Assembly: GCA_030529085.1 (NCBI GenBank)
Contig: JAUMXM010000019.1
Location: 1 to 35,093, forward strand
Source of the DNA: Rikenellaceae bacterium
Lineage (GTDB): Bacteria > Bacteroidota > Bacteroidia > Bacteroidales > Rikenellaceae
Direction of reading: 5' to 3'
DNA: 35,093 nucleotides
In this document: positions 1-35,093 of the stretch, piece by piece
Numbering within the stretch: the stretch's first letter is position 1
How the letters are laid out: each line of letters opens with the position of its first letter
Notes under the pieces: generated by a model
Told to the model about the DNA's origin: nothing
The model's input: the letters and a program-made list of their open reading frames with translations, nothing else
The model's database searches: none
Position numbers and translations under genes: made by a program

Positions 1-1223
1 AACGGATTGACACCCAGGATATAACCGCTGATACCGCAGGCCTTCTCGAAGAAGTACAGCAGACCACCGATCGTCTCGGCGTTGATCGAGGGAATCTCGA
101 TGCGGATGTTGGGAACGCCGCCGTCCACGTGTGCCAGCTGCACACCCAGCTCGGCCATGCGGTTCACCTCCGAGATGCGCTTGCCGGCCATGAAGTTCAG
201 ACCGTCGAGGTTAGCCTCGTCGGCCTCGATGACCACCTTGTGCATCGGAGCGGCTACCGAGATAATCGTCTCGAAGAGGGTGCGCTCGCCCTCCTGGATA
301 TACTGACCCATCGAGTGCAGGTCGGCCGTGAGGGTCACGCTGGCGGGGAAGATACCCTTGCCCTCCTTGCCCTCCGACTCGCCGTAGAGCTGCTTCCACC
401 ACTCGTTGATGTATTGGAGCTTCGGCTCATACGAACCGAGGATCTCGATCTTCTTGCCATCGGCATAGAGCAGGTTGCGCACGGCAGCGTAGATTGCCGA
501 GGGGTTCTCCTCGAAGGGTACGCCGTCGGCCGTCTGGGCCTCCATCTGCTGGGCACCCTTCACCAGGGCGCGTACATCAACACCGGCTACAGCCAGCGGC
601 AGCAGACCTACGGGGGTCAGCACCGAGAAACGACCACCTACATCGTCGGGAATAACGAAGGTGGGGTAGCCCTCATCCGTGGCGAGTGTCTTCAGGGCGC
701 CGCGAGCCTTGTCCGTCACGGCTACAATGCGCTCGGCGGCCTCGGCCTTGCCGTAGCGCTCCTCGATAGCGGCCTTGATCAGGCGGAAGGCGATAGCCGG
801 CTCGGTCGTCGTACCCGACTTCGAGATCACAATAGCACCAATCGAGTGCTCGGCAGCAGCCTCCATCAACTCGTAGGTGTAGTCCTCCGAGATGTTCTGA
901 CCTGCAAATACCACAACGGGATCCTTCTGCTCCTTCTTGAGCAGCTGGAAGGGGTTGGCCATAGCCTCGAGCACGGCCTTCGCACCGAGGTACGAACCAC
1001 CGATACCGATGCAGATCACCAGGTCGCACTTTGCGCGCAGCTTCTCAGCGGCGGCCACGATGGCGTCGAGGTCGGCATCCGAAATGGAGGAGGGGAGGTT
1101 TACCCAACCCAGGAAATCGTTTCCGGCACCCTCGCCCGAGTGCAACAGGGCGTTGGCTGCCAATGCTTTGGCCTTCATCTCGGCCGAAATCTCATAACCG
1201 GTCTTCGCGTAATCGATTTTCAT
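1..1223 (-). CDS. pgi: Glucose-6-phosphate isomerase (partial, C-terminus outside window)
   Basis: Interconverts glucose-6-phosphate and fructose-6-phosphate in cytosolic glycolysis/gluconeogenesis. The frame runs open from an ATG at 1223-1221 to the window edge, giving about 407 residues; the family in Bacteroidota is about 445, so roughly 40 C-terminal residues are missing. The translation starts [20 protein letters not shown] and contains [12 protein letters not shown], the phosphosugar-binding [14 protein letters not shown] stretch and [10 protein letters not shown], all typical of PGI. The start lies only 30 bases after the gpsA stop on the same strand, with no promoter or terminator between, so the two are probably co-transcribed from the gpsA promoter. 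The identification is firm; only the end is unseen. Confidence 0.95.
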
Positions 1224-1253
1224 AATTTTTATAGGTTTTTGGTTTTAGTTGCT

Positions 1254-2261
1254 TTAGACGAGTTTGGTGGTGAGGGCCTTCATTGCCTTGCGGGGCGAAA
1301 CCCCCTCGTAGAGGATGCGGTAGACAAAGTCGGCAATCGGCATGTCGACCTTGTGGCGGAAGTTGATGTGGCGGATGCAGTCGGCCGCGAAGTAACCCTC
1401 GGCGACCATCGTCATCTCGTTCAGGGCGGTCTTCACCGAGCAGCCGTGGCCGATGAGGAGTCCCAGGCGGCGGTTGCGCGAGTGGATCGAGTAGGCCGTC
1501 ACAAGCAGGTCGCCCAGGTAGGCCGAGGCCTGCGTGTCGCGGTCGCAGGGGTAGCTCTCGCTCAGGAAGCGGGTCATCTCTGCGGCGCAGTTCGAGATGA
1601 GCACCGCGAGGAAGTTGTCGCCGTAGCCCAGACCGATGGCGATGCCGGCTGCCAGGGCGTAGATATTCTTCAGGATGGCGGCATACTCCGTGCCGTAGAG
1701 GTCCTGCGAGTAGCTCAAATGGATGAACTTCGTGTCGAGCTTGCGGCCGATGAGCTGCGCATTCTCAGGGTCGGTGCAGACCACCGTGAGGTAGGAGAGA
1801 CGCTCGCGCGAAACCTCCTCGGCGTGGGTGGGACCTGTGATCAGGCCGATCTGCTTGTAGGAGAGCTCATACTCGTCGTGCAGGTATTCGACGACGGTCT
1901 GGTAGTCGCCCGGCACGATGCCCTTGATGGCCGAGATGATGAACTTATCCTTGAGCGGCACGGTGAGGGGTGCGAGGAACTCCTTGAGGTAGGCCGAGGG
2001 GACGGCCATGACGATGATGTCGGCCTCGGAGACCACCTTGTTCAGGTCGTCGGAGGGGTCGATCAGGTTGGTGTCGAACTCGTAGTCGCGCAGGTAGCGC
2101 ACGTTGCGACCCTCGGTTTGGAGTGACTCGAGCACCTCGGGGTTGCGTACATACCAGCCTACACGCTCGTTGTTGGCTGTGAGTACACCGACCAACGCTG
2201 TGGCCCAGGTGCCGTATCCGATGACGGCGCAGCGCGCCGAAGAATCTATCTTATAATCCAT
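1254..2261 (-). CDS. gpsA: Glycerol-3-phosphate dehydrogenase [NAD(P)+]
   Basis: Reduces dihydroxyacetone phosphate to sn-glycerol-3-phosphate, the backbone for phospholipid synthesis; cytosolic. The protein is 335 aa, the usual length. The N-terminal Rossmann loop is VIGYGTWATAL (about residues 13-23), a variant of the usual GxGxxG/A. Further GpsA signatures are the IISAIKGI segment, ITGPTHAEEV, the catalytic-lysine region AILKNIYALAAGI, and the C-terminal SRNRRLGLLIGHG substrate-binding segment. A good Bacteroidota promoter lies at 2292-2322. It is the first gene of a gpsA-pgi operon. In Bacteroides I recall lysS preceding this pair; here the neighbour is an esterase gene. Confidence 0.95.
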   Translation of the reverse strand: MDYKIDSSARCAVIGYGTWATALVGVLTANNERVGWYVRNPEVLESLQTEGRNVRYLRDYEFDTNLIDPSDDLNKVVSEADIIVMAVPSAYLKEFLAPLTVPLKDKFIISAIKGIVPGDYQTVVEYLHDEYELSYKQIGLITGPTHAEEVSRERLSYLTVVCTDPENAQLIGRKLDTKFIHLSYSQDLYGTEYAAILKNIYALAAGIAIGLGYGDNFLAVLISNCAAEMTRFLSESYPCDRDTQASAYLGDLLVTAYSIHSRNRRLGLLIGHGCSVKTALNEMTMVAEGYFAADCIRHINFRHKVDMPIADFVYRILYEGVSPRKAMKALTTKLV

Positions 2262-2291
2262 TACGGAGTCTTTTTATCAGGGTTATCCTTA

Positions 2292-2322
2292 CAAAGATAG
2301 CAAAATAGAATGCAAATGCAAA
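2292..2322 (-). promoter_or_regulatory. gpsA promoter (Bacteroidota type)
   Basis: On the minus strand a TATCTTTG -7 element (2299-2292) is preceded after 19 bp by TTTTG (2322-2319), matching the TTTG/TAnnTTTG consensus. It is 30 bases upstream of the gpsA start and implies a short leader. Confidence 0.7.
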
Positions 2323-2340
2323 ATTTTGATTTTTGATTTC

Positions 2341-3639
2341 TTACTCCAATTGTGCTTTCATCCAGGCGATGGCCTCCTCGTGCACCTCCTTGTAGCGCCA
2401 GTGGTAGGAGGCGGGGTTCATTACAATCTTCTTGGGGGCCGTGATGACATTCAGTGCCGCGCAGACCGAGGTCGGGGGGCAGGTGTTGTCGTTGAAGCCG
2501 TAGTTGTAGAAGCCCTTGCACTTGATCTTGCGGGCGAAGTTGACCACATCGTAGTAGCCCATCACGCGGATCGCCTTCTTGCGGTTGATGCCCGGTTGTG
2601 CATCGGGGGTGGCGAACATGCGGGGCCAACCTCCGGCGCGACCTACCATGTAGCCGCTCACATCCGAGAGGGCGGGGTAGAACGAGGCCACGAAGTCGAT
2701 CTCGGGGTGGAGTCCCGCCGTGACGATCGAGAGGGCACCGCCCTGGCTGCCACCCGTCACGCCGACATTCTTGCCGTCCCACTCGGGGAGGGTCATCAGG
2801 TAGTCGATCGCCTTGACGCAGCCTGCATAGACGCGGCGGTAGTAGTAGTCGTTCTTATCCTCAATTCCCGTGTACCAATAGTCGCCCAGGCGCTCCTTCT
2901 CGGCCTGGATAAAGTCGTCCGAGGCGTTGATCGGCATGCCGTGCACCTCCATCGTGAAGGTGATGAAGCCCGCCTTGGCGTAGATCATCGAGGGGTTGAT
3001 GCGCTTCGTGCCGGCACCGGGGGGCACCAGCAGCACGGGGTGCTTCTCGCCGTCGTTCGGGATTGTTACGTAGCCGTAGATCGAGCCGCCCTCCGTGTCG
3101 CAGGCGATGCGGACCATCGTCGTCGTGTAGTTCTCGTTCGTGTACTTGGGGTCGGTGATGGGGGTCACCTCAACGGGGGTCTCAACGGCGCGTGCCTTTT
3201 TGAGGGTCTGCTCCCAGAAGAAGTCGAAGTCGAGGGGCTTGCCGATCGAGGGCTCGATATCCTTCACGTCGAATCCCACCTTGACCGTCTCGGTGTAGCT
3301 CTGGCCGTAGAGGTCGAATTTGATCGTGCAGTAGCGGAATCCGGGCATCGTGACACCGCCCACGGGCACTACTGCCTCGCCACGACGGAATACGGTCGTA
3401 CCCTTTGTGTCGGCCTCCAGACGATCGGGACCTGCTTCGTAGTGGATCGTGACCCCCTCCAGGCCGCTACCGCCCCCCTTGGCAAAGAGGCGCAGCGTGG
3501 GCTCCTCGCCCACCTTGTAGAGGCAGTCGGCGTGGTCGGCCAAGACCAAAAAATCGACATAGGGGGCACCGGCTCGCACCTGGGCCGTCAGAGTTGCGGC
3601 ACCCAAAAGTGCCACAAGAATCAGCAGAAGACGTTTCAT
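2341..3639 (-). CDS. Secreted CE7-family acetyl (xylan) esterase
   Basis: Predicted to remove acetyl groups from xylan, xylo-oligosaccharides or other acetylated sugars, exported to the periplasm or surface. It is 432 aa. Residues 1-20 are a clear signal peptide (MKRLLLILVALLGAATLTAQ). Residues ~21-125 look like an N-terminal beta domain; ~130-432 are the alpha/beta hydrolase. The nucleophile elbow is GGSQGG with Ser at about 298, the acid is probably Asp384 in GFNDNTCPP and the base His413 in ASYHW, the triad expected for acetylxylan esterase/cephalosporin-C deacetylase. RGEAVVPVGG and PPGAGTKRI also fit. It is a single-gene unit: the gene upstream in transcription (aldolase) ends in a terminator. 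Substrate cannot be told from sequence, and no other polysaccharide-degradation gene is nearby. Confidence 0.85.
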   Translation of the reverse strand: MKRLLLILVALLGAATLTAQVRAGAPYVDFLVLADHADCLYKVGEEPTLRLFAKGGGSGLEGVTIHYEAGPDRLEADTKGTTVFRRGEAVVPVGGVTMPGFRYCTIKFDLYGQSYTETVKVGFDVKDIEPSIGKPLDFDFFWEQTLKKARAVETPVEVTPITDPKYTNENYTTTMVRIACDTEGGSIYGYVTIPNDGEKHPVLLVPPGAGTKRINPSMIYAKAGFITFTMEVHGMPINASDDFIQAEKERLGDYWYTGIEDKNDYYYRRVYAGCVKAIDYLMTLPEWDGKNVGVTGGSQGGALSIVTAGLHPEIDFVASFYPALSDVSGYMVGRAGGWPRMFATPDAQPGINRKKAIRVMGYYDVVNFARKIKCKGFYNYGFNDNTCPPTSVCAALNVITAPKKIVMNPASYHWRYKEVHEEAIAWMKAQLE

Positions 3640-3665
3640 AACTCGAAAGTAGGTTTACATTTTCC

Positions 3666-3673
3666 CAAAGATA
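3666..3673 (-). promoter_or_regulatory. Possible -7 element for the CE7 esterase
   Basis: TATCTTTG on the minus strand, 27 bases upstream of the esterase start, fits the -7 consensus. No convincing -33 TTG is seen 19-21 bp upstream, where the DNA is a plain A/T tract. Confidence 0.45.
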
Positions 3674-3688
3674 GCAAAAAAAGAATGA

Positions 3689-3820
3689 AAAATTAAAAAT
3701 TAGAGATTAAAAATTGGGGGAGATGGAGGGTATAGGTCGCAATAGGTCATTATAAGTCGCTATAGGGTTTCCTTTAGTTGCCTTTAGAAACCCTTAATCC
3801 CCTTTAGCTCCCTTTATTAC
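3689..3820. repeat. A/T-rich tract plus nine-unit 10-bp periodic array
   Basis: An A/T tract (about 3689-3715, repeated TTAAAAATT-like units) and a short G-rich stretch lead into nine consecutive 10-mers in exact register from 3731: first TATAGGTCGC-like units, then CCTTTAGNNN-like units, ending CCTTTATTAC. It lies between the aldolase terminator and the esterase promoter and has no coding potential. The same unit order recurs at 25391-25460. Confidence 0.75.
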
Positions 3821-3825
3821 CCGAC

Positions 3826-3853
3826 AAAAAAAGGGCACCCAAAACGGATGCCC
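3826..3853 (-). terminator. Intrinsic terminator of the aldolase gene
   Basis: On the minus strand the RNA has an 8-bp stem (GGGCATCC / GGGTGCCC, one G-U pair), a 5-nt loop and a run of seven U. It starts 21 bases after the aldolase stop. Confidence 0.85.
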
Positions 3854-3874
3854 AATCGTTGCATTTGCAGCGCT

Positions 3875-4870
3875 TTACTCTGCCTTGCCGGCCGAGCCAA
3901 GCACGTTCTCGCACTTGTGCATGTAGAGCTTCTTGAGCTCCTCGCGAGCGGGACCCAGGTACTTGCGGGGGTCGAACTCGGCGGGCTTCTCGATCATCAC
4001 CTTGCGCACGGCAGCGGTCATAGCCAGACGGCCGTCCGAGTCGATGTTGATCTTGCAAACGGCGCTCTTGGCAGCCTTGCGGAGCTGATCCTCGGGAATA
4101 CCGATAGCATCCTTCAGGGCGCCACCGTACTCGTTGATGATCTTCACATACTCCTGGGGCACCGACGACGAGCCGTGCAGTACGATGGGGAAGCCGGGGA
4201 GCTGCTTCTCGATCTCGGCCAGGATGTCGAAACGCAGTTCGGGCGGCACGAGGATACCCTCCTCATTGCGCGTGCACTGCTCGGGCTTGAACTTGTTGGC
4301 GCCGTGCGACGTACCGATCGAGATGGCGAGCGAATCCACGCCCGTCTTCGTTACGAAGTCGATAACCTCCTCGGGGCGGGTGTAGTTCGAAACCTCGGCC
4401 GAAACCTCGTCCTCAACGCCGGCCAAAACGCCGAGCTCACCCTCAACCGAAACGTCGTGGGCGTGAGCGTACTCTACGACCTTCTTCGTCAGGGCGATGT
4501 TCTCCTCATAGGGGAGGTGCGAACCGTCGATCATCACCGACGAGAAGCCCATATCGATGCAGCTCTTGCACAATTCGAACGAGTTACCGTGGTCGAGGTG
4601 GAGTACGATGGGAATATTCTTACCCAGCTCCTTGGCATACTCGACAGCACCCTGTGCCATGTAGCGCAGCAGCGTCTGGTTGGCGTAGTTGCGGGCACCC
4701 GACGATACCTGCAGGATAACGGGCGACGAGCACTCTACGCAAGCCGAGATGATGGCCTGCAGCTGCTCCATGTTGTTGAAATTGAATGCGGGAATGGCAT
4801 AACCACCCTCAATAGCCTTGGCGAAAATCTCACGCGTGTTCACCAGGCCCAACTCCTTGTAAGAAACCAT
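3875..4870 (-). CDS. fba: Class II fructose-bisphosphate aldolase
   Basis: Zinc-dependent cleavage of fructose-1,6-bisphosphate to glyceraldehyde-3-phosphate and dihydroxyacetone phosphate; cytosolic glycolysis. It is 331 aa. Seen motifs: IPAFNFNNMEQ near the N-terminus; HLDHGNSFE with Asp93 (catalytic) and His94 (zinc); IDGSHLPYEENI; VEGELGVLAG; SIGTSHGANKF and LHGSSSVP, which carry the remaining metal and phosphate ligands. The length and the YTRPEEVIDFV-type segment fit the long class II group common in Bacteroidota. It has its own promoter and terminator, so it is monocistronic, and is divergent from the fumarase operon across a 449-bp repeat-filled intergenic region. Confidence 0.95.
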   Translation of the reverse strand: MVSYKELGLVNTREIFAKAIEGGYAIPAFNFNNMEQLQAIISACVECSSPVILQVSSGARNYANQTLLRYMAQGAVEYAKELGKNIPIVLHLDHGNSFELCKSCIDMGFSSVMIDGSHLPYEENIALTKKVVEYAHAHDVSVEGELGVLAGVEDEVSAEVSNYTRPEEVIDFVTKTGVDSLAISIGTSHGANKFKPEQCTRNEEGILVPPELRFDILAEIEKQLPGFPIVLHGSSSVPQEYVKIINEYGGALKDAIGIPEDQLRKAAKSAVCKINIDSDGRLAMTAAVRKVMIEKPAEFDPRKYLGPAREELKKLYMHKCENVLGSAGKAE

Positions 4871-4932
4871 AGTTGTTTGTTGATTTTATGTAAGTTAAAT
4901 GAATTGTTCTGCTTAACGCGCACAATGCACCG

Positions 4933-4964
4933 CAAATTTATAAAATAAAACGCAAGAAAGCAAA
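4933..4964 (-). promoter_or_regulatory. fba promoter
   Basis: Minus-strand TAAATTTG (4940-4933) with TTTG at 4964-4961, spacer 20 bp: a full match to the Bacteroidota consensus. The leader would be about 55 nt. Confidence 0.75.
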
Positions 4965-4970
4965 GCGGGA

Positions 4971-5147
4971 GTTAAAAATTAAAGGTTAAAAGTTAAAAAT
5001 TGAGGGTTTGAAAGGGTGGCTAAGGGAGGCTGAAGGAGGCTAAAGGAAACTAAGGGGCCCCCTTAGCAACCCTTAATCTCCTTTAATCCCCTATAGCGAC
5101 CTATCCCCAATTCCCAATTCTTAATTTTTAATCTTTAATTTTTAATT
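4971..5147. repeat. 177-bp compound inverted repeat built of 10-bp units
   Basis: This fills most of the 449-bp gap between the divergent fba and fumarase genes. The outer arms are A/T-rich and inverted (4971-5006 against 5112-5147, both built of TTAAAAATT/TTAAAGNTTAAAA units). Inside are 10-mers in exact register from 5011: purine-rich GGCTAAGGGA-type units to about 5050, then their pyrimidine counterparts (CCTTTAATCC-type) to 5108, meeting at a near-palindrome at 5050-5066 (CTAAGGGGCCCCCTTAG). No ORF is supported. Because it lies between two outward-facing promoters it is not placed as an ordinary terminator. The rest of the gap holds only the two promoters and leaders. Confidence 0.75.
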
Positions 5148-5193
5148 TGAAATTCTCTTTCTTTGTTTTGTAAAAACAATCCCGCGCAAAAAG

Positions 5194-5224
5194 TTGGGCA
5201 AACGGATTGTTTTTTGTAATTTTG
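5194..5224 (+). promoter_or_regulatory. Fumarase operon promoter
   Basis: TTG at 5194-5196, 20-bp spacer, TAATTTTG at 5217-5224: a full Bacteroidota-type match. Start of transcription would be near 5231, giving a leader of about 90 nt. Confidence 0.75.
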
Positions 5225-5319
5225 TCGGTTGGATGCACGCCATCCGCTCCAAGCGGACAGCTACCAAGCAAAAACCAAGCAAAAACAGAGAAACAAAACA
5301 ATAAAACACTACAACTATT

Positions 5320-6933
5320 ATGGCAGATTTCATCTATCAGGAGCCCTTCCCGATCGTGGAGGACAAAACCGAGTATCGTCTTGTGACGAAGGAGTATGTG
5401 AAGGTCGTTGAGTGCGACGGACGCAAGATTCTCAAAATCGACCCCAAGGGTCTGGAGCTCCTCTCGAAGGAGGCCTACAGCGATGTCTCGTTCTACCTGC
5501 GTGCTTCGCATCTCCAGAAGTTGAACAACATCCTGAACGATCCCGAGGCTACCGACAACGATAAGTTCGTGGCCTACACGATGCTCATGAACCAGTGCGT
5601 GGCTGCCGAGGGCGAGCTGCCCACCTGCCAGGATACGGGTACGGCCATCTGTATCGGCCACAAGGGCGAGGATGTATGGACCGGCGCCGACGATGCTGAG
5701 CATATCTCGCGCGGTGTCTACGAGACCTACAAGGAGCGCAACCTCCGCTACTCGCAGGTGGTTCCCTTCACGATGATCGACGAGAAGAACTCGGCTACGA
5801 ACCTTCCCGCCCAGATCGACCTCTATGCCGGCAAGCCGGGTATGGAGTATGAGTTCTTGTTTATCACCAAGGGTGGCGGCTCGGCCAACAAGACCTTCCT
5901 CTACCAGCAGACCAAGGCGCTGCTCAACGAGGCTTCGCTCACGAAGTTCATCACCGACCATATTAAGGACCTCGGTACTTCGGCCTGCCCGCCCTACCAC
6001 CTGGCCATCTGCATCGGCGGTACTTCGGCCGAGATGTGCCTCTCGACCGTCAAGAAGGCTTCGGCCGGTTACCTCGACGAGCTGCCCACCTCGGGTAACG
6101 AGGGTGGCCGCTGCTTCCGCGATTTGGAGTGGGAGGAGAAGGTGCTGAAGATCTGCCGCGAGAGCGGTATCGGTGCCCAGTTCGGTGGTAAGTACTTCGT
6201 ACACGACGTTCGCGTGATTCGCGCTCCGCGCCACGCCGCATCGTGCCCCGTGGCCATCGGCGTAAGCTGCTCGGCCGACCGCAACATCAAGGCCAAGATC
6301 ACCCCCGAGGGTATCTTTGTCGAGCAGCTGGAGAAGAACCCCGCCCGCTTCCTGCCCGCCGAGGCTCCCGCTATGTCGCCTGCCGTCGATATCGACCTCG
6401 ATGAGGGTATGGACAAGGTACGCGAGACGCTCACGAAGTATCCCATCAAGACGCGCCTGAACCTGAAGGGTACGCTCATCGTAGCCCGCGATATCGCCCA
6501 CGCCCGCATCAAGCAGATGGTCGACAACGGCGAGCCGATGCCCGACTATTTCAAGAAGCACCCCGTCTACTATGCCGGTCCGGCCAAGACCCCCGCAGGT
6601 ATGGCTTCGGGCTCGTTCGGCCCCACGACGGCAGGTCGTATGGACCCCTACGTCGATCTCTTCCAGTCGATGGGTGGCTCGATGGTGATGGTGGCCAAGG
6701 GTAACCGCTCGCAGGAGGTGACCGACGCTTGCCAGAAGCATGGCGGCTTCTACCTCGGCTCGATTGGTGGCCCGGCAGCTATCCTGGCCAAGAACTCGAT
6801 CAAGTCGGTCGAGGTGGTCGACTTCCCCGAGCTGGGTATGGAGGCTGTGCGCAAGATCTACGTCGAGAACTTCCCCGCCTTCATCATCGTAGATGATAAG
6901 GGCAACGACTTTTTTGCCGATTTCAAACACTAA
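5320..6933 (+). CDS. fumB: Class I fumarate hydratase (oxygen-labile 4Fe-4S)
   Basis: Hydrates fumarate to (S)-malate, or the reverse in the anaerobic reductive branch leading to succinate. It is 537 aa, a single chain containing both alpha and beta parts, close to E. coli FumA/FumB (548). Three cysteines sit where the cluster ligands are expected: Cys103 in PTCQDTGTA, Cys223 in SACPPYH and Cys317 in [35 protein letters not shown] and the C-terminal [20 protein letters not shown] are further family signatures. First gene of an operon; batD follows after 27 bases with only a small hairpin between. The symbol fumB is by general resemblance; fumA would be equally acceptable. Confidence 0.93.
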
Positions 6934-6960
6934 AATCCGATACTGAGGCGTTTTAACGCT

Positions 6961-8829
6961 ATGAAACAACTCTTTGTAAAACTCACGATGGTGGCCCTGC
7001 TCCTCGTCCAGACCCTCGCGGCCTGGGCGGCGGGCAAGCCCATCTTCGAGGTCTCTACCCCCCTCACGGTGGCGGTGGGTGAGGCGTTCCGTGTCGAGTT
7101 CCAGCTCAATGCCAAGCCCGACAAGGATAGCTTCCAAGCCCCCACGTTCGAGGGTTTCGATGTCCTGGCAGGTCCTGCCGTGTCGTCGGGTCAGTCGATT
7201 CAGATTATCAACGGCCAGATGACCAAGGATGTCAACTACACCTACACCTTTGTCTTGCTGCCCAAGACAGCCGGCACGACCACCATTGGCGTAGCCCAGG
7301 TCGAGGTCGATGGCGAGGTGGTGCGCACCAATGCCCAACCGATCGAGGTGGTGGACGAGGCTTCGGCTCCCGCCGTGCAGGGCTCCACGACCGAGAAGCA
7401 ACAGCAGCGCGAGTCGAATCAGTCGGCTGCCCAAAATCGCGTCGCCGAGGATGATGTCCTGCTGCGTGCTGTGGTCTCGAAACGTACGGTCTATAAGAAC
7501 GAGCCGCTGCATGTGACCTACAAACTCTATACGCGTGTCCCCTTTGTCGACTACTCGTTCGATGCCACCCCCACCTTCAACGGCTTCTGGGCACAGGATC
7601 TGGTCAATAAGAAGACCAACGCCCAATCGAGCCGCGAGACCTACAACGGCAAGGTCTACGAGACCTATGTGCTGGGCGATTGGTTGCTCTATCCGCAGCA
7701 GGCAGGTGCTTTGAGCATCGACCCGATGGGGATGACGATCGTAGCCCAGGTGGTGGTCCAGAGCCGCAACTTCGACCCCTTCTTTGGCAGTGGTCACGAG
7801 GTCTACAACGTGCCCCGCAAGGTGCGCTCGCAGCCCGTCACGATTCAGGTCAAGCAGCTCCCCCAGGGTGCTCCGGCCAGCTTTACGGGTGCTGTGGGTA
7901 ACTTTACGATGGAGTGCACGGCCCCCTCGCAACAGCTCGCAGCCAACTCGGCAGCCACCTACACGGTGCGCATCGCCGGTACGGGTAACCTGACCTTTGT
8001 CCAGGCTCCGAAGCTGAGTCTCCCGACCTCCTTCGAGCAGTACAACGTCAAGACTACCGAGGCGATCAATGCCTCGGCTACGGGTATCTCGGGCTATCGC
8101 CAATTCGAGTATCCCTTTATTGCTCGCGCCGAGGGGCAGTTCGAGATCCCTTCGGTCGAGTTCTCCTTCTTCGATCCGCAGCGCATGCAGTACCGCACGC
8201 TCAGCTCGAAGTCGCTCATGATGGATATCCAGCCCGACGCCAAGGGTACAGCCTCCTCCGAGGCGGTTGTTCTGTCGGGTCGCGGCCTCTCGAAAGAGGA
8301 GGTGCGCCTCCTGGGTGAGGATATCCGCTTCATTAAGCTCGGCAAGTCGCATCTCAAAGAGCAGCGTGAGCCCTTCATCTTCAGCACGGCCTACTGGGCG
8401 GTGTTGGGAGCCATTACGCTTCTCTTCGGTTTTGTCTACTACAGCCTGCGTCGCCGCATCCGCGAGTCGCAGAACCTGGTTCTGGTGCGCGGCAAGCGTG
8501 CTAATAAGGTGGCCTTGCAACGCTTCCGTGCCGCCCGTGGCTACATGGAGAAGCAGGAGCGTCAGGGTTTCTACGAGGAGATGCTGCGCGCCCTGTGGGG
8601 CTATATGGGCGATAAGTTCAACATTCCGGTCTCGAACCTCACGAAGGAGCATGTCCGCGACGAGCTCTCGAAGCGCGGCATCGCGGAGCAGGAGGCGCAA
8701 CGCTTCTCGCAGATCATCACCCAGTGTGACGAGGCGCAGTATTCGCCTGCCGCCACAGCTCAGATGCAGGAGGTCTATGCTGCCGGTGTCGATCTGGTGT
8801 CGGCCATCGAGCAGAAGATCAAACGCTAA
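6961..8829 (+). CDS. batD: BatD, oxygen-tolerance (aerotolerance) membrane protein
   Basis: BatD is a large exported protein of the Bacteroides aerotolerance (Bat) operon; its exact biochemical role is unknown. The protein is 622 aa: a signal peptide at 1-24 (MKQLFVKLTMVALLLVQTLA...), a long extracytoplasmic region of Ig-like beta domains (~27-460) with the family feature VAVGEAFRVEFQLNAKPD, repeated FEGF/FNGFWAQDL-type sequences and a PRKVRSQPVTIQV strand, one transmembrane helix at ~477-496 (AVLGAITLLFGFVYYSL), then a basic cytoplasmic tail of ~120 residues that is largely helical. It is followed 17 bases later by batE. batA, batB and batC, usually next to it, are not in the window. Confidence 0.9.
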   Translation: MKQLFVKLTMVALLLVQTLAAWAAGKPIFEVSTPLTVAVGEAFRVEFQLNAKPDKDSFQAPTFEGFDVLAGPAVSSGQSIQIINGQMTKDVNYTYTFVLLPKTAGTTTIGVAQVEVDGEVVRTNAQPIEVVDEASAPAVQGSTTEKQQQRESNQSAAQNRVAEDDVLLRAVVSKRTVYKNEPLHVTYKLYTRVPFVDYSFDATPTFNGFWAQDLVNKKTNAQSSRETYNGKVYETYVLGDWLLYPQQAGALSIDPMGMTIVAQVVVQSRNFDPFFGSGHEVYNVPRKVRSQPVTIQVKQLPQGAPASFTGAVGNFTMECTAPSQQLAANSAATYTVRIAGTGNLTFVQAPKLSLPTSFEQYNVKTTEAINASATGISGYRQFEYPFIARAEGQFEIPSVEFSFFDPQRMQYRTLSSKSLMMDIQPDAKGTASSEAVVLSGRGLSKEEVRLLGEDIRFIKLGKSHLKEQREPFIFSTAYWAVLGAITLLFGFVYYSLRRRIRESQNLVLVRGKRANKVALQRFRAARGYMEKQERQGFYEEMLRALWGYMGDKFNIPVSNLTKEHVRDELSKRGIAEQEAQRFSQIITQCDEAQYSPAATAQMQEVYAAGVDLVSAIEQKIKR

Positions 8830-8846
8830 AGAACGCAATTTTGACC

Positions 8847-9656
8847 ATGAAACGACTCTTGATGATATACGCGCTGCTGCTCCTGAGTTGGGCAGCCTGT
8901 GCGCAGAGCGATTCGCTCGCCGTGGAGAGCAGTCTCCCTGCTCCCGAGCCGATGCCTGCATCGGTCGAGGCGATGTGGGATGCCGCCAATACGGCCTACA
9001 TCAACAACGACTATGCCCGTGCCGAGGAGGTCTATATGGCCATCGAGGCGCAGGGTGAGCGTTCGGCGAAGCTCTACTACAACCTGGCCAACGCCTGCTT
9101 CAAGCAGGAGGAGCTGGGTCGTGCCATCCTCTACTACCACCGCGCCCTGCTCCTCTCGCCCGGCGACGAGGATACGCGCTACAACCTTTCGGTAGCCGAG
9201 GCCCGCACGAAGGATACGATCGACGTGATCCCCGAATTCTTCCTCACCACCTGGATGCGCGCCCTGCGCCACGCGATGAGCTCGAATCTCTGGTGTGGCG
9301 TCTCGTTGGTGTTGCTGGTGGCGATGTTGGCCCTGGTGCTCTTCTACCTCTTGGCACACCGTCTCTCGCTGCGCAAGGTGGGTTTCTACGGTACGCTATG
9401 TGCGCTGCTGCTCTTTGTGGTGGCCACGTGGTTTGCCGCTGCGAATCGTGCCGAGCAGCTCAGCGAGGAGCGTGCTGTGGTGATGAGCCTCTCGGCGGCT
9501 GTCAAATCTTCGCCCGACAGAGCCGCTACCGACCTCTTCGTCTTACACGAGGGTACGGTGGTCGAGGTGACCAACCGCTTGGCCGAGTGGTGCGAGGTGA
9601 CGATTGCCGATGGCAAGAAGGGGTGGACCGAAAGCAGTAAATTGGAGGTAATCTGA
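8847..9656 (+). CDS. batE: BatE, TPR and SH3-type aerotolerance protein
   Basis: Second Bat component, 269 aa from ATG 8847; an in-frame TTG lies at 8841, but the ATG gives a clean signal peptide (MKRLLMIYALLLLSWAACAQ). Order of parts: signal peptide 1-20; TPR-like helices at ~32-110 (AANTAYINNDYARAEEVY, KLYYNLANACFKQEELGRAI, LLLSPGDEDTRYNLSVAE); two transmembrane helices at ~148-170 and ~178-198; a C-terminal SH3-like domain at ~205-269 (VVEVTNRLAEWCEVTIADGK, GWTESSKLEVI), a combination characteristic of BatE. It follows batD by 17 bases, and its TGA overlaps the recR ATG by one base, so the three genes are one transcript. Confidence 0.9.
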   Translation: MKRLLMIYALLLLSWAACAQSDSLAVESSLPAPEPMPASVEAMWDAANTAYINNDYARAEEVYMAIEAQGERSAKLYYNLANACFKQEELGRAILYYHRALLLSPGDEDTRYNLSVAEARTKDTIDVIPEFFLTTWMRALRHAMSSNLWCGVSLVLLVAMLALVLFYLLAHRLSLRKVGFYGTLCALLLFVVATWFAAANRAEQLSEERAVVMSLSAAVKSSPDRAATDLFVLHEGTVVEVTNRLAEWCEVTIADGKKGWTESSKLEVI

Positions 9657-10252
9657 TGTCGTTGCTACTGCAAAATGTGGTGGGTGAGCTGACCAAGCTC
9701 CCCGGCATCGGACGCCGCACGGCGCTCCGCCTGGCGATGCATCTGTTGCGCATGGAGCCCGAGTCGGTCGATGAGATGACCTCGGCCATCGCCCGCTTTC
9801 GCCACGAGATCAAACATTGCACGCGCTGCAACAATCTCTCGGACAGCGATATCTGCCCCGTCTGTGCCGATAAGGAGCGCGACCATGCGACCATCTGCGT
9901 TGTCGAGCAGGTGGCCGACCTCCTCTCGATTGAGAATACCCACCAATACCGTGGCACCTACCACGTGCTGGGGGGTGTAATCTCGCCGATGCAGGGCATC
10001 GCCCCCTCGGACCTGAAGATCGATCTGCTGTGCGAGCGTATCGCTGCGGGGGGTGTCAAGGAGGTGATCCTGGCCATCTCGACCTCGGTCGAGGGTGAAA
10101 CGACCCTCTTCTACCTGATGAGCCGCCTGCGCCAATTCGAGGGGCTGAAGGTGACCACCATTGCGCGAGGTATCGGCTTCGGCGACGAGTTGGAGTATGT
10201 CGACGAGCTGACCATCACCCATGCCATGCTCAACCGCCGCGAGCTGGAGTAA
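9656..10252 (+). CDS. recR: Recombination mediator protein RecR
   Basis: Works with RecO (and RecF) to load RecA on gapped DNA. It is 198 aa, standard length. Seen: N-terminal helix-hairpin-helix LPGIGRRTALRLAMHLL (~15-31), a four-cysteine zinc finger at ~54-70 (CTRCNNLSDSDICPVC), and a Toprim domain (~80-175) with CVVEQVADLLSIE and the YHVLGGVISPMQGI stretch. The start is fixed by the TGATG overlap with batE, with GGAGG at 9644-9648, one of the few clear Shine-Dalgarno-like sequences here, suggesting translational coupling. recF lies about 2 kb away on the opposite strand. Confidence 0.96.
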   Translation: MSLLLQNVVGELTKLPGIGRRTALRLAMHLLRMEPESVDEMTSAIARFRHEIKHCTRCNNLSDSDICPVCADKERDHATICVVEQVADLLSIENTHQYRGTYHVLGGVISPMQGIAPSDLKIDLLCERIAAGGVKEVILAISTSVEGETTLFYLMSRLRQFEGLKVTTIARGIGFGDELEYVDELTITHAMLNRRELE

Positions 10253-10326
10253 TGGGGGTGGCGTGTGAAAGCGTGCGTGAAACCAAAAGATAAACGAGAA
10301 TAATAACCCTTTAATACTTGAAAACA

Positions 10327-10752
10327 ATGAAAATTTTCTATCAGATTTTTAGCGTGGCCATCCTCGTAGCCCTCTTGGTGGGTTGCTGCAATTGCCGAGC
10401 CGTGCGCAAGAACCAACTTCCGATCATCGGCACCGAGTGGCAGCTCGTGCAGCTGGGTGAGGAGTCGATGCAGCCCCAGGAGGATCGCTTCACGATCCAG
10501 TTCCTCGCCGAGGAGAACCGCTTTGCAGGTGTGGGCGACGGCAACCGCCTGACGGCCACCTACGTCTTGAACGAGAAGCAGCACACCGTACGCCTCGAGA
10601 ATGCCGGCATGACCCGCATGATGACCCCCAACCAGGAGTTGGAGGATCGCTTTGTTGCGATGCTGGGCAAGGTTACGGCCTACGACATGGACGGCACGAT
10701 GCTGATGCTCTTTGCCGACAAGGAGCTGCTGGCCGTCTTCCAGGCCAAGTAG
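10327..10752 (+). CDS. META-domain (HslJ-like) lipoprotein
   Basis: 141 aa from ATG 10327; the upstream TTG at 10318 would only add MKT. A lipoprotein signal sequence ends in LLVGC (Cys about 19), so it should be anchored in a membrane facing the periplasm. The mature part has the META/HslJ-like pattern: GTEWQLVQLGEESM, FTIQFLAEENRFAGVGDGNRLTATY, and MMTPNQELEDRFVAMLGKVTAYDMDGTMLML. META-domain proteins are linked to envelope stress and motility in other bacteria, but no enzymatic activity is known and I infer none here. It is 74 bases after recR with no clear promoter between, so probably last in the fumarase operon; a terminator follows. Confidence 0.8.
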   Translation: MKIFYQIFSVAILVALLVGCCNCRAVRKNQLPIIGTEWQLVQLGEESMQPQEDRFTIQFLAEENRFAGVGDGNRLTATYVLNEKQHTVRLENAGMTRMMTPNQELEDRFVAMLGKVTAYDMDGTMLMLFADKELLAVFQAK

Positions 10753-10771
10753 GAACTTGTAGCCTACAACA

Positions 10772-10801
10772 AAAAAAGAGTGCCTCGCAGCACTCTTTTT
10801 T
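10772..10801. terminator. Bidirectional intrinsic terminator between META gene and DUF721 gene
   Basis: A 12-bp perfect stem (AAAAAAGAGTGC / GCACTCTTTTTT) with a 6-nt loop separates two convergent transcription units and provides a U-tract on both strands. Confidence 0.9.
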
Positions 10802-10838
10802 TATTTTAATTAGCAGCCCTTTTGGTGCCATCCCTTTT

Positions 10839-11129
10839 TTATCGCACGATAATCGCATTGACGAGTCGCACCCCCGCCTTCTCGTTCAGCTCGCCCTGCA
10901 GCACTTCGCGTTGGTAGAAGATCTCCTGACGAATCACGCTCGAGCGGATGCGCACATGGAGGATGTGGTTTTCGAGGCGCAGCTCGAGGGTCTCCTGTGC
11001 GGCACGGGATCCCACAACCGCTGCCCAAATCTCGGGCAGACGACCCTCGGCCACCTTCGCAGCCACATAGGGACGCTGGAAGAACTCCTCCAGAATCTCG
11101 CCCATCAACATCGTTTTTGTGCGTCGCAT
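10839..11129 (-). CDS. DUF721 / DciA-like protein
   Basis: 96 aa, starting MRRTKTMLMGEILEEFFQRP and containing LPEIWAAVVGSRAAQETLEL and VRIRSSVIRQEIFYQREVL, the DUF721 pattern. DciA, the best-known member, helps load the replicative helicase DnaB where DnaC/DnaI is absent; this copy may have that role, which is inference. The start is set by the ATG at 11129-11127, one base after the recF stop (TAGGATG), giving tight translational coupling; a longer reading frame from 11162 would overlap recF needlessly. It is the last gene of the recF transcript, ending at the shared terminator at 10772-10801. Confidence 0.85.
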   Translation of the reverse strand: MRRTKTMLMGEILEEFFQRPYVAAKVAEGRLPEIWAAVVGSRAAQETLELRLENHILHVRIRSSVIRQEIFYQREVLQGELNEKAGVRLVNAIIVR

Positions 11130-11130
11130 C

Positions 11131-12231
11131 CTATTCGCGGGTGTTATCGGTGGCCACGCCATCGGCGACGTGGTAGAGGGTATAGTCGACCTCCGCGCGG
11201 TCGAGAATCGTACTCAGACGCGTGGGGTTGCAGTCGGTGATCAGAATCTGGCCAAACTCCTCGGCCGAAACCAGGCGGATGAGCTGCTCGACGCGCCCTG
11301 CATCGAGCTTGTCGAACAAATCGTCCAGAAGCAGGATCGGTTTCTCACCTGCAGCCTCGCTCAGGAGGGTGTACTGCGCCAATTTCAGGGCAATGAGGAA
11401 GGATTTCTGCTGACCCTGCGAGCCATATTTGCGCAAGGGATAGCCACCGATTTTGAGCACCAAATCGTCGCGGTGGATACCCGCCGTGGTAAATTCGTTG
11501 GCCAAATCCTTCTGGCGGGCCGCCTGGAGTACCTCCTTGAAGGGGCGCTCGTTGAGCTCCGATTTGTAATTGAGCTCCACCTGCTCGCGATCCTCCGAGA
11601 GGGCCTTGTAGAAGGCCGCCACGAGGGGCTGCAGCTGCTCGACGATCTCTGTGCGGCGGGCGTGAATCTTCTCGCCGTGCTCGATGAGCTGCTGGTCGTA
11701 GATCGAGAGCATCATCTCGTTGGGCTGCATCTTGAGCAGGCGGTTGCGCTCCGCAATGACGGCGTTGTAGCGTATCAGGGCCGCCATGTAGGGGCGGTCG
11801 ATGGTCGAGAGGAAGGCGTTGAGGAAGCGACGGCGCTCCTCGGCCGAGTCGCTGATCAAGACCGAGTCGGCCGGCGAGATGATCACCGCCGGAATCAGCC
11901 CCACGTGGTCCGAGAGGCGCTCATACTCCTTGCCGTTGCGCTTGAGGACCTTGCCCCCCTTGCGCGAGAAGGAGCAGACGACCTGCTCCGAGGTTTGGCG
12001 ATCGGTGGCGTAATGCCCCTCGGCCATAAAGAACTCCGCGCCATGACGCACCGTCTGCCCGTCGGTCATGCCGAAGGCCGACTTGCACATCGAAAGGTAG
12101 TAGACGGCATCGACCACATTGGTCTTGCCGGCACCGTTGTCGCCCACCAGGCAGTTGATGCCCGGGCGGAAGCAAAGCTCCCCCTCGGCGATGTTTTTGA
12201 AGTTCAGTAGCGCGAGTTTTTTCAGATACAT
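11131..12231 (-). CDS. recF: DNA replication and repair protein RecF
   Basis: An SMC-like ATPase that recognises single-strand gap boundaries and directs RecR/RecO to load RecA. It is 366 aa, normal length. Walker A GDNGAGKTN is at ~30-38; the ABC signature is KYGSQGQQKSF in the C-terminal third; Walker B is ILLLDDLFDKLD, followed by QILITDCNPT. The N-terminal MYLKKLALLNFKNI fits the family start. A TAACTTTG -7-like sequence (12243-12236) lies only a few bases before the start codon, so if functional the message would be nearly leaderless. The gene is divergent from the TPR-ribH pair and coupled to the downstream DUF721 gene; dnaA/dnaN are not here. Confidence 0.95.
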   Translation of the reverse strand: MYLKKLALLNFKNIAEGELCFRPGINCLVGDNGAGKTNVVDAVYYLSMCKSAFGMTDGQTVRHGAEFFMAEGHYATDRQTSEQVVCSFSRKGGKVLKRNGKEYERLSDHVGLIPAVIISPADSVLISDSAEERRRFLNAFLSTIDRPYMAALIRYNAVIAERNRLLKMQPNEMMLSIYDQQLIEHGEKIHARRTEIVEQLQPLVAAFYKALSEDREQVELNYKSELNERPFKEVLQAARQKDLANEFTTAGIHRDDLVLKIGGYPLRKYGSQGQQKSFLIALKLAQYTLLSEAAGEKPILLLDDLFDKLDAGRVEQLIRLVSAEEFGQILITDCNPTRLSTILDRAEVDYTLYHVADGVATDNTRE

Positions 12232-12274
12232 AATGCAAAGTTACGAAAAAAATGCGCAAAAATCACTTTCTTTA

Positions 12275-12304
12275 TTGCTCTTTGTGAATAGTTTTGTATC
12301 TTTG
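12275..12304 (+). promoter_or_regulatory. Promoter of the TPR-ribH operon
   Basis: TTG at 12275-12277, 19-bp spacer, TATCTTTG at 12297-12304, with a leader of about 60 nt before ATG 12371. Confidence 0.75.
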
Positions 12305-12370
12305 TTCGCTAATATTGCACCCTATGGGTGTTTGTGTAGAAAATTAATAAACTAAAAACTTTCAAATACT

Positions 12371-13054
12371 ATGGCAAAAAAGAACATCGCCGAGCCCGAA
12401 GCACTGGGTCAGGCTATGAACAAAACCGAACTTTTCTTTGAGAACAACGGCCGCAAGGTGACCTACATTTTCCTCGCGCTGCTCGCTTTGGGTCTGGCTA
12501 TCTACGCCTACCGTGCCCTCGTCGTATCGCCCCGCGTGGAGAAGGCTGCTGCCCTGCTGTCGGAGGCTCAGGCTCGCTTCAACGCCGAGACGCCCGACTA
12601 TGAGCTGGCCCTGGTGGGTGATGCCAACGGTGCCGGTTTCCTCGATGTGATCGACAGCTACGGCTCGACCCCCTCGGGTAACCTCGCCAAGCACTATGCC
12701 GGTATCTGCTACCTGCACAACGGAGACCTGGAGTCGGCTGCCGACTACCTGAAGAAGTTCTCGTGCGTAAAGGGTGAGGCCGGTGCGCTGATCAACGCCC
12801 AGAACTACGGTCTGCAGGGTGACATCGCTGTCGACAAGGGTGAGTACAAGGCTGCTGTAGCCCTCTTCGAGAAGGCTTCGGAGGCTGCCGAGAACAACCT
12901 GACGGCGCCCCTCTACCTGCGCAAGGCTGCTCAGGCCGAGCAGGCTCAGGGCAACACCGAGGCTGCTATCGAGCTCTATGAGCGCATCAAGGCCGAGTAT
13001 CCCGCTTCGATGGAGGCTCGCGATGCCGAGAAGATGCTGGGTGCCATTCGCTAA
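12371..13054 (+). CDS. Membrane-anchored tetratricopeptide-repeat protein
   Basis: 227 aa. A short cytoplasmic N-terminus is followed by one membrane helix at ~30-50 (VTYIFLALLALGLAIYAYRAL), so the rest is expected outside the inner membrane. Residues ~55-227 form TPR-like helical pairs, e.g. LAKHYAGICYLHNGDLESAADYL, then NYGLQGDIAVDKGEYKAAVALF and APLYLRKAAQAEQAQGNTEAAIELY. The layout resembles YfgM-type proteins that attach to the Sec translocon, but that is only an architectural resemblance. It is 19 bases upstream of ribH and shares its promoter; I recall the same pair in other Bacteroidota. No catalytic residues are evident, so a scaffold role is the safest inference. Confidence 0.8.
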   Translation: MAKKNIAEPEALGQAMNKTELFFENNGRKVTYIFLALLALGLAIYAYRALVVSPRVEKAAALLSEAQARFNAETPDYELALVGDANGAGFLDVIDSYGSTPSGNLAKHYAGICYLHNGDLESAADYLKKFSCVKGEAGALINAQNYGLQGDIAVDKGEYKAAVALFEKASEAAENNLTAPLYLRKAAQAEQAQGNTEAAIELYERIKAEYPASMEARDAEKMLGAIR

Positions 13055-13073
13055 TTAGATTCCCTTCGAGTAG

Positions 13074-13604
13074 ATGGCTACCGCTAATCACAACCTGTCG
13101 CAGTTCTATAGCGAGCTTCCCTCGGCTGCCGAGATGCGTTTCGGCATCGTTGTTGCCGAGTGGAATCCCGAGGTGACCGAGGCACTCCTTGAGGGTGCCA
13201 TCCGCACACTTCGTGCTGCAGGCTGCCCCGAGAAGCATATCCAGGTGAAGCACGTCCCCGGCACCTTCGAGCTGACGCTCGGTGCGCAGTTCTTCGCCGA
13301 ATATACCGAGGTGGATGCCGTGATTGCGTTGGGTTGCGTGATTCAGGGCGAGACGCGCCACTTCGACTTCATCTGCCAGGGTGTCACGCAGGGCATCACC
13401 GAGGTGCAGCTGCATTGGAATATGCCGATTGCCTTCGGTGTGCTGACGGTCGAGAACCAACAGCAGGCCCTCGATCGCGCCGGTGGTCGTCACGGCAACA
13501 AGGGTGACGAGGCTGCTGCCGCCGCCATCCAGATGGTACACCTCCAGCTCGAGATGGATGCCGCTGCTCCCGACCGCGAACTCGACCGCCGCTCGGTGAA
13601 CTAA
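13074..13604 (+). CDS. ribH: 6,7-dimethyl-8-ribityllumazine synthase
   Basis: Penultimate step of riboflavin synthesis, condensing 3,4-dihydroxy-2-butanone-4-phosphate with the ribitylamino-pyrimidine; the family assembles as pentamers or 60-mer capsids. It is 176 aa. Family motifs in order: FGIVVAEWNPEVTEALLEGA (~24-43), VPGTFELTLGAQFF, ALGCVIQGETRHFDFIC with the catalytic His, and FGVLTVENQQQALDRAGG. About 15 C-terminal residues after IQMVHLQLEM are an acidic/basic tail. Only this riboflavin gene is present and no FMN riboswitch was seen upstream, so regulation probably comes through the TPR-gene promoter. Confidence 0.95.
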   Translation: MATANHNLSQFYSELPSAAEMRFGIVVAEWNPEVTEALLEGAIRTLRAAGCPEKHIQVKHVPGTFELTLGAQFFAEYTEVDAVIALGCVIQGETRHFDFICQGVTQGITEVQLHWNMPIAFGVLTVENQQQALDRAGGRHGNKGDEAAAAAIQMVHLQLEMDAAAPDRELDRRSVN

Positions 13605-13652
13605 ATTCGGGGGAGGGGAGAGAGTTAAGGACATCCCAGAAGAGTCAATAGT

Positions 13653-13683
13653 AAAAGGAGAACCAAACGGTTCTCCTTTTTTT
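13653..13683 (+). terminator. Intrinsic terminator of the TPR-ribH operon
   Basis: Perfect 12-bp stem AAAAGGAGAACC / GGTTCTCCTTTT with loop AAAC and a U-tract to 13683, 49 bases after the ribH stop. Confidence 0.9.
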
Positions 13684-13684
13684 G

Positions 13685-13715
13685 TTATAGCGACTTATAA
13701 CGACCTATATTATAA
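13685..13715. repeat. Short 10-bp periodic array (2-3 units)
   Basis: Units of the form TATAGCGACT / TATAACGACC / TATATTAT at 10-bp spacing lie between the ribH and infC terminators. They are the reverse-complement form of the GTCGCTATA units in the larger arrays. Confidence 0.55.
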
Positions 13716-13722
13716 TAATAGG

Positions 13723-13752
13723 TAAAAGAAAAAGGGTCGCTTGCGCAACCCT
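13723..13752 (-). terminator. Intrinsic terminator of infC
   Basis: On the minus strand an 8-bp stem AGGGTTGC / GCGACCCT (one U-G pair) closed by a GCAA tetraloop is followed by a U-rich tract. It begins 9 bases after the infC stop. Confidence 0.8.
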
Positions 13753-13761
13753 CTCTCTTTC

Positions 13762-14373
13762 TTACTTCTTCGTGCCTTTCGGGGCAAGAATCATATTCAT
13801 CTTCTTGCCATCGAGCTTCGGCATCATCTCTACCTTTGCGAACTCCTCCAGGTCGGTGGCAAAACGCAACAGCAGAATCTCACCCTGCTCCTTGAAGACA
13901 ATCGAGCGACCGCGGAAGAAGACATACGCCTTCACCTTGGCACCCTCCTTCAGGAAGTTTTGGGCATGCTTGAGCTTGAAGTTGTAGTCGTGGTCGTCGG
14001 TCTGCGGGCCGAAACGAATCTCCTTGATTACCACCTTCGTCTGATTCGCCTTGATCTCCTTTGCCTTGCGCTTGAGCTGGTAGAGGAACTTCTGGTAATC
14101 GGCGATGCGGCAAACCGGGGGATCGGCCTTGGGCGAGATCTCGATCAGATCCAACTCCATCTCATCGGCCAAACGCAACGCCTCACGAATCGGCAGCACC
14201 TGTGCCTCGGGCACATTGTCGCCCACCACGCGCACCTGGGGTGCCGTGATCTCGTTGTTGATGCGATGCGGGTTCTCCTTCTCTACGCGGCCACCACGGG
14301 GTGCGCCGGCAGGTTTCGGTCTGTTGTTCCCGGGGTTGAACGGCCTCGGCGGGAACGGTTTCGTTGTTGCGAT
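13762..14373 (-). CDS. infC: Translation initiation factor IF-3 with non-canonical start codon
   Basis: Binds the 30S subunit, prevents premature joining of 50S and proofreads the initiator codon. Core motifs: [63 protein letters not shown]. There is no in-frame ATG, GTG or TTG between the upstream stop (14394-14392) and the GTG at 14235, and starting there would cut off the conserved RINNEI segment. The likely start is ATC at 14373-14371 (203 aa, reading [16 protein letters not shown] after the first Met) or ATT at 14385-14383 (207 aa). AUU and AUC starts on infC are known and allow IF-3 to repress itself. The N-terminus is a Pro/Arg/Gly-rich extension. It lies 42 bases after thrS, probably in the same transcript. 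Confidence 0.85.
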
Positions 14374-14415
14374 AGTTGTATAAATTAAAGGTTAATAAAT
14401 GACGTTCTTGAGTCG

Positions 14416-16365
14416 TTACGCCTTCATCTTGTTGGCCTCAATCTCTGCCTCGACCTGTGCCGAGATCATATCCTTGAAGGCCTCCATCGACATCTGACCC
14501 TTGTCGCCCTCACCCTGGGCGCGTACCGATACCAAGCCCTCGGCCGACTCCTTCTCACCCACGATCAGCAGGTAGGGGATGCGCTTGAGCTCGTTATCGC
14601 GGATCTTGCGGCCGATCTTCTCGTTGCGGTCGTCGATCTGGGCGCGCACGTCGTTGCGATTCAGGTACTCGACCACCGACTCGGCATACTCGTTGTACTT
14701 CTCCGAGATGGGGAGCACAACAACCTGGTCGGGCGAGAGCCAGAGCGGGAAGCGACCTGCGGTGTGCTCGAGCAGCACGGCCACGAAGCGCTCCATCGAG
14801 CCGAAGGGGGCGCGGTGGATCATAATCGGGCGGTGGAGCTTATCGTCGGCACCCTTGTAGGTCAGATCGAAACGCTCGGGGAGGTTGTAATCGACCTGGA
14901 TCGTACCCAGCTGCCAGCTGCGGCCAATGGCGTCCTTGACCATGAAGTCGAGCTTCGGGCCATAGAAAGCGGCCTCGCCATACTCCACGACGGTCTTCAG
15001 ACCCTTCTCCTCGGCAGCCTTGATGATAGCCTGCTCGGCCTTCTCCCAATTCTCGTCCGAGCCGATGTACTTCTCGTGGTTGGTCTGGTGGCGGAGCGAA
15101 ACCTGGGCCGTATAGTTGTCGAATTTGAGCGTGCGGAAGATGTAGAGCACGATGTCGATCACGCGCTCGAACTCCGAGAGGAGCTGATCGGGACGGCAGA
15201 AGAGGTGGGCGTCGTCCTGCGTGAACGAGCGCACGCGCGTCAAGCCGTGCAGCTCACCCGACTGCTCGTAGCGACATACCGTACCGAACTCGGCCAGGCG
15301 GATCGGCAGATCCTTGTACGAGCGGGGCTTCGAGCGGTAGATCTCGCAGTGGTGGGGGCAGTTCATCGGCTTGAGGAAGTACTCCTCGCCCTCGATCGGG
15401 GTCTGGATGGGCTGGAACGAATCCTTGCCATACTTGGCGTAGTGGCCCGAGGTTACGTAGAGCTCCTTGTTGCCGATCGGCGGCGTGATCACCTGCTGAT
15501 AGCCGTGCTCCTTCTGCACCTTGCGCAGGAACTGCTCGAGGCGGTCGCGCAGGGCGGTACCCTTCGGCAACCAGAGGGGCAGACCCTGACCTACACGCTG
15601 CGAGAAGGTGAACAACTCGAGATCCTTACCCAGCTTGCGGTGGTCGCGCTTCTTGGCCTCCTCCAACATCACCAGATACTCGTCGAGCATCGACTTCTTG
15701 GGGAACGAGATACCGTAGATGCGGGTCAGCATCTTGTTCTTCTCGTTACCGCGCCAGTAGGCACCGGCTACCGAGAGGAGTTTGATGGCCTTCACAAGGC
15801 CCGTGTTCGGAATATGGGGGCCGCGGCAGAGGTCGGTGAACGAGCCGTTCTTGTAGAACGAAATCGTACCATCCTCCAGCTCGCTGATCAGCTCCACTTT
15901 GTACTGGTCGCCCTTCTCGGTGAAGGTCTTCAGGGCCTCGGCCTTCGATACCTCGTAGCGAGTCACCTCCTCCTTCGTGCGAGCCAGCTCGATCATCTTG
16001 TTTTCGATGGTTACCAGGTCACCCTCCGTAATCGGCTGGGGGCAATCTACGTCGTAGTAGAAGCCGTTCTCGATGGCGGGGCCGATACCGAACTTGATGC
16101 CCGGATAGAGAGCCTCCAAAGCCTCGGCCAAGAGGTGCGACGAGGTGTGCCAGAAGGCGTGCTTACCCTCGGCATCTTCCCATTTGTAGAATTTGATCGA
16201 GGCATCCTCCTCGATCGGCAGCGTCATGTCAACAGTTGCACCATTGACCGAGGCGGCCAGCGAGTCAGCAGCTAAACGAGGGCTGATGCTCGATGCAATC
16301 TCGAACGCGTTGGTCCCTTTGGCAAACTCCTTTACTGCGCCATCGGGAAAAGTAATTTTGATCAT
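14416..16365 (-). CDS. thrS: Threonyl-tRNA synthetase
   Basis: Charges tRNA-Thr and edits Ser-tRNA-Thr. It is 649 aa, full length. TGS domain at ~1-62; the editing domain at ~63-225 has all four expected ligands, His73 and His77 in HTSSH plus Cys180 and His184 in CRGPH; the class II catalytic core at ~240-535 includes motif 2 region [13 protein letters not shown] and zinc ligands Cys336 (MNCPHHC) and His387, with the third His in [14 protein letters not shown]; the C-terminal anticodon-binding domain starts near 540 ([15 protein letters not shown]). It lies 83 bases after pdxA and just upstream of infC, a classical pairing. No T-box-like leader or clear -7 box was seen in the 83-bp gap. Confidence 0.97.
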
Positions 16366-16448
16366 AGTTTTATAAAGTTTTTGGTTTTGGCCCCATTCGG
16401 TGCTTCCACAATTACGAGACGGAATACACCTCCCGGGAACCGGTTTTT

Positions 16449-17552
16449 TTATGCGTTGTTTTCGCCTTGGCGGGCGGCGCGCTCGGCGTCGCGTGCCTGG
16501 TCGCGGCGCGTACGCTCACGCTCGGCCTTGGGGAGCGGATTGGCACTCCATTCGGCGTAGGCGCGACGGTTGCGTACGATGTCGATCGCCATGTAGAGGG
16601 CGTTGCGCATCGACTGTGCATCGGCCTTATCCTGGCCCGCAATGTCGAAGGCGGTGCCGTGGTCGGGCGAGGTGCGCACCTCCGAGAGCGATGCTGTGAA
16701 GTTCACACCATCGGGCGAGAGGGTCTTGAAGGGGGCCAGCCCCTGGTCGTGGTACATCGCCAGCACGCCGTCGTACTTCGTGTAGCTGCCGCTGGCAAAA
16801 AGACCATCGGCGGCAAAGGGTCCAAAGGCGAGGATTCCCTGCTCGAAGGCCTTCTCGATGGCGGGGCGAATCACCTCCTGCTCCTCGCTGCCGAGCAGAC
16901 CACCATCCCCTGCGTGGGGGTTGAGGGCCAGAACGGCAATCTTGGGGGCTACGACGCCGAAGTCCTCTTTGAGGCTGCGCTTGAGGGCCTCGAGATCCTT
17001 GAGGATCTTCTCGCGGGTGATGTGGCGTGGAATCTCGGCGATGGGCAGGTGTTTCGTGACCAGACCCACGCGCAGACGCTCGCTACACATGATCATCATC
17101 GGTTCACCCTCCAATTCGGCACCGAAGAACTCCGTATGTCCCGTGTAGCGGAACTTCTCGCTCTGCACCGTCTCCTTGACGAAGGGGGCCGTTACAACGG
17201 CATCCAGCTGCCCCGCCTTCAGGGCGGCGGTAGCCTGCTGCAACGCCTCGACGGCTGCAGCTCCCGCCTCTGCGGTGGCCTTACCCGGCTCGATGCGCTC
17301 CAACGAGCCGCACTCCACCAGGTTTACCTTCCCCTCGATTGCCTCCTCGGCTGCCTGAACCTTGACCACCTCGAAGCGCTCGAGCTCGGCAATCGTCTGT
17401 CGATAGTGGTTCATCGCCGCCTCCGAACCGTAGAGTACGGGGGTGCAAAGCTCCGTGATGAGGGGGTTGGATATGGTTTTCAGGATCACCTCCCAGCCAA
17501 TGCCGTTGGGGTCACCCTGTGTAATTCCTATTTTGAGTTTCGTTTCAGTCAT
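16449..17552 (-). CDS. pdxA: 4-hydroxythreonine-4-phosphate dehydrogenase
   Basis: NAD-dependent oxidation in the DXP-dependent route to pyridoxal 5'-phosphate. 367 aa from ATG 17552; an in-frame TTG at 17561 would add only MQQ. Family motifs: [13 protein letters not shown] at the N-terminus, TAPFVKETV, the metal-binding His in [26 protein letters not shown], and [14 protein letters not shown] with the catalytic Lys and metal-binding His; [11 protein letters not shown] follows. The last ~30 residues are a highly charged Arg/Glu/Ala tail beyond the usual end of the fold. It has its own promoter (17576-17606). PLP made by this route is used by, among others, GcvP encoded further along the window. 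Confidence 0.95.
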
Positions 17553-17575
17553 TTGTTGCAATGCGTTTCAACCGA

Positions 17576-17606
17576 CAAATGTAACAATTATTCTTCTTTT
17601 ACGCAA
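17576..17606 (-). promoter_or_regulatory. pdxA promoter
   Basis: Minus-strand TACATTTG (17583-17576) and TTG (17606-17604), spacer 20 bp. The leader before ATG 17552 would be short (about 15-20 nt), supporting the ATG over the upstream TTG. Confidence 0.7.
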
Positions 17607-17623
17607 TCACTTACGCCAAAAAT

Positions 17624-18370
17624 TTAGAGCTTCAGCGTGCGGCGGCGGAACTCGGCGCAGACGATACCCGTAGCCATTGCCACGTTGAGCGACTCGCTTG
17701 TCGGACGGTCGGCGGGGTAGGCCGGGATGAGAATCTTGTGCGTCACGCAGCGACCGACCCCCTCCGAGATGCCGCGACCCTCGTTGCCCATGACGATAAT
17801 GCCCCCCTCGTCGAGCGTGGTGGAGTAGAGGTTCTCCCCCTCGAGGAAGGTGCCGTAGATGGCCATCCCGTGGGCGGCAGCCTCCTGCAGGAAGGGCTCC
17901 AAATCGACGTAGTGGACCCTGACACGCAGAATCGCCCCCATCGTGGCCTGCACCACCTTGGGGTTGAAGCAGTCGGCCGAGTCGCGCGAGCAGATGATGT
18001 CGGTGATACCGAACCAGTCGGCCAGGCGGATGATGGTCCCCAGGTTGCCCGGGTTCTGCACCTCGTCGAGCGCCAGCACGAGCTTGTTCTTTAGCTGCTT
18101 GGCGCGCAGCTCGTAGCGCGGAATCTCGACCAGGGCCACCGCCTTCGACGGGGTCTTGAGGAGCGAGAGACGCTCCATCTCCTTCGCACTGACGCACTCG
18201 ACCTCCGCCCCCTCGAAGAGACCCTCGAGGCAGAAAATCTTGCGGATGCGGAGCTTTGAGGCGCGAATCTCGCCGATGAGCTTCTCGCCCTCGGCTACGA
18301 AGAGACCCTCCTCGGTGCGCGTGCGCTTATCCTGCAGGGCGCGTATGAGTTGAATTTCGGCTTTTGTCAT
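17624..18370 (-). CDS. TrmH/SpoU-family RNA 2'-O-methyltransferase
   Basis: 248 aa. The N-terminal ~95 residues form the substrate-binding domain seen in RlmB/TrmH relatives (LIRALQDKRTRTEEGLFVAEGEKL), and ~100-248 the SPOUT knot: LVLALDEVQNPGNLGTIIRLADWFGI (motif 1), IVMGNEGRGIS (motif 2) and SLNVAMATGIVCAEFRRR (motif 3), the regions that bind S-adenosylmethionine. The target, a rRNA or tRNA 2'-hydroxyl, cannot be told from sequence. Its ATG overlaps the rnz stop by 4 bases (ATGA), so the two RNA-processing enzymes are translationally coupled. Confidence 0.9.
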   Translation of the reverse strand: MTKAEIQLIRALQDKRTRTEEGLFVAEGEKLIGEIRASKLRIRKIFCLEGLFEGAEVECVSAKEMERLSLLKTPSKAVALVEIPRYELRAKQLKNKLVLALDEVQNPGNLGTIIRLADWFGITDIICSRDSADCFNPKVVQATMGAILRVRVHYVDLEPFLQEAAAHGMAIYGTFLEGENLYSTTLDEGGIIVMGNEGRGISEGVGRCVTHKILIPAYPADRPTSESLNVAMATGIVCAEFRRRTLKL

Positions 18371-19290
18371 CGTTCTTTTTCAATCGTAAAGGTTTCGCCC
18401 TCCAGAGCCAGGTAGCTCTCCGGGAATCGCTCGCGGCACTCCGTCAGGAGCGGCTCCAAGTCTTTGTAGCGGGCCGAGAAGTGGCCGATCAAGAGGCGCT
18501 TGGCCTCGGTGTTGATGGCCGCCTTGGCGGCATCGGCCGTCGTGGCGTGGCCGCGATCCTTGGCCGTGCGTTGCTCGGCTGCGGCGTAGGTCGCCTCGTG
18601 GTAGAGCATATCGATCCCCTTCGTGAGGGCAACTGCCTTGCCCGAGTAGTTCGTATCCGAGAGGTAGGCGTAGCTGCGCGGCGCGTAGGGGCGGTAGGTC
18701 AGCTCGCTGTTGGGTATCTGCTCGCCACTCTCGAGCCAGATATCCTCGCCCCGCTTGGCGGCTGTGATTTGGGCAATCGAGAGGTTGTATTTCGCAATCT
18801 TGAACTTCTCGACATTGAGCCCCGGCTCCTTTTCGCGGAAGAGATACCCGGCACAAGGTACGCGGTGGCGCAGCGGTATGCTCCACACCTCGACCGTGCG
18901 GTTTTCGCTCAAAAGGGTGTGCTTCGTGGTATCGACCTCGACCCAGATCACCTCGTAGGGCAGCTCCTTGTCGAAGTACTTCAAATGGTTCTCCAGCAGC
19001 TCCCCAAAGGGGGCGGGGGCGTAGACTTTTAGGGGTGTTTTGCGCCCGTAGAGCCCCAGTGTCGAGATGAGCGGAAAGAGTCCGTAGAGGTGGTCGCCAT
19101 GCAGGTGGGTGATGAATACCTCCCTGATCTTTAGCGGATTAATCCCATATTTGATGAGCTGCTGCTGCACACCCTCCCCTGCATCCACCAAGTAGTGTTG
19201 CTCGTGGATGTTTACCACCTGCCCCGAGGGGTGGCGGTTGTATGTCGGCTTCGCGGAAGCAGAACCTAATATGGTGACTTTGAAACTCAT
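18367..19290 (-). CDS. rnz: Ribonuclease Z
   Basis: Metallo-beta-lactamase-fold endonuclease that matures the 3' ends of tRNA precursors. It is 307 aa, typical of the short bacterial form. The zinc motif THLHGDH has His62, His64, Asp66 and His67; other ligands are in RHRVPCAGYLF, SDTNYSG (Asp) and RLLIGHFSARY. VTILGSASAKPTYNRHPSG at the start fits the family. The ATG lies 13 bases from a 112-bp structured repeat (19304-19415) that fills its upstream region; no consensus promoter was recognised there. It overlaps the downstream SpoU methyltransferase gene by 4 bases. Confidence 0.94.
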   Translation of the reverse strand: MSFKVTILGSASAKPTYNRHPSGQVVNIHEQHYLVDAGEGVQQQLIKYGINPLKIREVFITHLHGDHLYGLFPLISTLGLYGRKTPLKVYAPAPFGELLENHLKYFDKELPYEVIWVEVDTTKHTLLSENRTVEVWSIPLRHRVPCAGYLFREKEPGLNVEKFKIAKYNLSIAQITAAKRGEDIWLESGEQIPNSELTYRPYAPRSYAYLSDTNYSGKAVALTKGIDMLYHEATYAAAEQRTAKDRGHATTADAAKAAINTEAKRLLIGHFSARYKDLEPLLTECRERFPESYLALEGETFTIEKER

Positions 19291-19303
19291 CTTTTTTCTT
19301 TTC

Positions 19304-19415
19304 GATTTTATGCGGCATATTTTGTACCTCCTCGCCGTGCAAAACAGTCACATACCTGAAGTATGCTCCTATCTTGCCCGACTTCGGTCGGTCCAAAATC
19401 TGCTCGCCTAAAATC
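19304..19415. repeat. Structured dispersed repeat, copy 1
   Basis: The 112-bp element has ~25-bp inverted arms (19304-19328 against 19390-19415, only a few mismatches and one bulge). Inside are hairpin CATAC-ctgaa-GTATG (19351-19365) and CCGAC-ttcg-GTCGG (19378-19391), a UUCG-tetraloop stem when read on the plus strand. A second copy is at 25262-25372. It sits just upstream of the rnz start and downstream of trxB, next to a 10-bp array. Function unknown. Confidence 0.8.
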
Positions 19416-19429
19416 AAAAATGGGTTGTT

Positions 19430-19480
19430 ATAGGGGGCCTTTAGTTGCCTTTAATTCCTCTTTCCTCTTTAATCCCGCTT
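19430..19480. repeat. 10-bp periodic array next to structured repeat copy 1
   Basis: Units TATAGGGGGC, CTTTAGTTGC, CTTTAATTCC, TCTTTCCTCT, TTAATCCCGC run at 10-bp spacing from about 19431. The remaining bases to the trxB stop (19565) hold no gene that I can support. Confidence 0.6.
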
Positions 19481-19564
19481 CGCGGGCTTGACTTTGCTGC
19501 GGCTCGGCAGTCACTGCAAGCAGCTACTGCCCTCGCCTTAATCGCAAAGTTCCTCTTTCCTCTT

Positions 19565-20485
19565 TTACTTTCGCAGGAAGCGCTCGCAATCCAGCGCGGC
19601 CATACAGCCCGAGCCGGCGGCGGCGATTGCCTGGCGGTAGTGGGGATCCTTCACATCACCGGCGGCAAAGACGCCCTCGACCGAGGTCTTCGACGTGCCC
19701 GGCTCCACGCGGATATAACCCTCCTCGTCGAGCTCCAGCTGACCCTCGAAGAGATCCGTGTTGGGGTGGTGGCCGATGGCCAGGAAGAAGCCTGCCACAT
19801 CCAGCACGCGCTCCGTGCCATCCGTTTTGCGCACCTTCACGCCCGTTACGCCCATCTCGTCACCCAGCACCTCGGCTGTGTTGTGCTCGAAGAGCACCTC
19901 GATATTCGGCGTATCGAATACGCGCTGCTGCATCGCCTGCGAGGCGCGCAGGAAGGGCTTGCGAACAATCATGTAGACCTGACGGCAGAGAGATGCGAGG
20001 TAGGTAGCCTCCTCGCAGGCCGTGTCACCGCCACCCACGACGGCTACGTCGCGCTTGCGGTAGAAGAAGCCGTCGCACGTCGCGCAGGCGCTCACACCTT
20101 GGCCGCGGAACTTCAGCTCCGACTCCAGACCCAGGTACTTTGCCGAGGCGCCCGTGGCGATGATCAGGCTCTCGGCCTCGATCTCCACGCCACCCTCGGC
20201 CTCCACGCGGAAGGGGCGTGCGCTCAAATCGACCTTCGTGATGCTGCCTCCGCGCAGCTCGGCGCCTAAGTTCTCGGCCTGCTTGCGCATCGAGGCCATC
20301 AGCTCGTTGGCATCGATGCCCTCGGCATAGCCCGGCCAATTCTCGATCAGGGTCGTCGTCGTCAGCTGTCCGCCCGGCTGGATGCCCTCGTAGAGGACGG
20401 GAGCCATGTTGGCGCGCGAAAGGTAGATGGCCGCCGTGTAACCTGCGGGACCGCTACCGATAATCAAAGTTTTAATCTTCTCCAT
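19565..20485 (-). CDS. trxB: Thioredoxin reductase
   Basis: FAD enzyme passing electrons from NADPH to thioredoxin; cytosolic. It is 306 aa, standard length. FAD-binding GSGPAGYTAAIYLSRA at ~11-26; redox-active CATCDGFF pair at about residues 135-138; NADPH-binding VVGGGDTACEEA; and the C-terminal FAD segment GVFAAGDVKDPHYRQ with AAGSGCMAAL. It is the last gene of the operon after DUF4954, vWA and WG-pseudokinase genes, starting only 14 bases after the pseudokinase stop. That placement is unusual for trxB and links it transcriptionally with the signalling genes. No intrinsic terminator was recognised just downstream. Confidence 0.95.
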   Translation of the reverse strand: MEKIKTLIIGSGPAGYTAAIYLSRANMAPVLYEGIQPGGQLTTTTLIENWPGYAEGIDANELMASMRKQAENLGAELRGGSITKVDLSARPFRVEAEGGVEIEAESLIIATGASAKYLGLESELKFRGQGVSACATCDGFFYRKRDVAVVGGGDTACEEATYLASLCRQVYMIVRKPFLRASQAMQQRVFDTPNIEVLFEHNTAEVLGDEMGVTGVKVRKTDGTERVLDVAGFFLAIGHHPNTDLFEGQLELDEEGYIRVEPGTSKTSVEGVFAAGDVKDPHYRQAIAAAGSGCMAALDCERFLRK

Positions 20486-20499
20486 AGTCTATCTTGTTT

Positions 20500-21456
20500 T
20501 TATATTTCGTAATCGTCTGAAAATTCGCTCACTTGGCGACCGTTGTAGTCAAATTCGGCCCACAGCCCCTCGCTGCGTACCCAGAAGCGGCTCTCCGCCT
20601 CGCGGTATTCGACCACCTCGTAGTGCGGTTCGATGATGTAGCCTCCCGTGCGGTCGATGACGCCCATCTTCTCGCCCTCCTTCACCACGGCGCGCCCCTC
20701 GCGAAAGTCGCCGACCCACGCATAGCGCGGCTCGATGATTATCTCACCTCCCGGGTTGGCAAAGCCGAAACCCGTATCGGTCTCGATGGCAATCAGCCCC
20801 TCGAATTCGTGTCCCTCCCAGCGGCGGTTGCTCACAGCCTCATACTCCTCGTCGCAATCCGAAAGGGTGGGCAGCGTTGTTGCAAAGGAGGCTCGCCATG
20901 TTGCGAAAAAGGCCTCGTCGCGACTTCGGTCTTCGCCCACCGTTGCATGCCAGGGGCGAATAGCTACCAGCTCCTCACCCGTCCAGCGCAGGTTCTCCTC
21001 TTTGAGGTTGTTGTGGGCCACTCGAGCCCTTTTTAGGCTCTCCTCCAGGCGGTCGATGGCGCGCAACTGCTCTGCGTCGTCGAGCTGGGTGAAGCGATCG
21101 GTGAGTGGCTCACCCGGCAGCTCTTGCAACCAGAGGTCGGTGCGGTGATGACCCTCTGCGCGATCCTCCCAGAGCAGCTCCTCGGGCAGCAGTCGGATGC
21201 TCGCCAGGGCGGCAACATGGAGGCGCGTTATCTCCTTGAGGCTCCTCTCGAGGTGGTGTGCGGCCTCCTCATTGAGGGGCATGGCCACCAGAAAGGGCTT
21301 TGTTGCAAGGCGGAGCTCCGCCTCCGCCGTGTAGGAGGTGCGTTGCAGGGCCGGATTTCCGTCGATGCGCAGCAGCGGCTCGCAGGCGGTGAGCTCCCGC
21401 AAATAGATCTCAGGCATTAGCAGGGCTCGAGTGAAATGGTGGATGGGGAGTGCCAT
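20500..21456 (-). CDS. Degenerate protein kinase (pseudokinase) with WG-type repeats
   Basis: 318 aa, no signal peptide. Residues ~1-200 match the kinase-like protein at 24104-25252 in order and spacing: a shared N-terminal pattern, then AHNNLKEENLRW where the other has AHGDLKPENILV, and VAIRPW where the other has HLIDRD. The catalytic Asp is thus Asn150 and the DFG-type Asp is Arg167, while Lys152 and Asn155 are kept; no phosphotransfer is expected. Residues ~229-318 form WG-like beta repeats (GFGFANPGGEIIIEPRYAWV, GDFREGRAVVKEGEKMGVI, GGYIIEPHYEVV). Its ATG is 4 bases after the vWA stop. Likely a regulatory or scaffold partner of the vWA protein or the intact kinase; that role is inference. 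Confidence 0.75.
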   Translation of the reverse strand: MALPIHHFTRALLMPEIYLRELTACEPLLRIDGNPALQRTSYTAEAELRLATKPFLVAMPLNEEAAHHLERSLKEITRLHVAALASIRLLPEELLWEDRAEGHHRTDLWLQELPGEPLTDRFTQLDDAEQLRAIDRLEESLKRARVAHNNLKEENLRWTGEELVAIRPWHATVGEDRSRDEAFFATWRASFATTLPTLSDCDEEYEAVSNRRWEGHEFEGLIAIETDTGFGFANPGGEIIIEPRYAWVGDFREGRAVVKEGEKMGVIDRTGGYIIEPHYEVVEYREAESRFWVRSEGLWAEFDYNGRQVSEFSDDYEI

Positions 21457-21460
21457 TTTT

Positions 21461-22315
21461 TTATCCGGTTTTTATGCTGATGGAACCTATGTTGAGCATC
21501 GTGACCAACTCCGAAATCGAGGTGTTGAAACCCATGCCGCGGTAGGGCGGTAGTCCGTAGCCCCCTTTGGCGGTGTGAATGGCCTCTGTAAAGCAGTCGG
21601 GAAGCTCGCTCGACAGGTCGTAGAGCAGGCGTGCGCGCCCCTCCAGGGCGGCTCCCTCCTCTTCGTTGGGCAGGAAGGTGTGCGAACTTAGTGCGTGGCC
21701 GATGTGGATATTCATCAATAACACATTGCCATCCTCGGTGTGGAGTTGGCGGATTTGGCTCGCCACGCTTCGCAGCTCCTCAACGGTGCCATCCGTGGCA
21801 TCTCCGTCGGTGATGTTGAAGACAATGGGCGGAAAACTGGTGCGATGCTCTTCGCGAGCAATCCAGAGGGCCAGCTCATCACGTGCTGTGCGCAATGCTT
21901 CGACCATCGGGGTGAGTCCGCAGGCGGTGGGTTTCACCCAGGTGGGGATCTCTACTTGTCGCAGGGCCGGTTCGCCGTTGGGCAGTGTGACGTCGATCGT
22001 GCGCTTCATCCGTTCAACGGGGAGTGCAGCCAGCTCCTCGATCGAGATCAATTTGAGACCATTGGGGAGCAGGGAGCGCACTGCTTCGTCGCCCGAATAG
22101 CTCCAGATGGCCACATCGTAGTAGTCGCGGATGCCGTCCGTGCGCCGTGCACGCTCGATCAGTTCGAAGATCAGCTCGTTGGTGACCGTCGCAAGCGCTT
22201 GGGCTTTCGAGCATATCACGCCACGAAACGGAATCTCCTCGGCCATCGAGCCGGAACCGTCGATCAGCAGGAAGAAGGCTGTGCGGTGTGCGCGTGTGAT
22301 GCTTTGGCGATACAT
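21461..22315 (-). CDS. TerY-like von Willebrand factor A domain protein
   Basis: 284 aa, cytosolic by sequence (no signal or membrane segment). The vWA fold covers almost the whole protein. The metal-binding MIDAS is complete: DGSGS at residues 19-23, Thr135 in ACGLTPM, and Asp170 in NITDGDATDG. LLIDGSGSMAEEIPF and LTPMVEALRTARDEL resemble the TerY group found with kinases and phosphatases in stress-response modules. It lies 18 bases after DUF4954 and 4 bases before the pseudokinase-WG gene, so co-expression is near certain. A likely role is metal-dependent binding of a partner under kinase control; the partner is unknown. No PP2C phosphatase, usual in TerY-P triads, is in the window. Confidence 0.85.
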   Translation of the reverse strand: MYRQSITRAHRTAFFLLIDGSGSMAEEIPFRGVICSKAQALATVTNELIFELIERARRTDGIRDYYDVAIWSYSGDEAVRSLLPNGLKLISIEELAALPVERMKRTIDVTLPNGEPALRQVEIPTWVKPTACGLTPMVEALRTARDELALWIAREEHRTSFPPIVFNITDGDATDGTVEELRSVASQIRQLHTEDGNVLLMNIHIGHALSSHTFLPNEEEGAALEGRARLLYDLSSELPDCFTEAIHTAKGGYGLPPYRGMGFNTSISELVTMLNIGSISIKTG

Positions 22316-22333
22316 AATATCCTTGCTTGAGGG

Positions 22334-24055
22334 TTAGTTCAGGCCACGCACCGAGCGGTAGTCGGCCAGGCGATCCTCCATCGTGTCGCAATCCAAACCG
22401 TAGCTCACGGCCATGTCGGCACCGCAGTCGCGCATGCGATCCGTGTCGGTCATGCGGCGGAAGGCCTCGCGGGCATTCTTGCCGCTCTCGATAGCCTCCT
22501 CGATCTCCTCGATGGTGGGCATGTGACCCAAAAGCGAGGCGTAGATCTGCTCGGCCCAGCTGTGGGCGTAGTCATCGTAGTGGACGGCAAAGACGCGGAA
22601 GGCGTTGTCGATCGACTTCAGGTCGCCGAGTGCTCCCTCTTCGATTTGCTCCACGATGCGGTCCACCGCGCGTTTGGTGATGTATTGACCGGCGATGTCG
22701 AGCCAGCGACCGCCGCCGTTGTAGCGTTCGGTCGAGCCTCCGCGCTCGAGCATGGCGCCCAGCGAGGCGACAATGGCGCGGTTGTAGAGCGTGATGCCAC
22801 GCTGCAGGGCGGCGGCACGAATCTGAACACGGTTGTAGTTATAGACGGGGCTGTCGGGATTCATCTCCTCGATCGTGTGGAGCATATCCACGGCGCGCAC
22901 CATCGAGCCGGTGGTGTAGGGGTTGTGCTCCTCGAACGAGATTACGTCGCGCATCACCTTGCGCTTGTCGCGCTTGGGCCACTTTTCGATGTCGCGCACC
23001 GTGCCGTAGCTGGTCAGGTTGACCGCCGGCAAGAGGAACGAGCGATCCTCCTTCTCCAGCAGGTAGGAGTAGGGGAAGACCGAGGTATCGTGGTGGCGCG
23101 AGTGGTGACCCATGACCATCGTGAAGGCTCCCTCGAGGGCCGGTGCCATGATGTAGGCACCGCTGGCGAACTTGCAGCCACGCGGGTGAACCGCCTGGTG
23201 CACTGCGCCGCTTTTGAAGAGGTGGTTGCTCTGGTTCGAGCCGCTGCCGGCGTTGAAGAAGGAGAACATACCCGCAATCAGGAGCGAGGATTTGTGGTGC
23301 GAAACGGTATAGGGGCCTGCGAAGATGGCGGCGGCTTCGCCGTTCTCACAGTGGGTATTGGCAAAGAATAGCGACTCGGCGGCCGTGAAGCCCTTGTCCA
23401 GAATCGAGCTTTCGCCCACGAAGCAACGCTCAAGGGTCACGCCGTTGTTGATGCGGGCCCCCTCGGCGATGATGAAGTCGTAGGCCTTGACATCGACGCC
23501 GAGCGCGCTGTCGTCGAGCACCGTGCCATTGACGAGGGCCGACGATCCGTCGATCTTCACGCGGTTGCCGATCTTCACCTCGCGCAGGAAACGGGCACCC
23601 GAGAGGTGACACTCCTCGCCCACGGTGCCGATCGTGTCGCGCTCGGCCTCGGCTTCGGCCTCCACGATGCGCTCTAAGGCGGCGATGAGCTGCGGGCGGT
23701 GGCGATAGATGGCCATCAGGTAGGCTGCCTGGGCGCTCATCGAGGCGCAAATCTTCACCGTGCGTCCCTCGCATTCGTTCATCGTGGCCACCTTCACACC
23801 GTTGCCAAACGAGGAGCTCTCGCGGCATTGCAGGGCGGTAATCTGTTCAATCAGGGTGTTGCGACCGATGCGGTAGTTTTCCACATAGGAGCGTATGATG
23901 CGGGCCCCGCTATCCAGCTCCACACGACCGCCGAGACGGCTTTGGCGCAGCTGTTCGGGGTGGAAGTCCTCCGAGACATATATCTTTGACCAATCTTCGG
24001 CAGCCGTGCCCAGACGCTCGACAGCCTCGATCTCCGAGTGGGTCAGGTTTCTCAT
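22334..24055 (-). CDS. DUF4954-family protein with hexapeptide (left-handed beta-helix) region
   Basis: 573 aa, no signal peptide. Two stretches have the short-period pattern of hexapeptide beta-helices: ~35-115 (GARIIRSYVENYRIGRNTLI, SSFGNGVKV) and ~145-235 (IGTVGEECHLSGARFLREV, IGNRVKIDGSSALVNGTVL, GARINNGVTLERCFVGE). A His/Asn-rich central part (SHHKSSLLIAGMFSFFNAG, NQSNHLFKSGAVHQA, MGHHSRHHDTSVFP) may bind a ligand or metal. The C-terminal ~150 residues are helical. This matches the DUF4954 family of Bacteroidota; relatives resemble sugar-nucleotide acyl- or nucleotidyltransferases, but the activity is unknown to me. Its promoter overlaps the end of the kinase gene, and it heads the vWA-pseudokinase-trxB operon. 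Confidence 0.8.
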   Translation of the reverse strand: MRNLTHSEIEAVERLGTAAEDWSKIYVSEDFHPEQLRQSRLGGRVELDSGARIIRSYVENYRIGRNTLIEQITALQCRESSSFGNGVKVATMNECEGRTVKICASMSAQAAYLMAIYRHRPQLIAALERIVEAEAEAERDTIGTVGEECHLSGARFLREVKIGNRVKIDGSSALVNGTVLDDSALGVDVKAYDFIIAEGARINNGVTLERCFVGESSILDKGFTAAESLFFANTHCENGEAAAIFAGPYTVSHHKSSLLIAGMFSFFNAGSGSNQSNHLFKSGAVHQAVHPRGCKFASGAYIMAPALEGAFTMVMGHHSRHHDTSVFPYSYLLEKEDRSFLLPAVNLTSYGTVRDIEKWPKRDKRKVMRDVISFEEHNPYTTGSMVRAVDMLHTIEEMNPDSPVYNYNRVQIRAAALQRGITLYNRAIVASLGAMLERGGSTERYNGGGRWLDIAGQYITKRAVDRIVEQIEEGALGDLKSIDNAFRVFAVHYDDYAHSWAEQIYASLLGHMPTIEEIEEAIESGKNAREAFRRMTDTDRMRDCGADMAVSYGLDCDTMEDRLADYRSVRGLN

Positions 24056-24084
24056 ACAGATGCAATTGGAAACTATTTAACTCG

Positions 24085-24115
24085 CAAATATAATTATTTG
24101 GAATTAAATATCAAA
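24085..24115 (-). promoter_or_regulatory. Promoter of the DUF4954-vWA-pseudokinase-trxB operon
   Basis: Minus-strand TATATTTG (24092-24085) with TTTTG (24115-24111 region) after 19 bp: a strong consensus match. Its upstream half overlaps the last codons of the kinase gene, so the operon can be transcribed independently of the kinase. Confidence 0.7.
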
Positions 24116-25252
24116 ACGCTTGCCGCAGATGTTGATTTTACAGAGCCCGCTTTTCGTTTCAAGACGGGCAAAACCATTCCGAAACGAGCCTACCCACAGG
24201 CAGGGTGGGCAGTGTAGAACGATCTTGCCGCGACGGTCGATGAAGTGCCAATGGGAGCCGATTTTTACGGCGGCAACCCCTTCGCTGAAGTCGTGACCGT
24301 CGGTGTAGATGGGCGGAATTACGACTCCGCTTTCGGTGCGAAATCCCCACCAACCGGCCTCGCCGTAGAGTTCCGGCAGAGGGCTCTCTGTGGGGATGTT
24401 GATACCCTCATTGAGCAGGGTGAAAAAATGCTCGATATCGGGAATTGCGGGGAGGGTGTTGTGGAGCAGGTGGGCAACTCGATAGCGCAGGGCAGCACCC
24501 TCGCGGGCAAAGCAGCACTTGATGGCTGCGAGTGCCGGGCAAGATTCCGTGTTGCCTGCATCGATGAGTAACCCCTCTTTTTGGTCGAATTTCCGGTAGA
24601 GATCCGGCTCGATGGCCAGGGCTGCCAATACGGTTGAAATCAGCACAATCGGGAAGTCGTCGATCGTGCGGTTGAAATCCTCGCTCGTGCGGCGCGGATG
24701 TTGGAAGGCCGCCGTTCCCAGCTCGGGCGAGGGACGACCTGCAAAGGCGGGGAGAAAGAGCGCATCGCGGTCGATCAGATGCAATTCGTCGTCCTCGCCG
24801 ACAAGGATGTTTTCGGGTTTGAGATCGCCGTGAGCCCATTCGGCGCGAAGAAGCGTAAGAGCCAGACGGTCAAATTTTTGCGAGAGACGCTCGAGGGTCG
24901 TCCGATCCCCGGCTGTAGCGGCACGGCGGATTCGCTCTTCGAGCGTTTCTCCTGCAATCCAATCCAGCAATACAACGTCGACCCACTCGCCCTGCTTGGG
25001 CGTTTTGTAGAGGAAAAGTTCGCGCTCCAGAAGCCTCTCTTCATAGCGTTCTCGGAGGTTGCGTCGGGGGTGAAAATAGCAACGCAACGCCTTCTCTCGT
25101 CCCGCATGGCGGATGCGGAAGGTGATGGCTGCATTGCCCACCGAGTAGTGGGGACGACCCTCCCTGTCGCGACAGAGCTCCACCTCGCCCAACGTGCGGG
25201 TCAGGCAGAAGCTGTCAGTGAGTGAGAAGAGGTATTGTTGAAGCGTGTACAT
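24104..25252 (-). CDS. Ser/Thr protein kinase-like protein with C-terminal WG repeats
   Basis: 382 aa, soluble. A compact bacterial kinase fold covers ~20-270: SVGNAAITFRI near the nucleotide loop, ALRCYF at the beta-3 position with Arg57 where Lys is usual, catalytic-loop AHGDLKPENIL with Asp143, Lys145 and Asn148, and HLIDRD with Asp161 in the DFG position. ELGTAAFQHPRRTSEDF resembles an activation/P+1 segment. Residues ~298-382 are WG-like beta repeats (GWWGFRTESGVVIPPIYTDG, HDFSEGVAAVKIGSHWHFI). The metal-binding and catalytic residues suggest an active enzyme despite Arg57, which I recall as common in related Bacteroidota kinases. Directly upstream is a structured repeat rather than a recognisable promoter. 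Probably functions with the vWA and pseudokinase proteins next door. Confidence 0.8.
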   Translation of the reverse strand: MYTLQQYLFSLTDSFCLTRTLGEVELCRDREGRPHYSVGNAAITFRIRHAGREKALRCYFHPRRNLRERYEERLLERELFLYKTPKQGEWVDVVLLDWIAGETLEERIRRAATAGDRTTLERLSQKFDRLALTLLRAEWAHGDLKPENILVGEDDELHLIDRDALFLPAFAGRPSPELGTAAFQHPRRTSEDFNRTIDDFPIVLISTVLAALAIEPDLYRKFDQKEGLLIDAGNTESCPALAAIKCCFAREGAALRYRVAHLLHNTLPAIPDIEHFFTLLNEGINIPTESPLPELYGEAGWWGFRTESGVVIPPIYTDGHDFSEGVAAVKIGSHWHFIDRRGKIVLHCPPCLWVGSFRNGFARLETKSGLCKINICGKRFDI

Positions 25253-25261
25253 CGTTTTGTA

Positions 25262-25372
25262 TTTGTATGCGGCATATTTTGCACCTTCTCGCCGTGCGAA
25301 ATAGTCACATACGCTGAGTGTGCTCCTTTCTCGCCCGACTTCGGTCGGCGCAAAATCTGCTCGCCTAAAATC
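25262..25372. repeat. Structured dispersed repeat, copy 2
   Basis: This second copy of the element at 19304-19415 has the same orientation. It keeps the inner hairpins: CATAC-gctga-GTGTG at 25308-25322, where a U-A pair has become U-G, and CCGAC-ttcg-GTCGG at 25335-25348 unchanged. The inner half of the outer stem (GCATATTTTGCACC / GGCGCAAAATCTGC) is kept. The element ends about 10 bases from the kinase start codon and is followed on the other side by a 10-bp array. Confidence 0.8.
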
Positions 25373-25390
25373 CGAAATTTTTGGGGGAGG

Positions 25391-25460
25391 ATATGTCGCT
25401 ATAAGTCGCTATAGGAAACCCTTTAATAACCTTTAGTAACCTTTAGCACCCTTTATTCGA
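25391..25460. repeat. Seven-unit 10-bp periodic array
   Basis: Seven 10-mers in exact register: ATATGTCGCT, ATAAGTCGCT, ATAGGAAACC, CTTTAATAAC, CTTTAGTAAC, CTTTAGCACC, CTTTATTCGA. The order of unit types is the same as in the array at 3731-3820. It lies between the slyD terminator and structured repeat copy 2. Confidence 0.75.
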
Positions 25461-25491
25461 GCCTTTTCCCTTCAATTTCGAATTTTGCATT

Positions 25492-25522
25492 AAAAAAAGG
25501 CCCCGATCATTCGGGGCCTTTT
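25492..25522 (-). terminator. Intrinsic terminator of the FKBP/SlyD gene
   Basis: Minus-strand stem AAGGCCCCGA / TCGGGGCCTT with a 4-nt loop and a run of seven U, beginning right after the stop codon region. Confidence 0.9.
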
Positions 25523-25527
25523 CTCTA

Positions 25528-26076
25528 TTAGTGGCAGTGTCCGCAATCGCAACCCTCGCCGTGGTCGCCGCAACCCTCCTCGCAGTCACCACCGCAGTGG
25601 CCGCACGAGCAGTTGCCCTGCAGATCCTCGGGCGTAACGTCGCGTACCGAGATCACCTCGACCTCGAAGTTGAGGGTCTTGCCGGCCATCGGGTGGTTGA
25701 AGTCCATCTTGACGCTCTCCTCGCCAACCTCCTTGACGATACCCATCATGCGGTTGCCCTGGGCGTCGGCCATCGGAATCTGCGAACCCTCGAAGAGGAT
25801 ATCCTCGGCTACCTTACCGTCGACCATGAAGACCGTCTTGGGCAGCTCTACGATAGCCTGCTCGATAATCTCGCCGTAACCATCGGCGGGTGCGAGCGTG
25901 AAGGCTACCTTCTCGCCGGGCTCCTTGCCCTCGATAGCTGCCTCGAACTTCGGGAGCAGCATACCCGTACCGAAGATAAACTCCAGGGGCTGACCCGGAC
26001 GCGACTGATCGGCAATCTGACCATCTACGGTGAGCGTGTAATCTACAGCCACCATCTTGCTAGCTTCTACTTTCAT
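25528..26076 (-). CDS. slyD: SlyD-like FKBP-type peptidyl-prolyl isomerase with metal-binding tail
   Basis: 182 aa. Residues ~1-65 and ~125-150 form the FKBP fold (MVAVDYTLTVDGQIADQSRP, LEFIFGTGMLLPKFEAAIEG, MDFNHPMAGKTLNFEVEV), with the IF chaperone domain inserted between (~66-124), as in SlyD. The last 28 residues are a Cys/His/Gly tail (for example CSCGHCGGDC and CDCGHCH) with eight Cys and four His, typical of SlyD nickel/zinc binding. It catalyses prolyl isomerisation and may act as a folding helper or metal store; no hydrogenase or urease genes are near to point to nickel. It is monocistronic, with a clear promoter and terminator. Confidence 0.9.
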   Translation of the reverse strand: MKVEASKMVAVDYTLTVDGQIADQSRPGQPLEFIFGTGMLLPKFEAAIEGKEPGEKVAFTLAPADGYGEIIEQAIVELPKTVFMVDGKVAEDILFEGSQIPMADAQGNRMMGIVKEVGEESVKMDFNHPMAGKTLNFEVEVISVRDVTPEDLQGNCSCGHCGGDCEEGCGDHGEGCDCGHCH

Positions 26077-26121
26077 AACTTTTTATCGGTTTTAATTATT
26101 TGATTTTCAATTTTAGCGCGA

Positions 26122-26153
26122 CAAAATTAGCCTATTTAGACCGAGTTGCCAAA
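26122..26153 (-). promoter_or_regulatory. slyD promoter
   Basis: Minus-strand TAATTTTG (26129-26122) with TTTG (26153-26150), spacer 20 bp: a full consensus match about 45 bases upstream of the start codon. Confidence 0.75.
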
Positions 26154-26205
26154 TTTTGAGGAGTTTTTTTGACGACTGAGGGGCGTGAAGGGTCGGCTGG
26201 CGAAC

Positions 26206-26238
26206 AAAAAGCGAGCCGATTCCTCGAACCGGCTCGCT
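26206..26238 (-). terminator. Intrinsic terminator of gcvP
   Basis: On the minus strand a 13-bp stem (AGCGAGCCGGTTC / GAATCGGCTCGCT, one G-U pair) with loop GAG and a short U-tract, 20 bases after the gcvP stop. Confidence 0.85.
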
Positions 26239-26257
26239 TTTCATCGTTGTTCGTTTT

Positions 26258-29080
26258 TTACTCCTTGTTCACGCAGACCAGGTTGCGGTCACCGAAGCCG
26301 TTGTCGATCTTCGTCACGTAGGGGAAGAACTTCTGTACGCCGACCCACTCGAGCGGGAAGGCGGCCTCCTCGCGCGTGTAGGGATGCGACCACTCCGAGG
26401 CGATCTCGCGCGCCGTGTGGGGAGCCATCTTTACGACGTTATCCTCCTGACCCACAGCCTTCTCGCACTCGCGCTTGATCTGGATCATCGCCTCGATGAA
26501 ACGATCCATCTCCTCCTTGGGCTCCGATTCGGTAGGCTCGACCATCAACGTCTCGTGTACGGGGAACGAGAGGGTCGGGGCATGGAATCCGTAGTCCATC
26601 AGGCGGTGGGCGATGTCGCCGCAGTCGATGTTGTAATCCTTCTTGAAGTTCGTCAGGTCGAGGATCATCTCGTGGGCTACGCGGCCCGTCTGGCCTGTGT
26701 AGTAGGTGCGGTACTCCTCCTTGAGGGCCGAAGCCATGTAGTTGGCATTGACGATGGCCATCTCGGTGGCGTGACGCAGGCCTTCCTCGCCGAGCATCTT
26801 GATATATCCGTAGGTGATCGGAAGCAGCAATGCCGAGCCCCAGGGTGCCGAGCTGACGGCCGTGATGCCCTCCTCGCCGCCGGTGGCAACGATCGGGTGC
26901 GAGGGGAGGAACTGCTTGAGCGCCTCTGCCACGCAGATCGGGCCTACACCCGGACCACCGCCGCCGTGAGGCATGGCGAAGGTCTTGTGGAGGTTCAGGT
27001 GGCAGACATCGGCACCGATGTAGCCCGGGTTGGTCAGGCCCACCTGGGCATTCATGTTGGCACCATCCATATAGACCATGCCGCCCGCATCGTGGATGGC
27101 ATCGACAATCTCGCGGATGCCGCTCTCGAAGACACCGTGGGTCGAGGGGTAGGTCACCATCAGACCGCAGAGCTCCGTGGCGTGCTCCTCGGCCTTCTGC
27201 TTCAGGTCGGCAACGTCGATGTTGCCATTCTCATCGCAGGCCACGGTGACGATCTTCATGCCGGCCATGGCTGCCGAGGCGGGGTTCGTGCCGTGTGCCG
27301 AGGCGGGAATCAGTACGATGTTGCGGTAGCCTTGGCCGCGGCTCTGGTGGTAGGCGCGGATCACCATCAGGCCGGCATACTCACCTGCTGCACCCGAGTT
27401 GGGCTGCAACGAGCAGGCGGCAAAGCCCGTGATGGTAGCCAGGTCGCGCTCCAGCTCGGCAATCAGCTCGAGGTAGCCCTCCACCTGGTCGGCAGGGGCA
27501 AAGGGGTGCACGTTCTGGAAGCCGGCCAGCGAGAGGGGCTGCATGATGGCGGCTGCGTTGAGCTTCATCGTACAGGAGCCGAGCGAGATCATCGAGTCGG
27601 CCAGCGAGATGTCGCGGTGCTCGAGGCGCTTGATGTAGCGCATCAGGGCGCTCTCCGAGCGGTAGCGGTTGAAGATCGGCTCCGCGAGGTAGGCCGAGGT
27701 GCGCTGCAGCGACTCGGGGATGGTTGTCGGGGCATCCACCTTGTGGGCTCTCGGGCGCTTGTTGGTGGCCGTGGAGAAGATGCGGATCACGGTCTCGATC
27801 TCCTCGTCGGTGGTCACCTCGTCGAACGAGAGGCGCACGCGCTCGTCGCTCGGGTAGTAGAAGTTGATCCCCTCCTCGAGGGCAATCGACTGAATCACCG
27901 AGGCCTCAGCCTCGATTTCGAGCGTGTCGAAGTATTGCTTGGTGGCGAGCTTGTAGCCCATGGCCGAGAGGGCGCGTGCTGTGTTGCAGGCGGCGCGGTG
28001 GGCCGTCGTGGCGGCGCGCTTCAGCCCCTCGGGGCCGTTGTAGATGCAGTAGAAACCTACCATCGAGGCCATCAGGGCCGAGGCGGTGCAGATGTTCGAG
28101 GTGGCACGCTCGCGCTTGATGTGCTGCTCGCGCATCTGGAGGGCCATACGCAGGGCGCGGTTGCCGAGACGATCGACCGAGACACCGATGATGCGACCCG
28201 GGAGGTTGCGCTTGAAGCTCTCGCGCGTAGCCATATAACCTGCAGCAGGGCCTCCGAAGCCCATCGGGGTACCGAGGCGCTGGGTCGAGCCGACGGCGAT
28301 GTCGGCACCCCACTCGCCGGGGGCTTGGAGCAGGGCCAGCGACAGGAGGTCGGCGATGGCGGTCACCAGTACGCCACCCTCGTGGGCCTTGGCCGTGAAG
28401 GCGCTGTAGTCGCGCACCTCGCCGTTTGATGCGGGGTATTGGAGGATGGCGCCAAACTCCTGACCCGAGAATTCGTAGCTGTCGTAGTCGTCGATGATGA
28501 GCTCGATGCCGAAGGGCTCGCTGCGCGTCAGCAGCACGTCGAGGGTCTGGGGGAAGATCTTACTATCGACGAAGAGCTGGTTGCGACCCGCCTTGACAGC
28601 CTCGCGTGAACGCAGGGCGAACATCATCAGCATCGCCTCGGCGGCGGCTGTAGCCTCGTCCAGGAGCGAGCAGTTGGCGATCTCCATGCCCGTCAGCGAG
28701 ATGATGGCCGTCTGGTAGTTGAGCAGCGCCTCGAGGCGACCCTGCGAAATCTCGGCCTGATAGGGGGTGTAGGAGGTGTACCACGCCGGGTTTTCGAAGA
28801 CGTTGCGCGCTACGGCAGCCGGTACGGCCGTGGGGTAGAAGCCCATGCCGATAAAGGAGCGCATCGGACGGTTTCGATCGGCGATCTGACGGATGTGGGT
28901 CGTAAACTCATATTCGCTCATCCCCTTTTCGAGGGCGAGCGGTTTCTTTAGACGAATCGACTGCGGGATGACCTGCGCGATCAACTCCTCGACCGACTCT
29001 ACGCCGATCGTGGCAAGCATCGCCTGCAACTCCTCGGCTTTGGTGACGCCAATATGGCGCGAAGCAAAATTGTCGAACAT
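26258..29080 (-). CDS. gcvP: Glycine dehydrogenase (decarboxylating), P protein of the glycine cleavage system
   Basis: PLP enzyme that decarboxylates glycine and transfers the aminomethyl group to lipoylated GcvH. It is 940 aa as a single chain, so both halves (GcvPA- and GcvPB-like) are fused, as in E. coli. N-terminal FASRHIGVTKAEEL and MGFYPTAVPAAV belong to the first half; the second contains SLGSCTMKLNAAA, PNSGAAGEYAGLMVIRAYH, GANMNAQVGLT and the PLP-binding lysine in HLNLHKTFAMPHGGGGPG at roughly residue 700. gcvT and gcvH are not in the window. It is downstream of the uridine kinase-like gene with a 102-bp gap; its own promoter was not recognised. Confidence 0.97.
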   Translation of the reverse strand: MFDNFASRHIGVTKAEELQAMLATIGVESVEELIAQVIPQSIRLKKPLALEKGMSEYEFTTHIRQIADRNRPMRSFIGMGFYPTAVPAAVARNVFENPAWYTSYTPYQAEISQGRLEALLNYQTAIISLTGMEIANCSLLDEATAAAEAMLMMFALRSREAVKAGRNQLFVDSKIFPQTLDVLLTRSEPFGIELIIDDYDSYEFSGQEFGAILQYPASNGEVRDYSAFTAKAHEGGVLVTAIADLLSLALLQAPGEWGADIAVGSTQRLGTPMGFGGPAAGYMATRESFKRNLPGRIIGVSVDRLGNRALRMALQMREQHIKRERATSNICTASALMASMVGFYCIYNGPEGLKRAATTAHRAACNTARALSAMGYKLATKQYFDTLEIEAEASVIQSIALEEGINFYYPSDERVRLSFDEVTTDEEIETVIRIFSTATNKRPRAHKVDAPTTIPESLQRTSAYLAEPIFNRYRSESALMRYIKRLEHRDISLADSMISLGSCTMKLNAAAIMQPLSLAGFQNVHPFAPADQVEGYLELIAELERDLATITGFAACSLQPNSGAAGEYAGLMVIRAYHQSRGQGYRNIVLIPASAHGTNPASAAMAGMKIVTVACDENGNIDVADLKQKAEEHATELCGLMVTYPSTHGVFESGIREIVDAIHDAGGMVYMDGANMNAQVGLTNPGYIGADVCHLNLHKTFAMPHGGGGPGVGPICVAEALKQFLPSHPIVATGGEEGITAVSSAPWGSALLLPITYGYIKMLGEEGLRHATEMAIVNANYMASALKEEYRTYYTGQTGRVAHEMILDLTNFKKDYNIDCGDIAHRLMDYGFHAPTLSFPVHETLMVEPTESEPKEEMDRFIEAMIQIKRECEKAVGQEDNVVKMAPHTAREIASEWSHPYTREEAAFPLEWVGVQKFFPYVTKIDNGFGDRNLVCVNKE

Positions 29081-29123
29081 TATGGTAGTGTTTTTAGTTG
29101 TATAATGCTTGTTTTTAGAGCTG

Positions 29124-29148
29124 GTAACCTTTAGCTGCCTTTAGCAGT
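29124..29148. repeat. Two-unit 10-bp periodic repeat
   Basis: CCTTTAGCTG and CCTTTAGCAG stand in tandem at 29126-29145 in the gap between the gcvP start and the upstream gene's stop. They are the CCTTTAGNNN units of the larger arrays. Confidence 0.55.
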
Positions 29149-29182
29149 CCCATGTCACTCCTTCGCTCTCCCTCTCTCGATT

Positions 29183-30853
29183 TTAATACTCAAAGGTGCT
29201 TCCGCCGATAAACTCGCGCAGCACGGAGGTGTGCGAAATCTCGTCGGGGGCCATCGGGGTGAAGTTGTCGAGCAGCTGCAACATGCGGCGCGCCTCATCG
29301 TACTCGGGAACGGTGTTCGGCACCTCGCGCAGAAGCGGCTCGGCGAAGGGGCGAAGGACCGAAAATTCGTAGAAGAGCGACGAGTTGAGCATCTGATCGG
29401 CATTCTCCTGGTAGGGGAAGATGTGCTTCTCCTCGCCACGGCGTACCGAGGCCCAGCGTGCCAAGGTGTCGATGGCGCTTGCGCCGCGGCTGCGGTGGTC
29501 GCGGATCAGGCGGCGCAGCAGACGGTTGTCGGTCGTGGCGATGCGGGTTGTGTTGTCCATCGCTACCGACGTAAGGCAGGAGATGTAGACGCAGAACTTT
29601 TGGTCTTTGGGAATGGCGGGGGTGAGCTTCGGGTTCAGGCCGTGGATACCCTCGATGATGAGCACCGAGCGGTCGGTGAGTCGGAGCGGCTCCTCGTGCC
29701 AGCGGCGGCGGCCCGTGATGAAGTCGTAGCGCGGAATTTCGACCTCCTCGCCCGCCATCAAGCGCTTCAGGTGGTCGTTGAAGAGCTTCAGATCGATCGC
29801 CTCGAGAGCCTCGAAGTCATACTCGCCATTTTCGTCCAGAGGGGTCTTGTCGCGCTCCACAAAGTAGTCGTCGAGCGAGATGAGAATCGGCTCCAACCCC
29901 AAGACACCCAGCTGGATACTGATGCGCTTGGCCGAGGTGGTCTTGCCACTCGACGAGGGCCCCGAGATGAGCACAATGCGCGTTCCCTTCGTGCGGTTGG
30001 CCTCGTGGATGGCGTCGGCAATCTGGGCATATTTGCGCTCGTGGAAGGCCTCGGCTACCTTGATCATCGAGCCGGCGTTGCCTATTTGGATGTGGCGGTT
30101 GATAGCACCGACGGTCGGCATGCCCATCATCCCGACCCACGATTGGTACTCGGCAAAGACCTCGGTGATCTTCTTCTGGCGCACCTCGGGGGCCAACTCC
30201 TCGGGTTGTGTACGCATCGGGAGGGTCAGCTGGAAGCCGCCGTAGTAGGGCTTGATATCGAACAGGGTGACACAGCCCGAGGTGGGGGCCAACGGCCCGA
30301 AGAAGTAACCCACCTCGTCGCCCATTGTCTGCAGGTCGCTGTAGAGGCGCGGGCGGGAGTCGAGCAGCTCGATTTTATCGGTATAGTTGTAGGCGGCGTA
30401 GCGCTCGCGTACCTCCTCCGAGGGGAGCTTCGTGCGCTCGATCTTCAAATCTTGGTCGATGAGAGCCTGCATCGCCTTGCGGATGGCGGCAGCCTGCTCC
30501 TCGCTGATGGCATCGAAGCCCGAGATTTCGCAGTAGAAGCCGCTCAAGCCGAGCGAGTGGCGAATATGAAGCGTGCGATCGGGGAAGAGGCTGCGCACGG
30601 CACCCTGCAGGATGAACCACGCCGTGCGTTGCACGACGCGCACCCCCTGAAACGAGGTGCAATCCACGAAGCGCACCGTAGCGGGGGTGTAGACGCGGTA
30701 GTGCAGCTCCTTGATGCGGTTATTGACCGTGGCGGCCAGGAAGGGGTAGGGTTGCTCGCCCAGCTCTTCGGCAATGGCTGTCAGCGGAGTACCCATCTCG
30801 ACTTCGAGGCACTTTTGGTTGTTTTCGCAGCGGATGCGAATCATATTCTTCAT
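29183..30853 (-). CDS. Uridine kinase-like nucleoside kinase with TGS and ThrRS-type N-terminal domains
   Basis: 556 aa. Residues ~1-62 form a TGS-like domain (MIRIRCENNQKCLEVEMG, PFLAATVNNRIKELHYRVY). Residues ~65-270 resemble the second domain of threonyl-tRNA synthetase (RTLHIRHSLGLSGFYCEISG, SPLAPTSGCV-type loop). Residues ~285-500 are a P-loop kinase of the uridine kinase/phosphoribulokinase class: Walker A GPSSSGKTTSAKRI at ~296-309, LISLDDYFVERDKTP, DFITGRRRW and VLIIEGIHGLNPKL. The likely reaction is phosphorylation of a nucleoside such as uridine; the role of the tRNA-synthetase-like part is unknown. I recall the same architecture in Bacteroides and Thermotoga proteins annotated as nucleoside kinase. 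MKNM at 30853 or the internal ATG at 30844 may be the start. Confidence 0.85.
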   Translation of the reverse strand: MKNMIRIRCENNQKCLEVEMGTPLTAIAEELGEQPYPFLAATVNNRIKELHYRVYTPATVRFVDCTSFQGVRVVQRTAWFILQGAVRSLFPDRTLHIRHSLGLSGFYCEISGFDAISEEQAAAIRKAMQALIDQDLKIERTKLPSEEVRERYAAYNYTDKIELLDSRPRLYSDLQTMGDEVGYFFGPLAPTSGCVTLFDIKPYYGGFQLTLPMRTQPEELAPEVRQKKITEVFAEYQSWVGMMGMPTVGAINRHIQIGNAGSMIKVAEAFHERKYAQIADAIHEANRTKGTRIVLISGPSSSGKTTSAKRISIQLGVLGLEPILISLDDYFVERDKTPLDENGEYDFEALEAIDLKLFNDHLKRLMAGEEVEIPRYDFITGRRRWHEEPLRLTDRSVLIIEGIHGLNPKLTPAIPKDQKFCVYISCLTSVAMDNTTRIATTDNRLLRRLIRDHRSRGASAIDTLARWASVRRGEEKHIFPYQENADQMLNSSLFYEFSVLRPFAEPLLREVPNTVPEYDEARRMLQLLDNFTPMAPDEISHTSVLREFIGGSTFEY

Positions 30854-30893
30854 AAAAAACGAAATTTCTCCCGTTAAAGATAGATTTTTTTTT

Positions 30894-30901
30894 TAGATTT
30901 G
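30894..30901 (+). promoter_or_regulatory. -7 element of the 5'-nucleotidase-family gene
   Basis: TAGATTTG fits the Bacteroidota -7 consensus, 28 bases before the first ATG. The -33 region has only a weak GTT at about 30873. Confidence 0.5.
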
Positions 30902-30929
30902 CCAAGAGAAAAAGAACGAAACACTACGA

Positions 30930-32360
30930 ATGACCATGAATAGCACCCTTCGCACCCTTGTTGCGGCCCTTACACTTTTGTTGGCGGCCTGCACTCCGCG
31001 CGAGCAGACGCTCGTTGTACTCTCCACAAACGATATGCACGGCAAAATTCAGCGCTTCCCCCAGCTCTACACGGCGGTCGAGGCGTGCCGCGATACGACA
31101 GCCTGCATGTTGCTGGTCGATGCCGGCGACCGCTGGACGGGCAACGCCTATGTCGATAAGGTCCCCGTGGCGGGTCTGCCGATCATCGAGCTGATGAACC
31201 GTGTCGGTTACGATGTGGTGACCCTCGGTAACCACGAGTTCGATTTCGGACAGGCGCACCTGGGACGCATCCTCGACGAGTATGTTGATTTTGAGGTGGT
31301 TTGCGCCAATATAGAGAGCGACACGACGAGCTTTAAGCCCGTGGCGCCCTATACGATTCTTGAGCGCGAAGGGGTGAAGATCGGCCTGGTGGGCGTCATC
31401 ACCAACTACGAGGGGGGCGGCACCCCTGCCGGCAACAAATCGAGCTATGTCGGCTTGCGCTTCAGCGATCCGCAGCAGGCGGCTGTTCGCGCTGCCGAGG
31501 AGCTGCGCGGCAAGGTCGATGTGCTGATTTTGCTCTCGCACATGGGCCACGACCGCGATTTCGAGCTTTTGGCGCGCGAGTCGCGCTACGATTTGGTGGT
31601 GAGCGGCCACACCCACGAGTACCTCGATACGCTCGTCTGCGGTACGCAGCTCGGTCAAACTTACAAGGATGTGCGCAACGTGGGTATTGCGAAGATTCAC
31701 CTGCGCGGCAAACGCGTCAAGGGGGTCGAGTATGAGAACGTCTTGACGACCGCCTATGCCCCCGATTCGACCCTCAAAACTCTCGTGGAGGGTTACTATG
31801 CTGACGAGGAGCTCAATCGTCCGATCGGCACGATGCAGCAGACGGCGACGCAGGTGGGCTTGGCTAATTGGTTTACCGAGCTGATGAAGCGCCGCACGCA
31901 GAGCGAGGTGGCCTTCTACCACATCGGCGGGGTACGTCTCGACTCGCTCGAAAGGGGTGGTGTCGGCACGGCGACGGTCTACGATCTGGAGCCCTTCTCG
32001 ACTCGCGTGGCGACGATGAAGATGACCCCGTCGCAGATGCGTAAGATGCTTATTACGAAGTACAACGAGGCTACGCGCGAGGGCCACCGCATCGACCTGC
32101 ACTCGAGAACGCCCTACACGATTTGCTGCACCGAGGCCGATGAGGCGGTCGATGTGAAGTTCCCCACCCTAAAGGAGGGGCGTACCTATCGCGTGGCCAT
32201 CACCGACTACGCCTTCAAAAACTACAATGGCTTGGACTACACCGAGGGCGAGATTACCGACCACCTGATCACCGACCTGATGCTCGAGGCGTTGCGCCGT
32301 GCGCCCGTTCGCCCCGACAACGAGCAGCACGCATCTATTCGCCCTCAAATCAGGCAGTAA
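30930..32360 (+). CDS. 5'-nucleotidase / UshA-family metallophosphatase lipoprotein
   Basis: Extracytoplasmic phosphoesterase likely acting on nucleotides or nucleotide sugars. It is 476 aa. A lipoprotein signal ends in LLLAAC (Cys about 21). The metallophosphatase domain (~28-260) has NDMHG (Asp35, His37), DAGDRWTGN, GNHEFDFG and SGHTHEYLD, together the complete two-metal site. The C-terminal 5'-nucleotidase domain (~290-460) has LANWFTELMKRRT, FYHIGGVRLDSL and YRVAITDYAFKNYNGLDY. Two in-frame ATGs (30930, 30936) are possible; the second gives a neater signal peptide. It is a single-gene unit with a strong terminator behind it. Confidence 0.9.
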   Translation: MTMNSTLRTLVAALTLLLAACTPREQTLVVLSTNDMHGKIQRFPQLYTAVEACRDTTACMLLVDAGDRWTGNAYVDKVPVAGLPIIELMNRVGYDVVTLGNHEFDFGQAHLGRILDEYVDFEVVCANIESDTTSFKPVAPYTILEREGVKIGLVGVITNYEGGGTPAGNKSSYVGLRFSDPQQAAVRAAEELRGKVDVLILLSHMGHDRDFELLARESRYDLVVSGHTHEYLDTLVCGTQLGQTYKDVRNVGIAKIHLRGKRVKGVEYENVLTTAYAPDSTLKTLVEGYYADEELNRPIGTMQQTATQVGLANWFTELMKRRTQSEVAFYHIGGVRLDSLERGGVGTATVYDLEPFSTRVATMKMTPSQMRKMLITKYNEATREGHRIDLHSRTPYTICCTEADEAVDVKFPTLKEGRTYRVAITDYAFKNYNGLDYTEGEITDHLITDLMLEALRRAPVRPDNEQHASIRPQIRQ

Positions 32361-32376
32361 AGGTGCTTTATGACCC

Positions 32377-32415
32377 GATGCGAGGCGGCAAAACAGCGTT
32401 TTGTCGCCTCGCATC
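32377..32415 (+). terminator. Long hairpin terminator after the 5'-nucleotidase-family gene
   Basis: An 18-bp stem (32377-32394 with 32398-32415, one G-U pair) with a 3-nt loop starts 17 bases after the stop, followed by CGTTTTGTT rather than a pure U-run. Very stable; terminator is the simplest reading. Confidence 0.75.
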
Positions 32416-32483
32416 CGTTTTGTTCCATTCCGACAAACGGCGGATTTTGTACGCTTTGGAAGGCTCTTTTTGGGGGGGCGTGC

Positions 32484-32514
32484 TTGGTGGCAGGAAATAT
32501 TCTGCGTACATTTG
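32484..32514 (+). promoter_or_regulatory. Promoter of the AraC-type regulator gene
   Basis: TTG at 32484-32486, 20-bp spacer, TACATTTG at 32507-32514: a full match. It places the transcript start near 32521 and thereby excludes the longer reading frame from 32401, supporting ATG 32542. Confidence 0.7.
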
Positions 32515-32541
32515 TTTATCCAATTTTCACACGCTGTCCCG

Positions 32542-33594
32542 ATGCTTGACGAACGCCTGTTTTATTTTATCCATGGTGTGGCCACGATGTACTTCTTTGT
32601 CGCCGGCATGAATCGCGTACGCCGTGAGGAGGCCTCACGCCTGGAGTGGTTGTGCGGTTATGTGCTGCTCTATTGGTGCTTCCTGGAGACGAAGGATCTG
32701 TTCTTTTATCTTGCCCCCGAAATTCGCCAAAGCTACATATCCAACCTCTTGATCCTGATCGATATGACTGCCGTGACGGCCGGTTGTGGTTTTGTGATCG
32801 AGCTGCTCAATGCGGGGTGGTTTACGGTGCGTCGTGCGCTGGGGTTGGTCTCGCCGTTCCTGCTTTCGATCGTAGCCTATGCCGTGACGGCTGACGAGTG
32901 GATTGTCGATGCTACCTTTATTTTTGTGGTGTGCTATTCGCTTGGCTTTTTGATCTATATGGTTTATGCTGTCAGACGCTATAACCGCCTGCTGAGGGAG
33001 AACCTCTCGAATGTGGAGTATGTCCATGTGCGGTGGCTGAAATGGGTGGTGACGATGCTGGCCGCCTGCCTGGTGGTCTGGATCGCCTCGTGCTACTTCT
33101 CCTCCTGGGTGGTGGATAGTTGTTATCAGGTGCTTTTGGTCGTGATGTGGGTCGTGACGCTCTACTTTGCTGACCGTCAGCGCGTTCCGCAAATTGTCCC
33201 CGTTGCCTCTACGCCCGCCAAAGCCTCTTCGGAACAGGTGCTGGGGGCAGCTTTGGAGCATAAGTTGGCGCAACTCCTCGAGGAGGAGCGCGCGTGGCTC
33301 AATCCGCAACTTACGCTCTCGGATTTGGCGATGCAGGTGGGTACGAACCGCACCTATCTGTCGAACTACTTGAACAATACGCTTCACACGACCTTCTACG
33401 ACTACATCAACGGCTTCCGCCTCAAGGCGGCCCTCGAGCAGCTGAACGACCCGGCAACCTCGGTGACGATGGTCGAATTGGCCGAGTCGTGCGGCTTTAA
33501 CTCCACCTCGACCTTCCGTCGTGTCTTCGTGCGGGCGATGGGGTGCTCCTATGTCGAGTATCGCGATCGGATCCTCGCCCAAAAGCGCCTGTAG
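32542..33594 (+). CDS. Membrane-embedded AraC-type transcriptional regulator
   Basis: 350 aa from ATG 32542. Residues ~1-215 contain about six or seven hydrophobic helices (e.g. LFYFIHGVATMYFFVAG, LLILIDMTAVTAGCGFVIEL, WVVTMLAACLVVWIASCYF, YQVLLVVMWVVTLYFA). Residues ~245-350 are an AraC/XylS DNA-binding domain with two helix-turn-helices: LTLSDLAMQVGTNRTYLSNYLN, then TMVELAESCGFNSTSTFRRVF and GCSYVEYRDRIL. A membrane sensor fused to an AraC domain suggests it reads an envelope or lipophilic signal; the ligand and targets are unknown. It has its own promoter and terminator. The two membrane-protein genes immediately downstream are candidates for its regulon. Confidence 0.85.
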   Translation: MLDERLFYFIHGVATMYFFVAGMNRVRREEASRLEWLCGYVLLYWCFLETKDLFFYLAPEIRQSYISNLLILIDMTAVTAGCGFVIELLNAGWFTVRRALGLVSPFLLSIVAYAVTADEWIVDATFIFVVCYSLGFLIYMVYAVRRYNRLLRENLSNVEYVHVRWLKWVVTMLAACLVVWIASCYFSSWVVDSCYQVLLVVMWVVTLYFADRQRVPQIVPVASTPAKASSEQVLGAALEHKLAQLLEEERAWLNPQLTLSDLAMQVGTNRTYLSNYLNNTLHTTFYDYINGFRLKAALEQLNDPATSVTMVELAESCGFNSTSTFRRVFVRAMGCSYVEYRDRILAQKRL

Positions 33595-33635
33595 CGCTTC
33601 TTTTGATGTTGTGATAGGGCGTTTTTGATGCAATG

Positions 33636-33660
33636 AAAGGCCACCTTCGGGGTGGCTTTT
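33636..33660 (+). terminator. Intrinsic terminator of the AraC-type gene
   Basis: Stem AAAGGCCACC / GGTGGCTTTT (one G-U pair) with a TTCGG loop and a U-tract that runs directly into the -7 element of the next gene. Confidence 0.85.
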
Positions 33661-33668
33661 TAATTTTG
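33661..33668 (+). promoter_or_regulatory. -7 element abutting the preceding terminator
   Basis: TAATTTTG lies 31 bases before ATG 33700. The -33 position falls inside the terminator stem and has no TTG, so the promoter is weak or activator-dependent if real. Confidence 0.45.
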
Positions 33669-33699
33669 TACCATCACGAATGATTCAACATCTAATCAC

Positions 33700-34869
33700 A
33701 TGAAACGACTTTTTGTACTATCGCTGTTGCTCTTTGCGAGCGTAACGGCACTCGCGGCTGACGAGGAGCAGGAGAAAAAGGAATATTTGTCGGACGAGGA
33801 GCGTACGGCAATGATTCAAAAGGCCCTTGCCGAGCGCGACATCGAATTGGTCATCGATCCGTGGGGTGGCAGCGGTGTCGAGTGTAAGGAGCTGACCCGA
33901 CAGGGTGGCGACTATGTCTCTCTTACCAATTCGCCCGAAGTCCTCTTCGAGCGTGGCTACACCTTTAAGCCCATCGCCTTTGTCCATGGCTATCGCTATG
34001 TCTTTGAGCACGAGGGGAAATATTATGGAGCACCCATGTCGGATGTGCTGGTGGATAAGCGAGGCGATCGGGAGGAGCTGGCCTTTATGATTCGTGGTAA
34101 GAGCCATCAGATGACCTCCGTGGCCGGTCGCTTCTATGGTACTTCGTCGGCGCTGTGGATGATGCTCCTGATCATGGGCGCGGCAGCCGTAGTGACGGCA
34201 CTCTATTTCGTGACCAAATCCGCAGCCCTGCGCCCGCTTGTTCTGGCCGTGATGCCCGCCTCGATACTTCTCTTCTCGCTGATCGAGATTTACGGCTACA
34301 TCAAGTTTGGTGGCGATATCTTCTGGTGGTGCGAGTACGATCGCTACGGCTTCTTCGGGTCGCTCTGGCGTGTGATTCCCTTCGCTGCGATGGTTGCCGC
34401 ACAGGTCTATAGCATCAAATGCTACGAGCGCGTACTCTTCGAGGGCAACGACGATCCGAACGATGACGAGCGTAAGATCAGCCTTAAGCCGGCCGCCTGG
34501 AGTTTGGCACTCTGTATTCCCGTGCTTATCGTTATCATCCTCATTTTGGGGAGCATGGACCTGGAGAACACGATTCTGATGGATATATTGGGCATCGGCG
34601 GTTTCCTGGCCACGTTAGGCGTGGGCCTGATGATTTCGTTCAAGCGCAATGTCAAGAGCTTTGGCCCCGTATCGGGTCTGTGGGTGACGATCTTCTCGAT
34701 TGTCTACATCATCGGCTGCCTCATCTCGGCAATAGCGATGATTACGCTGATTTTCCGCATCATCCTGCAGATTCTGGTGGTCGTTGCCACCTTCCTGATT
34801 TTTGCCATGATGGGTACACGTCGTCGTGTCTATCGCAACGGTCGTGTCTATGAAGAACACTATTATTAA
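33700..34869 (+). CDS. Polytopic membrane protein of unknown function
   Basis: 389 aa; I do not recognise the family. Residues 1-19 are a signal peptide (MKRLFVLSLLLFASVTALA). Residues ~20-148 are a hydrophilic, acidic extracytoplasmic domain (DEEQEKKEYLSDEERTAMIQ, ELVIDPWGGSGVECKELT, AFVHGYRYVFEHEGKYYGAP). From ~150 there are six or seven hydrophobic helices (MMLLIMGAAAVVTALYFV, VLAVMPASILLFSLIEIYGY, ALCIPVLIVIILILGSM, VTIFSIVYIIGCLISAIAMI, IILQILVVVATFLIFAMM). The C-terminus is basic then tyrosine-rich (GTRRRVYRNGRVYEEHYY). No catalytic motif is seen. It is followed after 21 bases by another small membrane protein gene, so the two are probably co-transcribed. Confidence 0.8.
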   Translation: MKRLFVLSLLLFASVTALAADEEQEKKEYLSDEERTAMIQKALAERDIELVIDPWGGSGVECKELTRQGGDYVSLTNSPEVLFERGYTFKPIAFVHGYRYVFEHEGKYYGAPMSDVLVDKRGDREELAFMIRGKSHQMTSVAGRFYGTSSALWMMLLIMGAAAVVTALYFVTKSAALRPLVLAVMPASILLFSLIEIYGYIKFGGDIFWWCEYDRYGFFGSLWRVIPFAAMVAAQVYSIKCYERVLFEGNDDPNDDERKISLKPAAWSLALCIPVLIVIILILGSMDLENTILMDILGIGGFLATLGVGLMISFKRNVKSFGPVSGLWVTIFSIVYIIGCLISAIAMITLIFRIILQILVVVATFLIFAMMGTRRRVYRNGRVYEEHYY

Positions 34870-34890
34870 CAATATAAAAACAGAATCGCT

Positions 34891-35093
34891 ATGAGTAATA
34901 AACTGGGTATTGTCGGAACGTGGTTCCGCATTTGTGCTTCAGGCTTTGGTATGGGTGTTGATGCAGCCAAAGCAGTCGGTATTGTGGTCTTTATCCTCTC
35001 GTTGGTATTTGTTGTCGGCATTGCCATCCTTTGGTGGATCATCAAATTCTTTATCAATCGCAATAAGGCGAAGAAGGAGGAGGCTGCCGCAAC
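34891..35093 (+). CDS. Small membrane protein, partial at window edge
   Basis: Open from ATG 34891 to the window end (67 codons seen). The start MSNKLGIVGTWFRICASGFG is followed by one membrane helix at ~30-55 (VGIVVFILSLVFVVGIAIL) and a basic/acidic stretch (INRNKAKKEEAAA). I do not recognise a family. Downstream of and probably in one transcript with the membrane protein at 33700-34869. Its full length is unknown. Confidence 0.7.
   Translation, partial: MSNKLGIVGTWFRICASGFGMGVDAAKAVGIVVFILSLVFVVGIAILWWIIKFFINRNKAKKEEAAA

Follow-up and report, generated by a model that had tools for sequence, protein, structure and literature searches.

The TerY-P triad is composed of the vWA protein TerY, a PP2C phosphatase and a serine/threonine kinase (STK) that is fused to an OB-fold or a zinc ribbon. 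In these systems, the TerY vWA protein is tied to its kinase and phosphatase partners, and we know of no test to date of the role that it plays in them. According to the passages cited here, TerY-P with an OB-fold kinase and the KKP system both defend against phages (PMC11090510, PMC7699616, PMC10889362, PMC11341870). In the cited part of PMC11341870, KKP is prophage-borne and consists of two kinases and a phosphatase, with no vWA protein mentioned. Finally, PMC12599244 describes bacterial Ser/Thr pseudokinase families (ActPs1-3, GLW, CP1, DYD and DLHK) that are conserved and catalytically impaired, with no function assigned; the terms Willebrand, vWA, Bacteroid and TerY are absent from its main text.

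The locus described here lies in a window of 35,093 nucleotides, which is the whole stretch of DNA that was analysed. Its source is a gut bacterium akin to Alistipes. A sequence-only reading had placed five minus-strand genes in a row in this window, with gaps of 18, 4 and 14 bases across the last four; all five open reading frames are found there and the gaps are correct (Table 1), with 48 bases between the first gene and the second. The interpretation given to this row stood in part: the TerY-type vWA protein, the kinase, the degenerate kinase, the missing PP2C and the promoter were borne out, while the parts assigned to DUF4954 and trxB, and the redox link, were not. Comparison across genomes indicates that the real unit is made of three genes that are near-universal in Rikenellaceae, namely a WG-repeat kinase (KIN), the TerY-type vWA protein (vWA) and a WG-repeat pseudokinase (PSK), together called the triad. 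Pfam matches over the cut-off are WG repeats in KIN and PSK, DUF4954 with DUF6819, and Pyr_redox_2, and NCBIfam TIGR01292 identifies trxB; Rfam gave no match within the window at gathering scores.

Table 1. Features of the locus, with positions counted in the window.
Feature	Positions	Strand	Basis or remark
KIN, Ser/Thr-type kinase with C-terminal WG repeat	24104..25252	(-)	382 aa; PADLOC STK_OB 4.9e-30, WG_beta_rep 9.8e-9
KIN catalytic-loop H-G-D, residues 141-143	24824..24832	(-)	read in sequence
KIN top-scoring WG repeat stretch, residues 310-335	24248..24325	(-)	profile match
Promoter match TTTG-N19-TATATTTG, driving genes that follow KIN (putative)	24085..24115	(-)	exact to TTTG-N19-TAnnTTTG
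DUF4954/DUF6819 protein, left-handed beta-helix-like matches	22334..24055	(-)	573 aa; neighbour, outside the triad
TerY-type vWA, MIDAS intact	21461..22315	(-)	284 aa; PADLOC TerY 9.6e-50
vWA MIDAS D-G-S-G-S, residues 19-23	22247..22261	(-)	read in sequence
PSK, KIN paralogue with WG repeats	20500..21456	(-)	318 aa; hhalign against KIN profile E 2.1e-43
PSK H-N-N, residues 148-150, replacing H-x-D	21007..21015	(-)	read in sequence
PSK top-scoring WG repeat stretch, residues 230-263	20668..20769	(-)	profile match
trxB, thioredoxin-disulfide reductase, housekeeping neighbour	19565..20485	(-)	306 aa; TIGR01292 2.2e-112

The triad resembles TerY-P in that it encodes, together, a MIDAS-bearing TerY vWA protein and a kinase from the same branch, as had been proposed from the window alone. 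The PADLOC TerY model matches 20 of the 20 vWA rows, although Pfam gives no match to the vWA of the window at E 0.1; the vWA profile found no match among solved structures at 0.01. The MIDAS, which had been called intact in the window, has all of D19, S21, S23, T135 and D170 there, and these residues are intact at 68 of the 73 vWA loci, a set chosen by the authors that includes the window. Similarly, STK_OB matches all 22 kinase domains compared, which places KIN in the TerY-P kinase branch, and the best 60 of the 525 matches of the KIN profile to solved structures are general kinases. In the window, the STK_OB match stops at profile position 240 of 562. Thus, by sequence profiles, KIN carries at its C-terminus a WG repeat instead of the OB-fold or zinc ribbon of TerY-P, and the same replacement holds for PSK in the window. 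WG repeats were also found in eight of ten further KIN or PSK proteins scanned; the two that lack them are a G338 PSK and the KIN that stands alone in G016. As whole-protein KIN or PSK queries draw other WG-repeat proteins, kinase-domain alignments were used instead; a search of the literature on WG repeats gave nothing useful among the matches listed.

In contrast to TerY-P, where the kinase gene is downstream of vWA, KIN lies upstream of it, and a dead kinase paralogue follows vWA directly. The kinase fold of PSK is supported by homology to the KIN profile over 207 columns, and its degenerate character, already suspected from the window, is general: the Asp of H-x-D is absent in all 55 scoreable PSK (of 67, 12 being unscoreable) and is replaced by Asn in 41. 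By position, H-x-D is present in 39 of 39 scoreable upstream kinases (of 40) and in 0 of 54 scoreable downstream kinase-fold proteins (of 63). As a counterpoint, PSK retains a beta3 Lys or Arg in 12 of 63 scoreable proteins. The DFG column is unaligned in 51 of 67 PSK, the other 16 having Asn (six), Arg (five), Asp (three) or Gly (two). Against the PDB, the top row for the PSK profile is ROP5, a weak match of 55 positions that scores barely above ordinary kinases. In a tree with 25 sampled PSK, from which the weakest-scoring were excluded, PSK form one side of a branch (support 99/95) that is present in 99% of bootstrap trees. From this tree and the distribution of the genes, we infer that a single duplication or split gave rise to PSK close to the base of Rikenellaceae and that PSK has been dead since. 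PSK is comparable to the pseudokinase families of PMC12599244, which, in the portion cited, are likewise conserved, impaired and without an assigned function.

The position occupied by PSK, directly downstream of vWA, is that of PP2C in other members of the phylum. As a positive control, PP2C was found directly downstream of the TerY vWA gene in six of six outgroup genomes tested, one of which, G713, has a PP2C scoring only 1.2e-8. By contrast, the TerY-P PP2C model (PDLC02222) matches in 0 of 150 Rikenellaceae genomes, with 14 built-in controls silent too, in agreement with the absence of PP2C noted earlier from the window. Since the PP2C model finds no match in the family while PP2C is present in the outgroups, and since every scoreable PSK lacks the catalytic Asp, the triad is a TerY-P variant without detectable PP2C in which a dead kinase paralogue takes the place of the phosphatase. 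A phosphatase that is strongly decayed or acts in trans may exist, as the PP2C of G713 scores so low and PP2C_2 proteins of another type occur in 7 of 37 genomes of the genus; PF13672 had 0 matches in G000. The triad also resembles KKP, as described in the cited part of PMC11341870, in having two kinase-fold proteins within a three-gene unit, but it differs in that no PP2C is matched and PSK lacks the catalytic Asp. The sequence-only reading had suggested a look for Ter genes elsewhere in the genome; TerD (PF02342), taken as the Ter-system marker, was found in none of the 61 genomes examined, own genome included, with matches in 2 of 14 controls.

Unlike TerY-P, the triad is near-universal in one family. 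vWA is present in 135 of 150 Rikenellaceae genomes (family assigned from contig names), in 93 of 99 good ones and in all 22 genera sampled, while it occurs in 13 of 296 genomes of the phylum, own genome counted. Of the 99 genomes with a completeness of 90% or more, six lack vWA, eight lack KIN and five lack both. Over the 150 family genomes, both are absent from nine, vWA alone from six and KIN alone from six, a co-absence for which the Fisher test (p 2e-7) takes no account of shared ancestry or of missing contigs and MAG gaps. As had been anticipated, vWA and the pseudokinase gene mostly adjoin: a kinase-fold gene is downstream of vWA at 63 of the 73 loci, of which 57 reach a score of at least 50 bits; at two of the 63 the distance is 311 and 328 bases. 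KIN lies within 2.5 kb upstream at 40 loci, 39 of which also have the downstream gene. In part of the genus, KIN is far from vWA-PSK, and in three good genomes (G420, G443 and G461) KIN was not found though vWA is kept.

This distribution bears on whether the triad is still an antiphage system, that is, a TerY-P variant in which PSK restrains a toxic kinase until infection, much as the phosphatase does in KKP. The nearest models, STK_OB and TerY, are defence models, the OB-fold form of TerY-P being a known phage defence, as is KKP. The triad proteins also diverge fast: their raw divergence exceeds that of TrxB by a factor of 2.1 to 3.0, which is above what is expected for a quiet core function. 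In addition, the site has suffered losses in several genomes: it is empty of the triad in G007 and G008, while in G374 a scar of 113 KIN residues is left and vWA, PSK and DUF4954 are absent. We nevertheless consider this explanation unlikely given the spread of vWA over the good genomes and genera. Moreover, the neighbours of the triad, both in the window and across much of its genus, are FKBP, trxB, rnz, rRNA-methylase-like and pdxA genes, and no phage match was found, the two plasmid matches being from cyanobacteria at 32-34% identity. That the triad is near-universal and mostly present as a single copy suggests a core role in the cell over an optional defence cassette. It is conceivable, at somewhat under even chances, that a TerY-P system was domesticated near the Rikenellaceae root, losing its phosphatase, and that a kinase duplicated once and dead ever since became the regulator, giving a core kinase-pseudokinase-integrin-like switch.

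The two other genes of the row, DUF4954 and trxB, had been read as parts of a redox-linked module of five genes. Tight gaps and a single promoter are consistent with this, and trxB adjoins the locus in many members of the genus. The promoter proposed to drive the genes that follow KIN fits the TTTG/TAnnTTTG consensus exactly; we take this consensus to be of the Bacteroidota type. Four matches to TTTG-N18-22-TAnnTTTG occur in the window against 0.15 expected. Where the first gene after the KIN position was taken as DUF4954, or as vWA if DUF4954 was absent, with gene starts inferred via tblastn, a TAnnTTTG (-7) box is seen again no more than about 100 bases ahead of that gene at 26 of 27 loci scanned, and at 22 of 27 it is accompanied by an upstream TTTG or TTG at fitting spacing. 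trxB is without its own promoter of this type in 26 of 27 loci, and in the window it may possibly be transcribed from the one in Table 1. Nevertheless, the triad and DUF4954-trxB-rnz come and go separately. For instance, G007 and G008 keep FKBP-DUF4954-trxB-rnz and only the triad is gone; G016 and G021 have DUF4954-trxB-rnz at a site without the triad, whose genes are placed elsewhere; and six genomes have the triad without DUF4954 at the locus. In the stretches examined from other Rikenellaceae genera, DUF4954, trxB and rnz were not found beside the triad, and trxB stays with rnz where the triad is absent. Because of this separate presence and absence, DUF4954 and trxB fall outside the triad and, as the gene arrangements indicate, are neighbours with their own history, which adjoin the triad but probably have no part in its function. 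The redox link derives from adjacency, since trxB matches an ordinary thioredoxin reductase, and the five-gene redox-linked module is very improbable. In a mirror-tree comparison, triad pairs are not separated from neighbours (partial r 0.54 for KIN-vWA and 0.66 for vWA-rnz). A vWA-DUF4954 fusion, hinted at by extended open frames in G011 and G018, was rejected, as these frames overlap DUF4954 in a different reading frame.

The explanation that we favour, to which we give about an even chance, is that the triad is a TerY-P-related phosphorylation-type unit controlled allosterically by a dead kinase instead of by dephosphorylation, with DUF4954 and trxB outside it. In several eukaryotic pairs (HER3-EGFR, STRAD-LKB1 and ROP5-ROP18), a dead kinase steers a live one, and HER3 has H-R-N; the proposed likeness to KIN-PSK is one of mechanism, and no homology of assembly is claimed. 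Kinase-pseudokinase pairs that arise by duplication often pair with each other. By analogy, PSK would pair with KIN, and this contact would set KIN activity or substrate choice; vWA, through its MIDAS, might bridge or gate the pair, and the WG repeats could bind a target or an input ligand.

Phosphotransfer by KIN is suggested by its conservation, as the Asp of H-x-D, the catalytic-loop Asn and the DFG-type Asp are invariant in all 61 scoreable KIN (of 62), which points to selection for catalysis; the HGD and IDxD motifs are kept likewise. However, beta3 Lys is Arg in KIN of the clade of the window and in 16 of the 61 scoreable kinases overall, which makes the catalytic activity of the window KIN uncertain. 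This substitution would fit signalling without phosphotransfer, in which KIN and PSK are ligand-sensing scaffolds and decay of KIN has begun in that clade, an account that the invariant residues render quite doubtful. With dead-kinase control as the working explanation, the triad would offer a bacterial case of control by a pseudokinase that is kept across a gut family, and its natural phosphatase-free form isolates the kinase-vWA part of TerY systems. It is also amenable to experiment, as vWA is carried by Alistipes montrealensis kh20 and Alistipes sp. An66, and both KIN and PSK are held by G448 and G022.

The WG-repeat kinase (KIN), the TerY-type vWA and the WG-repeat pseudokinase (PSK) form a real unit, and DUF4954 and trxB are only its neighbours. 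On re-analysis of ORFs and domains, the order, gaps and main domain calls that the sequence-only reading had given for the five genes were borne out. The window (contig C23) comes from a genome of 1.9 Mb at 85% completeness, and the genes flanking the row are a housekeeping stretch.

Coordinates and placement of the features discussed (in the window unless a locus is named)
Feature	Position	Strand	Placement	Basis
FKBP-type isomerase gene			upstream of the five genes; neighbour	domain match
KIN	24104-25252	minus	triad	
DUF4954	22334-24055	minus	neighbour	
vWA	21461-22315	minus	triad	
PSK	20500-21456	minus	triad	
trxB	19565-20485	minus	downstream side; neighbour	domain match
rnz, rRNA-methylase-like gene, pdxA			downstream side; neighbours	domain matches
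116-nt element	19306-19421	minus	just upstream of rnz	
116-nt element	25263-25378	minus	just upstream of KIN	
KIN scar, L223 (G374)	7488-8027		between FKBP and trxB-rnz	
Nine-WG-repeat kinase locus, L210 (G713)	5376-10072		outgroup	

Gene order was taken from fetched stretches of genus genomes, 34 of 37 of which carry vWA (own included). In many genomes near the window it is FKBP-KIN-DUF4954-vWA-PSK-trxB-rnz. Six (G001, G013, G014, G015, G030, G032) have FKBP-KIN-vWA-PSK without the intervening DUF4954, followed by trxB-rnz in five; the G015 contig stops within PSK, and a DUF4954 gene distinct from this one sits elsewhere in G014. In G007 and G008, the order is FKBP-DUF4954-trxB-rnz, with all three triad genes missing and no remnant at the site by tblastn, and in G374 the first 113 KIN residues remain as a scar. 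In G016 and G021, DUF4954-trxB-rnz is separate from vWA-PSK, and KIN from both. Thus, these separate arrangements define the triad as the unit, with a movable KIN, and DUF4954 and trxB, initially proposed as module parts, fall outside it.

The adjacency count covers 73 vWA loci, made up of the window's own, those of 33 genus relatives, roughly one from each other genus and some extras. At 63 of the 73, vWA is followed by a kinase-fold gene (E up to 0.01); the set is non-random, several extras having been picked for a KIN apart or missing. In these loci vWA and pseudokinase are mostly adjacent, as the sequence-only reading proposed. The match is at least 50 bits in 57 and weak in six (G331, G356, G358, G343, G344 and, at 15 bits, G382). 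The raw vWA-PSK distance has a median of 3 bases, with starts taken from the longest ORF, and is 311 bases in G356 and 328 in G382. At one locus, G345, the kinase-fold gene is upstream instead. Nine loci lack an adjoining partner (G005, G006, G027, G028, G036, G003, G341, G461, G443); those of G036 and G443 are truncated by contig ends, and in G005 PSK is on a separate contig. KIN (> 100 bits) is found upstream within 2.5 kb at 40 loci, a count that misses G349, where ORF choice masks it, and 39 have both KIN and the downstream gene.

PSK and KIN are homologous (207 aligned profile columns, E 2.1e-43). By the kinase profile, the catalytic Asp, catalytic-loop Asn and DFG-type Asp are present in all 61 scoreable KIN (62 examined), and the catalytic Asp in none of 55 scoreable PSK (67 examined), which have 41 Asn, 4 Ala, 3 Gly, 3 His, 2 Arg and 2 Ser at that column. 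The His of the catalytic motif is retained in 50 PSK, and 44 retain the loop Asn; of 63 PSK scored for the beta3 Lys, 7 have Lys and 5 Arg. The domain in PSK has about 70 residues fewer than that of KIN and aligns poorly past the DFG region. Profile-based sorting could bias such a result. Nevertheless, sorting by position within the family agrees, with the Asp in 39/39 scoreable upstream kinases (of 40, chosen at > 100 bits) and 0/54 scoreable downstream proteins (of 63). The PSK-like gene of G345 is the sole upstream gene without the Asp; outgroup kinases, downstream of their vWA in 6 of 7, were excluded from this count. The beta3 Lys of KIN is Arg in the window, in 14 further kinases of its part of the genus (L035-L043, L206-L208, L224, L232) and in that of G005 (L055).

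In a tree of 52 domains (20 KIN, 25 PSK, 7 outgroup; every second KIN > 200 bits and PSK > 150 bits), a branch with 99/95 support sets PSK apart from the other domains. The tree as drawn does not split off KIN, four of its PSK rows are very long and its root is not fixed; therefore, a single origin of PSK is consistent with the tree, not proved by it.

The analysis shows homology, loss of the catalytic motif, gene order, the promoter match and the distribution; on the proposed mechanism, PSK and vWA would control KIN by contact. Weak points of this mechanism include the beta3 Arg in the window's clade and, in part of the genus, a KIN separate from vWA-PSK.

The founding TerY-P paper is reportedly that of Anantharaman et al. 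2012. Twelve outgroup genomes of the phylum carry vWA, and six were searched for PP2C. It lies directly downstream of vWA in G469, G645, G661, G685 and G496, from other classes, and, as a weaker match (1.2e-8), in G713, from the same class; STK_OB kinases occur at four outgroup loci. The G713 locus, with a nine-WG-repeat kinase divergent from the TerY vWA, is a possible evolutionary intermediate. In contrast to these 6/6 outgroups, the TerY-P PP2C model matches 0/150 family genomes, extending the phosphatase absence noticed in the window, and 0/7 genus genomes carrying other PP2C_2 proteins; PF13672 has no match in genome G000. The genus members whose vWA diverges most, G003, G027 and G036 (L220, L221, L222) and also G028, encode elsewhere in the genome a PP2C_2 protein with a reading frame of ~480-530 aa, unmatched by the TerY-P PP2C model. 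PMC11090510 defines TerY-P and its OB-fold defence form, and PMC7699616 and PMC10889362 describe phage protection by TerY-P. Among the literature matches listed, with most subscription papers outside their scope, no description of a pseudokinase within a TerY module was found.

In 150 family genomes sampled from a larger group, 99 of them good, the vWA profile matches 135 (93 good; 22/22 genera) and the kinase-domain profile 135 (91 good; 21/22 genera). vWA occurs in 13/296 phylum genomes, window's own counted, and in none of 24 from other families of the order at 1e-3. At 1e-5, phage records gave no match and plasmid records two, both distant.

The shared promoter proposed for the genes after KIN is an exact consensus match in the window, and a TAnnTTTG box precedes the first post-KIN gene in 26 of 27 loci scanned, trxB in one and PSK in none. 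The two copies of the 116-nt intergenic element are 86% identical, without Rfam match at gathering scores, and a long hairpin forms when they are folded as RNA (z -10.5 and -4.1). The element is possibly MITE-like, and a 16-base core of it is also found ahead of rnz in three near relatives (L035-L037).
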